Assembly (NCBI RefSeq): GCF_000688455.1
Contig: NZ_JIAL01000001.1
Coordinates: 3,317,001 to 3,381,000 of the forward strand
Length of the DNA: 64,000 bases
Source of the DNA: Pseudacidobacterium ailaaui
Lineage (GTDB): Bacteria > Acidobacteriota > Terriglobia > Terriglobales > Acidobacteriaceae
Direction: 5' to 3'
Positions 1-64,000 of the stretch are shown here, piece by piece. The notes beneath the pieces were generated by a model that was not told where the DNA came from, did no database searches, and was given only the letters and a program-made list of their open reading frames with translations. The first letter of the stretch is position 1, and every line of letters starts with the position of its first letter. Made by a program: the position numbers and the translations under genes.

Positions 1-2
1 CG

Positions 3-269
3 GATGACGGGAATGCCTGGAGCGGACTGGCTTTTGCTGCCTCTCAGCAGCACAACTACCAGCTTGTGCTCGATTCTCTTTCCGCCAGATCAAAATATCT
101 GCAAGAAACCCCCGCTACCTACTTCCTTTGGGCAACAGCTTACGATAATCTTCATCACACAAAGCAAGCAGCCGATTATTACAAACTGTTCCTGGCTGCT
201 GCCAAGGGTCAATTTCCTGACCAGGAGTGGCAGGCAAAACACCGACTGATTGCTCTTGGTTACAAGTAG
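3..269 (+). CDS. TPR-like protein, C-terminal fragment
   Basis: The frame is open from the window edge and ends at TAG 267-269, so only the last 88 residues are seen. They are helical, with alternating small and aromatic residues (ATYFLWATAYDNLHHTKQAA, then YYKLFLAAA) as in tetratricopeptide repeats, which bind other proteins. An internal GTG at 66 could be mistaken for a start, but the same frame continues upstream. The next gene starts 38 bases downstream on the same strand with its own strong ribosome site, so the two may be co-transcribed. The partner and full domain layout lie outside the window. Confidence 0.6.
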   Translation, partial: DDGNAWSGLAFAASQQHNYQLVLDSLSARSKYLQETPATYFLWATAYDNLHHTKQAADYYKLFLAAAKGQFPDQEWQAKHRLIALGYK

Positions 270-307
270 CCGGTAACGTTCCCCGTGGCACCGTAAGGAG
301 GTGCACC

Positions 308-757
308 ATGCGGTCCGTAGCAGTTGCAGCAGCAGCGCTTCTGTTCATTCCGTGTAGATATGCGTGTGCCGCAACGGAAAAGGTCCCCGATCCACAGACG
401 CTCCAGCAGCTCGAAGTGAAGGCAGACCATGCCTCTCCGAAAGAGCAGTGCTTTCTTTATGCCGAAATCGTCCACGACATGACAGAAATTGCCGGGCAGG
501 AATTCTCCAGCGGCAATTTTGCGCAGGCATCGCTCACCTTGAAAGGGATCCAGGCCTATGCGCAGAAAATCCATATGGGCATGGCAGAGGACACAAAGAA
601 ACTGAAGAACGCCGAAATCCTGATGCGCCACACGGCGTATCGGCTGAATGAAATTTTGCACAGCGCATCGCTTGATGACCGTCCTACGCTTGAGTCCACG
701 CTGAAGCAATTGGACAAGGTACAGTCAGAGCTCATGATGCAGGTGTTCAAGCATTAA
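308..757 (+). CDS. Small exported protein of unknown function
   Basis: 149 residues. I chose ATG 308 because AAGGAGG (295-301) lies seven bases before it and because the protein then opens with a clean signal peptide (MRSVAVAAAALLFIP, cleavage near YACA/ATEK); the frame is open further upstream to 227 but without a ribosome site. The mature part is almost entirely helical, with regularly spaced charged and hydrophobic residues and one cysteine in 'KEQCFLYAEIVHDM'. No family is recognised. It follows the TPR-like gene by 38 bases and may share its transcript. Periplasmic location is inferred. Confidence 0.65.
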   Translation: MRSVAVAAAALLFIPCRYACAATEKVPDPQTLQQLEVKADHASPKEQCFLYAEIVHDMTEIAGQEFSSGNFAQASLTLKGIQAYAQKIHMGMAEDTKKLKNAEILMRHTAYRLNEILHSASLDDRPTLESTLKQLDKVQSELMMQVFKH

Positions 758-913
758 GCCCGACGTCGGGGACGAGTTGGTCCGAAAGCACAAAGAATGG
801 ACCACTCCTGTTTTCTGACTGCGCACACGCAGACAAAAGCCCACTGTGCCGCATTTGCAGCGATAGCTTCCTGCCGATGAGACCAGCGCCCCTTCCGCGT
901 TTTGAATCTCGAA

Positions 914-1147
914 TCAGGAGATTGCAAAACGGGGAATCTCAGCGCCTGCCACCTCGGGCTTCAAAATTGGCGAATCCCCTTTTACGTACCCAATTTTGCC
1001 GGCGGCAATCTCTTCCTGTGCAATTCGGCATGCCTTGCTGGATTTGGTGGCCACAAGAGGGGTTGACCCGCTTTGCAACTGCCGCGCACGGCGCGCAGCC
1101 ACCAGAACGTAACGGAAATTACTGTCGAAGGTCTGTTCCACGCTCAT
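914..1147 (-). CDS. rpoZ: RNA polymerase omega subunit
   Basis: 77 residues. Omega helps assemble the beta-prime subunit of RNA polymerase. Visible are the conserved core 'RYVLVAARRARQLQSG' (about residues 12-27) and 'KACRIAQEEIAAGKI' (38-52), the usual omega helices. It is the last gene of the minus-strand run yicC-gmk-rpoZ, with 20 bases between gmk stop and its ATG; gmk-rpoZ adjacency is widespread in bacteria and supports the call. An imperfect hairpin at 813-840 might end the transcript, but no clear U-tract follows. 156 bases separate it from the convergent exported-protein gene. Confidence 0.9.
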   Translation of the reverse strand: MSVEQTFDSNFRYVLVAARRARQLQSGSTPLVATKSSKACRIAQEEIAAGKIGYVKGDSPILKPEVAGAEIPRFAIS

Positions 1148-1167
1148 CGTCCGGTCCTCCCAATGAA

Positions 1168-1926
1168 CTACGGTTTCACTGGCTCCGGGGCGGGCAATCC
1201 AAAAGCCAGAAGGACGGGCCTGACCCGTTCGTCTGTATTCTGTTGCCGGCAGCTTTCGGCCAGTTTCACCAGACGTTCCTGGTCCGGGGCCGGCGTAAGA
1301 CCGGCCCTTTGGAGACGTTCACTGGTGACAATGGCCAGAAGCTCCTCTTCCGCCCGAGCCAGCACATCGTTGACCAGAATATAGCCGTATTCGCGATAAT
1401 TCTCAATCTCCTGTCTGGCTTCAGCCAGCCGGCGGGCGATGACTTCTTCCTGAATGCTGCCTTCCGCCCGGCTACGGTTTCGCAGCCGGGTGGCCAGAAT
1501 ATCGGGGCTCGGCGGCATCACAAAGATGCTTACTGCCTGGGGCACTTTCCGGCGCACCTGTGCGGCGCCCTTGACGTCGATGTCTAAAAGAAGGTCCTTG
1601 CCATGGGCCTGGGCATCGGCCAGCGAGCGACGTGCCGTACCATAATAGTTCCCGAAGACATCGGCATATTCCAAGAATTCATCATTCTGGATCATGCGTT
1701 CGAATTCCTGGCGGGATATGAAGTGATACTCTCGGCCGTCTTCTTCCGAGCCGCGCGGAGCACGCGTGGTATAGGAGACGGAAAATTCAAGATTATCCAC
1801 CAGGGAGCGAATCTGGTTTACGAGCGTAGATTTTCCCGATCCAGAAGGAGCGGAGATGATAAATAAAATTCCAGCCAATGCCTCATCCTCAGCGATTTTG
1901 TTTCTGTTCCCTGGTTCCCCGTACAC
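1168..1926 (-). CDS. gmk: Guanylate kinase
   Basis: 252 residues from GTG 1926. The enzyme phosphorylates GMP to GDP with ATP. P-loop 'APSGSGKS' lies at residues 26-33, followed by the GMP-binding segment 'SYTTRAPRGSEEDGREYHF' and 'VFGNYYGTAR', then 'LLLDIDVKGAAQVR', all diagnostic. The C-terminus runs about 40 residues past the usual length with a proline-rich tail. There is no clear ribosome site before the GTG, and it starts 20 bases after yicC, so a start inside the first 20 residues is possible. Family assignment is certain; the exact start is not. Confidence 0.93.
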   Translation of the reverse strand: MYGEPGNRNKIAEDEALAGILFIISAPSGSGKSTLVNQIRSLVDNLEFSVSYTTRAPRGSEEDGREYHFISRQEFERMIQNDEFLEYADVFGNYYGTARRSLADAQAHGKDLLLDIDVKGAAQVRRKVPQAVSIFVMPPSPDILATRLRNRSRAEGSIQEEVIARRLAEARQEIENYREYGYILVNDVLARAEEELLAIVTSERLQRAGLTPAPDQERLVKLAESCRQQNTDERVRPVLLAFGLPAPEPVKP

Positions 1927-1946
1927 CGGGCGGCAGAGATAGGAGC

Positions 1947-2852
1947 TTATTCGAGATTCTGCACCTGTTCACGCGCCTTCTCGATCTCGGATTTCATGCC
2001 CAGACCTATTTCCGTAATGCTGGCGCCATTGCCAGAGATGCCGCTGGTCTTTGACAACAGGGTATTGGCTTCGCGGTTCATCTCCTGCAAAAGGAAGTCC
2101 AGCTTTTTCCCTATTTCCCCGCCCTGGGCCAGCAGGGATTCAAAATGCGCGATGTGCGTGCGCATCCGCGCAACCTCTTCTTCCACATCGCTGCGCTCGA
2201 CCAAAAGCGCCGCTTCCTGCAATATGCGGTCGCGATCAAAACTGCCTCCGGTGATTTCCAGGAGCCGCTGGCTGAGCCTTTCAAAATAAGCTTTCTGCAC
2301 GTCTTCGCGGAAGGCGGCAACCTGTTCCACATATCCTGTCAGCCGCTGCAATCCTTTGCGCAATTCGTCGGCAAGGGCCTCACCTTCCGCCATTCTCATG
2401 CCGTTCAACGCTTCCAGCAGTCCGTCCAGTTGCTGCATCACAGAGGTCTCTACGGCCTGCATTTCTTCCTCGGAATTACGCGTATCGCCGGTGAGGACGC
2501 CGGGCAGACGGAAAATTGCATTCAGGTCCGGTTCGCCCGAAAGGCCGTGCTGTTCTGCCGCACTGCGGAAGGCAGCGACATAGGCAGCAATCATGCTGGC
2601 ATCAAACCGCGCCTCGGTCCTGACGCTGCGGTCGAGGGAAAGCGTGACTTCGACATGTCCGCGCCGGACCTTTTCTTTGAGGGCTTTGCGCAGGCGCATC
2701 TCCAGCGGCTCAGTGCCGGCGGGCAGTCGCAGATGCAGATCAAGAAAACGGTGATTGACGCTCTTCAGGCCCAGGGTATAGCCCAAAGATTCTGAAATGC
2801 GCACCGAAACGCGCGCAAATCCCGTCATGGAAAATATTTTTGCAAAACTCAT
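1947..2852 (-). CDS. yicC: YicC/YloC-family endoribonuclease
   Basis: 301 residues. YicC proteins are stress-related RNases; in E. coli YicC acts on the small RNA RyhB. The N-terminal signature 'MTGFARVSVRISESLG' sits at residue 9, so the true start may be that second Met rather than 2852. The middle has 'LKSVNHRFLDLHLRLP', and the C-terminal DUF1732 motif 'GKKLDFLLQEMNREANTL' is intact, including the conserved acidic and histidine-rich surfaces expected of the family. It lies between the msbA-like gene (18 bases upstream) and gmk, an order common in many bacteria (yicC-gmk-rpoZ). Confidence 0.92.
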   Translation of the reverse strand: MSFAKIFSMTGFARVSVRISESLGYTLGLKSVNHRFLDLHLRLPAGTEPLEMRLRKALKEKVRRGHVEVTLSLDRSVRTEARFDASMIAAYVAAFRSAAEQHGLSGEPDLNAIFRLPGVLTGDTRNSEEEMQAVETSVMQQLDGLLEALNGMRMAEGEALADELRKGLQRLTGYVEQVAAFREDVQKAYFERLSQRLLEITGGSFDRDRILQEAALLVERSDVEEEVARMRTHIAHFESLLAQGGEIGKKLDFLLQEMNREANTLLSKTSGISGNGASITEIGLGMKSEIEKAREQVQNLE

Positions 2853-2870
2853 AGGTCAAATTTCAATCCA

Positions 2871-4703
2871 TCACGGCAGTGCTGCTGCTGGCTCGTCCAT
2901 AAACTGCAACTGATACAGCTTCTGATAAGTCGGCGAGATACGCAACAGTTCTTCATGTGGTCCGATGGCTGTGATGCGGCCCTGCTCCATGACGGCAATG
3001 CGGTCAGCGCGCCGGACCGTCGAGAGCCGGTGTGCAATCACCACGACCGTCCTTCCCTGCATGAGGTTGCTCAAAGCCGCCTGCACCAAGGACTCGCTCT
3101 CAGCATCCAGCGCGGAGGTGGCCTCATCCAGGATCAAGATGGGAGCATTTTTCAGGATGGCGCGGGCAATGGCCAGTCTCTGCCGCTCGCCTCCGGAAAG
3201 GCGAAAGCCCTTTTCTCCGATGATGGTGTTGTAGCCTTCCGGCATCCGCATAATAAAATCATGCGCCAGCGCCGCACGGGCAGCATCTTCCACCCGCTGC
3301 ATGGGCACATCCGGCTGCCCGTAGGCGATGTTGTTGCGGACCGTATCGTTGAACAGGATGGTCTCCTGCGTGACCTTGCCGATCTGGTCCCGTAAGGAGC
3401 GGAGGCTCACATCGCGAAGATCATGTCCATCAATGAGGATACGTCCTGAGGTCACGTCAAAGAAGCGTGGAATCAGATTGACGAGCGTAGACTTCCCGGC
3501 CCCGCTGGGGCCAACCAGCGCCACCACTTCGCCACGCCGGATCTCCAAATTGATCTCATGCAGGACTTCTTTCTCGCCTTCATCGTCGCTATAGGCAAAA
3601 CCGACGTTCTCAATTTTGATGGAGTCCTGAAATCCCCTGAGGTGGTAGGCACGGTGTTTCTCAAGCAGTTCGTCCTGCGCATCCATAAAGGTGAAGATTG
3701 CTGAGGAAGCACCAAGGGCCTGCTGAAAATTGTTGTAGAAGATCGCAAAACGCCGGACCGGATCGTATAGCTTAAACAGCGCCACAATAAAGGCAAAGAA
3801 CGTGCCTTCCGTCATGGCCCCGCTCTTGATTTGTCCACGCCCAACCAGCAGCAGCAAAGCAATGGCAATGGCCCCGATGGAGTCCATGAGCGGTGAGCTG
3901 ATGGCCTGGGCGCGCACCGAGCGAAGGTTCGCCTTGAAGAGCCGCTTCGCGGCGTCGCGAAAACGCAGAAGCTCCCAGAACTCCATATTGAAAGCCTTCA
4001 CAATACGGTTTCCGGTAATTGTCTCGTGTAGGATGTTCTGGATTTCCGCCAGTCTGTCCTGGCCTTTCCGGGTTGTCTGGCGTACGTCACGGCCGATGCG
4101 TCGAATTGAGCCGATCACGACTGGCACGAAAATCAACAGTGCCCACGCCAGTTTGCCGCCCAGGGCAATGACCACACCCGTGGTGAAAATCAGGGTAAAG
4201 ACCTGCTGCAGGAACTCCGACAGCACAGAAGACATCGCATACTGCACTCGTTCCACGTCATTGATGAGCGTGGAGAGCAGGGTCCCGGTGGCGTGTTTCT
4301 GAAAAAAGGAAACCGAGCGCCGCAAAATGGCCTCATACAGGTCATCGCGTAAATCGGTAATCATGCCGAAGCCGGCGTAATTCACAAGATACGTTCCGGC
4401 ATAGTCGCAGATGCTCTTGAGCAAAGTAGAGATGACCAGCGCGAAAGCAACAATGGTCCACTCATTGTGGAAGTACGAGGGAACGAACTGCTGGAGCGTG
4501 AACTGATCGTGCGTGCCTGGGATCCGATAAAGGAGTATTTTCTGGTCCGCGCCGCCGGGGTTCAGCACGTGGTCGAAAATGGGTTTTACCAGGAGCACGC
4601 GGAAGGCCTCCAGCAGCCCCACTACCGCCATCAGAATGATTGACGCCAGCGCCTGCCACCAGTAATGGCGCACATAATACAGCAGACGCAGGATGTTCCT
4701 CAT
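2871..4703 (-). CDS. ABC transporter, MsbA-like lipid exporter
   Basis: 610 residues: a half transporter with an N-terminal six-helix membrane domain (about 15-335) and a C-terminal ATPase. Walker A 'GPSGAGKST' is at 398-406, signature 'LSGGERQRL' at 502-510, Walker B 'PILILDE' at 521-527 and the H-loop 'VIAHRLS' near 555. Length and layout match MsbA and related lipid/multidrug exporters. The family exports lipid A-core or other hydrophobic molecules across the inner membrane as a homodimer. No lpxK or kdtA is adjacent, so lipid A is a guess. It is the first gene of a minus-strand run; its start faces the divergent aminotransferase. Confidence 0.85.
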   Translation of the reverse strand: MRNILRLLYYVRHYWWQALASIILMAVVGLLEAFRVLLVKPIFDHVLNPGGADQKILLYRIPGTHDQFTLQQFVPSYFHNEWTIVAFALVISTLLKSICDYAGTYLVNYAGFGMITDLRDDLYEAILRRSVSFFQKHATGTLLSTLINDVERVQYAMSSVLSEFLQQVFTLIFTTGVVIALGGKLAWALLIFVPVVIGSIRRIGRDVRQTTRKGQDRLAEIQNILHETITGNRIVKAFNMEFWELLRFRDAAKRLFKANLRSVRAQAISSPLMDSIGAIAIALLLLVGRGQIKSGAMTEGTFFAFIVALFKLYDPVRRFAIFYNNFQQALGASSAIFTFMDAQDELLEKHRAYHLRGFQDSIKIENVGFAYSDDEGEKEVLHEINLEIRRGEVVALVGPSGAGKSTLVNLIPRFFDVTSGRILIDGHDLRDVSLRSLRDQIGKVTQETILFNDTVRNNIAYGQPDVPMQRVEDAARAALAHDFIMRMPEGYNTIIGEKGFRLSGGERQRLAIARAILKNAPILILDEATSALDAESESLVQAALSNLMQGRTVVVIAHRLSTVRRADRIAVMEQGRITAIGPHEELLRISPTYQKLYQLQFMDEPAAALP

Positions 4704-4785
4704 GAAAGTCCAGCGCCTGCCTGCCAGAAAAGTTTCATCCCGTTATTTTACCGCCCGGCGCATGGCCCGTCGTCTCTGTTCTAAG

Positions 4786-5970
4786 ATGAAGGCGATGCAA
4801 TTTACGACCGAAAAGCTCAGACCCAGCCAGATTTCTCCGCACATTGTTCAGTCTGAGATTCGCGCCATGACCGTGGAGTGCGACCGTGTGGGAGGAGTGA
4901 ACCTGGCGCAGGGTGTCTGCGATACCGGAGTTCCCTCTCCCGTCATCGAGGCGGCAATCCAGGCCATCCATGACGGTCGAAACATCTACACACGGCTGGA
5001 CGGCATTGCCCCCTTACGGGAAGCCATTGCCCGCAAACTGGAACGCTACAATAAAATCCTCGCAAGTCCGGACGACGAAATTCTGGTCACATCAGGTGCG
5101 ACCGGGGCATTGTATGCTGCCTGCCTGGCCTTGCTGGACCCTGGCGATGAGGTGGTGCTGTTTGAACCTTTCTATGGGTACCATGTCAACACCTTGCTGA
5201 GCCTCCGCATAAAACCGGTCCCCGTGCCATTGTTGACGCACCACTGGGAGATTGACTTTGAAAGACTGCGCGCCGCCATTACGCCCCGCACCCGGGCGCT
5301 TATTCTTAATTCCCCATCGAACCCTTGCGGAAAGGTCTTCACTCAGGGCGAACTGCAGCAGATCGCTGAACTTGTGCTTGAGCACAATCTCTTCCTGTTC
5401 ACGGACGAGATTTATGAGTATTTTCTCTTCGATGGAACCCAGCATCTCTCTCCGGCCTCTCTGCCGGGAATGGCCAGACATACGATTACGATTTCCGGTC
5501 TGTCGAAGACCTTCAGCATGACTGGATGGCGTATTGGCTATCTGGCTGCCGACAAACGCTGGATGGGCCCCATTGCGTATTTTCATGATCTGACCTACGT
5601 CTGCGCCCCCTCACCCTTCCAATATGGCGCAGCGGCAGGGTTGATGGAACTGCCAGACAGTTTTTACCAGGACCTGTCGGCCGAATATCAGAAAAAGCGC
5701 GACATGCTGTGCGCCGCTCTGTCCCATGCCGGTTTTTCTCCTTCCATTCCTCAAGGCGCATATTATGTTCTGGCCGATGTCAGTCCTGTTCCCGGCCGCA
5801 CCGCGCGCGAAAAGGCCCGGAACCTGCTGGCGTCCACCAGTGTGGCCGCCGTGGCCGGAACTGCTTTTTTCAGCCAGGGGCGGGGCGAAGAGTTGCTACG
5901 CTTTTGTTTCGCGAAAAAAGACGAAGACTTGCAGCGCGCATGTGATCTGCTGCGGCAATCCAGACCATGA
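4786..5970 (+). CDS. PLP-dependent aminotransferase, class I/II
   Basis: 394 residues from ATG 4786; ATG 4795 is equally possible (an AAGG lies just before it). The frame stays open upstream to 4693, but that would overlap the divergent msbA-like start. Fold type I hallmarks: 'VTSGATGALYAAC', 'NSPSNPCGKV' (substrate/PLP Asn), 'TDEIYEYF' (Asp-Tyr pair) and 'SGLSKTFSMTGWRIGY' with the Schiff-base lysine at residue 241. The sequence resembles the aspartate/methionine/kynurenine aminotransferase group, but the amino acid used cannot be read from sequence. Convergent with polA across 39 bases. Confidence 0.88.
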   Translation: MKAMQFTTEKLRPSQISPHIVQSEIRAMTVECDRVGGVNLAQGVCDTGVPSPVIEAAIQAIHDGRNIYTRLDGIAPLREAIARKLERYNKILASPDDEILVTSGATGALYAACLALLDPGDEVVLFEPFYGYHVNTLLSLRIKPVPVPLLTHHWEIDFERLRAAITPRTRALILNSPSNPCGKVFTQGELQQIAELVLEHNLFLFTDEIYEYFLFDGTQHLSPASLPGMARHTITISGLSKTFSMTGWRIGYLAADKRWMGPIAYFHDLTYVCAPSPFQYGAAAGLMELPDSFYQDLSAEYQKKRDMLCAALSHAGFSPSIPQGAYYVLADVSPVPGRTAREKARNLLASTSVAAVAGTAFFSQGRGEELLRFCFAKKDEDLQRACDLLRQSRP

Positions 5971-6009
5971 AGACGCGGTCCATCCGTCGCTGAAAGCGCC
6001 GCCCAGGCT

Positions 6010-8766
6010 TTATTTCAGGTCGCGCCAGTTACTTCCTATGCCGCATTCGGCGATGATCGGCACCTTCAGTTCGACAACGTGTTCCATCTCCTGTTTCACC
6101 AGGGCCAGCACCACGTCGGCCTCCTCGACGGGAACATCGAACAGGAGTTCGTCGTGGACCTGCAGAATCATCTGCGTGCGCAGATGCTCCTCGGCCAGCC
6201 TGCGGTCAATCCGGACCATAGCCAGCTTAATCAGGTCTGCGGCCGTTCCCTGTAAGGGCGTGTTGATGGCCGTGCGCTCGGCAAATCCGCGCAGGTTCGC
6301 ATTGCGGCTTTGTATGTCAGGAATCGGCCGGACACGTCCAAAGAGTGTGCGAACACGCTGCTCGCGCCGAACCTCATCGAGCATCCGATCAATGTAGGCC
6401 CGGACGCCCTGATAGCGGGCAAAATAGGTTTCGATATACAACCGTGCCTCGTGCTGGTCAATGCCAAGCTGCGCGGCCAGCCCAAACGGCGAGATGCCGT
6501 ACACGATGCCAAAATTCACCGCCTTTGCGCGGTTTCGCATCTCTTTGGTCATCCTGTCTACAGGAATGCCAAAGACCTCAGAGGCTGTGAGCGTATGGAT
6601 GTCCTGACCCGTCTGATAGGCCTTCACCAGCAAGGGGTCCTCAGAAAAATGCGCCATCAGCCGGAGCTCAATCTGCGAGTAGTCGGCGGAGAGCAGCAAG
6701 TGCCCTGGAGCAGGAATGAATGCTGCGCGAATTTCGCGCCCCAGTTCGGTCTTGACCGGTATATTCTGCAGATTCGGATTTGTGGAAGACAATCTACCCG
6801 TTGCCGTCCCTACCTGATTGAACGTAGTATGCACACGACCGTTGCTGTCGGCCAGCAGCGGCAAAGTGTCAATGTAATTGGATTTCAGCTTAGCAAGCTG
6901 GCGATATTCGAGCACCAGCCGTGGAACATCATTCTGACCAGCCAGCTCTTCAAGCACATCCTGCGCCGTGGAGACCACCTTTCCCTTGCCGTATTTGAGC
7001 GGCTTGGGTAGACCCATTTTGTTGAAAAGGACTTCTCCAAGCTGCTTTGGCGAATTGATATTAAAACGATGTCCGGAGCGTGCAAAAATCTCTTCTCCGA
7101 TGCGGTGGATCTCTACCGAAAGCCGTTCGCCAATCTCGCGCAGGACCCCGGAATCAATCCTTACCCCCGCCTTTTCCATCCGCAGCAGAATCGGGACCAG
7201 TGGCAGGTCTATGGTTTGATACACGTCACGGGCCTTCAGCGCGTCCACTTCCTCGCGCAGAACCGGAGTCAGCGCATGGATGGCCTGGGCCGCTTCCGTA
7301 AGCTGCTTCTCACCGGACTGCTGCAGCGGATGGCTGCTGAAGCGTGCAGCGATATCACTCAGCCGGTGTGAGGCATGGGTCGGGTTCACCAGATACGAAT
7401 AAAGCATCAGGTCGTCCACCGCGCCGCGCAGGCACACACCGTGGTTTTCCAGGGCCCGGATGGCGCCCTTCAGGTCGTGGACATGCTTGATGACAGAAGC
7501 ATCTTCCAGCAGCGGTTTGACTGCATCCAGAGGAACAAGCAGCGCGCGGCCCTCCTGTGCAGCAACACCAATGCGATACTCCTGCAGGTCGGACGATTGA
7601 ACTTCGGCCTGCTCTGCTAAGTCCAGCAAAGACAGGGCCTTCTTTTCCGGTGCCTGTTCTTCGGCAGAGGCGGCCTCCTGCTCACTGACTTGCTCTGCAA
7701 TGGCCGTATGCTCCGATTCAGGAACAGCCAGCGCAAATCCGCTTGCGCGCGCCTGCATCAGGAACTCCGTCAGTTGTTCCTGGGAAGGTTGAAGTATGTG
7801 CTCAACTTCTTTCTCCGGGGCGGTCGGAGCAAGCTCCTTGAGCAGAGTGGTAAACTCCAGCTCGCTGAAGAGTTGCCGGCACGCAGGTACGTCGGGTGCC
7901 TGCGTCCGCATCGCCTCAAGGTCGAGCTCCACTGGCACCTCGCAATGGATGGTCACCAGCTCCTTGCTGAGCAGAATTGTCTCGCGATTGTTTTCGAGCG
8001 ACTCACGATATGTTTTGCGCTTTACCTCTGAGGCGCGCTCCAGGGCCGCTTCGACGCTGCCAAACTGCTGGATCAACTCAACAGAACCCTTGTCCCCGAT
8101 GCCGGGAGCGCCTGGGACATTGTCTATGGCGTCGCCGCGCAGCGCCATGACATCGATGACTTTCTCTGGAGGCACGCCCAGCGTCTCTTCAACTTTGGCA
8201 CGGTCGAGGACAAGATTTTCCTTGACCGGATTCAACACCTGGATGCGTTCGTCGACAAGCTGCAGCATGTCCTTGTCATTGGAGACGATAAATACGGGGT
8301 GTCCCTCGTTGGCCGCCTTCTTCGCCAGCGTGCCAATCACATCGTCTGCCTCATAACCCTCGGCCAGCAGAATGGGGATGCGGAAAGCTTCCAGCGCACG
8401 CCGGATATAGGGCAACTGCTGGAGAAGATCGGGTGGGGTTTCCGTGCGCGTGGCCTTATATCCCGCATATTCCACCTCGTCAAAGGCCTGCGTCCGGATA
8501 TTGAACTTTCGGATCGTCGTCATTGCCTTTGCCCGCTCGTCGCGAAAAACAGGCGTGCTGGGATCAAAGACGGCTGCAAGGAACTGCGGCTGAAAGTCCC
8601 GCCGCAATTTGTTGATCATGTTCACAAAGACATAGGTCGCCGCCGTAGGTACCCCGGTACGTGTTGACATCGGCCTCTGCCGCTGCATTGCATGATAGGC
8701 GCGGAAGATGAACGACATAGAATCGAGAAGAAAGACGGGCGGTTTTCTGGCGTTTGCAGAGGACAT
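6010..8766 (-). CDS. polA: DNA polymerase I (proofreading site lost)
   Basis: 918 residues from ATG 8766 (a TTG eight codons upstream is also open). Order: 5'-3' nuclease (about 10-280: 'YEADDVIGTL', 'VSNDKDMLQL', 'GAPGIGDKGS'), a central 3'-5' exonuclease-like domain (about 320-520) and the polymerase: motif A 'DYSQIELRL' from D695, motif B 'RAKAVNFGIVYG' near 746, motif C 'VHDELLF' with D872-E873. The DxE of exonuclease motif I is replaced ('FALAVPESE') and the motif III Tyr/Asp is absent, so proofreading is probably lost, as in many bacterial Pol I. An acidic, alanine-rich insert follows motif I. Used in repair and Okazaki fragment maturation. Confidence 0.95.
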   Translation of the reverse strand: MSSANARKPPVFLLDSMSFIFRAYHAMQRQRPMSTRTGVPTAATYVFVNMINKLRRDFQPQFLAAVFDPSTPVFRDERAKAMTTIRKFNIRTQAFDEVEYAGYKATRTETPPDLLQQLPYIRRALEAFRIPILLAEGYEADDVIGTLAKKAANEGHPVFIVSNDKDMLQLVDERIQVLNPVKENLVLDRAKVEETLGVPPEKVIDVMALRGDAIDNVPGAPGIGDKGSVELIQQFGSVEAALERASEVKRKTYRESLENNRETILLSKELVTIHCEVPVELDLEAMRTQAPDVPACRQLFSELEFTTLLKELAPTAPEKEVEHILQPSQEQLTEFLMQARASGFALAVPESEHTAIAEQVSEQEAASAEEQAPEKKALSLLDLAEQAEVQSSDLQEYRIGVAAQEGRALLVPLDAVKPLLEDASVIKHVHDLKGAIRALENHGVCLRGAVDDLMLYSYLVNPTHASHRLSDIAARFSSHPLQQSGEKQLTEAAQAIHALTPVLREEVDALKARDVYQTIDLPLVPILLRMEKAGVRIDSGVLREIGERLSVEIHRIGEEIFARSGHRFNINSPKQLGEVLFNKMGLPKPLKYGKGKVVSTAQDVLEELAGQNDVPRLVLEYRQLAKLKSNYIDTLPLLADSNGRVHTTFNQVGTATGRLSSTNPNLQNIPVKTELGREIRAAFIPAPGHLLLSADYSQIELRLMAHFSEDPLLVKAYQTGQDIHTLTASEVFGIPVDRMTKEMRNRAKAVNFGIVYGISPFGLAAQLGIDQHEARLYIETYFARYQGVRAYIDRMLDEVRREQRVRTLFGRVRPIPDIQSRNANLRGFAERTAINTPLQGTAADLIKLAMVRIDRRLAEEHLRTQMILQVHDELLFDVPVEEADVVLALVKQEMEHVVELKVPIIAECGIGSNWRDLK

Positions 8767-8786
8767 CAGAGTCGAGTCTATCGCAA

Positions 8787-8822
8787 ACAAAAACGGCCTG
8801 CCCTGAGACCAGGCAGGCCGCG
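8787..8822 (-). terminator. Rho-independent terminator of metE
   Basis: On the minus strand CGGCCTGCC and GGCAGGCCG form a nine-pair stem (8794-8802 with 8812-8820) around a nine-base loop, followed by TTTTTGTTT. It begins 11 bases past the metE stop codon and separates metE from polA. Confidence 0.85.
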
Positions 8823-8832
8823 AAAAACAGAG

Positions 8833-11100
8833 TCAGTCAAGCACGGAGGCATATTCCTGTCGCAAAGCCTGCGCGGCGGCGCACATATTTTTCAGAGACG
8901 CCACTGTCTCCGGCCAGTTGCGCGTCTTCAGCCCACAATCCGGATTGACCCACAGCTGCTCAGGACGTACCGCTTCCAATGCCCTGCGCAGGAGCTGCTC
9001 GATTTCGTCTTTTCCCGGAATGCGTGTCGCATGAATGTCATACACGCCGGGTCCAATTTCATTTGGATAACCGGCTTCACGGAAGGCCTGAAGCAGCTCC
9101 ATGCGTGAGCGTGCAGATTCAATCGAGATGACATCCGCATCCAGGGCCGCAATCGCGGGGAAAATATCGTTAAACTCGCTGTAGCACATGTGGGTATGAA
9201 TCTGGGTTGCGTCACTCACCAGAGAAGTCGCCAGACGAAAGGCCGCCGCGGCCCACTCCAGGTACTCGCTCCAGGCAGCTTTGCGCAGCGGCAGTCCTTC
9301 GCGTAGGGCCGGCTCGTCTACCTGAATGACGCGGATCCCGGCGGCCTCCAGGTCGCGTACTTCCTCACGCAGAGCCAGGGCAATCTGAAAGGCCACATCC
9401 TTTCGCGAAAGATCGTCGCGCACAAAGGACCATTGCAGGATGGTCACCGGACCGGTGAGCATTCCCTTCATCGGTTTCTGTGTCATGGACTGGGCCTTGC
9501 TGCTCCAGCACACAGTCATAGGCGCTGGGCGAAACACGTCTCCATAGATGATGGGGGGCTTGACGCAGCGTGATCCGTAGCTCTGCACCCATCCGTTTGC
9601 GGTAAATGCAAAGCCGGCCAGTTGCTCGCCAAAGTATTCGACCATGTCATTGCGCTCAAATTCACCATGAACCAGCACGTCCAGACCGATTTCTTCCTGC
9701 ACACGGATGCAAGCGGCCATCTCCTGCTCCAGATAGGCATGGTACTCGGCCGTGGCCATTTCGCCTTTACGCCACTTTGCCCGGGCCTTGCGTATCTCTG
9801 TGGTCTGCGGAAAAGAACCGATGGTCGTGGTTGGAAACAGGGGCAAGCGCAATGTGGCGCGCTGCTTCTCCCTGCGTTCCGGGTAAGGCGCGCTGCGGCG
9901 GAAATCCTTCCGTTGCAACGATGCGGCAGCTTCCCGCACAGCCGGAACACAGGCCGAGGCGGCCCTTCCCCGTTCCTGAAGAATGCGATGGCGATCGGCA
10001 AAGGCCGCAGGAAAGCTCTTTGGTCCACCGGCAATCCACCGGACCTCTTCCAGCTTCTGCAGGGCAAAACTCAGCCACGGCTTCAGGCCTTCCGGCAGAC
10101 TGTCTTCGCCACGGACGTCTACAGGTACGTGCAGCAGTGAACAGGACGGCGCAATCACAACCCTGTCTTCGCCGACGGCCCGCGCGGCGCGCTCAGCCAG
10201 CGCATGCGCTTTGTCTAGGTCGCAGGCCCAGATATTGCGTCCATCCACGCAGCCCAGACCCAGTATCTGCTGTGGCCGGAGTGCCTGCAAAGCGGCATCC
10301 AGTTGCTGTGGCGCCCGTACAAGGTCCAGATGCACTCCAGACACGGGCAAGGAGAACGCGAGATCGAGATTCTCTCCCAATCCTTCAAAATACGTGGTGA
10401 GCATTATCTTTAGCGGGACCTTCGCCAGACGCTCATAAGCCATGCCGTAGGCCCTTCGATAGGGGACAGGCAGGTCCGTCGCCAAGTGCGGCTCATCTAT
10501 CTGTACCCATTCCACCCCTGCTTTATACAAAGAATGCAGGAGAGCATGGTAACTTTCCAGCAGAGCAGGAAGCAGATTCAAGGGGTCTGTTCCATCCACG
10601 GACTTCCCCAGCAATAAAAGCGATATGGGCCCAAGCAAAACGGGCCGAGAATGGACCCCAAGGTCTTCGGCGTTTTTGATTTCGTCCAGAATTTTTCCGG
10701 GATTGGTCTTGAAGGAAAGATTGCGCGACCATTCAGGGACCAGATAGTGATAGTTTGTATCGAACCATTTTGTCATCTCCATCGGAGACTGATGCTGGCT
10801 GTTGCGGGCCATCTCAAAATAGCGCTGTAAGGTGACTTCGTCGTTGCCGAAGCGCTCCGGCGTGGCACCCAGGGACACAAGCATGTCCAGCACATGGTCA
10901 TACAAGGAAAAATCATTGGATGGAATGAAGTGGATACCGGCCTGCTTCTGGGCAAGCCAGCGATCGCGCTTCAATGCATGAGCAGTAGCCAGCAGTGCAT
11001 CTTCGCCGCTCTTACCCTGCCAATATGATTCAAGAGCAAACTTGAGTTCACGACGCGCACCGATGCGCGGATATCCGAGATTCGCGGTTTTCAGAGACAT
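8833..11100 (-). CDS. metE: Cobalamin-independent methionine synthase
   Basis: 755 residues, the typical length. MetE moves the methyl group from 5-methyltetrahydropteroyl-triglutamate to homocysteine in the last step of methionine synthesis. Two barrels: the N-terminal one begins 'LGYPRIGARRELKFALE', the C-terminal one 'TTTIGSFPQT' near 430. Zinc ligands are in place: H637 and C639 ('HTHMCYSEF'), E661 ('SIESARS') and C722 ('NPDCGLKT'), matching E. coli H641, C643, E665 and C726. AAGGA lies about 11 bases before ATG 11100. A cobalamin riboswitch fills the leader, so the gene should be off when B12 is available, implying a B12-dependent MetH elsewhere. Confidence 0.97.
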   Translation of the reverse strand: MSLKTANLGYPRIGARRELKFALESYWQGKSGEDALLATAHALKRDRWLAQKQAGIHFIPSNDFSLYDHVLDMLVSLGATPERFGNDEVTLQRYFEMARNSQHQSPMEMTKWFDTNYHYLVPEWSRNLSFKTNPGKILDEIKNAEDLGVHSRPVLLGPISLLLLGKSVDGTDPLNLLPALLESYHALLHSLYKAGVEWVQIDEPHLATDLPVPYRRAYGMAYERLAKVPLKIMLTTYFEGLGENLDLAFSLPVSGVHLDLVRAPQQLDAALQALRPQQILGLGCVDGRNIWACDLDKAHALAERAARAVGEDRVVIAPSCSLLHVPVDVRGEDSLPEGLKPWLSFALQKLEEVRWIAGGPKSFPAAFADRHRILQERGRAASACVPAVREAAASLQRKDFRRSAPYPERREKQRATLRLPLFPTTTIGSFPQTTEIRKARAKWRKGEMATAEYHAYLEQEMAACIRVQEEIGLDVLVHGEFERNDMVEYFGEQLAGFAFTANGWVQSYGSRCVKPPIIYGDVFRPAPMTVCWSSKAQSMTQKPMKGMLTGPVTILQWSFVRDDLSRKDVAFQIALALREEVRDLEAAGIRVIQVDEPALREGLPLRKAAWSEYLEWAAAAFRLATSLVSDATQIHTHMCYSEFNDIFPAIAALDADVISIESARSRMELLQAFREAGYPNEIGPGVYDIHATRIPGKDEIEQLLRRALEAVRPEQLWVNPDCGLKTRNWPETVASLKNMCAAAQALRQEYASVLD

Positions 11101-11149
11101 GAGAAGTGGTTCCTTTGCAAATCAAATTGGAACCATCTGCGCGCAGGGA

Positions 11150-11390
11150 CCAGTATCAGTGGCCCATTCCCCGAGGCCAGCCGACAAGTATGCGCACGCG
11201 ATGGCGCTGCGCAGGCCGGTATTCGGACTCTGGGCCTTCTACTGGGCGCCGCTTCCCATTCATCGCTGAACAGTGCGTGGTTGACAGCCAACCGTGCGCT
11301 TTTCGCTCCCATCACCGCTGCGGGACAGTGCCGGAATTGCACCGGCTTCCCGTTTAACAGGGCCAAAGGGCCCTGCACCTGCACGTCTTG
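11150..11390 (-). promoter_or_regulatory. Cobalamin (AdoCbl) riboswitch upstream of metE
   Basis: Read on the minus strand the leader has the hallmarks of the B12 riboswitch in order: 'GGGAAGCCGGTGCAATTCCG' (about 11331-11350), then 'GCACTGTCCCGCAGCGGTGA', a variable arm, 'GAGTCCGAATACCGGCCTGC' (about 11213-11232) and the closing 'GGGCCACTG' (11157-11165), the B12 box. A GGGCCCTTTGGCCCT hairpin opens the element near 11360-11375. The last part lies about 50 bases from the metE start, so it could act by hiding the ribosome site or by termination. Boundaries are approximate; the class call is firm. Confidence 0.92.
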
Positions 11391-11445
11391 AGTCTACACT
11401 GCGCAGCGGCCATTGGTGAGAAGAGAGAGAGATGTTGTGTGTCCT

Positions 11446-12111
11446 TCAATATCCGTTGGCAATCAGGTATTCCAATGTCAACTCAGAAGCGGCCGTCTTT
11501 TGCCGGCGCTCCTGCTCAAAAAACTTCAACATGACGTCAGCCTCCAGATTTACCGGATCTCCAGGTTTGAGCGTATGCAGATTGGTATGCGCATACGTGT
11601 GCGGAATGATCGCAATGGTCACCGTGCTGCCATCAAATTTTGCAACGGTAAGGCTGATGCCCTCGATCGCAATTGATCCCTTTTCGACAATATATCGCGC
11701 CACGCTGTCTGGTACCGAAACCCGCAGCCACCAGTCTGTTACGGACAGATCCGCAGCGGACGAAACAGGCTCCAGAGAGAGCAGGGTGCCAGTCGCATCC
11801 ACATGCCCCTGCACCACATGTCCACCCAATGGAGTGCCTGCCGGGGTGGGGAGTTCAAGATTTACCACTGATCCCGGCTTCAGTCTTGCAAGCGAAGTCC
11901 GCGCCACAGTTTCCTCTGCCAGATCAGCATAAAAAACCGGAGGATCTGCCGAAATATCCAGCGCGGTGAGGCAGACCCCGCTGACGGCCACAGAATCCCC
12001 TTCCCGCAGCTTTTCGGCCACTTTTGGTGCGGAAACCGCAATGCGTCTGGTACCTGCGCGGTCTTCCAGGCTGAGGACCTTTCCGGTAGCTTCAATCAGT
12101 CCGGTAAACAT
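11446..12111 (-). CDS. ribE: Riboflavin synthase, alpha type
   Basis: 221 residues. Catalyses dismutation of two 6,7-dimethyl-8-ribityllumazine to riboflavin. The start is ATG 12111, giving the invariant 'MFTGLIEATG'; the frame is open far upstream but that part is ribD in another frame. The two lumazine-binding repeats are clear: repeat 1 'GDSVAVSGVCLT' and repeat 2 'GGHVVQGHVDATG' with 'GSIAIEGISLTV'. It overlaps the ribD stop by 16 bases, pointing to translational coupling, and is the last gene of the ten-gene minus-strand run. The metE leader begins just beyond its stop. The symbol ribC is also used for this enzyme. Confidence 0.95.
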   Translation of the reverse strand: MFTGLIEATGKVLSLEDRAGTRRIAVSAPKVAEKLREGDSVAVSGVCLTALDISADPPVFYADLAEETVARTSLARLKPGSVVNLELPTPAGTPLGGHVVQGHVDATGTLLSLEPVSSAADLSVTDWWLRVSVPDSVARYIVEKGSIAIEGISLTVAKFDGSTVTIAIIPHTYAHTNLHTLKPGDPVNLEADVMLKFFEQERRQKTAASELTLEYLIANGY

Positions 12112-13229
12112 ACTTTCTCCTGCTTCCAAGGGTCGTGCAGATATGCTTCCAACAGTACATCCTGTTCGATTGTCTTTGAGCAGATGCGCTGCGGCTCCTT
12201 GAGGACACTCGCCTCTCCGGAAAAAAGGGGGACTCCGTGTTCGCCGAGGAGCACTGGAGCATAAAACAAACTGAGCTTGTCCACGATCTGCGCTTTCATC
12301 GCAGCACTGTTCAGATGCGCCCCACATTCCAGCATCACGTTAAGCACATTGCTGTGAGCCAATCTGTGCACCACCAACTTCAGTGGGACGCGACCGTCCT
12401 GTCCGGAAAGCTGTTCCACGCGGATGCCGCGGGCGTCCAGCTCGCGTAATTTCTCTGCGGGGGCGCGTTCCGTGCAGAAGACCATCACATCATCTTTGGC
12501 TGTCTGCACCAGCCTGCAATCGAGAGGCAAGCGCAACGATGAGTCAAGCACCACCCGCAGCAATGGCCGGCGGCGCGGCAGACCACTGCGATCTGTAAGC
12601 AAAGGGTCGTCAGTCAGGACCGTGCCGATCCCGGTCAGAACGGCGTCTGAGGCATGGCGCATTTCCTGCACAATCGCGCGCGATGCCTCACTGGTGATGT
12701 AGTGCGGTTTTCCCTTCGGCACAACTCCAGGAGCGGGAGCAATGCGTCCATCGAGCGACACGCCGGCCTTCAGAGTGATCAAGGGTAGTCCGGTGACGAT
12801 ATATTTCGCAAAGCCATCATTGATTCTGCGCGCTTCGTCCTGCAGAACGCCGACCTCAACAGAAATGCCTGCTTTACGAAGCTTCTCCACTCCCTGCCCA
12901 TGGACCGCTGGATTCGGATCGCAGGTCGCCGCCACAACCCGCTGCACCCCGGCCCGGATGAGGGCATCGGCGCATGGCCCGGTCCGTCCGTGATGGGAAC
13001 AAGGTTCGAGTGTGACATAGGCCGTCGTTCCGCGGGCCTTTTCTCCAGCCTGCCTGAGTGCCACGATTTCGGCATGGTCCAATGCATCATATTGATGAAA
13101 GCCCTCACCTACCAGCCTTCCGTCACGCTGGACCAGCACACATCCCACGGCGGGATTTGGAGAAGAGACACCAACAGACTGCCGCGCAAGGTCAAGCGCT
13201 CGTCTCATCCAGCGGATGTCTTTCTGCAT
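12096..13229 (-). CDS. ribD: RibD riboflavin deaminase/reductase
   Basis: 377 residues. Bifunctional enzyme of riboflavin synthesis: deaminates the pyrimidine made from GTP, then reduces its ribosyl side chain with NADPH. The N-terminal deaminase (1-145) has zinc ligands in 'DHAEIVAL' and 'LEPCSHHGRTGPCADAL'. The C-terminal reductase (about 155-365) starts 'PLITLKAGVSLDGRIA' and has 'TGIGTVLTDDPLLTDR'. It starts six bases after ftsY and its end overlaps ribE. Other riboflavin genes (ribA/B, ribH) are not in the window. Confidence 0.95.
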   Translation of the reverse strand: MQKDIRWMRRALDLARQSVGVSSPNPAVGCVLVQRDGRLVGEGFHQYDALDHAEIVALRQAGEKARGTTAYVTLEPCSHHGRTGPCADALIRAGVQRVVAATCDPNPAVHGQGVEKLRKAGISVEVGVLQDEARRINDGFAKYIVTGLPLITLKAGVSLDGRIAPAPGVVPKGKPHYITSEASRAIVQEMRHASDAVLTGIGTVLTDDPLLTDRSGLPRRRPLLRVVLDSSLRLPLDCRLVQTAKDDVMVFCTERAPAEKLRELDARGIRVEQLSGQDGRVPLKLVVHRLAHSNVLNVMLECGAHLNSAAMKAQIVDKLSLFYAPVLLGEHGVPLFSGEASVLKEPQRICSKTIEQDVLLEAYLHDPWKQEKVCLPD

Positions 13230-13235
13230 CTGGAT

Positions 13236-14201
13236 TCACGCCCCCAGAAGGGAATCCACGAAGGCGCTGCTATCAAAGGGCAGGATGTCTTCGAGCTTCT
13301 CACCCACGCCGACATAGCGGACCGGAAGCTTTAGCTCACGTGCAATGGCCACCGCAATCCCTCCTTTGGCCGTGCCATCGAGCTTGGTGAGCACGATCCC
13401 TGTTACGCCGGCAGATTCTGTGAAGATCCGCGCCTGTTGCAAACCGTTCTGTCCGGTCGTCGCATCCATCACCAGAAGGACTTCATGCGGGCCATCCGGG
13501 ACAAGGCGTCGCGTAGTACGCCGCATCTTGTCAAGTTCCGCCATCAGTCCGTCTTTTGTGTGCAGGCGTCCGGCCGTATCCACGATCAGCACATCTCGGG
13601 CACGTGCTTTTGCCGCTTGGAGCGCATCGAACAATACTGCGGAAGGGTCGCCGCCCTGGCGGCCCTTGATCATCTCTACGCCACTGCGCTGGCTCCAGAC
13701 CTCCAGTTGCTCCATGGCCGCAGCACGGAACGTATCCGCAGCGCACAGTAAGACGGTCTTGCCCTGAGAGCGATAGAACGCAGCCAGCTTGCCACTGGTC
13801 GTGGTCTTGCCCGTTCCGTTTACGCCTACCATCATGATGACGGCTGGAGGCGCTGGCACAAAGGGCGCAGGGCGCTGCTGCGCATCCAGAATGCCCTGGA
13901 TCTGCTCTTTTAAAAGGGACTTCAGTTCTGCGCCATCGCGAATCTGCTGCCGTTTGGCCCGCTCGCGCAGATGGTCGATGATTTCCGAGGTGGTGGTCAC
14001 ACCCAGGTCTGAGGCGAGCAGGCTCATCTCCAGATCTTCCAGCGCCGACTCGTCTACTTCGCGCGTCAGGGCCATGACGCTTTCAATCCGGTCACTCAGG
14101 TTCTCGCGGGTGCGCGAGATCGCCTGCTTCATCCGGTCGAAGATACTTTTCTTTTCTGGTTCTTCAGCCTCTTTCAGGCTGCCAAAGAGTGTTTGAATCA
14201 T
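13236..14201 (-). CDS. ftsY: Signal recognition particle receptor FtsY
   Basis: 321 residues: membrane-associated GTPase that docks SRP-ribosome complexes at the translocon. It has the short acidic N-terminal part (1-45) and the NG domain: N helices 45-105, P-loop 'GVNGTGKTTT' at 126-135, 'DTAGRLHTK' near 208 and 'TKLDGTAKGG' near 275. The long acidic A domain of E. coli is missing, as in many bacteria. It sits 30 bases after gpsA and six before ribD. The SRP RNA gene lies at the far end of the same cluster (about 20.6 kb). Confidence 0.96.
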   Translation of the reverse strand: MIQTLFGSLKEAEEPEKKSIFDRMKQAISRTRENLSDRIESVMALTREVDESALEDLEMSLLASDLGVTTTSEIIDHLRERAKRQQIRDGAELKSLLKEQIQGILDAQQRPAPFVPAPPAVIMMVGVNGTGKTTTSGKLAAFYRSQGKTVLLCAADTFRAAAMEQLEVWSQRSGVEMIKGRQGGDPSAVLFDALQAAKARARDVLIVDTAGRLHTKDGLMAELDKMRRTTRRLVPDGPHEVLLVMDATTGQNGLQQARIFTESAGVTGIVLTKLDGTAKGGIAVAIARELKLPVRYVGVGEKLEDILPFDSSAFVDSLLGA

Positions 14202-14231
14202 GGAAAATACCGCTGCTTCAAGTGTAGCAAT

Positions 14232-15239
14232 CTATTCATCACGTCCTGGACGCGCCATCAATTCGCGCATTGCGTCCTGCGGTGATTTTTCTTCGTTCAG
14301 GATCGCAGCCACCTGCTCGGTAATCGGCATTTCCACTCCATAGCGCCGCGCAAGGCCCAGGGCCGCCGATGTGGTGCGCACACCTTCAGCTACTTTTCCC
14401 TTCAGTCCGGCCAGGATTTCCGAAAGCCTTCGTCCCTTCCCCAGCTCGGCACCGACGGTGCGGTTGCGGGACAATGCACCGGTACAGGTAAGCACGAGGT
14501 CCCCTACGCCGGAAAGCCCGGCCAGTGTTTCGCGTCTACCTCCGCAGGCAACCGCAAGGCGCGTTGTTTCTGCAATACCACGGGTAATGATCGCTGCCAC
14601 ACTGTTGTGTCCAAGGCCCAGACCGGCGGCAATCCCGGCGGCAATGGCGATGACGTTTTTGAGCGCGCCGCCCAGCTCCACTCCGACCAGATCATCGTTG
14701 GTATAAAGACGCAGTGTCTGGCTTCCAAACTCGCGCTGGATGCCGGCGGCCAGATCCGTGCTGTCAGAAGCAATCGTAATCGCCGTTGGCAGTCCAGCAG
14801 CCACTTCCTGGGCAAAGGAGGGCCCACTCAAGACCCCGAGCGGCAAGTGCAGACCAAAACCCCCGAGCACATCCAGAATCACCTGACTCATGCGCAGCAG
14901 GGACCCATCCTCAATCCCTTTCGTTGCACTGACCAGCATCTGCCCGGGCCGAAGATGCGGAGCAAACTGCGTGTACGTTGCGCGCACATGGTGCGATGGC
15001 ACCACGCTGACAACAATCTCAGCCCCATCCAGGGCCTCCTGGATGCTGGAAGTGGCGGAAATGATCTTCGGTATGGGAAAGCCGGGAAGAAAGGCCCGGT
15101 TTTCACCGTATTCCCGGATGCCCTCACTCACTTCCATCGCGTGGGCCCACAGGGTGACTTCATGGCCGCCGCGCCTGGCAAGACTGATCGCGATGGCTGT
15201 TCCCCATGCTCCGCTGCCCATCACTGCAATGCGGCTCAT
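14232..15239 (-). CDS. gpsA: Glycerol-3-phosphate dehydrogenase [NAD(P)+]
   Basis: 335 residues. Reduces dihydroxyacetone phosphate to sn-glycerol-3-phosphate, the backbone for phospholipids. I took ATG 15239, which follows AAGGAAG and gives 'MSRIAVMGSGAWGTAIA' with the Rossmann motif GSGAWG at 8-13; the frame is open upstream but there it overlaps plsY. 'GGALKNVIAIAAG' (catalytic lysine), 'GLGHNSVAAIITRG' and 'GLSGVGDLVLTCTG' complete the family signature. Its start overlaps the plsY stop by four bases (ATGA), so GpsA makes the acceptor that PlsY acylates from one coupled mRNA. Confidence 0.96.
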   Translation of the reverse strand: MSRIAVMGSGAWGTAIAISLARRGGHEVTLWAHAMEVSEGIREYGENRAFLPGFPIPKIISATSSIQEALDGAEIVVSVVPSHHVRATYTQFAPHLRPGQMLVSATKGIEDGSLLRMSQVILDVLGGFGLHLPLGVLSGPSFAQEVAAGLPTAITIASDSTDLAAGIQREFGSQTLRLYTNDDLVGVELGGALKNVIAIAAGIAAGLGLGHNSVAAIITRGIAETTRLAVACGGRRETLAGLSGVGDLVLTCTGALSRNRTVGAELGKGRRLSEILAGLKGKVAEGVRTTSAALGLARRYGVEMPITEQVAAILNEEKSPQDAMRELMARPGRDE

Positions 15240-15868
15240 GCAGCGGCTTCCTTTGACTTCCCAAAGCGATACTCCGTGCCATGCAACAGCCGCCGGATGT
15301 TCTGAGAGTGTTTTGCAATCACAAGGACCGGCACAATCAGAATCACGGCGGTCAGCCACAGGTTGTATGTCTCGCGATGAGGCAGAAGAAATGCAAACAG
15401 CGGAAAGGCGGCAGCGGCCAGAATGGAGGCCAGTGAAACGTAACGGAACAAGACAAAAACCAGAACAAAAACGCCGAGTCCGGCCATTGCAGGCGGCCAT
15501 GCCAGCGCCAGAAAGACGCCCAGCGCTGTTGCCACGCCCTTGCCCCCTTTGAATCGCAGCCAGACAGGAAAGATGTGCCCCAGGATGGCAGACAACGCAG
15601 CCAGCGCAGCCGCATTCTGCGCCGGAACGGCGGGAAATACCCACTGCGCGAGAAGGACAGCCAACGCACCTTTCAGCGCATCCAGCAGAAACGTGAGGGC
15701 GCCTAGTCCTTTTGCTCCGGAACGAACAACATTGGTAGCACCGATATTGCCGCTGCCTTTGGCGCGGATGTCCTCTTTCCGGAAAACGCGCACCAGAACA
15801 TAACCAAAGGGCACAGACCCTAGCAGATACGCGATCAACGCAATTACAAAATATGGGACCACTAGCAT
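15236..15868 (-). CDS. plsY: Glycerol-3-phosphate acyltransferase PlsY
   Basis: 210 residues, integral membrane. Transfers an acyl group from acyl-phosphate to glycerol-3-phosphate, the first step of phospholipid synthesis; it normally works with PlsX. Visible are five hydrophobic helices and the three family motifs: 'YLLGSVPFGYV' (14-24), 'KGSGNIGATNVVR' (37-49) and 'RFKGGKGVATALGV' (about 105-118). The four-base overlap with gpsA means substrate maker and user are translated together. It follows cinA by 20 bases. The C-terminus is slightly longer than average. Confidence 0.95.
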   Translation of the reverse strand: MLVVPYFVIALIAYLLGSVPFGYVLVRVFRKEDIRAKGSGNIGATNVVRSGAKGLGALTFLLDALKGALAVLLAQWVFPAVPAQNAAALAALSAILGHIFPVWLRFKGGKGVATALGVFLALAWPPAMAGLGVFVLVFVLFRYVSLASILAAAAFPLFAFLLPHRETYNLWLTAVILIVPVLVIAKHSQNIRRLLHGTEYRFGKSKEAAA

Positions 15869-15888
15869 CGCGATTCTGAGTGTAGCAG

Positions 15889-17133
15889 CTACATCAGCCT
15901 GCGGCGTACCATGTCGAGCGCCTGCTGGGTGGCATAAAAACGGACGCGTTCGCGATCGCCGGCAAAGTTTTTCTCAACCACCTCAGTCTGTACGCCATCG
16001 CTCAGGGCGATATAGACCAGGCCCACAGGTTTCTCCTCGGTCCCGCCCGTAGGGCCGGCGATTCCTGTAATTCCTACGCCATAAGTACTTGAACACCGGC
16101 GTCGAATGCCCTCGGCCAGAGCTGCGGCCACTTCCCGGCTGACGGCGCCGCGCATCTCAATCAATTCTTCCGGCACCCCGGCAAACTCCGTCTTCAGCTC
16201 GTTGCTGTAGACTACGGCCCCACCTAGAAAAGACCGGGAACTGCCGCTGACGCTGGTCAGGCGTTGCGCCAGCATCCCTCCCGTACAGCTTTCTGCCACA
16301 GAGAGAGTGGCACCGCGCATTTCCAGATAGTACAGGACAATCTGCTCCAGGCCCTCTCCCTGCGAAGAATAGACAAAATCATCCAGTTCGTCCTCAATGC
16401 GGCTGGCCAGTTCATGGACGCGCGCTTCAGCATGTTCTTTCCGCGGATGACGGCACATGAGCGTAATCTGAATGTCCCCTGCTCCGGCAAGAATGGTCGT
16501 CTCCACATCCGGATATTGGGTATAAATTGGGGCAATCCGCGAGTCGCAAAGCGATTCGCCGATCATGGCCGCTTTGAGTGTCCGTGTCGCGATGTGACGC
16601 ACAGGCAGCACGGCGCGCAGACGCGGCATACACTGCTGGTCAAACATCGGCTTGATTTCTCTGGGAGGCCCGGGAAGCAACATGCCCAGCTTGCGGTGAC
16701 CTGCAAAGACCGTGTCCAGCCACTGCCCGGGCGCGGTGCCATGCGGGTTCTCAAGCACCTCCGCACCTTCGAGCATGTCGGCCTGCTTCAGATTATTTTC
16801 CGTCAGCGTCCAGCGCCGCTGCGCCGCACGTGCGTAGAGCTGTCCCACGATGTCTGCGTCGCGCTTTAGTTTCGTGCCCAGCACGTCTGCCCAGGCCTCG
16901 CGCGTCAGGTCGTCCTCGGTCGGCCCCAAACCACCCATCGTGATCACAATGTCGGTGCGGCCCAACGCTGTCCGGATGGCGGCGGCGAGGTCTTTTCTAC
17001 GATCACCCACGATGGTTTTGAAGGCAACCACGACACCGATTTCGTTGAGCCGTTCGGTCAGATACAAAGAATTGGTGTCCTGCCGCCAGGGGGTAAGCAG
17101 TTCAGAACCAATGGCAATGATTTCGCATTTCAT
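15889..17133 (-). CDS. cinA: CinA-family NMN deamidase-related protein
   Basis: 414 residues. Two parts: a MoCF/molybdopterin-binding-like domain (1-170: 'IAIGSELLTPWRQDTNS', 'TMGGLGPTEDDLTREA') that in CinA acts as ADP-ribose pyrophosphatase, and a C-terminal NMN deamidase domain (about 255-410: 'LSVAESCTGGMLAQRLTSVS', 'GITGIAGPTGGTEEKPVG'). CinA recycles pyridine nucleotides; in some Gram-positives it is tied to competence, which need not hold here. It sits 21 bases after the NHL-repeat gene and 20 before plsY in the long operon. Confidence 0.93.
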   Translation of the reverse strand: MKCEIIAIGSELLTPWRQDTNSLYLTERLNEIGVVVAFKTIVGDRRKDLAAAIRTALGRTDIVITMGGLGPTEDDLTREAWADVLGTKLKRDADIVGQLYARAAQRRWTLTENNLKQADMLEGAEVLENPHGTAPGQWLDTVFAGHRKLGMLLPGPPREIKPMFDQQCMPRLRAVLPVRHIATRTLKAAMIGESLCDSRIAPIYTQYPDVETTILAGAGDIQITLMCRHPRKEHAEARVHELASRIEDELDDFVYSSQGEGLEQIVLYYLEMRGATLSVAESCTGGMLAQRLTSVSGSSRSFLGGAVVYSNELKTEFAGVPEELIEMRGAVSREVAAALAEGIRRRCSSTYGVGITGIAGPTGGTEEKPVGLVYIALSDGVQTEVVEKNFAGDRERVRFYATQQALDMVRRRLM

Positions 17134-17154
17134 GAGCAGGCAGGACCAGAAAAG

Positions 17155-18219
17155 TCAGAAAGGCCGCAGCCCTTCCACTCCCAAAGGTAAATGATACATG
17201 GCCGTGCTCGTGGCCAGAACCATGTCCCCGCCGGGAGCAAAGGCCAACCCGACCAGTCCGGTCCCGGCAATCACAAGCGAGGCCTCCTTCTCCGGCGTAA
17301 TGCGCACGACGCCGCGTCTTCCCTGCCAGGATGCGCAGACATACAGGTTCCCGCTGATATCAAAGGCCATGCCTTGAGGACGTCCCAGCCCGCGGAAGAA
17401 GACCGTCGTATTGCCGTCGCGGTCAATGGCGTAGAGATTGTCGTAGCTTGAAGTCGTCGGCCCGGCCACATACAGCACCTCATCGGGCCCGAAGGCAAGG
17501 TGATAAGCGGAAACACTGGGTTCCAGCGTGGCGAAGACAAAGATCTGGCGGTCGGGGGCAATCTTGAAAATCGTGCCGCTGCGGTCGCCGACAAACAGGT
17601 TCTGTTCGCTATCAAAGGCGATCCCGGTGGCAATCCCCATGCCCTCGGCAAACTGAGTGTAGATGCCGTTCGGCGAAACGCGATAGACCACCCCATCATT
17701 TCGCGAGGAAACGTAGAGAAAACCTTCTGGATCTAACGCCAGTCCGGTTGCATTCATGATTCCTGTAACAAACGGCCGCATCTCGCCATCGGAACCAATC
17801 CGGAAAACCGAAACCGGGGTCGACTGGCCCCTGGGCCCGGACAGTGTGGCGTAGATGTTTCCTTCGCGATCGACTGCCGGGTTGGCCACGATATGGACAT
17901 CTGTTGCGATCATGCCTCCAACCATGAGGCGGGCATCGTTGCTCTGTGCCCCATTCTGCAGAACGCGAAGGTTTCCGGTTTCTGCTTCCTCGGGGACCTT
18001 CAGGCGAATGCGACGGCTTCGGCTCAAAAGGAGAGGCGCAGCCAATTGTCCCAGCATGACTACCGGCTGTCTTTGGGCGACCGGGCCAAGGCTTGCGCCA
18101 ATCAGCTCTACCTCGCCGCCGGGGATGGCCGCGGCCGGCACTACGGCCTCAATTCTGGGTGTTTCCTGCGTATTTGCTTTTGTCCTAGCCATGTCCTGAA
18201 ACCAGCGGCGCATTGCCAT
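17155..18219 (-). CDS. IPT/TIG plus NHL-repeat beta-propeller protein
   Basis: 354 residues. Residues 20-105 form an IPT/TIG-like immunoglobulin domain ('PRIEAVVPAAAIPGGEVELI'); the rest is a six-bladed propeller of NHL/SMP-30 type with repeated 'G(I/L)A(F/L)D..GNLYV' blades, e.g. 'ATGLALDPEGFLYVSSRND' and 'PQGMAFDISGNLYVCAS'. No signal peptide is visible, unusual for this architecture, so it is probably cytoplasmic. Its start lies three bases after the pgpA stop and it precedes cinA, so it is co-expressed with phospholipid and housekeeping genes. Substrate or partner unknown. Confidence 0.75.
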   Translation of the reverse strand: MAMRRWFQDMARTKANTQETPRIEAVVPAAAIPGGEVELIGASLGPVAQRQPVVMLGQLAAPLLLSRSRRIRLKVPEEAETGNLRVLQNGAQSNDARLMVGGMIATDVHIVANPAVDREGNIYATLSGPRGQSTPVSVFRIGSDGEMRPFVTGIMNATGLALDPEGFLYVSSRNDGVVYRVSPNGIYTQFAEGMGIATGIAFDSEQNLFVGDRSGTIFKIAPDRQIFVFATLEPSVSAYHLAFGPDEVLYVAGPTTSSYDNLYAIDRDGNTTVFFRGLGRPQGMAFDISGNLYVCASWQGRRGVVRITPEKEASLVIAGTGLVGLAFAPGGDMVLATSTAMYHLPLGVEGLRPF

Positions 18220-18222
18220 TTC

Positions 18223-18702
18223 CTACCACCAGTGATGTATCACAACAAATATCACCAGCGCATAGGTCCCGGCAGCCACATCATCGAGCATAATGCCTGT
18301 TCCGCCATGCAGGCGTTCGAGTTGGCGCGCCGGCCACGGTTTTATGATGTCGAAAATACGGAAAAGCAGCAAAGCCAGCAGAGCATGGGACCATTCCGGC
18401 GGAGAGGCGGCAAGCGCGATCCATTGTCCGCAGACCTCATCCAGCACCACGTGGCCGGGGTCCTCGCGGCCGCTTTCCCGTGCCACAATCGTGGCTGCCG
18501 GTACCCCCACCAGCAGCGCCAACAGCGCGCCCGCCAGCGAAAAGACAGCCACTCCCGCGGCAGCAAGGTGCGCGCTCCGGCAGACCAGCAGCCAGAGCAG
18601 CACAGCGGCGATTGAACCCCAGGTGCCGGGTCCTGGTCTTCCCAGCCCAGCACCGAAGAATGTCGCAGAGATCCAGGCCCAGCGTGTTTTATTCTTCGTC
18701 AT
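18223..18702 (-). CDS. pgpA: Phosphatidylglycerophosphatase A
   Basis: 159 residues from ATG 18702; the frame is open to 18807 but that stretch is yacG. PgpA removes phosphate from phosphatidylglycerophosphate to give phosphatidylglycerol. Family features: '[19 protein letters not shown]' (about 14-32), '[17 protein letters not shown]' with the catalytic Asp-Glu, '[17 protein letters not shown]' and '[13 protein letters not shown]', plus three or four membrane helices. It overlaps the yacG end by 14 bases. Together with plsY and gpsA in the same run it completes a phospholipid set. Confidence 0.93.
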
Positions 18703-18919
18703 CGTTCTTTTGGGGCTTTTTGGCCGACTCGAAATCTTCCAGAACTTCCGGATCGAGTACGGGAGAAGTGATGCGATAGGCCCCGCTCGCCCATTTACCC
18801 AGATCAATGAGTTGACAGCGCCCGCTGCAAAATGGAAAATCCGCCCCTTCGGGCACTACAATCGTCCCGCAGGTGGGACAACGGAGGACTTTTCTGTTTT
18901 TGGAAGGCCGTCTGCTCAT
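18689..18919 (-). CDS. yacG: YacG-type zinc-ribbon, DNA gyrase inhibitor family
   Basis: 76 residues. Four zinc cysteines C14, C17, C31 and C35 ('RCPTCGT' and '[14 protein letters not shown]'), the diagnostic YacG pattern including the strictly kept DLGKW. In E. coli YacG binds GyrB and blocks DNA binding by gyrase. The C-terminal 20 residues are acidic and lysine-rich. It overlaps rimO by four bases (ATGA) and pgpA by 14, so all three are likely translated as a unit. In proteobacteria yacG usually sits with coaE and zapD, so the context is different here. Confidence 0.9.
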
Positions 18920-20436
18920 GCACTCTGAATCACCCGCGCGATCACGTCATACTCATGCGCTTCGGTGATCTCACACTCATAAAACTTGCCTGCCTCAATG
19001 GCTTCGTAGGGGCCAAAGTCATTGATGTAGACTGTCCCATCGATTTCCGGAGCGTGGAACTGCGACCGGCCCTGCCACAAAAGCGGGGTTTCTTCCGATT
19101 CCCCCTCCACAAGTACAGTCATCGTTCTGCCCACCCATTGCTGCCTGATCGTTTTGCTGATGCCCTTCTGTAACCGCATCAACGCACGCTGCCGCTGTTG
19201 GATGACCTTGGCAGGGACCTTCTTCCCCAGAGAAAATGCGCCGGAACCTTCCTCATCGGAGTAGCCAAAGACACCCAGCCAGTCAAACTTTGCCAGGCGG
19301 ACAAACTCCTGCAAGGTCTCGAAATCCGTATCGGTCTCACCTGGAAACCCCACAATGAATGAGGTGCGCAGCGCAATCTCAGGAACAGCCGCACGTACCT
19401 TTTCAAGCATCTTCAGAAAGATTTCCGCATTCGCACCACGCTTCATGCTTTTCAACACTGGTGCAGAAGCGTGTTGCAGCGGAACATCCAGATACTTGCA
19501 GATGTTTTCGTGCCGCGCGATGGTCTCCAGCAGACGGCCTGTGATCTTGTTCGGATATGCGTAAAGAAAGCGCAGCCAGCGCAGTCCCTCAATGCCAGCC
19601 AGCCTCTCCAGCAGCAGTGCGAGACCGTCCTTCAGACCCAGGTCTTCGCCATAGCAGGTTGTGTCCTGACCGATGAGGGTGATCTCCCGGACACCCTGTG
19701 CGACCAAGCTTTCTGCCTCCGCCACGACAGATTCAAAATGACGGGAGCGGAATTTTCCCCGCAGGTTCGGAATCACACAAAAGCTGCATGGATGGTCGCA
19801 CCCTTCGGCAATCTTGATATAAGCGGAAGGACCACGCGTTGCCAGAAGCCGCGGAGTGGTGTGGTCATACAGATACTGCGGGAGCGCAGCCGTAGCGCCG
19901 TCCCATTCGCTGCGCGCAAACCGTCCCTGGGCCTGGCGGCGCTCGCCCTCGGCCCGCGCAACCGTACCGGTGAGAATCTGGAACGGTGATGCAGGCTTCA
20001 AGGCCGGCTCGGGAGCATGCAAACCTGCCGCTGCAAGAATTTGTTCGAGCTCTCCCGTTCCTATAACCGCGTCGACTTCCGGAATATTTTTCTGAATTTC
20101 ATCGCGGTATCGCTCCACCAGACATCCGGCCACAATCAGCTTTTGTGCCTTGCCTTCGGATTTATACTGAGCCATTTCCAAAATCGTATCTACGGATTCC
20201 TGTTTGGCTTTGTCGATAAAGGAGCAGGTGTTGACGACCAGCACGTCTGCCATATCTGGCGACGTGACCATCTGCGCGCCCGCCTGATGGAGCAGGCCCA
20301 TCATCACCTCGCTGTCCACAAGGTTTTTGGGACAGCCCAGGCTCACAAAACCCACCTTCAGCGGCTTGGACGGAGCTTCGTTTTTTGGGGAATCGAGGAC
20401 GCTGGTATCAGCGCCGTCGAGAAGAGATTGCGTCAC
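18916..20436 (-). CDS. rimO: Ribosomal protein S12 methylthiotransferase
   Basis: 506 residues. RimO adds a methylthio group to an aspartate of ribosomal protein S12 using two 4Fe-4S clusters and SAM. The N-terminal MTTase cluster cysteines are C35, C71 and C105 ('[12 protein letters not shown]', 'NTCSFID', 'GCLVERY'); the radical-SAM motif 'CDHPCSFC' gives C213, C217 and C220. '[13 protein letters not shown]' and a C-terminal TRAM domain (about 430-500) follow. About 40 extra residues (145-185) separate the first two domains. First gene of the ten-gene minus-strand run; the SRP RNA gene diverges about 170 bases upstream. Confidence 0.95.
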
Positions 20437-20591
20437 ACTCTTATTTTACTGGAAATCCTCTGAAAACCTCGACCGTCATCCGGACCGGAGCGCAGCGCAA
20501 GTGGAGAAAGCTGCAATCTTTCCAAAGCCGTGTCCTCTTTGAGGGCCGCCCCAAACTGATTGCGAAACGGCACATCGGGCACCTGCAAAGG

Positions 20592-20600
20592 TGATATGAT
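20592..20600 (+). promoter_or_regulatory. Extended -10 promoter of SRP RNA
   Basis: TGATATGAT (TG at 20592-20593, hexamer TATGAT at 20595-20600) fits an extended -10 element. The SRP RNA 5' end then falls about 5-7 bases downstream, the expected distance. No good -35 is seen, as is usual for extended -10 promoters. Confidence 0.5.
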
Positions 20601-20604
20601 CACT

Positions 20605-20708
20605 AGTGTGCCGGGTCCTGCGCGACGCAATCCCGCCAACCCCGCCAGGTCCGGAAGGAAGCAACGGTAACGGGCCAGTGCGTGTGCAGCAGGTTCCCCG
20701 GTGCACTG
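20605..20708 (+). ncRNA. ffs: SRP RNA, small bacterial (4.5S) type
   Basis: The sequence has the invariant apical part of SRP domain IV: 'AGGTCCGGAAGGAAGCAAC' (20647-20665) with the GGAA tetraloop and the asymmetric AGCA bulge bound by Ffh. The ends pair: 'AGTGTGCCGGG' (20605-20615) with 'CCCCGGTGCACT' near 20697-20708, giving a single rod of about 100 bases. SRP RNA activates the Ffh-FtsY GTPases during membrane protein targeting. Exact ends are inferred from the pairing. ftsY is in the divergent operon next door. A run of T after 20708 (GGTTTTTCC) could end it. Confidence 0.92.
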
Positions 20709-20835
20709 GTTTTTCCTTCCCCTTCACAACAGAACTTTTGCATTTTCCACCTCACCCACCTCTGCCTTTCATAGACACCACGCAATCTCCTCATAGAAAA
20801 TAAGTTTTTACTTTGTACCTGATGGAGAGAACCCT

Positions 20836-21852
20836 TTGAGCCTTACCTTGCGTCCGAAACAGGCGCGACGCGCCAAGATCAGCGCCCTCGGCACCTATGT
20901 TCCACCCCGGACCCTTACCAACGCCGATTTAGAAAAGATGGTTGAAACCAGCGACCAATGGATCGTGGAGCGTACCGGCATCCGTGAACGTCACCTGGTC
21001 GAAAAAGGACAGGCCACCAGCGATATGGCCGTCGAAGCTGCAAGAAAATGCCTGGCGGAACGCGGCGTTACTCCGGAGGAAGTTGAGGCCATCCTTGTCG
21101 CAACCGTAACGCCGGACATGATGTTTCCCTCCACTGCCTGCCTGGTCCAGAACAAGCTTGGGGCAAAAGGGGCCTGGGGCTTTGACCTCTCGGCCGCATG
21201 TTCTGGCTTTGTCTATGCCCTTCAGATGGGCACGAAACTCGTAGAGTCTGGCGCACACTCCAAGGTCCTGGTCATCGGCGCAGACACCATGTCTTCCATT
21301 ATTGATTACACTGACCGGGCCACCTGCATCCTGTTTGGAGACGGAGCGGGCGCTGTTCTGATCGAACCTGCCTCTGAGGGCGAAGTCGGCATGGTGGATT
21401 ATGTGCACGAAATTGATGGCTCCGGTGCCTGCTCGCTTTACATGCCCGGAGGCGGCAGTCTTCACCCTTCCTCAGCCGAAACCGTCGCCAAAAAGATGCA
21501 CTATGTCCACCAGGACGGACAGGCGGTCTATAAATACGCGGTGCGGAAAATGGCGGAAGCCACGGAAAAGGTCCTGGAACGCAACGGACTCAAGGGGACC
21601 GACCTCGGCTGCTTCATTCCACACCAGGCCAACAAACGCATTATTCTCTCTACTGCTGAGCGCCTGGGAATGCCGACTGAGCGGGTCATCATCAACATTG
21701 ATCGCTATGGAAATACCACCGCGGGCACGATTCCCATTGCCATGCAGACCGCACGCGAAGAAGGCCGGTTAAAGAAAGAGGACCTGGTGCTGATTGCGAG
21801 CGTGGGCGCGGGTTTTACGGTCGGGGCCGCGCTGCTCCGCTGGGAAATTTAG
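20836..21852 (+). CDS. fabH: Beta-ketoacyl-ACP synthase III
   Basis: 338 residues from TTG 20836, preceded by GGAGAG (20824-20829). FabH starts fatty acid synthesis by condensing acetyl-CoA (or a branched acyl-CoA) with malonyl-ACP. Catalytic triad: C122 ('[11 protein letters not shown]'), H263 ('IPHQANKRI') and N293 ('[10 protein letters not shown]'). 'ERTGIRERH' near 45 and the C-terminal '[16 protein letters not shown]' are typical. The first 12 residues are basic and could be trimmed by a later start. It follows the SRP RNA and faces the phospholipid operon, but no other fab genes are nearby. Confidence 0.95.
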
Positions 21853-21882
21853 CCACGAGCTTCCGGTCTTTGTCCTCGGCCT

Positions 21883-22597
21883 TCAGGGACCCGCATCCCG
21901 GGCCGGGGACGAACAACTGGTCACAGCAGATGCAAGCTTTTGTTTGTGCTGGTCCTGACGGTATTTCCACACTCCGAGCAGAACTGCCGCGGCCAGAAGC
22001 CCGAGAAAGCTCCACAGGATGACATGGGACCATCCTGCGACATAGCTCGACCACAGCTTCCCTACGTGGCGGCCGTAGGTTGCTCCCAGCCAGACGATGG
22101 CCCCGTACCGCAGCGTCCGCGCTGCGGTACGGGGCCCATAAAAACTGCTTCCGTGCCACTCCCAAGGCACCGGCGGCCAGCAGAAAAGGCATCAGCGGAA
22201 TGGGCGGAGGCAGAATGGCGGCCGTAGCCACGCTGGCAGGTCCGTGGTGCTTCACCCATCGTTCCAGGCGCGCGAGAAACCGTTTGGGCACATGTTTTTC
22301 CAACATGGCCTCTCCACCTTTCTTTCCGGCGCTCCAGGTCAGAGAGCCACCGAGTACGCTGCCACCCACGCTGGCCACCACCAGCAGCCAGGGAGCGGTA
22401 TGACGCGCGGCCAGAAGCAGAACAAGGATGTCCGTGCTGCCGGGAAGAGGCAGAGGAACCAGGGACGCATCCAGCATGGACACCACAAAGACTCCAAGTG
22501 CACCAAAATGGACCAGCCAGTGAGGGACAGCAGCAGGATGCCCGTGTACGCGCTGAAGAGGACTCACGCAGTGTAGGACGCAGATTTTCCCGCACAA
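21883..22597 (-). pseudogene. VTT/DedA-like membrane protein, frameshifted
   Basis: Two pieces of one VTT-domain (SNARE-associated/DedA-like) protein lie in different frames. From 22597 to about 22145 the first frame reads a hydrophobic N-terminus ('GVFVVSMLDASLVPLPLPGS') and 'AILPPPIPLMPFLLAAGAL'; the other frame, ending at the stop 21883, reads 'ARTLRYGAIVWLGATYGRHV' and a final membrane helix. The break falls at a run of five A (22140-22144, plus strand); removing one base restores 'ARKQF' followed by 'YGPRTAARTLRYG'. DedA-type proteins flip or transport lipids in the inner membrane. Either a recent mutation or a sequencing error. The start is also uncertain. Confidence 0.75.
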
Positions 22598-22636
22598 GTC
22601 GTGTGTGAGGAGTGAAAATTCACAGCCAGCCCGAAC

Positions 22637-23530
22637 CTAAAGAAAACGCAGTTGCGGGACACCAGGCAGTGCTCCGCACTCGGTCCCATAGCGATAAAAA
22701 AGCCGCAGTCCTTCCAGGCATTCCTCATCCAGATGGTAATGAATGTTTTGTGTAAGATAACTCCGGACCGTTTCGGCTGGAAGCGGCAGGCGCGCGGTCC
22801 ACTCTCGCACAAGGTCTTCGACATGCTCCAGTCCGTGGTCGCGTGATTGCTGAAAGTCACCAACGATTTGCTGCGCGTCCACGGGGAGGTCCCGGACGGC
22901 CCAGAAGGCCGACACCCAAGCCGTTCCGGTCCACTTCTTCCATTCCTGGCCCAAGTCCAGGTACAAAAGCTTCTCTCCGGTGCGCTCCTCACGCGCCCTG
23001 CGATCTTCCAGTGCGATCAGCGCTGGATCTCCGATGAGCAAAGCAGCGTCGGCTGCCCGCAGCATGGCTTCCAGATCCGGGGCAAAAGGAACAAACGCAA
23101 CGCGACGGCGCCAAAAGTGATGGAACAGAATCCGTGTATAGGTTGCCGAGGTGCGGGAGGACGTATCAAGAGCAACCTTGTTGACTGCTTCGATTCCGTC
23201 AGGGTGACGGACCACCAGGACAATCGAGCGGATGGCCCCCAGAGATGCGATGGCGCACCCAGGCACAATCTTCCAGGAAGGGGAGGATGCATAGGCCGCC
23301 ACCGGAACCAGTCCAATGTCAGAGCTCCCCTGCGCCAGCTCCTCGGCACACTGCGCGGGCGTCGTTTCATGGAGAACATAACGCTGCGCCAGTCTGATTT
23401 TTTCCGGAGCATGCTCAAAGTCCCACATCAGCGGTGCGGGATTCAGAAAACGGATGGCTGCGATGCGAAGAAGACCCACTTCATAGTGTAGCAATCCGAG
23501 AATGCAATCGTTTCCACAAATCAGATACAA
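22637..23530 (-). CDS. mqnA: Chorismate dehydratase of futalosine pathway
   Basis: 297 residues from 23530; GTG 23479 would give a start closer to the family norm. MqnA turns chorismate into 3-enolpyruvylbenzoate, entry to the futalosine route of menaquinone synthesis. It has a periplasmic-binding-protein-like fold: 'RIAAIRFLNPAPLMWDFE' at the start, 'GSSDIGLVPVAAYA' (substrate-binding segment), 'LDTSSRTSATYTRILF' and 'ADAALLIGDPAL'. The other mqn genes are not in the window. It is divergent from the Gfo/Idh oxidoreductase. No clear ribosome site helps decide the start. Confidence 0.88.
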   Translation of the reverse strand: MYLICGNDCILGLLHYEVGLLRIAAIRFLNPAPLMWDFEHAPEKIRLAQRYVLHETTPAQCAEELAQGSSDIGLVPVAAYASSPSWKIVPGCAIASLGAIRSIVLVVRHPDGIEAVNKVALDTSSRTSATYTRILFHHFWRRRVAFVPFAPDLEAMLRAADAALLIGDPALIALEDRRAREERTGEKLLYLDLGQEWKKWTGTAWVSAFWAVRDLPVDAQQIVGDFQQSRDHGLEHVEDLVREWTARLPLPAETVRSYLTQNIHYHLDEECLEGLRLFYRYGTECGALPGVPQLRFL

Positions 23531-23573
23531 TGGCCGACGAATTCAATTTCTACAAGAAAGTGAGCTGCCATAC

Positions 23574-24914
23574 ATGATGCTCGACCGCAGGACCTTCATG
23601 AGGATGACTGCCGCTGCCGCCACAACAACTTACTTAAAACCTCTTTTTGGACAAACTCAGGCCACGGCCCCCCGCTCGCCGAATGACCAGATTCATCTGG
23701 CACTGATTGGCGCAGGCATTCAGGGGCAATTTGATACAAGTGTTGCCGTGCAGGTCCCTGGGGTGAAACTGGTGGCTGCGGCAGATTGCTATGACGGCCG
23801 TCTTACTCACTGCAAGGAACTCTGGGGGCAGGACATCTTCACCACTCGCGATTACCGGGAAATTCTGGCCCGTCCGGATGTGGACGCCGTGCTGATCGCC
23901 ACGCCGGACCACTGGCACAAGCAGGCCGCGGTGGATGCGATGAACGCGGGCAAGGACGTGTATCTGGAAAAGCCCATGATCCACCTGTATTCTGATGGGC
24001 CGGAGATCATCGCTACGGCGCGCAAGACCAATCGCATCCTTCAGGTGGGGAGCCAGCGGGTCAGCTCCATTGTTTACGCGAAAGCAAAGGAGCTTCTGGC
24101 TTCCGGGATCATTGGCAAACTCAACATGGTCAGTGCCTACTGGGACCGCAATTCCGCCATTGGGGCATGGGACTATTCCATTCCGCTTGATGCCTCAGAG
24201 CAGACCTGTGACTGGCCGCGCTTTCTGGGTACAGCCCCCAAAGTTCCCTGGAACGCCGAGCGATTTTTCCAGTGGCGTAAGTGGAAAGACTATGGTTCCG
24301 GTGTAGCTGGCGACCTGTTTGTCCATCTCTTCAGCGGAACGCACTTCATCACGGGCGCGAATGGACCAACGCGCGCCATGGCCACCGGTGGTCTGCGCTA
24401 CTGGAAGGATGGTCGGGACGCTTACGACGTGCTGCTGGCGCTGTTCGATTATCCCCAGGAGTTCAATCTGGCCCTGCGGGTAAATTTTGTAGACGGCGGC
24501 GAGGAAAGCGAAGGCTTCCTGTTTACCGGATCGGAAGGCCAGATGGCGATTGCCGGCAACTCCGTCACCGTGACGCGCGTCCCCCCAGCCACTGAGCCCG
24601 GCTACACCGTCTCAACTTTCGCTGATGCCATGCAGCGGCAATACATTGAGGAATACCGCAAGAAATATCCCGTCAAACACTTCACCGGTGCACCACCAGC
24701 GGCAGTAGAAAAATTTGCTGCACCTGAAGGCTACCTGGACAGCTATGACCACTTTCACAATTTCTTCAATGCCGTCCGCAACCGGACGCCCGTGGTGGAA
24801 GACCCGGTCTTTGGCTTCCGCGCAGCCGGAGCGGCCCTGCTCGCGAATGTCAGCGTGGACCGCGGCAGCGTCGTTCACTGGAACCCCGAAACCATGAAGA
24901 TTGAAAGGGCCTGA
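23574..24914 (+). CDS. Exported Gfo/Idh/MocA-family oxidoreductase
   Basis: 446 residues from ATG 23574 (ATG 23577 also possible). The N-terminus 'MMLDRRTFMRMTAAAATT' has a twin-arginine motif, so it is probably folded and exported by Tat with its nucleotide bound. Rossmann part: 'LALIGAGIQGQFDTSVA' (GxGxxG near 47-52); 'YLEKPM' near 140 carries the catalytic lysine of the family; the C-terminal domain is the usual sheet. Such enzymes oxidise or epimerise sugars using NAD(P). It is followed two bases later by the FG-GAP gene and then a ThuA-like gene, so it likely acts on a sugar in the periplasm. Substrate unknown. Confidence 0.88.
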   Translation: MMLDRRTFMRMTAAAATTTYLKPLFGQTQATAPRSPNDQIHLALIGAGIQGQFDTSVAVQVPGVKLVAAADCYDGRLTHCKELWGQDIFTTRDYREILARPDVDAVLIATPDHWHKQAAVDAMNAGKDVYLEKPMIHLYSDGPEIIATARKTNRILQVGSQRVSSIVYAKAKELLASGIIGKLNMVSAYWDRNSAIGAWDYSIPLDASEQTCDWPRFLGTAPKVPWNAERFFQWRKWKDYGSGVAGDLFVHLFSGTHFITGANGPTRAMATGGLRYWKDGRDAYDVLLALFDYPQEFNLALRVNFVDGGEESEGFLFTGSEGQMAIAGNSVTVTRVPPATEPGYTVSTFADAMQRQYIEEYRKKYPVKHFTGAPPAAVEKFAAPEGYLDSYDHFHNFFNAVRNRTPVVEDPVFGFRAAGAALLANVSVDRGSVVHWNPETMKIERA

Positions 24915-24915
24915 A

Positions 24916-26331
24916 ATGAAAAAATACTTCCGGTTTCTTCTTCCTGTCCTTGCGCTTTCCCTGCTGCCGCCAGTGCACGCGCAGGAACCTGATAAGGCAA
25001 CAGAATTTCGCAAACCCGATCCGGGCAATGGGCCCGGCGGCCAGCCACGCATCGCCTTCCTCGCGCATCGGCTGGGGACCGACCATGCCGAAGGCATCTC
25101 TTTGCTGGACATGAACGGTGACGGCTACCCGGACCTGCTCAGCGGGGCCTATTGGTATGAAAACCCAGGCCCGCAAGGCGGTGAATGGAAACAGCACCAG
25201 TTCCGCACCGTCGGCATTCACAACGAGTTTGTTTCTGACTGCGGCGAGTGGATCGTGGATGTGGACCACGACGGATTGCCCGACCTCGTCACGGCCGGAT
25301 GGATCACCAACGGTCTCTGGTGGTACAAAAACCCTGGTCCGGATGCCACCAAAGCCGGACAGATGTGGAAGGCAGAAAAGATCACTGACAGTTACGATAC
25401 AGAAGGGGGTGCCTTTGCCGACATCAACGGTGATGGCAAGCCCGATGTTGCTCTGGCCCACTATAACCGGGCCGGCGTCCTTTGGGTAGACTTCTCGGGA
25501 CCAAAACCCGCGGTCCATCACCTGGGCGGAACAGAACAGGACGGCCACGGAATCGGTGTGGCCGATATCAATGGCGATGGCAAACCAGATGTTCTCACCC
25601 CTCACGGCTGGTTTGAGCAGATAGACGCCAATCACGACCAGTGGAAATGGCATGGCGATTGGGACCTGGGCGATACGGGCTTCCCGATCATCGGCTATGA
25701 CGTGAACCACGACGGAAAGATGGACCTGATCTTCGGACAAGGTCACAGCTACGGCCTGTATTGGCTGGAACAAGCCGGTACTCCATCGCATCCTATGTGG
25801 ATACGGCATACGATCGATGAATCCTTTTCCCAGTCTCATGCACTCGCGCTGGTAGACATTGATGGAGACGGCCAGCCGGAGCTCATCACGGGCAAGCGCT
25901 ACCGCGGCCATTCCGGTGCAGACCCGGGGTCTTATGACCCTGTCGTACTGTACGCCTATAAGCTGCCTACAAAAGAGCAGCTGGCCGCAGCCAGGTCCCG
26001 GGCGGGAAAGACTGCTGCCCCGGTGCACGCTAAGGGGATTGGAGATACCATGCGCATCTCGGCCCCCGAAGCAGACCCTGTCTTCACCCGTTACGCGCTT
26101 TCTGTCAATGGAACAGCCAGCGCCGGAACGCAAATCGTGACCGCAGACCTGGACAAGGATGGCGACATCGACATTGCAACGGCCGGAAAACTTGGCGTGC
26201 ACGTACTTGAGAACCTGAAGATCAACAAGGTGCCAAAATCCGTGCGCGAAGAAACCCAGCCGCTCAACCGCAAATGGCCCTTCCCCGGCGAAGGTCCAGA
26301 GGTCGAACAGGAGGACGGTCCAACCAGGTAA
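24916..26331 (+). CDS. Secreted FG-GAP/VCBS-repeat protein
   Basis: 471 residues. ATG 24916 follows directly after the oxidoreductase TGA and starts a signal peptide (MKKYFRFLLPVLALSLLPP, cut after VHAQ). At least six repeats carry the Ca-binding loop 'D.NGDG.PDL': e.g. 'LLDMNGDGYPDLLSG', 'ADINGDGKPDVALAHY', 'VDIDGDGQPELITGK' and 'DLDKDGDIDIATAGK', predicting a seven-bladed beta-propeller of integrin-alpha type. Often found beside sugar oxidoreductases in Acidobacteria and Planctomycetes; role is inferred as binding or hydrolysis of carbohydrate. No catalytic residues can be named. Confidence 0.85.
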   Translation: MKKYFRFLLPVLALSLLPPVHAQEPDKATEFRKPDPGNGPGGQPRIAFLAHRLGTDHAEGISLLDMNGDGYPDLLSGAYWYENPGPQGGEWKQHQFRTVGIHNEFVSDCGEWIVDVDHDGLPDLVTAGWITNGLWWYKNPGPDATKAGQMWKAEKITDSYDTEGGAFADINGDGKPDVALAHYNRAGVLWVDFSGPKPAVHHLGGTEQDGHGIGVADINGDGKPDVLTPHGWFEQIDANHDQWKWHGDWDLGDTGFPIIGYDVNHDGKMDLIFGQGHSYGLYWLEQAGTPSHPMWIRHTIDESFSQSHALALVDIDGDGQPELITGKRYRGHSGADPGSYDPVVLYAYKLPTKEQLAAARSRAGKTAAPVHAKGIGDTMRISAPEADPVFTRYALSVNGTASAGTQIVTADLDKDGDIDIATAGKLGVHVLENLKINKVPKSVREETQPLNRKWPFPGEGPEVEQEDGPTR

Positions 26332-26337
26332 TGGCCA

Positions 26338-26376
26338 GGCACCCTCGGGGCCAAGAGTGCAGGCCCGGAGGGTGCC
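26338..26376 (+). other. Strong hairpin between FG-GAP and ThuA-like genes
   Basis: GGCACCCTC (26338-26346) pairs perfectly with GAGGGTGCC (26368-26376), and GGGCC/GGCCC inside can extend it. No U-tract follows, so it is not a standard terminator; it may protect the upstream mRNA or lower expression of the third gene. Confidence 0.55.
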
Positions 26377-26411
26377 GTTCTGCGGAAAATCCTCTGACTC
26401 AGGAGAAAGCA

Positions 26412-27260
26412 ATGCGTCATCCCGCCCTCGCTATGCTGCTTTTCCTCGCTTCTTTGCCGCTGTCTGCCTCCCAGATCGATCCGCTGCCGCCCTCCCCGCA
26501 TAGCAAGCAGGTCCATCTGCGACACGTGCTGGTGATTGCCCAGACAAAAGGATTCGAGCACGATTCGGTCTCTGCCGCTATGAATGCCATCTATGACATG
26601 GGAAAAGAGAGCGGCCTGTGGGACACGGTCATGCGCACCGATACGGAACTTCTGACAAAGAAGGACCTCGGACGCAATGCGAAGAACCTTGACTCTTTTG
26701 ATGTGCTTGTTTTTGCCAGCACCACAGGGGAGCTGGAGATGACAGACGACCAGAAACGCGACATGATTTCCTTTATCAAGGAAGACGGTAAGGGCTTTGT
26801 CGGTATCCATGCTGCCCTTGATACCAATTACACATGGCCGGAGTACGGGGACATGATCGGAGGATGGTTTGACCAGCATCCGTGGGGCACCTTTAACGCG
26901 CCCATCATCAACGAGGCCCCTGATTTCCCTGCCGTACGTCATTTTCCGCGAGAGTTTGTGAAGTATGACGAAATTTATCAGGCAAAAAGCTGGTCCCGGG
27001 ACAAGGTCAACGTGCTCCTCAGTCTCGATGCATCCAGGATGGATTTTTCCAACAACCCGCGCATTCACCGTACCGACCGCGATTTTGCTGTTGCCTGGTG
27101 CAAAATGTACGGCAAAGGACGGGTCTTCTATTCCACACTGGGACACACGGAAGAGTCATGGCAGGACCCGGACATTCGCAGGATGTACTTTGAAGCCATC
27201 AAATGGGCGATGGGCCTGACCGATGGGAGCACCGCTTCTCATCCACGCCCGCGACCCTAG
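26412..27260 (+). CDS. Exported ThuA-like protein
   Basis: 282 residues from ATG 26412, which follows AGGAGA (26401-26406). Signal peptide 'MRHPALAMLLFLASLPLSAS'. The ThuA fold (class I glutamine-amidotransferase-like) is shown by 'VLVIAQTKGFEHDSVSAAM', 'FDVLVFASTTGEL', 'FIKEDGKGFVGIHAALDT', 'GDMIGGWFDQHPWG' and 'GRVFYSTLGHTEESW'. ThuA was first linked to trehalose use in Sinorhizobium; many relatives sit with Gfo/Idh/MocA enzymes as here. It probably works with the two preceding exported proteins on 3-keto or related sugars; enzyme activity is not proven. Confidence 0.87.
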   Translation: MRHPALAMLLFLASLPLSASQIDPLPPSPHSKQVHLRHVLVIAQTKGFEHDSVSAAMNAIYDMGKESGLWDTVMRTDTELLTKKDLGRNAKNLDSFDVLVFASTTGELEMTDDQKRDMISFIKEDGKGFVGIHAALDTNYTWPEYGDMIGGWFDQHPWGTFNAPIINEAPDFPAVRHFPREFVKYDEIYQAKSWSRDKVNVLLSLDASRMDFSNNPRIHRTDRDFAVAWCKMYGKGRVFYSTLGHTEESWQDPDIRRMYFEAIKWAMGLTDGSTASHPRPRP

Positions 27261-27406
27261 CTGCAGACGGAACGTCATGAGAAGCTCGGAGGAGTCACGC
27301 CACTTCTCTCCCGGCCGCCCTCAAAAAAGCTGAAGACTTTCAACGTTCACTCTGGGTGGCCCTAGCTACCATCCCCTCTGCATCCTGACCCCGCTGTTGC
27401 TGAAGA

Positions 27407-28480
27407 TTAGGGCGCGGCAGTGCGGCGTTCGTACCAGCCACGCGAGCGATTGACCATGCGCACCACCAGCAGCATCACCGGCACTTCGATCAGCACGCCG
27501 ACCACAGTGGCCAGCGCCGCGCCCGAGTGAAAGCCGAACAGGCTGATCGCGGCGGCCACTGCCAGCTCAAAGAAGTTGCTCGCGCCGATGAGTGCCGAGG
27601 GACAGGCGATGTTGTGTTTTTCTCCTGCCTGGCGGTTCAGCCAGTACGCCAGCCCGGCGTTGAAAAACACTTGAATCAAGATCGGCATCGCGAGCATGGC
27701 GATCACCAGCGGTTGCCGAATGATGGCCTCTCCCTGGAAAGCGAACAGGAGCACGAGCGTCAGCAGGAGCGCCGCCATCGATAGCGGACCGATACGCTCC
27801 AGCGCCCTGTCAAACGCAGTATGGCCCCGACGGAGCAGCGTTCGGCGCCAGAGTTGGGCGAGGACAACTGGAATCACAATGTAAAGCACCACCGACACCA
27901 GCAGTGTGGCCCAAGGAACGGTGATGGACGACAGGCCCAGCAACAGGCCGACGACAGGCGCGAAAGCAAACAACATGATGATGTCATTGAGCGCAACTTG
28001 CGAAAGCGTGAACACCGGATCGCCACCGGTAAGCCGGCTCCAGACAAACACCATCGCCGTACAGGGTGCGGCGGCCAGCAAAATGAGGCCGGCGATGTAG
28101 CTGTCGAGCTGAGTGGGCGGAAGCCAGGCGGCAAAGACATGACGAATGAAGATCCATGCCAGCAGCGCCATCGAGAACGGCTTGACCGCCCAATTCACAA
28201 ACAGCGTCACACTGATGCCGCGCCAGTGTCGCTTGACCTGGCCAAGTGCGGCGAAGTCCACTTTGAGCAGCATCGGCACGATCATCACCCAAATGAGCAG
28301 GCCGACCGGCAGGTTGACCTGGGCGATTTCCATGCGGCCGACAGCTTGGAATACACCCGGCGCGGACTGGCCGAGCGCGATGCCGGCAACGATGCACGCC
28401 GCCACCCACACGCTCAGATATCGCTCGAAGCCGTTCATGACAGACGCAGCCGGCACGGACCCGACGGTTTCGGTGTTCAT
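27407..28480 (-). CDS. acr3: ACR3-family arsenite efflux permease
   Basis: 357 residues from ATG 28480; the frame is open beyond but that part overlaps arsC. Inner-membrane carrier exporting As(III) with the proton gradient. About ten membrane helices; the conserved cysteine in 'LLAAAPCTAMVFVWSRL' and the later 'IGASNFFELAVAAAIS' are the ACR3 core. It is the last gene of arsR-arsC-acr3, 10 bases after arsC. Sequence style is close to proteobacterial ACR3, suggesting the operon was acquired. Sometimes labelled arsB in databases, but ArsB proper is a different family. Confidence 0.93.
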   Translation of the reverse strand: MNTETVGSVPAASVMNGFERYLSVWVAACIVAGIALGQSAPGVFQAVGRMEIAQVNLPVGLLIWVMIVPMLLKVDFAALGQVKRHWRGISVTLFVNWAVKPFSMALLAWIFIRHVFAAWLPPTQLDSYIAGLILLAAAPCTAMVFVWSRLTGGDPVFTLSQVALNDIIMLFAFAPVVGLLLGLSSITVPWATLLVSVVLYIVIPVVLAQLWRRTLLRRGHTAFDRALERIGPLSMAALLLTLVLLFAFQGEAIIRQPLVIAMLAMPILIQVFFNAGLAYWLNRQAGEKHNIACPSALIGASNFFELAVAAAISLFGFHSGAALATVVGVLIEVPVMLLVVRMVNRSRGWYERRTAAP

Positions 28481-28490
28481 GGTATCGGCC

Positions 28491-28985
28491 TCACTGACGT
28501 CCAATATCGCGCAGCCCACGCTGCAACGAGAGAGCATCAAGGCTTTGCAATGGCAGCGACAGGAAAAGCTCGATGCGCCGACGCAGCGTGATCGCCGCAT
28601 CCATGAATGCCTTGCGTTGTTGTTCCTCGGTACCTTCGACCGCGGCCGGGTCAGGCACGCCCCAATGGGCCGACACGGGCTTGCCCGGCCACATCGGACA
28701 CGCCTCGCCAGCAGCGTTGTCGCAAACGGTGAAGATGAAGTCGAACGTCGGCGCGTCGGGCCTCACGAACTCGTCCCAACTCTTACTGCGGTAACCGGTG
28801 GTTGGCAAGCCCAGCCGCTCCAGCGTGGCGAGTGCCAGCGGGTGGACCTCACCCTTTGGGTGACTGCCAGCGGAATAGGCAGAAAAGCGGCCTTGGCCCA
28901 GCGCGTTGAGTAGGCCTTCGGCCAGAATGGAACGGGCGGAATTGCCCGTGCAGATGAACAAGACGTTGTAGGTGGTATCGGTCAT
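28491..28985 (-). CDS. arsC: Arsenate reductase, LMW-phosphatase type
   Basis: 164 residues. Reduces arsenate to arsenite. P-loop 'CTGNSAR' has nucleophile C12 and R18; the redox pair is C88 and C96 ('TVCDNAAGEACPMWPG'), which shuttle the disulfide to thioredoxin or glutaredoxin. 'SAGSHPKGEVHPLAL' is the typical family segment, and 'HWGVPDPA' holds the catalytic aspartate. Lies four bases after arsR and ten before acr3, so the product is exported by the next protein. The C-terminal 30 residues are less conserved. Confidence 0.94.
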   Translation of the reverse strand: MTDTTYNVLFICTGNSARSILAEGLLNALGQGRFSAYSAGSHPKGEVHPLALATLERLGLPTTGYRSKSWDEFVRPDAPTFDFIFTVCDNAAGEACPMWPGKPVSAHWGVPDPAAVEGTEEQQRKAFMDAAITLRRRIELFLSLPLQSLDALSLQRGLRDIGRQ

Positions 28986-28989
28986 GGCG

Positions 28990-29316
28990 TCAGCAGTCGC
29001 AGCGAATAGTGGTATCGGAAACCTCGCAAACGCCGCCTTGGCAGCAATGCTCGGTCAGGTAGCGGATCAGACCGTTCATGTGTCCATACTCGGCCCGATA
29101 GATCAGATTGCGGCCCTGCTGCTCGATCGTGACGAGACCAGCATGGGCCAGTTCTTTCAGATGGAAGGACAAGGTGTTACGCGGCACATCGAGCTGGTCA
29201 GCCAGCTTGCTCGGCGTCAGCCCTTCCGGACCGGCAACGACCAGGGCGCGAAATACGCGCAACCGTTGGTTGTGTGCCAGGGCGCTTAATGCGGAAACAG
29301 CTTGGTCTTCCTTCAT
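28990..29316 (-). CDS. arsR: ArsR-family arsenic-responsive repressor
   Basis: 108 residues from ATG 29316 with GAAGGA just inside; the frame runs six codons further to 29334. Winged-helix repressor: recognition helix in 'LADQLDVPRNTLSFHLKELA'. The inducer site is the C-terminal type: C91, C92 and C97 ('HCCQGGVC'), resembling the Cys95/96/102 site of the Acidithiobacillus ferrooxidans ArsR, with two further cysteines at the very end (CDC). It should leave its operator when As(III) binds. First gene of the ars operon. Confidence 0.92.
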   Translation of the reverse strand: MKEDQAVSALSALAHNQRLRVFRALVVAGPEGLTPSKLADQLDVPRNTLSFHLKELAHAGLVTIEQQGRNLIYRAEYGHMNGLIRYLTEHCCQGGVCEVSDTTIRCDC

Positions 29317-29317
29317 A

Positions 29318-29355
29318 ATTCTATAATACAACAACTATCGAATGATTGAAACGAG
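29318..29355 (-). promoter_or_regulatory. Candidate ars promoter/operator
   Basis: The AT-rich segment just upstream of arsR reads on the minus strand 'TTTCAATCATTCGATAG', then 'TTGTTGTATTATAGAAT'. CAATCATTCGATAGTTG has partial dyad symmetry with CAA/TTG ends, and TATTAT can serve as -10 with a 17-base spacer to TTTCAA. ArsR operators typically overlap the promoter. Placement is inferred from position and composition only. Confidence 0.4.
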
Positions 29356-29466
29356 AAGACAGGAATTTCTAGAGGACTGAGCAAGGCGACACGATTCTGA
29401 ATGGAGTCATCTTGCTGGATGCACCTGGAGCGTACGACTGGCAGAAGCTGTTGTAGATGGCGCTTT

Positions 29467-29718
29467 TCAGCGCAGATGTTCTGAAGATGGTCCCTGCCGG
29501 GTACAGTTGCCCGACCCTGCAGTCGGTCCCTTTTCTGTTGTTACCAAATATACGAAACCGGAAAGGACACTGGTCAGTACGATCCAGGCCATCTGGTACC
29601 AGTAGAAAAACGGAAAGCCGAACAGCTCCGGGTCCTGCCGCGCATAGGCCCCGGGAAACATAAGGGCGAGTGCAGGAAGCAACAGCAGCCAATACCAGAG
29701 TGCTCGGCGTGACTTCAT
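29467..29718 (-). CDS. DUF3311-family small membrane protein
   Basis: 83 residues from ATG 29718, which overlaps the stop of the preceding DUF488 gene by four bases. Two hydrophobic helices ('ALWYWLLLLPALALMFPG' and 'YQMAWIVLTSVLSGFVYLV') around 'DPELFGFPFFYWYQ', the signature of DUF3311. Members usually precede a sodium:solute symporter gene; no symporter is present here, so this copy is an orphan. The C-terminal 20 residues are polar. Function unknown; it may be a small partner subunit for a transporter encoded elsewhere. Confidence 0.75.
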   Translation of the reverse strand: MKSRRALWYWLLLLPALALMFPGAYARQDPELFGFPFFYWYQMAWIVLTSVLSGFVYLVTTEKGPTAGSGNCTRQGPSSEHLR

Positions 29719-30278
29719 GCTTCGGATTGTATACCGGAAGCAAATAGGTCGTCCTCGGCCGGGTACCATAAGCGCGTCCCCTCGACCCGCGCAAATGAGG
29801 TGAGTTTGTGCGGCTGCTGGCGGCTGTGCCCCTTGGCATCGTAAAAGATGTCTTGAACCGGGACGTTCTGTACCAGCAGCGCATCTGCCACCAGTGAGCG
29901 ATGACAACGCCACGGCACCGCCTCTGCGCACATGATTGCCGTACGCTCGTGCGGACTGGCTTTCAGCAGCTCGTTGATTGCCGCAGCAAATTCAGGCGTC
30001 TGCATGTAATCGGCATATCCACGAAAGCTGGCATTGCGCCATCCGGTGTTGATGGAATCCTTCCGAGCATGACGCAGTCCGCCCAGCGACTTCTGCCAGC
30101 GGTAATGGATCCTGATGCGCCTGAGTGACTCTTCCAGGTCTTCCTGAGCGAACTGAGGGTTGTGCCTCGACCTGGGAATGGTACGGATGTCGACCAGCCA
30201 GCGCACATCGTGGGCCTTCAGAATTGCCAGGAAGGTTTCAATCGGCAGCGTGGAATGGCCAATGGTCAGCATCTTCAA
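29715..30278 (-). CDS. DUF488-family protein
   Basis: 187 residues (or 185 from the Met two codons on). Typical DUF488 features: 'LTIGHSTLPIETFLAIL' at the start, 'LVDIRTIPRSRHNPQF', 'YRWQKSLGGLRH', 'FRGYADYMQTPEF' and 'AIMCAEAVPWRCHRSLVADAL' with a conserved Cys-Ala-Glu. The Cys-containing motif and a basic surface have suggested a nucleic-acid or RNA-modifying role, but no function is established. It overlaps the DUF3311 gene by four bases (ATGA), so the two are translated together. Confidence 0.85.
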   Translation of the reverse strand: MKMLTIGHSTLPIETFLAILKAHDVRWLVDIRTIPRSRHNPQFAQEDLEESLRRIRIHYRWQKSLGGLRHARKDSINTGWRNASFRGYADYMQTPEFAAAINELLKASPHERTAIMCAEAVPWRCHRSLVADALLVQNVPVQDIFYDAKGHSRQQPHKLTSFARVEGTRLWYPAEDDLFASGIQSEA

Positions 30279-30331
30279 TTTTTACCGCATTGCAACCTAG
30301 CCCCGCTGGCAGGCACAATACACTCGCAGGT

Positions 30332-31234
30332 ATGTTGAAAGTCCTGGCTTTTGGTCTTGCTGTGTTGCTGGCCTCTACTCCCAACGCGCAAATGGTCCTG
30401 GTGCAAGGACACCGCGGTTCCCGCGCTACGCGCCCGGAAAATACGATTCCCGCCTTTGAATATGCCATCCAGCACGGTGCTGACGTTCTGGAGCTCGATC
30501 TTGCCGTCACCCGGGACAATGTTTTGGTGGTCTCCCACTTCCCTTTCATTACACCAGACCACCCTGGTGAGCGCATCTGCACCGGACCTGAAGTCCCTCC
30601 GCATACGGCCATTCGCTCGCTCACACTGGAGCAGGTAAAGCAGTACGATTGCGGATCGGCAACGTTGCCGAACTTTCCCCGGCAAATGGCCATACCCGGG
30701 ACCCGGATTCCGACCTTCGACGAGGTGCTGGACCTTGCCACACAAGACAACTTTGACTTCAATGTTGAAACCAAAAGCTTCCCCAGCCATCCTGAGCTGA
30801 CGCCTTCGCCCGAAGAATTCGTGAAGCTGGTGGATGATGCAGTCCGGCGGCACCACCTGCAATCGCGAGTGATTCTGCAAAGCTTTGACTTCCGTACCCT
30901 GACTGCGATGAAGAAGCTGGACCCTTCCATCCGCCTTTCAGCGCTCCTCAGTGACAACGCAAAGGACGATGCGCTGATGGGCATTCCCGCCACAAACAAG
31001 AACTTTGTTTCAGTGGGAAAACAAACCGGAGCACAGATCATCAGCCCGAACTATCATCTGGTGACGCCGGAAAAGGTCGCCGCGGCCCATGCCGCAGGAT
31101 TGCAGGTTGTTCCCTGGACGGTCAACGCCCCGGAGGACTGGCAAAAGATGGTGGATGCCGGAGTCGATGCCATCATTACGGACGATCCTGAGGCCCTGGT
31201 CGAGTGGCTGCGAACCAAGAAGCTGCACAACTAA
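30332..31234 (+). CDS. Exported glycerophosphodiester phosphodiesterase
   Basis: 300 residues from ATG 30332. Signal peptide 'MLKVLAFGLAVLLASTPNAQ' targets it to the periplasm. GDPD TIM barrel: 'GHRGSRATRPENTIPAFEYA' with the catalytic His and Arg-Glu metal ligands, 'ADVLELDLAVTRDN' and 'VVSHF' second His, later 'NVETKSF' and 'VILQSFDFRTL'. Hydrolyses glycerophosphodiesters from phospholipids to glycerol-3-phosphate and an alcohol. It stands alone between a divergent DUF488 gene and a ZIP transporter. Could be glpQ-like; specificity not visible. Confidence 0.92.
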   Translation: MLKVLAFGLAVLLASTPNAQMVLVQGHRGSRATRPENTIPAFEYAIQHGADVLELDLAVTRDNVLVVSHFPFITPDHPGERICTGPEVPPHTAIRSLTLEQVKQYDCGSATLPNFPRQMAIPGTRIPTFDEVLDLATQDNFDFNVETKSFPSHPELTPSPEEFVKLVDDAVRRHHLQSRVILQSFDFRTLTAMKKLDPSIRLSALLSDNAKDDALMGIPATNKNFVSVGKQTGAQIISPNYHLVTPEKVAAAHAAGLQVVPWTVNAPEDWQKMVDAGVDAIITDDPEALVEWLRTKKLHN

Positions 31235-31353
31235 GCACAAAGACGCTGATCGATGGACCACGGGAGGTGTTCTGCACTGGTCTTAGGTCTTCTGGACAAA
31301 AGCATTGCGGCCCACAGCAGGTATGATGAAAGATTACGCTCTTCTGCAACAGG

Positions 31354-32076
31354 ATGCTCCTTTCACTCATTCTCGGGTCCGTGGCCGCCTTCGCTGACAT
31401 CTTTGGCGGGCTGGTCCTTGTCCGCTCTCACTGGGAAAAGCGCTATCTGCGCTATTTCGTCGCATTGGGGGCGGGGTTCATGCTGGCCGTAGCTTTTCTT
31501 GAGATGCTGCCGGAAAGCATGGCTGTCTCAGCCCGATGGGCGCCGCTGCTGGTGCTTGCCGGCTATTGCGTTGTGCATCTGCTGGAACACACCATTGTGC
31601 CGCACTTCCATTTTGGAGAAGAGACCCATCAGGACGAATTTCTCTCATCCCATACCAGCTATTCCGTCCTTGCCGGACTTGCCGTGCACGCGCTTTTTGA
31701 TGGCATTGCCATCGCCTCAGGGTTTGTTCTCTCCAGCAGGCTTGGCTGGCTGATCTTCATCGCGATTTTTCTCCACAAGGTCCCGGAAGGCTTCACGGTC
31801 GCATCGGTCATGATGGCATCAGGCCGTGGTCGCATGGCTGCGGTCACAGCGGCAGCCATTCTGGCCGCGGCCACGCTGCTGGGAGTTGTCCTCATCAATG
31901 TCCTTCCCTCCTGGGTGCAGGCGGGCCTGCCGCTTTCCGCCGGAGTGGCCATTTATGTGGCCGCCACCGACCTGGTTCCTGAAGTAAACCGCGAGCCGGG
32001 CATCCGCATGGCACTGGTCTTCTTTGCCGGAGTACTGCTGTTCCTTTTGCTGCGGACGTTTCTCCCCGAGATCTAA
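31354..32076 (+). CDS. ZIP-family metal transporter
   Basis: 240 residues, eight predicted membrane helices. The metal pathway residues are in 'GLAVHALFDGIAIASGF' (helix 4; His and Asp) and 'FLHKVPEGFTVASVMMAS' (helix 5; His, Glu). A histidine-rich loop 'HTIVPHFHFGEETHQDEF' lies between helices 3 and 4. ZIP carriers bring Zn, Fe or Mn into the cytoplasm; the exact ion is not visible. The ATG is 119 bases after the GDPD stop, so an own promoter is possible. The next gene follows within 22 bases. Confidence 0.9.
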   Translation: MLLSLILGSVAAFADIFGGLVLVRSHWEKRYLRYFVALGAGFMLAVAFLEMLPESMAVSARWAPLLVLAGYCVVHLLEHTIVPHFHFGEETHQDEFLSSHTSYSVLAGLAVHALFDGIAIASGFVLSSRLGWLIFIAIFLHKVPEGFTVASVMMASGRGRMAAVTAAAILAAATLLGVVLINVLPSWVQAGLPLSAGVAIYVAATDLVPEVNREPGIRMALVFFAGVLLFLLLRTFLPEI

Positions 32077-32098
32077 AGGGCTGCTACTCTGTTGATTG

Positions 32099-33135
32099 AT
32101 GCTTCCTCTCAGCCGTGCGTGTCTGCTGTCCGTCCTGGCTTTTGCATTTCCCCTGTTTGCGGGGGCCAGCAGCCATCCAGAGAAGCAACGGTACCCTCGG
32201 CGCAGTCGGCCCCTACCATTCGTGTGAATACGAGCGTCGTCCTTGTGCCCGCACTGGTGGAGAGGCCCTCGGGCGAAATTGTTTACGGGCTAACACAAAA
32301 AGATTTCATCCTGGAAGACAATGGGGTGCAACAGGACCTTCATGTGGATGACGACCTCGATGCGCAGCCTGTATCCCTGGTGGTCTGTATCCAGCGTGGC
32401 CGTTCCGCTGCTCTGGAATTTGATAAATACGCAAAACTGGGACCTCTGCTTGACCTCTTTACTGCGGGAGGCCGGGGAGAGGCCGCGTTGGTTGTCTTTG
32501 ACTCTAAGCCGCTTTTTCTTGAAGGATTCACTCGAGATACCAGCATTCTCTCCGATGATCTTCGCCGGTTGCGCCCGGGTGACGGTGGTGCTGCGATCCT
32601 CGATGCAGTTGGCTACTCTGTCGACCTGCTAGAGCATCGGCCGCCTGACCACAGGCGTATTCTTCTGCTCATCAGCGAATCGCGCGACCATGGCAGCAAG
32701 CACTCCAGCGCACAAGACCTGGTCGAACACATCGGCTCAAGCAATACTCTGGTGCTGGGCCTGACTTTTTCTCCCACCAAAGCCGGACTCATGGACTGGG
32801 GCAGGGGGAATGCTGAGGGAGGAGCCTCTTTGAACCTTCTGGCCCCGCTCCTGATGGCCGCCGCAGCTGTGAAGAAGAATGCCCCGCGCGAACTGGCAGT
32901 CATGAGCGGAGGAGAATATGCATCCTTTACCCGAGAAAAAGGTTTTGAAGACCAGGTGGCAGAGCTGGCCAGTCATGCCCGCAATCGCTACATTCTCAGC
33001 TTTCACCCGTCAGACCCGGCGCCGGGACTGCACCGCGTTGTGGTAAAGCTTACCAGCGACTATGGCGCGCACGTGGTGGCCCGAAACAGCTACTGGGTCC
33101 CCTCGAACACCGACAGCTCGCATTCGATGCCATAG
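32099..33135 (+). pseudogene. VWFA-related acidobacterial protein, signal-peptide frameshift
   Basis: ATG 32099 opens a perfect signal peptide (MLPLSRACLLSVLAFAFPLF) in one frame; the mature domain ('TIRVNTSVVLVPALVERPSG', about 340 residues to the stop 33135) is in the next frame. Adding one G to the run of five G at 32161-32165 joins them as 'FAGGQQPSREATV'. The body matches the VWFA-related domain common in Acidobacteriota: 'YGLTQKDFILEDNGVQQ', 'PVSLVVCIQRGRSA', 'RILLLISESRDHGSK' and 'YILSFHPSDPAPGLH'. The MIDAS DxSxS is replaced by C-I-Q-R-G. A TTG at 32092 gives an open frame without a signal peptide and may be what an annotator picks. Confidence 0.7.
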
Positions 33136-33258
33136 ATTTTTCGCGGACGAATGGAGGATTTGGCGGCCGCCAGCACGATCCTTTGCGTCATTGTTGGCTT
33201 TTCCCGCATCTATTTAAGTTCTGACTAAAATTTTTGAACGATTTAAAGATTTGTAGGA

Positions 33259-34863
33259 ATGGCGACACAAACACTCGCTGCACCGGAAGCATTGACAAAA
33301 GAACGCTGGCGGCCCCGCGCCAATCCCTGGGCCATTGCTGCAACTGTAGCGCTTGCCGCTTTTATGGAGGTACTTGACACCTCCATTGCCAACGTTGCGC
33401 TGCCGCATATCGCTGGCAGCCTGGGGGCCAGCCAGGATGAAAGCACCTGGGTCCTGACGGCCTATCTTGTCTCCAACGCCGTGGTGCTGCCGATGGGCGG
33501 ATGGGCGGCCAGTATTATGGGCCGCAAGAACTTTTTCATGTTCTGCATTACCATCTTCACCCTCAGCTCATTTCTTTGCGGCATCGCTCCAACACTCGGG
33601 ATTCTTCTGGTGGCCCGCGTGCTCCAGGGCTTTGGCGGAGGGGGCCTGCAGCCGATGGCGCAGGCCATTATGGCTGACTCTTTTGAGCCTTCCAAGCGCG
33701 GACTCGCCTTTGCCCTCTATGGCATTGTGGCGATTCTCGCCCCTTCCATCGGGCCCACGCTGGGTGGCTGGATTACGGACAACTACAGTTGGCACTGGAT
33801 CTTCTACATCAACATCCCGGTCGGTATTCTGGCCCTTGTTCTCGTTCAACGCATGGTGGATGATCCTCCCTGGATCAAGGCAGACCGCAGCCGGCTGCGC
33901 AACGTGGATGGGCTTGGCATCGCGCTGCTGATTATTTCCATGGCGGCCCTTCAGATTACGCTGGACAAGGGCGAAGAAAAGGACTGGTTCCAGTCCGACT
34001 TTATCCGCTTCTTCGGGACCACCTTTGCCATCTCCTTTGCCGCACTGCTGTTCTGGGAGTGGCACACGAAAAATCCCATCATGGAATTGCGCCTGTTTAA
34101 AAACAAAAATTTTGCCACCTGCTGCTTCCTGATGCTGTTTACCGGCGGCCTTCTGAATGCCACCACAGTCTTGCAGCCCCAGTTTTTGCAGGCGCAGCTG
34201 GGATACACGGCCACCATTGCCGGCTTGTCACTCTCTGCCGGGGGCCTGGTGCTTCTTTTGATGATGCCACTGGCTGGACAGGCCGTCAGCCGCTTTCCAG
34301 CCCGGAACATCATCCTCTTTGGCTTTGCCTGTTTTGCCTTTTCCTACTACTTCACGGCAACGCGCATCAATCTCGGGCTGAGCTTTGGGATGGCTTCATG
34401 GCTCAGGATCGTCCAGATCTTCTCCATCCCCTTTGTCTTCATCTCCATCACTACGGCTGCTTATTTCGGCATGCCTGTTGAGAAAAACAACCAGGTAGCT
34501 GGACTGATCAATTTTGTACGCAATATTGGCGGCAGCATTCTCATCTCAATTACCAATGCCGGAATCACGGAACTGGGGCAGTTCCATCAGGACCAGATGC
34601 TGAAGCACCTGACGCCATCCAATGCCAATCTCCAGCGTCAGATCAGTGCACTGAGCGGTGTATTTACGCACAGTGCGGGATCGGCCAATGCGGACTATCT
34701 GGCCCAGGGACAAATCTATAACCAGTTACTCCAGCAATCCCAGGCGCTTGCCTATAAAGACATGTATTTCATCCTTTGCGCCGCCTCGCTCATCATGATT
34801 CCGCTCAGTCTTCTTCTGCGCAAAAACAAGCCGGGTGCAGGAGGAGAGATTGCTGTGCACTGA
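33259..34863 (+). CDS. DHA2-family MFS efflux transporter
   Basis: 534 residues with 14 predicted membrane helices, the EmrB/QacA layout. Motif A-like 'GRKNFFMF', motif C 'GPTLGGWITDNYSWHWIFYIN' (helix 5) and the first-helix motif 'FMEVLDTSIANVALPHIAGS' are all classic DHA2. Such pumps export drugs or metabolites with protons, often with an EmrA/HlyD adaptor and TolC; neither gene is adjacent, so it may work alone or with distant partners. Preceded by a 122-base AT-rich gap, likely its promoter; ATG 33259 follows TAGGA. Confidence 0.9.
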   Translation: MATQTLAAPEALTKERWRPRANPWAIAATVALAAFMEVLDTSIANVALPHIAGSLGASQDESTWVLTAYLVSNAVVLPMGGWAASIMGRKNFFMFCITIFTLSSFLCGIAPTLGILLVARVLQGFGGGGLQPMAQAIMADSFEPSKRGLAFALYGIVAILAPSIGPTLGGWITDNYSWHWIFYINIPVGILALVLVQRMVDDPPWIKADRSRLRNVDGLGIALLIISMAALQITLDKGEEKDWFQSDFIRFFGTTFAISFAALLFWEWHTKNPIMELRLFKNKNFATCCFLMLFTGGLLNATTVLQPQFLQAQLGYTATIAGLSLSAGGLVLLLMMPLAGQAVSRFPARNIILFGFACFAFSYYFTATRINLGLSFGMASWLRIVQIFSIPFVFISITTAAYFGMPVEKNNQVAGLINFVRNIGGSILISITNAGITELGQFHQDQMLKHLTPSNANLQRQISALSGVFTHSAGSANADYLAQGQIYNQLLQQSQALAYKDMYFILCAASLIMIPLSLLLRKNKPGAGGEIAVH

Positions 34864-35002
34864 TGGATGGAGGGGCGCGGAGGTCGTTAAGCTTCAGGAT
34901 AAATTCATAAAAGGTTTCATCTCGGCTTTCACAGTATTAAAAATTTCTCAATGTTATTGGGCAACTTTGGCAAAGGATACGCATTCATAAGTAGTAACAA
35001 AT

Positions 35003-35122
35003 AGAGGCAACTTCACTATGCTGTATCTCTCGCCTAAGTTGTTGAGTTCACCCTTTGCGAATCCGCAGATGCGGAACCTCAGTTGACACTACCCTCAATG
35101 GCTTCCCCTCAAAATTGCCTCT
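35003..35122 (+). ncRNA. Candidate structured RNA / leader upstream of pgeF
   Basis: No coding frame is present. Closing stem: AGAGGCAA (35003-35010) with TTGCCTCT (35115-35122), eight perfect pairs. Inner stem: AAGTTGTTGAG (35036-35046) with CTCAATGGCTT (35094-35104), eleven pairs including three G-U. Apical hairpin: TCCGC-AGAT-GCGGA (35062-35075). A textbook terminator follows seven bases later (35129-35154) and the pgeF ATG comes 23 bases after that. It may be a stand-alone small RNA or a leader that controls pgeF by termination. I do not recognise a known family. A weak promoter (TTGGCA at 34967-34972, TAAGTA near 34988) may drive it. Confidence 0.6.
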
Positions 35123-35128
35123 GAACAG

Positions 35129-35154
35129 AAGGCCCGCAACCAGCGGGCCTTTTG
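35129..35154 (+). terminator. Rho-independent terminator after the structured RNA
   Basis: AAGGCCCGC-AACCA-GCGGGCCTT followed by TT and GC: a nine-pair stem with a five-base loop and a short U-run. It ends 23 bases before the pgeF ATG, leaving almost no room for a promoter between them. Confidence 0.85.
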
Positions 35155-35176
35155 CTTTGGTGCATCAGCACAGATA

Positions 35177-36085
35177 ATGAGTGATATGCCACCTGAGGAT
35201 TCCCACTGTTCAGCCATGCTCCAAGTCGTGACATGCCCGCAATGGGTTGACCTGCCCTGGCTTCTGCACGGATTCAGTACCCGAGTCGGAGGAACAACGA
35301 CCGTCTATGGTCCTAAGAGGAAGGCTGGAGAAATGAACCTGGGCTTTACCGCAGAGGACGACAGAAAAAACGTGCTGGCCAACCGGGAGAAGTTCCTCCA
35401 TGCCCTCAGCAAAGGGAAGGCACCCACGCCTTCTTTGGTTACTTTAAAGCAGATCCACTCTTCTGTTGTGCATGTGGTGGACCGCAGCCATACCGCCGAA
35501 GATCCCCGGTTACAGGGCGATGGCATGATGACCTCCGAGAGGGGGATCGTACTTGGCATTCAGACAGCAGACTGCATTCCGGTTTTGGTCATAGACCAAA
35601 ACCGGCGCGCTGTGGCTGCGTTCCATGCCGGCTGGCGTGGTACGCTGAAACGCATTGTCGAAGTGGGAATCGGGCGGATGAGGGCGGAATTTGGCAGCGA
35701 GCCGGAAGACCTCTCTGCAGCCATCGGACCGGGCATCCGCCAATGCTGCTATGCCGTTGGGGAAGAGGTACGCGAGCAGTTCTTCTCGCAGTTCGTCTAT
35801 GCGGACCAACTGTTCCGCGAAGTCTCAACTACTGACCCAGTAAAAGACAAGTACCCTCTTCTCTTTCTGACGGCCCGTCCTCCCGGGCATGGCCATTCCA
35901 GCCAGGTACTGTACCTGGACCTGATTGAGGCCAACCGCAGACAATTGATGGATGCGGGGGTCCGCGAGGATGCAATCTTTGTGCAGGGGGACTGCACGTG
36001 TTGCCAAAGGGACCGCTATTTCTCCTATCGGGCCGAGCATGGTCAGACAGGCCGCATGTTGTCAGCCGTGGGACTTAGGGGGTAG
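35177..36085 (+). CDS. pgeF: PgeF/YfiH-family protein (LACC1-like)
   Basis: 302 residues; Met14 (ATG 35216) is an alternative start. Family of peptidoglycan editing factor PgeF, also described as a multi-substrate purine nucleoside phosphorylase/adenosine deaminase (human LACC1 homologue). The metal triad is intact: H94 ('TLKQIHSSVV'), C133 ('QTADCIPVLV') and H150 ('AFHAGWRGT'). 'SAAIGPGIRQCCYAVGEEV' and the C-terminal 'DCTCCQRDRYFSYRAE' are also typical. It lies just past the structured RNA and terminator, so expression probably depends on read-through or on a promoter inside the RNA. Confidence 0.9.
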   Translation: MSDMPPEDSHCSAMLQVVTCPQWVDLPWLLHGFSTRVGGTTTVYGPKRKAGEMNLGFTAEDDRKNVLANREKFLHALSKGKAPTPSLVTLKQIHSSVVHVVDRSHTAEDPRLQGDGMMTSERGIVLGIQTADCIPVLVIDQNRRAVAAFHAGWRGTLKRIVEVGIGRMRAEFGSEPEDLSAAIGPGIRQCCYAVGEEVREQFFSQFVYADQLFREVSTTDPVKDKYPLLFLTARPPGHGHSSQVLYLDLIEANRRQLMDAGVREDAIFVQGDCTCCQRDRYFSYRAEHGQTGRMLSAVGLRG

Positions 36086-36124
36086 AGCCCGGAAACCGGC
36101 CGACGGCCCCTCTGATTTGCCATC

Positions 36125-36433
36125 CTATGCAGTAGGTTCTGCCGGACTGGCTTCATCCTTTGGATTCACTAGGTCGCGCAACTCTTTGCTGGGTTTAAAG
36201 TAAGGAACGCGCTTGGCCGGCACCTCGACCTTTGCCCCGGTTTTTGGATTGCGCCCGGTGCGCGGTTTTCTCTGCCGGATACGGAAGCTGCCGAACCCTC
36301 GGATCTCAATCTTGTCTCCGGCCTTGAGCGCCTGAATTACAGAATCGAAGATTGTTTCCACAATGACTTCGCCATCGCGTCGCGTCAAGTCGCCTAGCTG
36401 GGTCACTTCCTCCACCAAATCTGCTTTTGTCAT
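36125..36433 (-). CDS. HU/IHF-family DNA-binding protein
   Basis: 102 residues. Small dimeric DNA-bending protein. 'MTKADLVEEVTQLGDLTRRD' is the helical N-terminus, 'DKIEIRGFGSFRIRQRKPRT' the sheet, 'GRNPKTGAKVEVPAKRVPYF' the DNA-binding arm with the Pro that inserts between bases, and a C-terminal helix; the last 10 residues (acidic, Pro/Ala) are an addition. Resembles IHF beta more than HU, but the subunit cannot be named with confidence. Upstream of it, 66 bases separate it from sppA. Confidence 0.92.
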   Translation of the reverse strand: MTKADLVEEVTQLGDLTRRDGEVIVETIFDSVIQALKAGDKIEIRGFGSFRIRQRKPRTGRNPKTGAKVEVPAKRVPYFKPSKELRDLVNPKDEASPAEPTA

Positions 36434-36499
36434 GGCCAGTCTCGCTCCAGTCCAAAATGGGTACGCTCTGTAACTATAATAGATGCAATCAATTCACCC

Positions 36500-37408
36500 C
36501 TATTTCCAGAGAAAATAAAAGCCTGCTTGTTTTTCCAGTAACCGTTCCGGATTGGGCCAAAGATCGTCCGCATCGGTGGTAATCAGGTCAAGCAGAGAAT
36601 GACGTTTTTTCGCGGGCTTTACCACGTTTGGCTCGCCGGAGATCCCCACTTGCCGGGCCGTGTCCAGCAGCGCATCCCTGAAGCCGCCTTGTTTATCAAT
36701 CAGATGCAGGGGCAGGGCCTGCTGCCCGGTCCAAACCTGCCCAGTGGCCAGCGGCTTCAGCGCGGCTTCGGGAATCCCACGTCCCTGGGCCACATCGTGA
36801 ATAAATTGCTCGTGCATATTGTCAATGAGTCCCTGAAAATACGCTTTTTCCTCCGGAGTCATCTCGCGCACGGGTGATCCGGCATCTTTGAGTGATCCTG
36901 CCTTCAGCACCTCGGGTTTCAATTTCGCCCATTTCAGCAGGTCTCCGTAGTTGGTCCACTCCATAATGACGCCAATGGAGCCGACGATGCTGGCATTATT
37001 GGCATAAATCCTATTTGTTCCGGAGGCAATGTAATAGGCCCCACTTGCCCCGATGCTTTCTATAGACGCAACAATGGGCTTCTTTTTCTCATTGCGGATG
37101 TGGGACACCTCTTCGTAAATCTCCTGTGAGGCGGCGGCCCCTCCACCTGGAGAATTGATGTGAAGAATGATGGCCTTGATGGAGTCGTCCTGTTCAAACT
37201 TGCGCAACTGGTCCACGGTATTCTGGGCGGAAACAATGACGCCATTGATGTCGATGACCCCGACGCTACTTCCGCGGAAATTGCTGTCACCGCCCAGCGT
37301 CTTTACAGCCGCGTACCCCAGCAGTGCGACCACAACAACCAGAGCGGCAAAAAGACCGCCCCCAAGCAAAAACCAGAACCATCCGGAGCTGCGTTTTTCT
37401 TCACTCAT
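36500..37408 (-). CDS. sppA: Signal peptide peptidase SppA, short form
   Basis: 302 residues. Inner-membrane serine protease that degrades cleaved signal peptides. One membrane helix (about 12-35) then a Clp-like fold: 'VGVIDINGVIVSA', 'LHINSPGGGAAASQEIYEE', nucleophile S122 in 'ESIGASGAYYIASG' and the general base K174 in 'AGSLKDAGSP', 52 residues later as in B. subtilis SppA (Ser147/Lys199). The short form has one catalytic domain. Lies between the HU-like gene and the TlpA-like gene, on the same strand. Confidence 0.92.
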   Translation of the reverse strand: MSEEKRSSGWFWFLLGGGLFAALVVVVALLGYAAVKTLGGDSNFRGSSVGVIDINGVIVSAQNTVDQLRKFEQDDSIKAIILHINSPGGGAAASQEIYEEVSHIRNEKKKPIVASIESIGASGAYYIASGTNRIYANNASIVGSIGVIMEWTNYGDLLKWAKLKPEVLKAGSLKDAGSPVREMTPEEKAYFQGLIDNMHEQFIHDVAQGRGIPEAALKPLATGQVWTGQQALPLHLIDKQGGFRDALLDTARQVGISGEPNVVKPAKKRHSLLDLITTDADDLWPNPERLLEKQAGFYFLWK

Positions 37409-37442
37409 AGGGGCGAGTGTAGCATCCGGAATGACTTATCAG

Positions 37443-37973
37443 CTATTGCAGGTTTTCGAGATAGTTCAGAATTTCCGGACTGGTCCAGTCCTGGGGGCCG
37501 ATAAATTTGCGACGGATGACCCCATGCGGGTCAATAATGTAGCTTTCCGGCGGCCTTGTCGTTCCGAAGGCCAGGTTGCTTTTTTGTGTCTCGTCGTGGA
37601 TGGTCAGAAACGCAACGCGATGGTCTTTCAGAAACTGCTCATACGCCGCCCGATCATCGTTAAAATTTACGCCCAGGACAACCAGCTGCGGCATCTGCTG
37701 CTGCAAAGCATTGAGGGACGGCAGCTCCTCAATGCATGGAGGACACCAGGAAGCCCAGAAATTGAGCAGAACGGTCTTACCGCGAAAGTCCCTCAGATGG
37801 ATGGTCCTGTTGCCATCGGTAATGGTGAAGTCCGGGGCCGCGGTGGCTACCTGCGCGGGACGAGAGCCACGGTCACATCCGGATGAGAGCAGCGCCAGCA
37901 CCAGGAAGAGTGCCTGCACAGGCCGGGAGAAGATCCTGGAGGTTTGAGCAGAGAGATTCGACCAGCGCCACAC
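37443..37973 (-). CDS. TlpA/ResA-like thioredoxin lipoprotein
   Basis: 176 residues from GTG 37973. A hydrophobic segment ends in the lipobox 'LSSGC' with C33, so it is probably a lipoprotein facing the periplasm. The thioredoxin core has 'NFWASWCPPC' with C77 and C80, 'PDFTITDGNRTIHLRDFRGK' before it and 'PPESYIIDPHGVIRRKFIG' with the cis-Pro region. TlpA/ResA proteins reduce disulfides in apo-cytochromes c or other periplasmic proteins. The frame is open upstream but there it overlaps the divergent glycosyltransferase. Followed 34 bases later by sppA. Confidence 0.87.
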   Translation of the reverse strand: MWRWSNLSAQTSRIFSRPVQALFLVLALLSSGCDRGSRPAQVATAAPDFTITDGNRTIHLRDFRGKTVLLNFWASWCPPCIEELPSLNALQQQMPQLVVLGVNFNDDRAAYEQFLKDHRVAFLTIHDETQKSNLAFGTTRPPESYIIDPHGVIRRKFIGPQDWTSPEILNYLENLQ

Positions 37974-38000
37974 ATTTCTATAATAAATAGCGGAGCTTGC

Positions 38001-39035
38001 TTGGAACTGACTGTCATTATTCCGGCACGGAATGAACAGGACTGCCTGGAGGCGTGCCTTCAGTCGCTGGTTTCGCAGTCCGATGCAGATTGGACGCTGG
38101 GACGGGACTGGGAGGTGCTGGTTGTAGATGACCACTCCACCGACCTTACCCGAAAAATTGCCGCCGCTTTTTCCGATGTGACTGTGCTCGACGCTCCCCC
38201 ATCGCCACCGGGGTGGACTGGAAAGGCCAACGCCGTCTGGACAGGGGCAAAACGGGCGGCGGGCCGCTGGCTGCTGTTCACCGACGCTGATACCCTGCAC
38301 GAACCCGGAAATTTGCGGCGTGCCCTGCATGAAGCTGAAAAACACAAGGTGGCCATGCTCTCCTATTCTCCGCGCCAGATTGTGCAAGGTTTCTGGCAGA
38401 GGGCGCTGATGCCTTTGGTATTCAGCGAGCTGGCCCTGGCCTATCCCCCGGCAAAGGTCTCAGACCCTGAGTCGCGCGTGGCTGCGGCCAATGGACAGTT
38501 CCTGTTGATAGAGCGCGAGGCCTATTTCCAGATCGGCGGTCATGAGGCAGTTGCCCGATCTCTGCTGGAAGACGTTGAACTTGCCTCTATGGCAAAACGC
38601 CGCAAGCTCGGTCTCCGCTTCCGCTATGCTCCGGATGCGGTCAGCACGCGCATGTATCGGGGCTTTCGGCAGATGTGTGAAGGCTGGACCAAGAACCTCG
38701 CCCTGCTCTTTGGCAACCCGCTGTCGACGGCCGCATGGAAGCTGCTGGACATTCTCCTTCTGTTTGGGCTGCCGGTGCTTGCCTGGTATGTTCCATGGCC
38801 GGTCAGTATGACCACTCCGTGGCTGACTGCGCGGCTGTTGCTCCTTCTTGTTTGGTTTCGGACGCTGTGGCGCTTTTACCGCCGTGTGATGAAATCAAAT
38901 TTTCCTTTTGTCGATTGCATGCTGAGCGTTTTCGGACTGCCTCTGTTCATCTGGTTACTGTGGCGGAGCTGGTTCGGGCACACGGTCGCGAAACGCGTAG
39001 TCTGGAAAGGCAGAGATTACGCAGGCGGAGGATAG
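38001..39035 (+). CDS. Glycosyltransferase family 2, membrane-bound
   Basis: 344 residues from TTG 38001, which follows CGGAG; another TTG at 37944 would overlap the divergent gene. GT2 fold: 'LTVIIPARNEQDCLEACLQS', 'VLVVDDHSTDLTRKIA', DxD 'LFTDADTLHEPGNLRRAL' and 'LEDVELASMAKRRKLGLRFR', with three membrane helices at the C-terminus (about 240-330). 'SPPGWTGKANAVWTGAKRA' is typical of the HpnB/CrtQ-like branch, so a hopanoid or carotenoid glycosylation role is possible but not shown. It lies 74 bases before the pterin genes on the same strand. Confidence 0.88.
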   Translation: MELTVIIPARNEQDCLEACLQSLVSQSDADWTLGRDWEVLVVDDHSTDLTRKIAAAFSDVTVLDAPPSPPGWTGKANAVWTGAKRAAGRWLLFTDADTLHEPGNLRRALHEAEKHKVAMLSYSPRQIVQGFWQRALMPLVFSELALAYPPAKVSDPESRVAAANGQFLLIEREAYFQIGGHEAVARSLLEDVELASMAKRRKLGLRFRYAPDAVSTRMYRGFRQMCEGWTKNLALLFGNPLSTAAWKLLDILLLFGLPVLAWYVPWPVSMTTPWLTARLLLLLVWFRTLWRFYRRVMKSNFPFVDCMLSVFGLPLFIWLLWRSWFGHTVAKRVVWKGRDYAGGG

Positions 39036-39109
39036 CCAGTGCACTCGTCACCTGCTCCTGCGGCCTGCGCCGCACACCCAAAAGATATGCTGATGGACGG
39101 TCTGAAACG

Positions 39110-39520
39110 ATGATTTTACTTACCCGAAGGGCAGAGTTCTCCGCCTCGCACTACTACTGGAACGAGGCATGGTCTGATGAAGAAAACCGGCGCGTCTTTG
39201 GCAAGTGTGCGAACAAGAATGGACACGGGCACAACTACACGCTTGAGGTAACCGTGGCTGGCGAAGTTGATGCGGCGACAGGCTTTGTTGTGGACCTGAA
39301 AAAGCTGAAGGACGTTCTGGAGCAGGAAGTTGTCCAGGCCTATGACCATCGGCATTTAAACAAAGAGGTCCCGGAGTTCCGCAACACCATTCCTACCACC
39401 GAGAACATTGCCATCGCGGTATGGCGGCGCCTGGAAGGCAAGGTTCCCGGAGCAAAACTGCACCGCGTGCGCGTTTATGAAATGTCTGACATTTTTGCTG
39501 ATTACTACGGAGAGCCATGA
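39110..39520 (+). CDS. 6-pyruvoyl-tetrahydropterin synthase-like (copy 1)
   Basis: 136 residues from ATG 39110. PTPS/QueD fold enzyme acting on 7,8-dihydroneopterin triphosphate. Zinc ligands H14 ('SASHYYW'), H39 and H41 ('NGHGHNYTLEV'), catalytic C33 ('GKCANK'), 'YDHRHLN' (Asp/His) and 'TTENIAIAVW' (Glu). It overlaps the second PTPS-like gene by four bases and is followed by folE, which makes the substrate. QueD (queuosine) or PTPS (biopterin-like pterin) activity cannot be chosen from the sequence. The upstream frame belongs to the glycosyltransferase region. Confidence 0.9.
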   Translation: MILLTRRAEFSASHYYWNEAWSDEENRRVFGKCANKNGHGHNYTLEVTVAGEVDAATGFVVDLKKLKDVLEQEVVQAYDHRHLNKEVPEFRNTIPTTENIAIAVWRRLEGKVPGAKLHRVRVYEMSDIFADYYGEP

Positions 39521-39924
39521 GGGCCTATTTTTCCCGCCGCTATCGCATCAGCGCCTCACACCGCCTCCACTCTGAAGCATTCAGCCGTGAGAAGAACCGT
39601 GAGCTTTACGGCAAGTGCAACAATCCACATGGGCATGGGCACAATTACGTGATTGAAGTCACCGTGGGGGGACCGGTGGACCCGGAGACCGGCATGGTCT
39701 GCAATCTGGTGGACCTGGACGAGTGCGTGCGCAAAGAGGTCCTGGAGCGTTTCGACCACACAAATCTCAATCTGGACCCTCTTTTTGCGGAGCGTGTGCC
39801 GACCACGGAGAATCTATGTATAGAGATTTACAGGATGCTCAGTAGCGCATTTGATCATGGTGAAATCGTGCGCGTCCGTATTGAGGAAACCAGCAACAAT
39901 TTTTTTGAGTATCCGGCAGTATAG
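39517..39924 (+). CDS. 6-pyruvoyl-tetrahydropterin synthase-like (copy 2)
   Basis: 135 residues; overlaps copy 1 by four bases (ATGA). Zinc ligands H15, H40 and H42 ('ASHRLHSE', 'GHGHNYVIEV'), catalytic C34 ('YGKCNNPHGHGHNY'), 'FDHTNLNLDP' and 'TTENLCIEIY'. The 'GKCNNPHGHGHNY' and 'DPETGMVCNLVDLDE' stretches look closer to animal-type PTPS than to E. coli QueD. The two copies are only loosely alike, suggesting different substrates or a heteromeric enzyme. folE begins 18 bases after the stop. Confidence 0.9.
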   Translation: MRAYFSRRYRISASHRLHSEAFSREKNRELYGKCNNPHGHGHNYVIEVTVGGPVDPETGMVCNLVDLDECVRKEVLERFDHTNLNLDPLFAERVPTTENLCIEIYRMLSSAFDHGEIVRVRIEETSNNFFEYPAV

Positions 39925-39942
39925 AAAGAAAAGAGAGCTTAC

Positions 39943-40557
39943 ATGGCAAAACCAGCAATTCTCCGCAAGGTCCTGGAAACCGACCTGGAACAGGTGTCCA
40001 CACAAGAACTCTACCGCGAGATCCTGCGCCGCTTTGATGAAGATCCCTCTCGCGATGGCCTTATCCGCACTCCCGAGCGCGTGGAGCGGGCCATGTCGTT
40101 CCTGACCAAAGGATACCGGGAAGACCCGGCGGAGATTCTACGTGGTGCGCTCTTCGATGTGGACTATGACGAGATGGTCATAGTCAAGGACATCGAGATG
40201 TTTTCCCTGTGCGAACACCACATGCTGCCTTTTTTTGGAAAAGTCCACGTTGCCTACATTCCCAATGGCAAGGTCATTGGACTGAGCAAGATCCCCCGCC
40301 TGGTCGAAGTCTTTGCCCGCCGTCTGCAGGTGCAGGAGCGCATGACACGTCAGATAGCCGATGCCATTCAGGAGGCAATCGGACCGCAGGGGGTTGGCGT
40401 CGTGATTGAAGCACGGCACCTTTGCATGATGATGCGGGGGGTTGAGAAGCAGCATTCCTCTACGGTAACTTCGGCGATGGTAGGGATCTTTCAGAAGCAG
40501 AACACGCGCAACGAGTTCCTGTCTCTGGTACGCAACCGTGCACAGAACGGCTTCTGA
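39943..40557 (+). CDS. folE: GTP cyclohydrolase I
   Basis: 204 residues. Converts GTP to 7,8-dihydroneopterin triphosphate, the first step of folate, queuosine and biopterin routes. Zinc ligands C90 and H93 ('[14 protein letters not shown]') and C161 ('[13 protein letters not shown]') are present, as are '[20 protein letters not shown]' and '[10 protein letters not shown]'. Type IA enzyme. It follows the two PTPS-like genes by 18 bases, so one transcript makes the substrate and two enzymes that use it. truB follows 33 bases later. Confidence 0.96.
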
Positions 40558-40590
40558 ATTCCACACACCCGGGACAGTTATAGTAATCAG

Positions 40591-41466
40591 GTGAACGGGC
40601 TGTTGATCGTAGACAAGCCAGCGGGAGCAACATCGCATGATGTTGTGGCGCACATCCGCAGGGTCACCGGAGAGCGCTCCATCGGGCATCTTGGCACACT
40701 GGACCCCATGGCCACCGGCGTACTTCCTCTGCTGATGGGGAAGTTTACCCGGCTGGCGCAGTTTTTTGGCCCTCTGGAAAAGAGCTACGCGGGTACCATC
40801 CGGTTTGGATTTGCGACCGACACCTACGACGCCGAAGGACGGCCCATGGGCGATCCTGTTGCTGTTTCACTCACGCTCGAACAGGTGCGCACCGCAGCTT
40901 CCCGCTTTCAGGGCGAGGTCCTTCAGATGCCTCCTCCGTTTTCTGCAAAAAAGGTCGCGGGTAAACCCGCCTACAAGCTGGCCCGCGCTGGAAAAGAGCC
41001 CGAACTCCGGCCCGTTCCCATCTCGATCCGTCAACTGGATATCACCGCGCTCGAAGGCGATACCGCTGCATTTCTCATGACCGTCTCTTCCGGCGGATAT
41101 GTGCGCAGTGTGGCACATGATCTAGGCCAGGCCCTGGGCTGTGGTGCACATCTTACCAGTCTGCGGCGCACAGCAGCGGGCCCGTTTCTGCTGGAAGACG
41201 CTCTTCCTTTGCCTGAAGTGGAAAGACTTGCTGCTGGCGGAGAGCTTGTCGCACACATGCCCCATCCGCGCACCCTCCTGCCGGAGCTGCCCGCCGTAAC
41301 TGCGGACCCAGTTTCTACAGGCATGGTCCGTCATGGAGCAGCGGTCAATCTGCCCGAGTTTTCTCAGGCGCCGCTAATCAAGATTTTTGAAGGACAGACC
41401 AAGCTGATTGCCATCGGACGCCGCGTCGCCGGAACGCTCTTTCAGCCAATCGTCGTGCTGCTGTAG
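40591..41466 (+). CDS. truB: tRNA pseudouridine-55 synthase
   Basis: 291 residues from GTG 40591. Isomerises U55 in the T-loop of tRNAs. 'MNGLLIVDKPAGATSHDVVA' and catalytic D38 in 'GHLGTLDPMATGVLP' are diagnostic; 'SYAGTIRFGFATDTYDAEG', 'FSAKKVAGKPAYKLAR' and 'GGYVRSVAHDLGQALG' follow, and a C-terminal PUA-like part is present (from about 230). In many bacteria truB sits with rbfA and ribF; here it ends the pterin run. It may have been moved, or the unit differs in Acidobacteria. Confidence 0.95.
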   Translation: MNGLLIVDKPAGATSHDVVAHIRRVTGERSIGHLGTLDPMATGVLPLLMGKFTRLAQFFGPLEKSYAGTIRFGFATDTYDAEGRPMGDPVAVSLTLEQVRTAASRFQGEVLQMPPPFSAKKVAGKPAYKLARAGKEPELRPVPISIRQLDITALEGDTAAFLMTVSSGGYVRSVAHDLGQALGCGAHLTSLRRTAAGPFLLEDALPLPEVERLAAGGELVAHMPHPRTLLPELPAVTADPVSTGMVRHGAAVNLPEFSQAPLIKIFEGQTKLIAIGRRVAGTLFQPIVVLL

Positions 41467-41763
41467 CTGCTGGCCCGCCTTTCCCAAAGAGAAAATCTTT
41501 GCTCTTCAACGGACCATTATCACCATCCGAAAGGCATTGTTCGTTTTACAAAAGCTGTTTGCATTGAAAAAGCGTTTCAAGAAGATACGTGAATGTTATG
41601 ATGCTTTGCGAACAAAGAAAGGACCGCGAGACAGCCTACTGAATCACTCTCGTGAGGCACTGGCTATTTGTGACTTCCCTTTTCCGGAGTCATGACAAGT
41701 TCAGTGTCTGCTGTCTGCATACTCCTCCGGCTGCTCTCAAAGTCCTGGAAGGGGCGTTGGGCC

Positions 41764-44700
41764 ATGAGGTACCGTCAGTGCGTCCGTGCGTTTTCCGCAG
41801 TCTCTATTTTCCTGTGCTTGTCAGCATTGGCCCAAGGGCCGTCCACGACGACTGCCTCTAAGACGGAGACACAAAGCAAAACGTTAGCAGCACCGTCCCA
41901 TGATGTAATCCTGATTCCTGGCCCCCTGCGTTCCTTTCTTCGTATGGCAGGGATTAGCCAGAAGGTCGATCCGGATGACGTGCTGCCGCTTCTGGCCCGG
42001 AATGTCTATCTGCGCGGCTACGAAGACGGCATTGAAACCGAGTTTCTCCGCCTGTTGGACCGATATGTGCATCAAGCACGCGAACTTGAGGCCCTTGCCG
42101 GTCCGGATGGCACCATTCACACAGCCAACTGCCAGCAGGCCAGCCAGTTGCTGCAGGTCCTTGGCTATCAGCTTCACGGCGCCTGCGGCCAGAGAAGCTC
42201 CTATTTAATGACGGCCAATCCGGAACGGGCCTTTCTGACAATTGACTCCGGCTTTCCGCTCACACAGCTGGAGCAGTCGCTTCAGAAGAACCTGCCCTTC
42301 TCTTACGCATACCCGGTAGAACGTGTCCCCGTGATCTTCCACGAGAGCGACTGGGCCGGCATCACTCCCTGGCGGAAAAAGGGCGTGACCGACCTGATCG
42401 AAGTCTTGATTCATGATCCGGATGTGGCGCGCCTGTACTCTGCTCTATCCAAAAATGACGAAGAAACCCGTGAGGCCCTGCGCCGCTCTCCGGGACTGAA
42501 AAAGCTTCTTCCTTATGCTGCGGTCCTCGACTTCTACGGCAGTCAGATTGCCATCCGCTCGGGCCGCGTAGTGGTGCCCGGCGGAAACAGCGCAGAGCAG
42601 GGCTGGAAAGATCTTGTGGGAGCGTCCCCACAGTCCTATGGTGACTTTGTTTCTCATCTGGTGGCCAGAGACAAGGGCTGGCTGGCTGTTTACTATGATG
42701 TGCTCGCGCGCATTCCCGTCGAGCAGCAAGCACGGCTGACAGAGCCGACCCGGCTCCGGCGTCTGTATGAGGCCTATCGCTCATCCGGCCCGGACCCCAG
42801 CGCGACAAAAGGCGTTTTCCGCAAGGGGTCTGACCTGCTGATTCTGTACAGCCGTCTTCCCTGGACCCTGGACGGACAGCCTTATGTTCCGGGAAATCTG
42901 GAGATCTGGCGCGAGGTCCTGGAGCAGAAGGCCGACTCAAAGTTTACGCATGAATGGGCGCACCGCTCGCGGAACTGGAACAATCCGGAGCAGCTGCTGG
43001 AGGCCCTCGTTGCCTTCTCGCGCCTGGAAACGGAGACCGGCCCGGTGCAGATTTATCTCACCCTGAGCGAAATCGACAAAAGGCGCGGGCCGGACAAACG
43101 GCTTTCCGACGGGGCGGTGCGCATGATTGCCGCAAAGTACAACCAGTACAAAAGCTGGTATGCCGTCTTTGCAGAATTTCCCGGCCTGAATGACACCTCC
43201 ATTTTTGATTTTGTCAACGTTGCCGAGGCCATGAACAAAATCCCTAACCCCTCTCTGCGCGCCAATACACTGGGCGCCTTTCAGGCCAACACGGGCCTTT
43301 GGCAGATCCTGGCCCGCCAAGGGGAAATCCCCTCCTCACAAATGAGCTCTTCCTGGCAAAGTGTGGTTGAGCCGTTTGCGAAGATCACCAATTCCGTCCA
43401 GCTTTTTGATGCCGCGCGTAGCTCCGTGAATGGACTGATGCTGGCCGTCACCGGATCGGCCAACTGGTCGCAGGATGATCTGGTGGAGATGCTGGCAGGG
43501 CCTCCGCAGCCGACCTCAGACAGACAGCGTGTGCGCGACGCAATCGCGACTAAAATCCATACTGTGCTTGACGACCAGAGACTGGCCTCTCTGGACACTT
43601 TGTTTGCCCTGGGAGATGGACTGGACCAGATGGCCAAAGGCAAGGGAGACAATGACCGGATGCTCGCCCTGGCCAATCAGCTTAAAGACTTTGAGCTGCC
43701 TCGGCCCATCTTTACCAAGAGTGAAAAAATTGAGTGGTCGCCGGTGGTCTATAGCAGCCGCCATGCTGAACTGCAAGCCAAGACCGATCTGGCAAAACTG
43801 ATCAAGACCTCTGCGTCTCCTGCGCAACTGGAAGCCGCACGCGGGCAGCTTGCTCCGTTTCTGCGCGACACGCTGGTAGGGCTGAATTATGCATACTATG
43901 AGCCACCAGGAGCACAAATTCTGCACAACAATCCGCTCTTTGTGCGTTCGCACGATTTTGCCGGAATCACTATTATTGGCGCAGAGCAGCTTTGGGGACC
44001 ACCGGACCTGATCGGCATTGGCACTCCTGCCGGGGGCGGCGCTTACCTGATGGGTTCGCTCGCTGACCTTCCCTATGCGCTCGCAACAGTCGAAGAAGAC
44101 TTTATTTCTCCGGAAAATGTGCAGGCGCTTATCTGGAAAGAGATGGTACCTGACCTTCTGGTCAATGCCACGCTTGCGCGCTGGTGGCGAGTGGACCAGA
44201 ACGAATTGCACGCCGTGGCGCTCTACCAGCGGTCCGGAGAAGAAATTCTGCGCGCCGCCGCATCCGACCCTGCGCTGCGGAGCAAAGTCCTTGCCATCTT
44301 TTCGCAAAGAATGTCGCCCCAGCGTCTTGAGCAGGTGGATATGGCGCTTCAGCGGCCCGAGGCCCTGGATACCCTACGGCCTCCCCTGCTTCCCGCTGAC
44401 AGCTTCTATCTTGCCGCAGGATTTCGCAAAGACTTCCCCGCACAGTTTGCCTCCTTTGGGCCGGCCAGCCGCGAGCTGAATGAACTGTGCAGCAAGGACC
44501 CCGTGGATACTGAAATCGAAAAGATCTCAGAGGACTTTGGCGTCCCGCACCCCACGCTTACGCACAATTACACGCGCGAACTTCTGAATGAAAAGCCCTT
44601 CCCTGTCTTTGGTGGCTACTCCTACCGGCTGTTTGGAGAGTCTTGGGAATCGAGTAATCTCTATTGGGCGCGCCTGGCCGATGAGATGGGCTACTCTCCG

Positions 44701-44886
44701 GCCATGCTCAACCAGCTGGTTCCCGAACTGACTACCCGCATGGTGGCCAAGATCTTCGCCACGGACCTGGATGATTGGCCCGCAATTGCACGCGCCATGC
44801 AGGAGGCCGGAGCAGAGTTCCGGCAGAAGAAAGATTCCACTTTACAGGCGGTAAATTCCACCCTCTCACAGGAACCGGCCCGTTGA
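41764..44886 (+). CDS. Large exported protein of unknown function
   Basis: 1040 residues from ATG 41764, which gives the signal peptide 'MRYRQCVRAFSAVSIFLCLS' ending at ALAQG; the frame is open 24 codons upstream. No known domain is recognised. The mature chain is mostly helical and without repeats; notable pieces are 'VPVIFHESDWAGITPWRKKG' (about 185-205), 'GIGTPAGGGAYLMGSLADL' (about 760) and a tyrosine- and tryptophan-rich end. Two cysteines near residue 125-140 ('TANCQQ', 'GACGQR') could form a disulfide. The VWFA protein begins 13 bases after its stop, so the two are probably one operon. The 297-base gap before it holds no gene. Confidence 0.75.
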   Translation: MRYRQCVRAFSAVSIFLCLSALAQGPSTTTASKTETQSKTLAAPSHDVILIPGPLRSFLRMAGISQKVDPDDVLPLLARNVYLRGYEDGIETEFLRLLDRYVHQARELEALAGPDGTIHTANCQQASQLLQVLGYQLHGACGQRSSYLMTANPERAFLTIDSGFPLTQLEQSLQKNLPFSYAYPVERVPVIFHESDWAGITPWRKKGVTDLIEVLIHDPDVARLYSALSKNDEETREALRRSPGLKKLLPYAAVLDFYGSQIAIRSGRVVVPGGNSAEQGWKDLVGASPQSYGDFVSHLVARDKGWLAVYYDVLARIPVEQQARLTEPTRLRRLYEAYRSSGPDPSATKGVFRKGSDLLILYSRLPWTLDGQPYVPGNLEIWREVLEQKADSKFTHEWAHRSRNWNNPEQLLEALVAFSRLETETGPVQIYLTLSEIDKRRGPDKRLSDGAVRMIAAKYNQYKSWYAVFAEFPGLNDTSIFDFVNVAEAMNKIPNPSLRANTLGAFQANTGLWQILARQGEIPSSQMSSSWQSVVEPFAKITNSVQLFDAARSSVNGLMLAVTGSANWSQDDLVEMLAGPPQPTSDRQRVRDAIATKIHTVLDDQRLASLDTLFALGDGLDQMAKGKGDNDRMLALANQLKDFELPRPIFTKSEKIEWSPVVYSSRHAELQAKTDLAKLIKTSASPAQLEAARGQLAPFLRDTLVGLNYAYYEPPGAQILHNNPLFVRSHDFAGITIIGAEQLWGPPDLIGIGTPAGGGAYLMGSLADLPYALATVEEDFISPENVQALIWKEMVPDLLVNATLARWWRVDQNELHAVALYQRSGEEILRAAASDPALRSKVLAIFSQRMSPQRLEQVDMALQRPEALDTLRPPLLPADSFYLAAGFRKDFPAQFASFGPASRELNELCSKDPVDTEIEKISEDFGVPHPTLTHNYTRELLNEKPFPVFGGYSYRLFGESWESSNLYWARLADEMGYSPAMLNQLVPELTTRMVAKIFATDLDDWPAIARAMQEAGAEFRQKKDSTLQAVNSTLSQEPAR

Positions 44887-44898
44887 AACAGGTGCATT

Positions 44899-45948
44899 AT
44901 GATGAAACGCCTCTTGTCTTCAGGTCTGCTGGCATTGCTTTTGCTGAGCAGTAAGAGCATTGGCAGTCCGGCCTTTGCGCAGGAAGACCCTTCCCACATT
45001 CGCGTCAATGTGGTCCTGGTGCAGTTGAACATCGCTGTAACCGACCGCAAAGGTCACTACATTACCGGACTGCGCCCGGAAAACTTCCAGGTCATGGAAG
45101 ACAAAATTCCGGAGAGGATTGCAACTTTTGAAGAAGGCAATGGCCCTGTAGTGAAGGTAAGCGGGACCCCGCCGTCCAGTGCTGGAAATCTGATAGCACA
45201 AAACAGCGGGCCTACAGCACCGACCCCTGGAGGTATGAAGTTTATGGACAGCACGATGGGATCCGTAAACACGCCGCTGGCCGGGGCCAATGTTTTTATC
45301 TTGTTTGATACGAGCAACTACATGTATCGCGGCTTTGTCTTCGCCCAGGACGCCATTGCCAATTTTGTCCGTTCGCTGGAAGGCGTGGACCGCGTGGCCT
45401 TCTACTCTTATAGTCGCGACCTTTCACGTGCCACCCAGCTTACCTCTGACCGGGCCGCGGTCATGCAGGGTGTCCGTAGCACAGTGGCCGGAGACGACGC
45501 GGCACTCTATAACTCGCTCCTGATGACGGTGAAAGATGCCGCTCCCCTGCGCGGACGCAAGGCCATCGTAGTATTTTCCAACGGCCCAGACAATGCCAGT
45601 TCCGTTCCTCCGGAAGACGTGGCCGAGCTGGCCCAGTCCACCGGGACGATCATTTATATGATCAGCACGCAGCAGGCGCAGGGAGATCCAGTTTCTACCG
45701 CGGTGTTTGAGCGCATGAGCAAAGCGACCGGCGGCAAGGCCTACTTTGCAAAGAACTGGGAAGATGAAAAGCGGGCCTTTGGTTCGATTCGAGAAGACCT
45801 GGCGCACCTGTATTCCATCAGCTATTATCCGCAACCCAACCCAAACCGTGGGTGGCGCGCAATCTCAGTCAAGCTGGTAGGACACGGCCTGGAGAAGTAC
45901 CACGTGCGCACCCGTGATGGCTATCGTCTGCGCCAGCAAACGCAGTGA
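44899..45948 (+). CDS. VWFA-related acidobacterial-type protein
   Basis: 349 residues with signal peptide 'MMKRLLSSGLLALLLLSS' (cut near FAQ/EDP). The VWFA-related domain includes 'VVLVQLNIAVTDRKGHYITG', 'LRPENFQVMEDKIPERI', 'NVFILFDTSNYMYRG', 'RKAIVVFSNGPDN' and 'YSISYYPQPNPNRGWR'. The MIDAS motif is degenerate (DTSNYM instead of DxSxS), so metal-dependent ligand binding may be weak. It starts 13 bases after the large exported protein, likely its partner. Second family member in the window (the first at 32.1 kb is frameshifted). Confidence 0.85.
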   Translation: MMKRLLSSGLLALLLLSSKSIGSPAFAQEDPSHIRVNVVLVQLNIAVTDRKGHYITGLRPENFQVMEDKIPERIATFEEGNGPVVKVSGTPPSSAGNLIAQNSGPTAPTPGGMKFMDSTMGSVNTPLAGANVFILFDTSNYMYRGFVFAQDAIANFVRSLEGVDRVAFYSYSRDLSRATQLTSDRAAVMQGVRSTVAGDDAALYNSLLMTVKDAAPLRGRKAIVVFSNGPDNASSVPPEDVAELAQSTGTIIYMISTQQAQGDPVSTAVFERMSKATGGKAYFAKNWEDEKRAFGSIREDLAHLYSISYYPQPNPNRGWRAISVKLVGHGLEKYHVRTRDGYRLRQQTQ

Positions 45949-45959
45949 TCGAGCGGGGC

Positions 45960-46679
45960 TTATTTCCACCAAGTGTAGCCAATCTGAAATTGCAGGCTGG
46001 CGTTGACTCCCGGATTGCGGTCGCCCAGAGATGCACTGGAAATATGAACCGCATTGATACCGAGAGTGATCGACTGCCGGTCTTTTAAGAAATAGTGAAG
46101 ACCAATACCCGCCTGGGGGGTGAAATTCCACACGCTGGTCCCTCCCGGCTCGCCGTGAGGAACAATAATGTCCGGGGGATATTTGTGGTTGGTCCAGACC
46201 AGCCCGCCTGCACCCTGAAACCAGGGGACCATGCGCCTGCCCGGCTTGAAGTTCCAGCGAAGAATGATGGGTGTGATACTGACGCCCGTAAAGGTACCGC
46301 CGTTGTAGGGCAGCAGCACCTCTCCCGTCTGCCCCTCATAGCTGTATTTCGTCCATTGCAGATGCGGCGCCGGAGTAAAAGACTGCCAGTATGGCATCAG
46401 TTCTCCGGCACACTCAAATTGTCCACGCAGAAGGCCCGGCAGATGCTGGTCTGTGATGACTTTTCCCAAGCGAATGCCCGCGCTGGCAAAGGTGAAATCG
46501 GACCGGTCACCCACCCCGACTCCTCCCTGAAAGAAAGGCCCAAACTCCCATGGCCGGGTAGCCAGCGCTGCGGAGGCCGGACTTTGATTTGCAGGAGCCG
46601 GAGTGCCCTGGGCCATCATGGAGATTGCAACGAAAAAAGAAGCAGCAGCAGCGAAAGCAACAACAAGTTTTTTATGCAT
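45960..46679 (-). CDS. PagL-like acyloxyacyl hydrolase, outer-membrane barrel
   Basis: 239 residues with signal peptide 'MHKKLVVAFAAAASFFVAI' (end near MAQG). Eight alternating strands follow and the C-terminus is the usual aromatic 'QFQIGYTWWK'. The 'NAVHISSASLGDRNPGVN' stretch has the H-x-S and NPG of PagL/acyloxyacyl hydrolases, which remove the 3-linked acyl chain of lipid A. 'RWNFKPGRRMVPWFQGAGGL' is also typical. Convergent with the VWFA gene (12 bases between stops). Activity inferred from the family. Confidence 0.8.
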   Translation of the reverse strand: MHKKLVVAFAAAASFFVAISMMAQGTPAPANQSPASAALATRPWEFGPFFQGGVGVGDRSDFTFASAGIRLGKVITDQHLPGLLRGQFECAGELMPYWQSFTPAPHLQWTKYSYEGQTGEVLLPYNGGTFTGVSITPIILRWNFKPGRRMVPWFQGAGGLVWTNHKYPPDIIVPHGEPGGTSVWNFTPQAGIGLHYFLKDRQSITLGINAVHISSASLGDRNPGVNASLQFQIGYTWWK

Positions 46680-46751
46680 GAGTCTCGGTCTTCTTTAATA
46701 CTCCATTGTCAGATAAAGTACAGGAACATCTTCCCTTGAAGAAAAAAGGCC

Positions 46752-46792
46752 CGATGAAAAGATGGCCGCCCGAAGCGGCCACCTTTTCCTGT
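46752..46792 (-). terminator. Rho-independent terminator of yebC
   Basis: On the minus strand GGTGGCCGC-TTCG-GGCGGCCATC followed by TTTT: about nine pairs with a UUCG-type loop, 12 bases past the yebC stop. The plus-strand copy also ends in TTTT, so it could work both ways. Confidence 0.8.
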
Positions 46793-46803
46793 TTGGGTCA
46801 GTC

Positions 46804-47550
46804 TCAGCCCGCGACCTCTTCCAGCTGTTTTGCATCCATGTCGAAATTGGAATAAACGTTCTGCACGTCGTCGTGGTCTTCCAGGGCCTCCAGCAAACGG
46901 ACCATCTGCGCCGCCGTAGACCCTTCAAGCTTGGTATAGGTCGACGCGATCATTGTCACCTCTGACATGACCGTTTCAATACCGGCATCGCGAACTGCCT
47001 GGGCGACTGCCTCAAAATTCTGCGGATCCGTAAGGATTTCCCAGGTATCACCCTCATCATTCAGGTCTTCACCGCCGGCTTCCAGCACAATGCTCATCAA
47101 CTTCTCTTCATCTGCTGCGCTTTTTGGGACCGCGATCACGCCTTTCTTGGTGAACATAAAGCGCACAGAGCCGGTTTCCCCCAGGTTCCCACCATGTTTT
47201 GAGAACATGTGCCTGATTTCGCTGACCGTGCGGTTCCGATTGTCGGTCGTGCACTCGACGATGATCGCCACCCCGCCCGGGCCGTATCCTTCAAATGTGA
47301 TTTCTTCGTAGACCGCACCCGGTAGCTCGCCGGTCCCTCGCTGGATGGCGCGCTTGATGTTGTCTGCCGGCATGTTTTCTGCTTTCGCAGCGGCAATGGC
47401 AGTTCGCAGACGCGGATTTCCATCAGGGTCCCCGCCGGCCCTGGCTGCAATGGTGATTTCCTTTATCAGGCGCGTAAAAATCTTGCCGCGCTTGGCGTCA
47501 AGGGCGCCCTTCTTGTGCTTGATACTGTGCCATTTGGAATGGCCGGACAT
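46804..47550 (-). CDS. yebC: YebC/PmpR-family DNA-binding protein
   Basis: 248 residues, the family length. Widespread regulator; recent work also links YebC to translation of proline-rich stretches. The N-terminus '[20 protein letters not shown]' is diagnostic, then '[18 protein letters not shown]', '[19 protein letters not shown]' and '[20 protein letters not shown]'. Terminated by the hairpin at 46.77 kb. Often located before ruvC; not here. 140-base upstream region holds the perfect palindrome of the divergent barrel gene. Confidence 0.95.
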
Positions 47551-47668
47551 GGCAAACCTCGGAAGCTGTTTTTTGTGATGGAATCTGCGGCAAAATGCTG
47601 AAACTCGTATGGCTTAGAGCAATTGCCGCAACTGTTCAGTATAACAGGGCAGCGTAGACCTCCATCCC

Positions 47669-47691
47669 GTGTATAAATTCCATTTATACAC
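47669..47691. promoter_or_regulatory. Perfect 23-bp inverted repeat (operator-like)
   Basis: GTGTATAAAT-TCC-ATTTATACAC: ten-base arms in perfect symmetry around a three-base centre. It lies between divergent yebC and the barrel gene, 100 bases before the ATG of the latter and 119 bases from the yebC start. Such palindromes are typical binding sites of dimeric repressors or activators. The regulator is not identifiable here. Confidence 0.6.
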
Positions 47692-47790
47692 CCTGTGAAA
47701 CCGGGCCGATGCCCCAACGGACTTCCGCTGCATCCACATCCAGCGGGCCTGGAAGGCACTCTGGTCCCCGGCATGGAGACGCTATCCGCG

Positions 47791-48975
47791 ATGAGGATGT
47801 CTGGACGCAACCTTTTTGCCTGCCTCGCGCTTTGCCTTCTGTCTGTTTTGTTGCTTCCGGGACAGACAACAACAGCAGCAGATGCCTCCCAGTCCGGGGG
47901 TATCGGTGCCCAGCCCCTGCCGATGCCTCCGATGGCCGGCCCTCTGCAAAGTGCGTCTCCTCACTGGATAGAAGGCGGCAAGCTGGCCGTCACTGGCATC
48001 CTGAGCGGGTACGCTTCCACGCAGACGAACCACATTGCTGGAGATGCATCTTCGCACTTTGACATTTCCAACGCCCAAGTATTTGTACAGAAGCCGGCAG
48101 GCTGGTGGCAGTTCTATCTTCAGGGCGGAGCTTATAGTTTGCCAACGCTCGGGTCCCCCCAGCTTTCCAGCACAGACGCCATGAAGGACCTGTACGGCCC
48201 TTTCCCGCAAGGGTACCTGAAGCTCGCCAAGGGAAATTTCGATGTGAAAGCCGGTGCATTGCCCACCCTGATTGGCGCGGAATATACCTTCACCTTCCAG
48301 AACATGAACATCCAGCGCGGGCTGCTGTGGAACCAGGAAAATGCCGTCAATCGCGGTCTGCAGATGGACTGGAGCCACAGCAAACTCAGCACCTCCTTCA
48401 GTTGGAATGATGGTTTTTATTCCAATCGCTACCGTTGGCTTACCGGTTCCCTTTCCTGGACTTTCAATGCCGCCAACAGCCTGTGTTTTGCCGCTGGCGG
48501 CAATGCTGGAGCGAATGCCAGAAACACTTCGGCAACGCCGCTCTATCTCAACAATGAGCAGGTCTACAATCTCATCTACACCTACACTAAAGGAAATTGG
48601 GTGATTCAGCCGTACTTTCAATACACAGATGTGCCTACCCATCCGAGTATCGGGATTCAACAGGGTGCTGGTACAAAGGGCGGCGCTTTGCTGATGAATT
48701 ACAGTTTTCCGCACGGCTTTTCTCTGGCCACGCGAGAGGAATATCTAAAAAGCACGGGAAGCCCCGCACGAGGTTCCATCAATCTGCTCTATGGCCCAGG
48801 CAGTGGCGCGTTCAGCTTTACCGCGAGTCCGGCCTACCGGAAAGACGCGTTCTTCCTTCGCGGAGAGTTGGCCATCGTCCATGCAACTGACATGGCTCCC
48901 GGTGCTGCATTCGGTCCTTCTGGCATGGAGGCCACACAGACGCGAGGCACCATCGAGGCCGGCTTCCTGTTCTGA
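47791..48975 (+). CDS. Outer-membrane beta-barrel (porin-like) protein
   Basis: 394 residues from ATG 47791 (also 47773 or 47797). Signal peptide 'MRMSGRNLFACLALCLLSV' then a Pro-rich linker and about 14 alternating amphipathic strands rich in Gly, Tyr and Trp. 'GYASTQTNHIAGDASSHFDI' and 'GNFDVKAGALPTLIGAEYTF' are reminiscent of the OmpL-like barrel (Bbp2) family; the C-terminal 'TIEAGFLF' ends in Phe as outer-membrane proteins do. Probably a channel for small solutes. A perfect 23-bp palindrome 100 bases upstream suggests regulation. Confidence 0.75.
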   Translation: MRMSGRNLFACLALCLLSVLLLPGQTTTAADASQSGGIGAQPLPMPPMAGPLQSASPHWIEGGKLAVTGILSGYASTQTNHIAGDASSHFDISNAQVFVQKPAGWWQFYLQGGAYSLPTLGSPQLSSTDAMKDLYGPFPQGYLKLAKGNFDVKAGALPTLIGAEYTFTFQNMNIQRGLLWNQENAVNRGLQMDWSHSKLSTSFSWNDGFYSNRYRWLTGSLSWTFNAANSLCFAAGGNAGANARNTSATPLYLNNEQVYNLIYTYTKGNWVIQPYFQYTDVPTHPSIGIQQGAGTKGGALLMNYSFPHGFSLATREEYLKSTGSPARGSINLLYGPGSGAFSFTASPAYRKDAFFLRGELAIVHATDMAPGAAFGPSGMEATQTRGTIEAGFLF

Positions 48976-49060
48976 GTACCTGAAGGCGCCCAGAAACCTG
49001 CCTGTCAGAACAAAATTTCCGATTGGTTTCATATAGCGGTATGAAGGACACGGTCCTGTA

Positions 49061-49090
49061 TTGACAGGGCTTTTCTAGCCTCTCTATACC
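49061..49090 (+). promoter_or_regulatory. Sigma-70 type promoter of the TonB-receptor-like gene
   Basis: TTGACA (49061-49066), spacer of 18, TATACC (49085-49090). A clear AAAGGAG ribosome site (49124-49130) follows, six bases before ATG 49137. Confidence 0.6.
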
Positions 49091-49136
49091 CTCATTGCAG
49101 AAGTAGAAAGAATTCCTCTTTTGAAAGGAGTCATGT

Positions 49137-52100
49137 ATGTCCAGAAAAGGGATGACATTTCTGGTCAGGACTCTTCTTGTTGCATGGGTTGCTCTATGGA
49201 GTACGGGTTTGCTCTTCGCACAGGCGGTCTCAATCGCTTCGGTATCCGGCCGTGTCACCGATCCCCAAGGTGCTGCCGTCAGTGGAGCAGATGTGAAAAT
49301 CACCTCAACAGAAACCGGAGCTGTACGCAGCGCTGTCACAAACAATGAAGGGTTGTACAGCATTCCAAACCTGCCGATTGGCGAATACACCCTGGAGGTC
49401 ACCTCGGCTGGCTTTCAGGCTTATGTGCAAAAAGGGATCTCGCTGCGCGTCAATGACAATATTCAGATCAATGTTCCGCTGAGCGTAGGCAATGTGTCCC
49501 AGCAAGTGACCGTAAGCGCAGCCGCGCAAATGGTACAAACGCAGGACAACAGCATCTCACAGGTGATTGACCAGCACCGTATTGCAGAACTCCCGCTGAA
49601 TGGACGCCAGGCCACACAGCTCATTCTGATTTCTGGTGCAGCGGTAACAACTCCCGGCGGCGACATGACGGGAAGTAAGAATTTCTACAGCTCTACAACG
49701 ATATCAGTCGCTGGAGGTCAGGCAAACCAACTCAATTACCTCTTAGACGGAGGCGACAACAACGACACCTTTTCCAATGTGAACCTGCCCTTTCCTTTCC
49801 CAGATGCACTGCGCGAATTCAGTGTTGAGACAAATGCTCTGCCTGCGCGCAATGGGCTGCACCCGGGAGGCGTCGTCAACATTGTTACGCAGTCCGGAAG
49901 CAATCAATTTCACGGAGTGGTCTTTGAGTTTCTTCGCAACAATGTCCTGAATGCAACCAATTTTTTCAGCACCAAACGCGATACGCTCAAACGTAACCAG
50001 TTTGGCGGGACGCTGGGTGGACCATTGATCCATGACAAGCTCTTCTTCTTTGGCGGATATCAGGGGACCCGGAACCGTCAGACGCCAAACTCAGCAACAG
50101 CCTACATTCCGACTCCGGCCGCATTACAAGGCGACTGGTCGGCGATGGAATCGGCGGCATGCCAGTCCAGCGGAAAGGCGCGGACAATTAAAAACCCCTA
50201 CACTGGCCAGGTATTTGCGAACAATCAGGTGCCCACCACTCTTTACAACTCAGCTTCTCTGGCCCTGCTGCAATATCTGCCTGCCACCAGTGACCCATGC
50301 GGAAAGGTTGTCTACGGAATTCCCACGACTGGAGACGAAGACCAGGGAATCATTCGCCTTGATTACACGTTCAATTCAAGGCAGCAACTCTATGGCCGGT
50401 ACTTTATTGTGGATTACCGGAATCCCGCAGTCTTTGATGGCAAAAACATTCTGGTAACGACGAATCCGGGAAATCTTGAACGAGCACAGGCATTTACTCT
50501 GGGTGATACCTGGACCCTCTCTGCGAATCTCGTCAATTCGGCCCACGCTACCGTGACTCGTCGGCGCGATGACCGCGGTCCGTCGCCAAACATGATCAAC
50601 GGAAGCAAACTAGGCATCAACACATATTTTTATGTACCGAATGATCTGAGGCTGTCTGTCAGCAATGGCTTCAATACGAGTTGTGGCACCTGCGCTCCTG
50701 GATTCTTCAACGTAACCACCGGTCAAGCCGCAGATGACGTGGATTTCCTCAAGGGCCGACACCAATTTGCCTTTGGCGCTGACTTCATCCGCACGGACAA
50801 TAATCTGCTGACAGGTTATCTTGAAAACGGCTACTACCAGTTCAATGGCCAGTTTTCCAATGACCCCTTGCTGGATTTTATGCTTGGCGCGATGAATGGC
50901 TATGGACAGAGCCGTCCGCAACAGGTGGCCATGCGCGAGAGCATTGTCGGAGTTTATGGGCAAGACACGATCCATGCGAACCGTCATCTGGTAGTCAACC
51001 TGGGCCTCCGCTGGGAACCGCAGCTTTTCCCGCATGATTATTTTCACCGCGGCAGCACGTTTTCGCGGGCGGCCTTTGATGCGGGCCAGAAAAGCACGGT
51101 TTTCACCAATGCGCCGGCAGGGTCTTTCTATTATGGAGACAAAGGCGTTCCGGCAGCCTTCACGCAAAATACGCTCACTAATTTTTCGCCGCGCTTTGGA
51201 CTGGTGTTCGACCCACGCGGTGACGGCAGGCAAACATTCCGCGCTGGATTTGGATTGCTCTACGACTCAGGAATGCTTTATGCAACCCAGCGACTCACCT
51301 CCAATCCGCCTTTTGTGAATGAAATTGATTTAACCGGAGCCAATGGGCCGGGCGGATCTATCCTGTTCAATCAACCCTGGTCGGGCTATTCCACCGGCAA
51401 CCCATTTCCGGTGCCGTATCCGCCGCCTTCCAATGTGAGTTTCCCGCAGTTTCCTCTATTTGTTGTGCTTCCGAAGCAGGTAAAGCCCACTTACATTGAA
51501 CAATGGAACGCCAGCTATCAGCTAGGGTTTGCAAACAACTGGCTCTTTTCGATGTCTTACTTGGGAAACCGAACGCTCCACGTTTGGGGAGGGCTCCCCA
51601 TCAATCCGGCTGTATATCTGCCGGGCAATTGTGGTTCTGCTGCATGTTCGACCACAAAGAACACCAATCAGCGTCGAGTTCTCTATCTGGCCAATCCGGC
51701 CCAGGGCCAATACTATGGCAGCATTTTGTTATTGCGCGACAGCGGAGTGGCCAACTACAACGGAATGCTCGTCTCTGTAGAGCACCGGATGGCTTCCAAC
51801 TTTACCATCCTTGCGAATTACACATGGTCTAAATGTCTCAGCGACACGGATTTTGACGGGGACATTCGCCAGTCAAATTACCAAAACCCTGTAAATCCCG
51901 GGCCGACTATTCTCATTGCAATTTTGATGTTCCTCATCTTTTCAACCTCACCGCGGTTGCCCTGAGCCACTTTTCCGGAAGCTGGCAGCAAAAGATTTTC
52001 GGCAACTGGCAAATCGCGCCGCTTGTCCGGATTTCCAGCGGAATGCCAGCGAATATCACCTCGGGGCAGGACTATTCCTTAACTGGGACAAGCATGGACC

Positions 52101-52462
52101 GACCGAATCTTATCGGCGATCCCTATCTCTCCCACCGGACCTGCACCCAGGCCGTCTGCCAGTGGCTGAACCCGGCTTCCTTTGTAAAAAATGCTGCGGG
52201 AACCTTTGGCAATATGCCGCGCAATGGGGTGCGCACTCCAACCTATTTCGATGTTGATGCCGCGCTGAGCCGCATCTTTCCGGTCACGGAACGCTGGCAG
52301 ATTGAAGGACGCTTCGAGTCCTTCAATCTACTCAACCACCCGAACTTTGGAAATTCAGCAGGAAACCTTTCCACAAGCCTGAATTCAAGTTCTACTTTCG
52401 GAAGAATCACCGCAGCCGGAGATCCGCGCATCATGCAGGCAGCATTGAAAATTCGCTTCTAG
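49137..52462 (+). pseudogene. TonB-receptor-like outer-membrane protein, frameshifted
   Basis: ATG 49137 follows AAAGGAG (49124-49130). Signal peptide (MSRKGMTFLVRTLLVAWVAL), a carboxypeptidase-regulatory domain (about 35-115: 'VSGRVTDPQGAAVSGADVKI'), plug ('RIAELPLNGRQATQLILISG') and a long barrel. The first frame stops at 51965, but the barrel continues in the next frame from about 51902 ('HCNFDVPHLFNLTAVALSHF') to the end at 52462 ('AALKIRF'). Adding one base within CCCGGGCC (51897-51904) joins them. About 1100 residues when repaired. Acidobacterial proteins of this type are thought to bind or import large substrates. Error or real mutation is open. Confidence 0.8.
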
Positions 52463-52466
52463 CATG

Positions 52467-52501
52467 GCGGCCTGTCTTCGTTCCGAAAACAGGCCGCTTT
52501 T
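52467..52501 (+). terminator. Rho-independent terminator of the TonB-receptor-like gene
   Basis: GCGGCCTGT (52467-52475) pairs with ACAGGCCGC (52489-52497) and TTTT follows; it sits just after the barrel stop and before the stop of the convergent xylanase gene, so it could serve both. Confidence 0.85.
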
Positions 52502-53592
52502 CAAGTTGTGCGTCTGGCATCGATTGCTTCACGCATGGCATAAAACGCGGGCATCGGATGATACTCCGCATCAAAGGGCAAGGGACGCTGCGGCTGACCG
52601 TCGCTGCGTCCATGCTCATGATTGAGCCATGTGTACTTGTCGGTTATGCCCCAGGTAAGTACGGCGGTGACGTTGGGCTCAGCCAGCATCATCCGCAGAT
52701 AGTCTCCGTACAGGCTGCCAACCAACTTGTCGCGCTCGGCAGGCGCTCCCTGCAGCTTGTGATCCGAGACGTCAAGTTCAGTAATGAACACCTGCATGTC
52801 CATCTTTCTTAATTCACGTACAAAATCGCGCAGTCCGTTTCCGGGTCTTTGTTCTCCAGCCGTCAGATGACTTTGCACGCCCACAGCGTCTATGGAAACA
52901 CCGCGCTTTTTCATGCCTCGAACCAAGTCCAATACCCTGCGGCGCTTCTCTGTTTGTTCCGGCGTATCCAACTCGATGCCGTAATCGTTATATGTCAGCA
53001 GCGCCTTCGGGTCTGCCCGCCTTGCCGTGCGAAATGCGATGTCAATGTATTCCGGCCCCAAGAGCATTAACCACGGAGACTTACGCAAACCATCGGGACG
53101 CCCGTCTTTCGGTTCGATGGCCTCGTTGACCACGTCCCAGGAATGCAGCCTTCCCGCGTAATGACCGGCCACGGTGCAGATGTGTTCGGTCAGGACCTGC
53201 TTTGCATTGTCCTTTGTCACCATAGAGTGAAACCAGTCTGGAAGCGCCTGGTGCCAGCAGAGATTGTGCCCGCGGACCCGCTGCTGGTGCGCATCGGCAA
53301 AGGCCAGGATCGTATCTGCCGGGGCGAAATCGTACCGGTGCGGGGCCGGATGTAGCGCCTGCCATTTCATCGCGTTCTCAGCCACCAGAAGATTTTCCTG
53401 TTCCGCTACAGTCTCTGCATAGATGGGCTCGCCGCGTAGCTTTTCTGGCACAACGGCACAGCCTACCAGCAGGCCGCGTGCTTCAGCATGAGCACGCAAT
53501 GTATCGGGTGGCGGGAAAGAAGGCAGCATACGGGCCATTCCTGCGCAAAGAGCACCACGAACAAACTCCCGGCGCGCAAGTCTTTCTCTCAT
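52501..53592 (-). CDS. GH10 endo-1,4-beta-xylanase, probably Tat-exported
   Basis: 363 residues from ATG 53592. The first 25 residues hold 'ARREFVRGALCAGMARML', a twin-arginine-like signal. GH10 barrel: 'ENAMKWQALHP' near 72, 'RGHNLCWHQALPDWF', acid/base E157 in 'SWDVVNEAIE' and nucleophile E272 in 'VFITELDVSD', plus 'DAVGVQSHL' and 'WGITDKYTW'. It cuts the beta-1,4 xylan backbone. The start overlaps the stop of the small gene upstream by four bases, so the two are coupled. No carbohydrate-binding module is attached. Confidence 0.93.
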   Translation of the reverse strand: MRERLARREFVRGALCAGMARMLPSFPPPDTLRAHAEARGLLVGCAVVPEKLRGEPIYAETVAEQENLLVAENAMKWQALHPAPHRYDFAPADTILAFADAHQQRVRGHNLCWHQALPDWFHSMVTKDNAKQVLTEHICTVAGHYAGRLHSWDVVNEAIEPKDGRPDGLRKSPWLMLLGPEYIDIAFRTARRADPKALLTYNDYGIELDTPEQTEKRRRVLDLVRGMKKRGVSIDAVGVQSHLTAGEQRPGNGLRDFVRELRKMDMQVFITELDVSDHKLQGAPAERDKLVGSLYGDYLRMMLAEPNVTAVLTWGITDKYTWLNHEHGRSDGQPQRPLPFDAEYHPMPAFYAMREAIDARRTT

Positions 53593-53840
53593 TGTTCCAG
53601 GCCCCGCGACGTAAACTTCCTGAACCGGTCCATTTCTGCGGTCCAGCGCAAAAACCGCAGAAGCTGCCACTTCTCCTGCCACAGGAAGGAAATGACCTCC
53701 CGCGTGTGCAGGGTTTCGGCCCTTTTGCCGGAATATGTCTCGATGCGCCACTTCAGATATTCGCTCTGCCACGGCCTGGTGCGGTGGCCGCGAGTTGCAT
53801 TCCACAGAAAGCGCAGCGGGGCAAGCATCACCTGCATCAT
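53589..53840 (-). CDS. Small conserved-looking protein coupled to xylanase
   Basis: 83 residues from ATG 53840 (53837 or 53828 also possible). Its stop TGA overlaps the xylanase ATG by four bases (ATGA). The chain is rich in W, R and F: 'RFLWNATRGHRTRPWQSEY', 'KWRIETYSGKRAETL', 'WQEKWQLLRFLRWTAEM'. I recall short acidobacterial proteins of this look but no named family; function unknown. Composition suggests a small helical, perhaps membrane-near protein. Its start lies 49 bases from the divergent nhaA. Confidence 0.55.
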   Translation of the reverse strand: MMQVMLAPLRFLWNATRGHRTRPWQSEYLKWRIETYSGKRAETLHTREVISFLWQEKWQLLRFLRWTAEMDRFRKFTSRGLEQ

Positions 53841-53889
53841 ACTGCATTTCCGTTTGCCGGATGCGCGCCCTTTTCCTACACTTTCAGCC

Positions 53890-55236
53890 ATGACGATTTC
53901 AGCACGTACTCTGGGAGCGCTGAAGCTGCAAGTGCGCGAATCGCTGATTGCCCGCGTCCTGCAACTCCCCATTCAGCAGTTCATTCATACACAAGGCGTC
54001 AGCAGCGCATTTCTGCTGGCTGCTGCACTGCTTGCGCTGATTTGGGCCAACTCACCATGGAGTGCGTCCTATGATCACATCTGGCACATTCATCTCACCC
54101 TCTCCGGCTTAGACCTGCCCGTGCACGAATGGATCAACGATGCACTCATGGCCCTCTTCTTTTTCCTTGTTGGCATGGAAATCAAGCAGGAACTGATTCA
54201 TGGAGAACTCAGAGACCTGCGCCAGGCCAGCTTACCCATCTTCGGCGGCCTCGGCGGAATGGTCTTTCCTGCACTGATCTACGCGCTTTTTAACCATGCC
54301 CGGCCCAGTGCGCATGGCTGGGGTGTTCCCATGGCTACGGACATTGCTTTTTCCCTTGGTGTCCTGGCCCTGGTCAAAAACATTCCCTCAGAGCTCAAAG
54401 TCTTTCTGCTTTCTCTGGCAATTGCCGATGACATTGGAGCCATCGCCGTCATCGCTGTTTTTTATACCGACACGCTCCATCTTCAGGCCCTGCTCATTGC
54501 CGCCCTTCTGGTCATTGTCATCCTGCTGTGTCGCAGAATTGGTATCCGGCGGCAGATTTTTTACGCTGCGCTCGGTTTTGCGGTCTGGCTTGCGACCCTG
54601 CGCTCGGGCATCCATGCCACAATTGCAGGCGTTGTTTTAGGATTGCTGGTGCCGGTTACACCAAGTGTCCCGCTGGACCAGTTTTCAAGCGTCTGTAGCG
54701 AAATGCTTGAGGAGTTCAAAAAGGCGGAGGCCGCGGGGGACACTTCCCTTGCCAGCCGCCAGCTTGGGGCCATGGAATACCTCATCGCCAACACCGAATC
54801 CCAGGCCGACCGCATCACAAGAAAGCTGCACGACTGGATTGCATTTCTTGTTCTGCCCCTGTTCGCACTCTCGAATGCAGGAGTGACCTTTACCCTCAAT
54901 ACCTGGAAGGCCCTTCTGCACAGCCCGTTGGCATGGGGAGTGCTGCTCGGATTATTGGCCGGAAAGCCCCTAGGCATCACCCTTTCCTGCTGGCTCGCTG
55001 TCCGGACGAAGATCGCCAGCCTACCGCCGGCAGTGAACTGGAGGCAGATTGCCAGCGTCGGCGTAATTGCCGGCATCGGCTTTACCGTCTCACTTTTCAT
55101 CAGCGCACTGGCCTTCTCGGATCCTGTGCAATTGGGTGCAGCCAAGACCGCTGTTCTGCTCGCTTCCCTGCTGGCTGGAGTTTCCGGCTATGTCTGCCTG
55201 AATCGCTCTACGCGAAAAACCGGCCCCTCGCAGTGA
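53890..55236 (+). CDS. nhaA: Na+/H+ antiporter NhaA
   Basis: 448 residues from ATG 53890; the frame is open far upstream but overlaps the xylanase genes. Twelve membrane helices. Ion-binding residues are kept: D151 ('PMATDIAFSLGV') and the pair D180-D181 ('LAIADDIGAIAVIAV'), matching E. coli D133, D163 and D164. 'FFLVGMEIKQELIHGELRDL' is also typical. A loop insert (about 270-320, 'LEEFKKAEAAGDTSLASRQL') is longer than in E. coli and is common in other phyla. It exchanges cytoplasmic Na+ or Li+ for protons. Confidence 0.95.
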   Translation: MTISARTLGALKLQVRESLIARVLQLPIQQFIHTQGVSSAFLLAAALLALIWANSPWSASYDHIWHIHLTLSGLDLPVHEWINDALMALFFFLVGMEIKQELIHGELRDLRQASLPIFGGLGGMVFPALIYALFNHARPSAHGWGVPMATDIAFSLGVLALVKNIPSELKVFLLSLAIADDIGAIAVIAVFYTDTLHLQALLIAALLVIVILLCRRIGIRRQIFYAALGFAVWLATLRSGIHATIAGVVLGLLVPVTPSVPLDQFSSVCSEMLEEFKKAEAAGDTSLASRQLGAMEYLIANTESQADRITRKLHDWIAFLVLPLFALSNAGVTFTLNTWKALLHSPLAWGVLLGLLAGKPLGITLSCWLAVRTKIASLPPAVNWRQIASVGVIAGIGFTVSLFISALAFSDPVQLGAAKTAVLLASLLAGVSGYVCLNRSTRKTGPSQ

Positions 55237-55411
55237 TAGGCCCCAGGGCGAGCCATTTTTCAGGAACCCGGCGAGGGCCTTTCGGTGTCTAACAAAATAG
55301 AGTGAGCGAGACACTCGGCCGCCGGCGGTTTTTAGGAAAATTCGGGCCTGGCCGCATGGCGGAAGTGCCAGACTCTTCTCCGGTTTGTTACTGTAGAAGG
55401 AGTAATCTGGG

Positions 55412-56113
55412 GTGCAAGCAGGAACAGCAGTGGGAAATCTTGCAGGCGTCATCGCTGTCCGGCCTGAAGAGGCCGAAATCGTTGCAGAGCTGAAGGCCGG
55501 CTCTGAAGAGGCCTTTGCATGGCTGATTTCTACCTATCATCAGCCCATTTACAGCGTGATTGCACGCATCCTGCAGAACCCTGCCGATGCTCCGGACGTC
55601 ACTCAAGACGTTTTTATCAAAGTCTTCCGCAATATTCATAGCTTTCACGGTCATTCCAGCCTGCGCACATGGCTTTATCGCATTGCACTGCATGAGGCGT
55701 CGAACCGGCGCCGCTGGTGGTCGCGCCACTGTCGCCAGGAAGTGACGATTGAGGCGGAAACAGGACCCTCTTCGGAGGGACAAGCCCTCTGCATCAAGGA
55801 CACCCTGGTGGATGAGCATAGCTCTCCCTTTGATATGGCAGCGAATGAAGAAATTCGCGCCCATGTGGAAGCCGCCTTACGCGAGGTCCCGGAGCCGTTC
55901 CGCACCGTTCTCGTGCTGCGAGACATCGAAGGATTTGCCTACGAAGAGATCGCTGAGGTCCTCAACGTTCATCTTGGCACCGTGAAGTCGCGTCTTATGC
56001 GAGGACGCGCACAACTGAAGGCACGCCTTGCCCCCTTTGCCGAAGCCGCTGGTCGAATCCCCGGAGGAGCGGCGCGGTTTTCTGCTGTTGCCTGCCCAAA
56101 GGAGGCATCATGA
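55412..56113 (+). CDS. ECF-type RNA polymerase sigma factor
   Basis: 233 residues from GTG 55412, with AGAAGGAG about ten bases upstream. Region 2: 'AFAWLISTYHQPIYSVIARI', 'DVTQDVFIKVFRNIHSF' and 'LRTWLYRIALHEASNRRRW'; region 4: 'REVPEPFRTVLVLRDIEGF' and 'YEEIAEVLNVHLGTVKSRLM'. Between them is a long linker with about 40 residues. It overlaps the next gene, an anti-sigma factor, by four bases, the usual arrangement. Probably RpoE-like envelope stress sigma; target genes unknown. The 174-base upstream gap may hold a self-recognised promoter (GGAACCC near 55263). Confidence 0.93.
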   Translation: MQAGTAVGNLAGVIAVRPEEAEIVAELKAGSEEAFAWLISTYHQPIYSVIARILQNPADAPDVTQDVFIKVFRNIHSFHGHSSLRTWLYRIALHEASNRRRWWSRHCRQEVTIEAETGPSSEGQALCIKDTLVDEHSSPFDMAANEEIRAHVEAALREVPEPFRTVLVLRDIEGFAYEEIAEVLNVHLGTVKSRLMRGRAQLKARLAPFAEAAGRIPGGAARFSAVACPKEAS

Positions 56114-56793
56114 GCACGTGCTCCAGCATTCGTCCTCAGTTTTCTGAATACCTCGACAGCACGCTTTCCGGAATTGCCATGCAGAAGGTCGCCCGTCACC
56201 TGGAAGCATGTGCAAAATGTTCCGCCGAATTTGCCGGCTGGCGACATGCCCAGCAAATGCTCGCAGACCTTGGCCCGGCCAAGGCCCCACCGGACCTTGC
56301 TTTGCGCCTGCGGGTTGCCATCTCTCAGGAAAAGACCCACACACCACGCCAGAGCCTGGCCCGCTGGCAGGTCCGCTGGCAGAACACGATTGCTCCGTTC
56401 TTATTGCAGGCCGCAGCTGGGTTTGCTAGCGCCGTTCTGTTGGTAGGGACTGTCGCTTTTCTGGTCGGCACTGTGGCAGCCCCGGTGCAGGCTTCGGCCC
56501 GCGATGATGAACCCCTGGGAAATGCTTCGGCTCCGCGCTTCTTGTATTCCATACCCGCGGCCACTCCGGCAGTCGTTGGCGAACGTGAAAATCCGGTCAT
56601 TGTGCAGGCCTACGTGGACGGGACTGGCCGCGTCTACGACTACCGGATCCTCTCCGGACCAACGGATGCCCATACGCGCGCCATGGTTGAAAATCAACTG
56701 CTTTTTTCCGTCTTTGAACCGGCCCGGTTTTTCGGCCAGCCAGTCCCAGGAACGGTACTGCTCTCCTTTGCCGGCGTCTCCGTGCAGGGGTGA
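56110..56793 (+). CDS. Zinc-finger anti-sigma factor with TonB-like C-terminus
   Basis: 227 residues. N-terminal zf-HC2 with H30, C34 and C37 ('ARHLEACAKCSAEF') for binding the sigma factor, one membrane helix (about 98-122) and a periplasmic part. The last 75 residues ('NPVIVQAYVDGTGRVYDYRI', 'SVFEPARFFGQPVPGTVLLS') look like the C-terminal domain of TonB-type proteins, unusual for an anti-sigma factor. Starts with a four-base overlap with the sigma gene, so the pair is translated together. It would hold the sigma factor at the membrane until a signal releases it. Confidence 0.85.
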   Translation: MSTCSSIRPQFSEYLDSTLSGIAMQKVARHLEACAKCSAEFAGWRHAQQMLADLGPAKAPPDLALRLRVAISQEKTHTPRQSLARWQVRWQNTIAPFLLQAAAGFASAVLLVGTVAFLVGTVAAPVQASARDDEPLGNASAPRFLYSIPAATPAVVGERENPVIVQAYVDGTGRVYDYRILSGPTDAHTRAMVENQLLFSVFEPARFFGQPVPGTVLLSFAGVSVQG

Positions 56794-56882
56794 ATGGGAG
56801 CAGCCTGCCCGGCAGTTTTTGAAATCCTCCTATCTGGCTGTTACATCTAAAGTTACAGAGATTACCCTGGAAAGGAATTTTC

Positions 56883-57929
56883 ATGGCAAAAACCAAAGCG
56901 TATGCCGCATCTGCGGCCAAGGCGCCGCTTGCGCCTCACACAATTGAACGCCGCGAGCTGCGCGAGCATGACGTTGTGATTGACATCCGGTTTTGCGGCA
57001 TCTGCCACTCAGACATCCATCAGGCACGCGATGAATGGGGGGGCGCCACGTTCCCCATGGTCCCCGGCCACGAAATCGCGGGCATCGTCAGCGCCGTCGG
57101 CCCCAAAGTCACCAAGTACAAAGTTGGCGACAAAGTCGGCGTAGGCTGCTTTGTGGACTCGTGCAGGAAGTGCACAGAGTGCCAGGCCGGGCTGGAACAG
57201 TATTGCTCTGTGCATACTTCCTGGACCTACAACGGAACAGAGCAGGACGGCACGACACCTACCTATGGCGGGTACTCTGAACGCATCGTCGTAGATGAAA
57301 ACTATGTGCTTCGTCTGCCCGACCATCTGCCGCTCGATGCTTCGGCACCGTTGCTCTGTGCTGGAATCACACTCTACTCACCCCTGAAGCACTGGGCTGC
57401 CGGCCCGGGCAAAAAGGTGGCCATCGTCGGACTGGGCGGCCTCGGCCATATGGGCGTAAAGATTGCCCACGCCATGGGTGCTGAGGTCACGGTCCTGAGC
57501 CAATCGCTTAAGAAGCAGGCAGACGCCAAGCGGCTTGGGGCCACCCATTTTTACGCCACCTCTGACCCGGAGACCTTCACCAAGCTTGAACGCCACTTTG
57601 ACCTCATCATCAACACGGTGTCCGCAGAGATGGACTACAACCAGTACCTGGAGCTGCTCAAGGTAGACGGCACGATGGTGCTGGTAGGCATCCCGGAAAA
57701 GCCGCACCAGATCCAATCTTTCTCCCTGATCATGGGACGGCGTAGCCTGGCCGGATCTGCCATCGGAGGCATTGCGGAAACCCAGGAGATGCTGGATTTC
57801 TGCGGAAAGCACAATATCGTCAGCGATATCGAGCTGGTCCCGATCCAGAAAGTCAATGAGGCCTACGAGCGCGTGCTCAAAAGCGATGTCCGCTACCGCT
57901 TTGTCATTGACATGGCTTCCCTATCCTGA
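56883..57929 (+). CDS. Zinc-dependent alcohol dehydrogenase, YahK/CAD type
   Basis: 348 residues. Catalytic zinc: C38 and H63 ('[12 protein letters not shown]', 'VPGHEIAG'). Structural zinc lobe: '[17 protein letters not shown]' with four cysteines. Rossmann: '[19 protein letters not shown]' near 178. '[20 protein letters not shown]' is typical of the NADPH-dependent aldehyde reductases (YahK, cinnamyl alcohol dehydrogenase). It reduces aldehydes to alcohols; substrate not visible. It follows the anti-sigma gene by 89 bases and may or may not be part of the same unit. AAAGGA before the ATG at 56883. Confidence 0.92.
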
Positions 57930-57993
57930 AAATTCCTGCGTTGGCGGGAAGTTCTAACCCTGTCTGCGCGGGGAACTAAAGGAAGAAAACCTC

Positions 57994-58026
57994 AGGCAAG
58001 GCCCGTCAACCGGGCCTTTGCCTTTC
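57994..58026 (+). terminator. Rho-independent terminator of the dehydrogenase
   Basis: AGGCAAGGCCCG-TCAAC-CGGGCCTTTGCCTTT: the GGCCCG/CGGGCC core is extended by GGCAA/TTGCC; the run TTT follows. Confidence 0.8.
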
Positions 58027-58093
58027 AGGGGCCATCTGTGTTTGTTTGAAGGGCACGGTTCTCCATTGGAGAAAACTTTTCCAGTCTGGGACA

Positions 58094-59659
58094 TCACCCA
58101 AAGGACTGGTGCTCTTTCCAGAACTCAGGCCATGGCTTGCGGGGAGGACCACAGACAAAAATGTCTCGATGATAACGGCCCTCCTCATTTTGAATTCCCT
58201 CCGGATAAGGGACCTGGGCCGCCAGTCGGCAGCCAGTCAGATTCTTGTCTACCCATTCACGGGAAAAACCTACCACGATCAGAGTGGACGGGGGAGGAAC
58301 AGGGTATCCTCTCAGCCATGCAGAATTGGTGATCCCCATCGGTCGTTGGAGGTGATAGGACGGTCCGAGAATCTCCAACGCACCCTGCTCGCCATAGTTG
58401 GCAGTCAAAACACCCAGACTGCTCTGCTGCTGCGGAGAGAGTGAATCGCGGACCTGTGCCACAGTGCCGACCAGCTGGTCCCACCCGATCTCCTCTCGCA
58501 GGTCTTCATTATGGGCGAGAACGAAGTTTCGCAACGGTCCGCTTGACGCCAGGGGAATCACGAGCAGGCAGATATAGATGCCACAGGCAGCCAATCCGGT
58601 GAAGAAGACGGTCCGGACAGTGCGCCGCCAGAAAGCAGGGAGTGAAGCGCTCCAGCGCTCCGCGACTACCGCCCCCATAGCAATCAGCACGGGATATGCG
58701 GCGCCCGAATAGTATCCCCGTCCCCTCGCCACCCAGAGAAGTCCCACCGGAAGGATGTACATCCAGGCCAAAAGACGGTAGCGCGCGCTGCGCAAAAAAG
58801 CCAACAGCCCTGCCATCCACAGCGGCACCGCAAACAAATTGGCGCAAATCAGAAACTGGTCTCGCAGGTAATGCTCCGCCCTCCCGATGCTGACATCCCG
58901 GCGGTGGATATATTGCAGAAAATGATAAGAAATAAAGCCATGATGGGACTGCCATACAAAATTTGGCAGAAAGACCAGCAGGGCCAGCGCTGTCCCGGCC
59001 CAGAACCACGGGTCCAAAAAGTAGCGGCGCGCCCGTGTCAGCAGCATTCCGCCCAAAATGCCTGCAAGGTCGAAGAAAATGGTGTATTTGGTCAGCAGGC
59101 CAAGACCTGCCGCTGCTCCAACGGCGAGCCACCAGCGCGGGTCGTCGTCTTTAAGCAGACGGACAACAAAATAAGCAATCAGCACCCACCAGAGATAGTC
59201 AAAGGTTGTGTACTGAAACTCGGTGCCCTCAAACATCGGCAGCGGAGAAAGCGCCACCGACAGCGCCGCTGCTGCCTGAGCCAGCCGGCTGCCGCCCAGA
59301 CTGCGCGCCATCAGGCCGGAGATGACAATCACGATCGCCTGGGCCAAAACGGAAAACAGCCGCAGACCCGGAAGCCAAAGGCCAAACAGGCCCATGCTGA
59401 TGCGTTCCACAAACGGCGTGAACGGGGGATAAGCAACAAATCCCCATTCCAGGTGCCGCGCATCGCTCAGAAACTGGAATTCATCGCGATGGATTGCGTA
59501 GCGATGGTTGGTGAGCAGGTGAAGCAGCGCCACAGCAGCTGCGATGCCCACCAGTGCCAGCGTGCCCTTGCTTTCCGAAACAGCCTTTTGGGGAAGAATT
59601 TCGGTTTTCACGTTTTCTTGAGTTTTACGCAGGCTATACCATTCCAGTTCCGTTTCCAA
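58094..59659 (-). CDS. Glycosyltransferase family 39-type membrane protein
   Basis: 521 residues from TTG 59659; GTG 59611 is an alternative. About eleven hydrophobic segments. The N-terminal loop 'HRDEFQFLSDARHLEWGF' carries the acidic residues of GT39/ArnT-like enzymes (catalytic Asp-Glu), and 'AYPPFTPFVERISM' follows. The C-terminal soluble part (about 380-521) is periplasmic. Such enzymes move sugars from polyprenyl phosphate to proteins or lipids; acceptor unknown. No ribosome site is clear. It lies next to the terminator of the aldolase gene, so it needs its own promoter. Confidence 0.8.
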   Translation of the reverse strand: METELEWYSLRKTQENVKTEILPQKAVSESKGTLALVGIAAAVALLHLLTNHRYAIHRDEFQFLSDARHLEWGFVAYPPFTPFVERISMGLFGLWLPGLRLFSVLAQAIVIVISGLMARSLGGSRLAQAAAALSVALSPLPMFEGTEFQYTTFDYLWWVLIAYFVVRLLKDDDPRWWLAVGAAAGLGLLTKYTIFFDLAGILGGMLLTRARRYFLDPWFWAGTALALLVFLPNFVWQSHHGFISYHFLQYIHRRDVSIGRAEHYLRDQFLICANLFAVPLWMAGLLAFLRSARYRLLAWMYILPVGLLWVARGRGYYSGAAYPVLIAMGAVVAERWSASLPAFWRRTVRTVFFTGLAACGIYICLLVIPLASSGPLRNFVLAHNEDLREEIGWDQLVGTVAQVRDSLSPQQQSSLGVLTANYGEQGALEILGPSYHLQRPMGITNSAWLRGYPVPPPSTLIVVGFSREWVDKNLTGCRLAAQVPYPEGIQNEEGRYHRDIFVCGPPRKPWPEFWKEHQSFG

Positions 59660-59698
59660 ATAAAAACGCCGCAGAGAAGAAAATCTGCGGCGTTTTCT
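59660..59698 (-). terminator. Rho-independent terminator of the aldolase gene
   Basis: AACGCCGCAGA (59665-59675) pairs with TCTGCGGCGTT (59684-59694), eleven pairs; on the minus strand TTTTTATTT follows. It lies about 25 bases after the aldolase stop. Confidence 0.88.
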
Positions 59699-59721
59699 TT
59701 GCCAGTCCGGAAAGCAGAAAG

Positions 59722-60732
59722 TTAAACCAGGGCTTCTGCCTTGACTCCGAGCTTATCGAACCATGAGTGGGCGGCCTTCAGAGCACGGTTTACATTTTCG
59801 ATGTTCTTCACACCCTCAGTGTTCAACCACTCTTCAAAGGCCTTGGCACCCTGCTTGGCATAGACGGGAATTCCGTCTTTCCAGGTCGCGCGACCGCAGA
59901 GCACACCATTGAAACTGGTACCGCTCTCGGCTGCCAGCTCCAGCGTCTCAATGAACACCGGGTTCGAAACTCCGGCCGAGAGATAAATAAATGGCTTGTG
60001 GGTCGAAGACGCAGCGGTGCGGAAGTGTTCCAGGGCCTCAGCGCGAGTGTAGGCCTTCTGGCCTTTGAATGCTTTCGTTCCCTCTACATACTCCATCTGC
60101 ACCGGGACCTCGACCTTCAGCACATCCACGCCATAGCGTTCTTTGCCGAACTCCTCCATGGAGCCGGTCACAATCTCAGGCTTGCGCTTTGCATAGGCGA
60201 GTCCCTTTTCGTCTTCGCCATGGACATCGTAGCCGACCGTCTCCAGGAAAAACGGAATGTCATGGGCGCGGCATTCGTCGCCAATGCGTTCCACCCAGGC
60301 ATGCTTGTGGTCATTGATGGAAGGCTTCTCAAAAGGAGTGTAATAGAGCAGGATCTTGATGCAGTCTGCACCCGCCTCCTTCAGGCGGCGGACCGACCAG
60401 ACATCCAGCAGGTCTGGCAGGCGACCGGGCAGCGTAGCGTCATAGCCAGTCTTTTCGTATGCCAGCAAAAGGCCCTTCCCATTGCGCCTTTTTGAAGCGG
60501 GAAGACCATATTCCGGGTCCAGAAGGATGGCCGAGGCGTGTTTGGTGAGCACTTCCGTGACCAGGCTCTTGAATTCCTCAAGCGCCGAATCAGGAACGTC
60601 TGCTCCCTTCTCCTTTGCCAGCGCTTTTTTGAGCGAACCGCGCTGGTCCATAGCGGCTGCGGCAATCACGCCGCGCTCGTCCGAGACTGCCTTGAGTCCG
60701 GCCAATTTTCCGGGTGTCAATTTTGTGGACAT
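59722..60732 (-). CDS. LacD-type tagatose-bisphosphate aldolase
   Basis: 336 residues from ATG 60732, preceded by AGGAG; the open frame upstream to 60888 lacks support. Class I aldolase of LacD type: 'MDQRGSLKKALAKEKGA', 'LLDPEYGLPASKRRN', K126 in 'DCIKILLYYTPFEKPS', and K206 in 'VDVLKVEVPVQMEYV' (Schiff-base lysine, K205 in streptococcal LacD). 'YLSAGVSNPVFIETLELAAE' completes it. It cleaves tagatose- or fructose-1,6-bisphosphate to triose phosphates. The neighbourhood gives no hint of which. Strong terminator follows. Confidence 0.88.
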   Translation of the reverse strand: MSTKLTPGKLAGLKAVSDERGVIAAAAMDQRGSLKKALAKEKGADVPDSALEEFKSLVTEVLTKHASAILLDPEYGLPASKRRNGKGLLLAYEKTGYDATLPGRLPDLLDVWSVRRLKEAGADCIKILLYYTPFEKPSINDHKHAWVERIGDECRAHDIPFFLETVGYDVHGEDEKGLAYAKRKPEIVTGSMEEFGKERYGVDVLKVEVPVQMEYVEGTKAFKGQKAYTRAEALEHFRTAASSTHKPFIYLSAGVSNPVFIETLELAAESGTSFNGVLCGRATWKDGIPVYAKQGAKAFEEWLNTEGVKNIENVNRALKAAHSWFDKLGVKAEALV

Positions 60733-61049
60733 CGTAATTCTCCTGCTCTTTTTAATCGGTTTCGGGAATTTCGAAAAAGAGTTCCACCCCAAATTGTAAA
60801 TCAGAGCGGCCATCGCCTTTCTTATCAGACCCGCATCTGGTTTCCTTTCGGGGTGGAAAATGCCTGTTGCAAGGAGGTGTCCGAGCAAATCTGCAGAAGG
60901 AGAAAGGCCACAGGCCTAGGCCATGAAATTGCGGAACTCGCACCGGACTTTTGCCTCAGCCTATTGATGCAAATATGAGGCAATCTCTTGACAGTGTTTT
61001 TTAAGCTTCTTAGCATTCGGCTGCGGAGTGCAGGACAGAAAGACCTCCT
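60733..61049. other. 317-base gap with two divergent promoters, no gene
   Basis: No coding frame supported. TTGACA (60988-60993) with a 17-base spacer to TAGCAT (61011-61016) fits a promoter for the DUF1593 gene. An AAGGAGGTG (60870-60878) lies well before any start and may be chance. The other half presumably drives the aldolase on the minus strand. Confidence 0.5.
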
Positions 61050-62591
61050 ATGAATCCCAGGCGAAAGAAGACCTTGTGGCTTTCTTACCAGAAACCTTCC
61101 TTGTGTCTCTCTCTCCTGATGCTGTTTGGGTTGGCCGGCCAGCCATGGCTCTCCTCACAGACCGTGCCTGTGCCTGCCGTAGATACATTTTCCGGAAAAC
61201 CCCGTGTTGTGGTGCTGAGTGATATCGGCAATGAGCCGGACGATCAGATGTCATTTGTGAGGCTGCTGCTCTACTCGAATGAAATCGACCTGGAAGCGAT
61301 GATTGCTTCCACTTCTACCTGGCAGAAAACTGCGGTCCACCCGGAAACGATGCTGTCTCTCATTCGTGCCTATGGATTGGTCAGGCGCAACCTGGAACTT
61401 CATGCATCCGGCTGGCCTTCGGCCGACGATCTGGAACACCGCGTGTATCCAGGACAGCCCGCTTATGGGCTTGCAGCGACCGGTCCCGGAAAGGCCTCTG
61501 CGGGATCGAAAGCGCTGGCACAAATCATAGAAGAAGCCGACCCGCGGCCGCTTTGGATCTGCATCTGGGGCGGAGCAAACACGCTGGCCCAGGCGCTCCT
61601 GGACTTGCGTTCGGCCCAAGGTACGGAGAAGATGCATCGTCTTGTCTCACACCTGCGGGTCTACTCCATTTCGGATCAGGACGATGCCGGACCATGGATA
61701 CGGCGCGAATTTGCTGACCTTCCTTATATTGTGTATCCCAGCAGGCCCAATGGCGAAAACTACTACCAGGCCACATGGACCGGCATCAGCGGAGACATTT
61801 ATTACCGCAATGGCGAAGGTGCGGACACAACCGTGGTCACAAACGAATGGCTGGATCAGCACATACGCTCAAAAGGCCCCCTGGGCAGGCTGTATCCCCG
61901 ATATCTATTCATTATGGAAGGAGACACACCGAGCTTTCTTGGGTTACTGGACAATGGACTCAACGCATACCGCCGGCCTGACTGGGGCGGATGGGGCGGC
62001 CGATACGTCTATCTCCAACCATTCGGAGAACCTCATCCTATCTGGACCCAGGGTGGAGATGAGTTTTCGCGAGCCACGTCGCAGGACACGGTGACTGGGG
62101 CCGATGGCCGGCTGCATGTCTCCGACCAAGCCAGTATCTGGCGATGGCGGCAAGCCTTCCAAAATGATTTTGCCGCCCGTATGGACTGGACCATTGAAGA
62201 TTTTGCCCATGCAAACCATAATCCCCGCGTTGTTGTGAATGGAAAAAATGGGACATCACCTCTGGAACTGCAGGCGACGTCTGGACAAACCATCACTCTG
62301 GATGCCAGGGGCACCAGCGACCCGGACCCGCATCAGACGCTTTCCTATCGGTGGTTTTTGTATCCGGAAGCCGGATTGACAGGGACCCATGGGGCGGATG
62401 TTTCTCTCGACGGAGCAGAGGGCCCTGTTGTAACGGTAAAAGTAAACTCGCCGTGCCGTCCCCTGTGGCTGCCAGCAATCCCGTGCCAGGGACCGGGAGT
62501 CATGCACATTATTCTGGCGGTCACAGATGACGGAACGCCAGCTTTGACTTCCTATCGCAGGATCATCCTTACTGTTGGGGCCAAAGAATAA
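61050..62591 (+). CDS. Exported DUF1593-family protein
   Basis: 513 residues from ATG 61050. Signal peptide (KPSLCLSLLMLFGLAGQPWL) follows a short basic stretch. The DUF1593 domain (nucleoside-hydrolase-like fold) shows 'RVVVLSDIGNEPDDQMSFVR' with the Asp pair, 'WICIWGGANTLAQALLDL', 'ISDQDDAGPWIRREFADLPY' and 'FIMEGDTPSFLGLLDNGLNA'. A C-terminal sheet of about 90 residues ('LDARGTSDPDPHQTLSYRWF') looks like an Ig-type cellulose-binding-like module. Family members are linked to polysaccharide degradation; enzymatic activity not shown. Probably under TTGACA/TAGCAT at 60.99 kb. Confidence 0.85.
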   Translation: MNPRRKKTLWLSYQKPSLCLSLLMLFGLAGQPWLSSQTVPVPAVDTFSGKPRVVVLSDIGNEPDDQMSFVRLLLYSNEIDLEAMIASTSTWQKTAVHPETMLSLIRAYGLVRRNLELHASGWPSADDLEHRVYPGQPAYGLAATGPGKASAGSKALAQIIEEADPRPLWICIWGGANTLAQALLDLRSAQGTEKMHRLVSHLRVYSISDQDDAGPWIRREFADLPYIVYPSRPNGENYYQATWTGISGDIYYRNGEGADTTVVTNEWLDQHIRSKGPLGRLYPRYLFIMEGDTPSFLGLLDNGLNAYRRPDWGGWGGRYVYLQPFGEPHPIWTQGGDEFSRATSQDTVTGADGRLHVSDQASIWRWRQAFQNDFAARMDWTIEDFAHANHNPRVVVNGKNGTSPLELQATSGQTITLDARGTSDPDPHQTLSYRWFLYPEAGLTGTHGADVSLDGAEGPVVTVKVNSPCRPLWLPAIPCQGPGVMHIILAVTDDGTPALTSYRRIILTVGAKE

Positions 62592-62960
62592 CTGGAAAAC
62601 GCCATTGACCTCGGAAGGCTCGATCGGTGGCGGGAAAAACGGAGATCGAACCCCCGACTTTGCTCCCCGTAAAAAACGGGCAGACAAACGGACCTGCGCT
62701 TGCATTGCGTATGGGTAACACATCCTTCCGCAAAACCAGCGCACTCAAGTAGATTCACATTTTGGCTTGGAAAGATTTCGCGATCTCTTTTTGAGGAACT
62801 TGTTGCTAAAGCACACAATTCAAACAATTTGCAAAAGGCAAGAAGCACAAACCGAGAGCAAATCCGCTCACTGCGTGGTGATTTCAACAAAGTCCTAGAC
62901 TCTCATTTCTGCGTCAAACTTACTCAGAGAACAACCTGTCCCTTTCCCAGAGGTGATCCG
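62592..62960. other. 369-base gap, no supported gene
   Basis: Both strands were checked. It holds an open frame from 62700 that only feeds into the redoxin gene, a small CCCGT-ACGGG hairpin near 62665-62680 and an 'ATCGAACCCC' piece that looks like part of a tRNA T-arm on the minus strand but does not fold as one. AT-rich DNA at 62760-62850 may contain the promoter of the next gene. Confidence 0.4.
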
Positions 62961-63581
62961 ATGGTTCGTAAATCTCTCCAATATACCTGCGTCATGGCCG
63001 CCATTCTGGTCAGCAGCGTGGCAGCCTTCGCGGTCCGCGTTGGTGGCCCCGCTCCAGACTTTACCGGGACGGACTCCAATGGTAAGACACACAGACTCTC
63101 TGATTTTCGAGGGAAATTTGTCGTCCTCGAATGGACAAACAAGGACTGTCCCTATACCCGCAAGCATTACGAGAGCGGTAATATGCAGGCCCTCCAGAGA
63201 GAGTGGACGGCCCGAGGCGTGGTCTGGCTGACCATCCTCTCCTCTGCCCCAGGCCACCAGGGCTATATGACGGCCGCAGAAGAAAATGCCTACCTTGCCA
63301 GGGAGAAAGCCTCTCCAACAGCGGCGATCCTCGATCCGACCGGTGCCATTGGCCATGAGTACGAAGCCAAAACGACACCGCATATGTTTGTGATTGACCC
63401 TTCCGGAAAGATTATCTATGAGGGCGCAATTGATGATCATCCCACAACGGATCCTGCAGATATCAAAAGCTCGAAGAATTATGTGTCTGCGGCCCTGACG
63501 GAAGCGATGAAAGGCCAGCCTGTCGCCGTCTCTTATACACGCCCTTATGGGTGCTCCGTGAAATACGCGGGCGGAGAATAA
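62961..63581 (+). CDS. Exported redoxin (AhpC/TSA-like) protein
   Basis: 206 residues from ATG 62961. Signal peptide 'MVRKSLQYTCVMAAILVSSV' ends around AAFA. Thioredoxin fold: 'PAPDFTGTDSNGKTHRLSDF', 'VLEWTNKDCPYTRKHYES' with C63 as the single active-site cysteine, 'WLTILSSAPGHQGYM' and 'TTPHMFVIDPSGKIIYEGAI' with the cis-Pro. A C-terminal cysteine ('YGCSVKY') might be the resolving residue. Family members reduce peroxides or act in protein disulfide repair; one cysteine at the motif differs from the usual CxxC. Confidence 0.85.
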   Translation: MVRKSLQYTCVMAAILVSSVAAFAVRVGGPAPDFTGTDSNGKTHRLSDFRGKFVVLEWTNKDCPYTRKHYESGNMQALQREWTARGVVWLTILSSAPGHQGYMTAAEENAYLAREKASPTAAILDPTGAIGHEYEAKTTPHMFVIDPSGKIIYEGAIDDHPTTDPADIKSSKNYVSAALTEAMKGQPVAVSYTRPYGCSVKYAGGE

Positions 63582-63759
63582 ACCCGCAAGAGCAGATCGC
63601 AGAAAATCTTGCGCGGATGCTGTCCCGGTGTCCTCATGGCTCGCTGTCGTACCATCCAGCATCTGTTCGGGATCCCTGTCCTGATTCACATCGGCATCGC
63701 CCTCGTGGCCTGGGGCAGGAAGCCGGACGGCAAAGCTTTGTATGATAGTTGGATCCGCT

Positions 63760-64000
63760 ATGGAACAGACAGTAAAAATCGTTGAATGCCCCCGCGATGC
63801 ATGGCAGGGACTGCCCAAAATCATCCCGGCCGAGGTCAAGGCCGATTATCTGCGTCTTTTGCTGGCCGCCGGATTCAAGCATCTGGATGCTGTTTCCTTT
63901 GTCTCTCCAAAGGCCGTGCCGCAGATGGCCGACTCGGAACAGGTCCTCGAATATCTGGATCCACCCGAAGATGCCGAGATCATCGGAATCGTCGTCAATC
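63760..64000 (+). CDS. HMG-CoA lyase-like protein, N-terminal part
   Basis: 80 residues from ATG 63760 to the window edge. 'EQTVKIVECPRDAWQGLP' is the metal-binding Arg-Asp motif of the DRE-TIM family in degenerate form (CPRDAWQG where lyases have GPRDGLQN), 'KADYLRLLLAAGFKHLDAVS' and 'FVSPKAVPQMADSEQVL' are clear HMG-CoA lyase segments. The enzyme cleaves HMG-CoA to acetoacetate and acetyl-CoA in leucine breakdown; related enzymes do other aldol cleavages. The rest lies outside the window. Confidence 0.85.
   Translation, partial: MEQTVKIVECPRDAWQGLPKIIPAEVKADYLRLLLAAGFKHLDAVSFVSPKAVPQMADSEQVLEYLDPPEDAEIIGIVVN

Follow-up and report, generated by a model that had tools for sequence, protein, structure and literature searches.

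In Enterobacteriaceae, the gene of the small RNA (sRNA) GlmY is located beside qseEGF and has a sigma54 promoter with upstream binding sites, overlapping a weak sigma70 promoter (PMC6075780). CrcZ is a separate unit downstream of cbrB, with a sigma54 promoter activated by CbrB (PMC8871633), and the Qrr RNAs of Vibrionaceae, such as Qrr1, are sigma54-dependent under LuxO (PMC10162802). From Acidobacteria, Acido-1 (RF01686) and Acido-Lenti-1 (RF01687) have been reported as candidate non-coding RNAs (PMC2864571), and in the limited collection of literature that we searched, there was no paper on a characterised regulatory sRNA of Acidobacteriota.

Here, we analyzed a stretch of 64,000 nucleotides of Pseudacidobacterium ailaaui (referred to as the window), with the focus on the 313-nt gap at 34864 to 35176, which is flanked by a DHA2-type pump gene and pgeF. 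A previous sequence-only reading had described this gap as devoid of genes, which was borne out, as it contains no credible gene. Window positions 34963 to 35158 (forward strand) are a stand-alone sRNA gene with its own promoter and terminator, consisting of the promoter (34963 to 34993), a predicted transcript of ca. 165 nt from ca. 34994 (34994 to 35158), and then the terminator. The element is single copy in the genome. We consider it probable that the gene encodes a regulatory sRNA, placed under NtrC/sigma54 control or an ECF-like promoter, that would pair with its targets in trans.

By analogy, the best reading is that the sRNA works like GlmY, CrcZ, or Qrr. As in the case of GlmY (QseF/GlrR, Enterobacteriaceae), the family includes sRNA genes beside NtrC-type two-component genes, with a sigma54 promoter and an overlapping second promoter. 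However, GlmY lies upstream of the regulator genes and the acidobacterial sRNA downstream, the second promoter is sigma70 in GlmY and ECF-like here, and GlmY acts through RapZ and GlmZ. No Rfam match was found here. CrcZ and CrcY (CbrB, Pseudomonadaceae) share with it a gene downstream of an NtrC-type regulator gene, the separate unit, and the sigma54 promoter, but CrcZ antagonises Crc/Hfq, while the acidobacterial RNA is C-rich, comes from another phylum, and has no Rfam match. Qrr (LuxO) is likewise a sigma54-dependent sRNA under an NtrC-family activator, although no quorum-sensing context was seen at the acidobacterial loci and, again, Rfam gave no match. Acido-1 and Acido-Lenti-1 are also reported from Acidobacteria, but the window and 18 members of the family match no Rfam family.

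Distribution and conserved fold of the RNA

In a genome of the same genus, the 176 nt just upstream of pgeF were 74% identical to the window, with the DNA further upstream unmatched, and two more genomes displayed ca. 70% identity. A covariance model built from 11 sequences (R1) matched 194 of the 398 genomes of the same family, Acidobacteriaceae, in 43 of its 79 genera, and a second model (R2) added further genera; among the named carriers are Occallatibacter savannae and a Silvibacterium MAG. Outside Acidobacteriaceae, a class-wide search provided no convincing member (best score of 25.9 bits, versus 48 to 150 for most members), and the limit of the RNA at the family boundary looks real at the search sensitivity used. 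A phage search with the element gave no match. We also discarded a small protein, since the longest frames (22 to 28 amino acids) were absent from other members; across the six member transcripts examined, the longest ORF was 28 amino acids.

Full Rfam scans found no family above the gathering score for the RNA of the window (E up to 10) and no match in 18 other members (E up to 0.05). The sequence-only reading had named no riboswitch class for PgeF, and the scans matched no known riboswitch or leader class. Trp_leader, the best Rfam score (21 of 41 bits), was rejected because it rests on the terminator, as do the weak matches to trp/thr leaders. Acido-1 and Acido-Lenti-1 were unmatched at the same thresholds, and 6S RNA was dismissed given that the RF00013 match sits elsewhere in the genome (G000:C1:1434649-1434839). 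The Qrr, CrcZ, and GlmY families proper, which we take to have Rfam models, were unmatched in the full scans. Judged by these sequence comparisons, the sRNA is a new RNA family, not listed by Rfam, within the broader kind of GlmY, CrcZ, and Qrr. Elsewhere in the window, the Rfam scan detected a cobalamin riboswitch (11197 to 11397, reverse strand, 104.9 bits) and a bacterial small SRP RNA (20609 to 20706, forward strand, 70.9 bits).

The 217 nt initially regarded as the element folded at −75 kcal/mol, compared to −53 in shuffled sequences (z = −5.46), an excess that is largely due to the terminator hairpin and dropped to z = −2.69 once the terminator was removed. The terminator announced as a textbook one just before pgeF proved to be a strong hairpin at 35126 to 35154 (CAGAAGGCCCGC-AACCA-GCGGGCCTTTTG, with a CTTT tail up to 35158, forward strand), where the 41-nt stretch 35120 to 35160 folded at z = −5.35 and 7 of 7 modelled pairs showed two-sided changes, although the U-tract is interrupted (TTTTGCTTT). 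It ends 22 nt 5′ of the pgeF ATG (35177). Short near-exact matches to its sequence (GGCCCGC..GCGGGCCTTTTGC) were widely recurrent in Acidobacteriaceae genomes, as if one terminator type were common to the family.

The three nested helices of the sequence-only reading do form in the window's minimum-energy fold but are not conserved. In a MAFFT alignment of 11 relatives, they were paired in 46.3% of the cells, versus 46.6% after shuffling, and they take in positions 34961 to 34993, marked as promoter by the comparative evidence; they were thus rejected as the conserved structure. When the sequence was folded from the predicted start (34994 to 35160), AGAGGCA (35003 to 35009) paired with TGCCTCT (35116 to 35122) with a probability of 0.92 to 0.98, whereas the value for this stem (P1) was 0.00 with the promoter bases included. 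P1 was formed in silico by the predicted transcripts of 71 of the 80 members (the remaining 9 were without it). Its core (AGAGGC/GCCUCU) is nearly invariant, with five core pairs identical in the 79 distinct members, and its outer pair shows two-sided changes (AU to UG or GC). Inside, the P2 hairpin (TCCGC-AGAT-GCGGA, 35062 to 35075) had two-sided changes in 5 of 5 pairs of the 79-member alignment.

Comparison of the members thus establishes both the RNA family and its fold, namely, an end-closing AGAGGC/GCCUCU stem, a central hairpin, and the terminator hairpin, with strong covariation over 79 members. Pairing of the helices was found in 96 to 97% of the cells of three alignments (43, 38, and 79 distinct sequences), in which 11, 13, and 14 of the 19 pairs, respectively, had two-sided changes; these counts lean towards this structure because the alignments were fitted to it. 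None of 500 shuffles reached any of the covariation measures, and slid controls dropped to 33 to 53% pairing. The unfitted MAFFT alignment (n = 11) gave 95.7% pairing with weak covariation. Most of the covariation was carried by P2 and the terminator hairpin. The conservation and covariation in relatives called for by the sequence-only reading were therefore found, and both were strong, but for a structure other than the one drawn there.

Promoter motifs and the NtrC-type regulator

Conservation begins abruptly at GGCAAC, and the first 30-odd conserved bases resemble a promoter, not RNA. A simple scan for sigma70 promoters upstream of the conserved block found no common position. An NtrC-type sigma54 activator gene was located directly upstream of the sRNA in 26 of the 80 rows (25 distinct loci from 18 genera, one genome's locus being counted twice), ending 108 to 274 nt before the sRNA gene; the members are kin, so this and the other motif and neighbour counts are not independent. 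The protein contains Response_reg, Sigma54_activat, and HTH_8 domains (receiver, sigma54 activation, and Fis-type DNA binding), and a histidine kinase gene adjoins its gene. In these 26 rows, GG-N10-GC was always present at a fixed place (26/26; shuffled mean of 1.4 and maximum of 6), 12 to 32 nt before P1, e.g., CTTGGCACATCACTTGCTTAT. Among the deep-branching members with no NtrC-type gene within 1.5 kb, 11 of 12 had it.

Between the regulator and sRNA genes, we found the palindrome GTGGYAT-N4-ATRCCAC, with no more than 3 mismatches in 19 of the 26 NtrC-adjacent rows (null mean of 0.9 and maximum of 3). In five genomes, the exact palindrome appeared once per genome, every time at the sRNA locus, and it was absent from 10 genomes without that regulator, including that of the window. 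Like the sigma54 motif, the palindrome is a result of direct comparison, and it is predicted to be the binding site of the adjacent regulator. Close regulator homologues (50 to 80% identical) were found only where the gene adjoins the sRNA, the best full-length ones elsewhere being at most 46% identical, no closer than the numerous paralogues. Given the palindrome site counts, the regulator looks dedicated to the sRNA. At locus L076, which has no adjacent regulator gene, GTGCTATTTCGATGCAAT has 3 mismatches to the palindrome ca. 191 nt before P1, the usual distance, and is possibly a decayed binding site.

The NtrC/sigma54-controlled sRNAs are thus matched by the family in the adjacent regulator, GG-N10-GC, and the upstream palindrome (putative site), whereas the window has no adjacent regulator, no palindrome (best candidate with 6 mismatches), and a GG-N10-GC with a poor −12 part. 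Its genome encodes RpoN but not the regulator, with the best homologues 40 to 46% identical, that is, at paralogue level. ECF promoters are typified by AAC at −35 and CGT at −10 (PMC8103513). An arrangement of this kind (AAC at −35 and a CGT/TCT-type −10, 16 to 17 nt apart) was detected as AACNN-N16/17-TC[TCA] in 37 of the 42 members that are neither NtrC-adjacent nor deep-branching, the class to which the window belongs (shuffled mean of 2.1 and maximum of 8), e.g., GCAACC...GACGTCTGA.

The promoter of the window is a hybrid, in which both motifs are present and each is imperfect. The sigma54-type motif, TTGGCAAAGGATACGCAT (34967 to 34984, forward strand), has GG at 34969-34970 and GC at 34981-34982, separated by N10, and its −12 part reads ACGC instead of TTGC; the motif is perhaps a remnant. 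The putative ECF-like motif (34963 to 34987, forward strand) has AAC at 34963-34965 (−35) and TCA at 34985-34987 (−10), the latter weaker than in most members. Both predict a start near 34994, ca. 9 nt 5′ of P1, and from these motifs, the onset of conservation, and the spacing, we infer that transcription starts there. Either sigma54 or an ECF sigma factor may act on this promoter, whose −12 and −10 elements are both poor. In the same-genus sister (L073), GG and GC are 8, not 10, positions apart at the aligned sigma54 position, and its sigma54 promoter may be broken; the promoter scan counted another GG-N10-GC nearby and so calls both motifs in the window and the sister.

The history of promoter and regulator was followed on a tree of pgeF from 44 members, which groups the window with the sister genome. 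ECF-only promoters required at least 5 changes, of which strongly supported branches impose 3, and ca. 7 changes were needed for the regulator label. The pattern suggests that the promoter switch was caused by loss of the regulator, with only two strongly supported independent pairs of regulator versus promoter type, too few for proof. On these comparisons, we lean, with some reserve, towards an undescribed sRNA family with a dedicated NtrC-type activator, whose loss would have been followed repeatedly by a handover from sigma54 to ECF at the same start, via hybrid promoters.

Neighbouring genes and possible mode of action

The neighbours of the sRNA gene change between members. Upstream, there was an NtrC-type gene in 26 rows, an alpha-galactosidase gene in 12, and others elsewhere, while the genes downstream were pgeF, dksA-like, peptidase-like (named from sequence by eye), an Abhydrolase_3 esterase, or a convergent NtrC-like gene. 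Homologues were located 3 to ca. 1,670 nt before pgeF, before other genes, or facing an opposite-strand gene. In genus g33, for instance, the RNA lies between the alpha-galactosidase and esterase genes, and pgeF is elsewhere. In the window, the downstream neighbour, outside the RNA gene, is pgeF (35177 to 36085, forward strand; Cu-oxidase_4 family, PF02578, 235 bits). Further on, two consecutive frames with similar 6-pyruvoyl-tetrahydropterin-synthase-like sequence (38735 to 39924) are followed by a folE-like frame (39943 to 40557), all named by eye.

The sequence-only reading had left two options, a stand-alone sRNA or a leader controlling pgeF by read-through. The varying neighbours, the conserved family, and its own promoter motifs support the former. 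For a leader, with an upstream start and a signal acting on the folded RNA to decide between a stop at the terminator and read-through into pgeF, it could be argued that the terminator ends only ca. 22 nt (window) or ca. 7 nt (sister genome) before pgeF and that the RNA precedes pgeF on the same strand in many members. However, the RNA is away from pgeF in g33 and precedes a dksA-like or peptidase-like gene in other members and a convergent gene in one, P1 is compatible with the terminator, and we saw no conserved alternative pairing able to disrupt the latter. Given the variation in type and strand among the downstream genes, a pgeF leader or riboswitch is not general and was rejected, and we regard it as very unlikely for this locus, although some read-through coupling to pgeF may exist in the genus of the window, where the terminator ends ca. 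7 to 22 nt before the gene. Even less credible, to the point of being negligible, is an ordinary intergenic region in which the terminator serves the upstream DHA2 gene and the remaining structure arose by chance: terminators of this sequence are indeed common across Acidobacteriaceae genomes, but the element is conserved and covaries across dozens of genera, its promoter motifs are conserved, and the upstream genes change between members.

Returning to the stand-alone sRNA, in many lineages, the NtrC-type two-component regulator encoded upstream would bind the palindrome and drive the sRNA from the sigma54 promoter. In lineages that lost the regulator, including that of the window, an ECF-sigma-like promoter would in most cases take over at the same spot, with both motifs kept in the window. 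With its ends joined by the AGAGGC/GCCUCU stem, the RNA would expose a C-/U-rich domain of ca. 105 nt that contains a single hairpin, and the terminator hairpin would close it off. This domain contains 35% C, 29% U, and 21% A. CCTCC was found within the 35 nt preceding the P1 3′ arm in 42 of the 80 members (9.6 expected; maximum of 17), and the window carries TTCCCCTC. Its conserved C-rich stretch GGCTTCCCCT (35100 to 35109, forward strand) is a candidate for pairing with ribosome-binding sites, to which CCTCC is complementary, and pairing in trans is therefore the leading guess. Most likely, the sRNA would pair in this way with mRNAs at their ribosome-binding sites, perhaps aided by Hfq, which is encoded in the genome.

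The main rival to trans pairing is a stand-alone RNA that sequesters or steers a protein (Hfq, a CsrA-like protein, or RNA polymerase), in the manner of CrcZ, RsmY, or 6S. The long closed structure with repeated pyrimidine-rich stretches, the presence of Hfq, and the layout, to which that of CrcZ is the nearest (PMC8871633), speak for such a role. Against it, a true 6S gene exists at another site of the genome, and the A-rich repeats used by known Hfq decoys contrast with this C-rich domain (35% C and 21% A). On balance, we consider a protein-binding role unlikely.

Regulation by pairing in trans thus remains our preferred reading. The family would form a natural series of one RNA gene that seems to switch sigma factor but keeps its start site and product. 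Being widespread, with a recognisable promoter, activator, and putative binding site, the sRNA would offer a direct entry into sRNA regulation in an abundant soil phylum.
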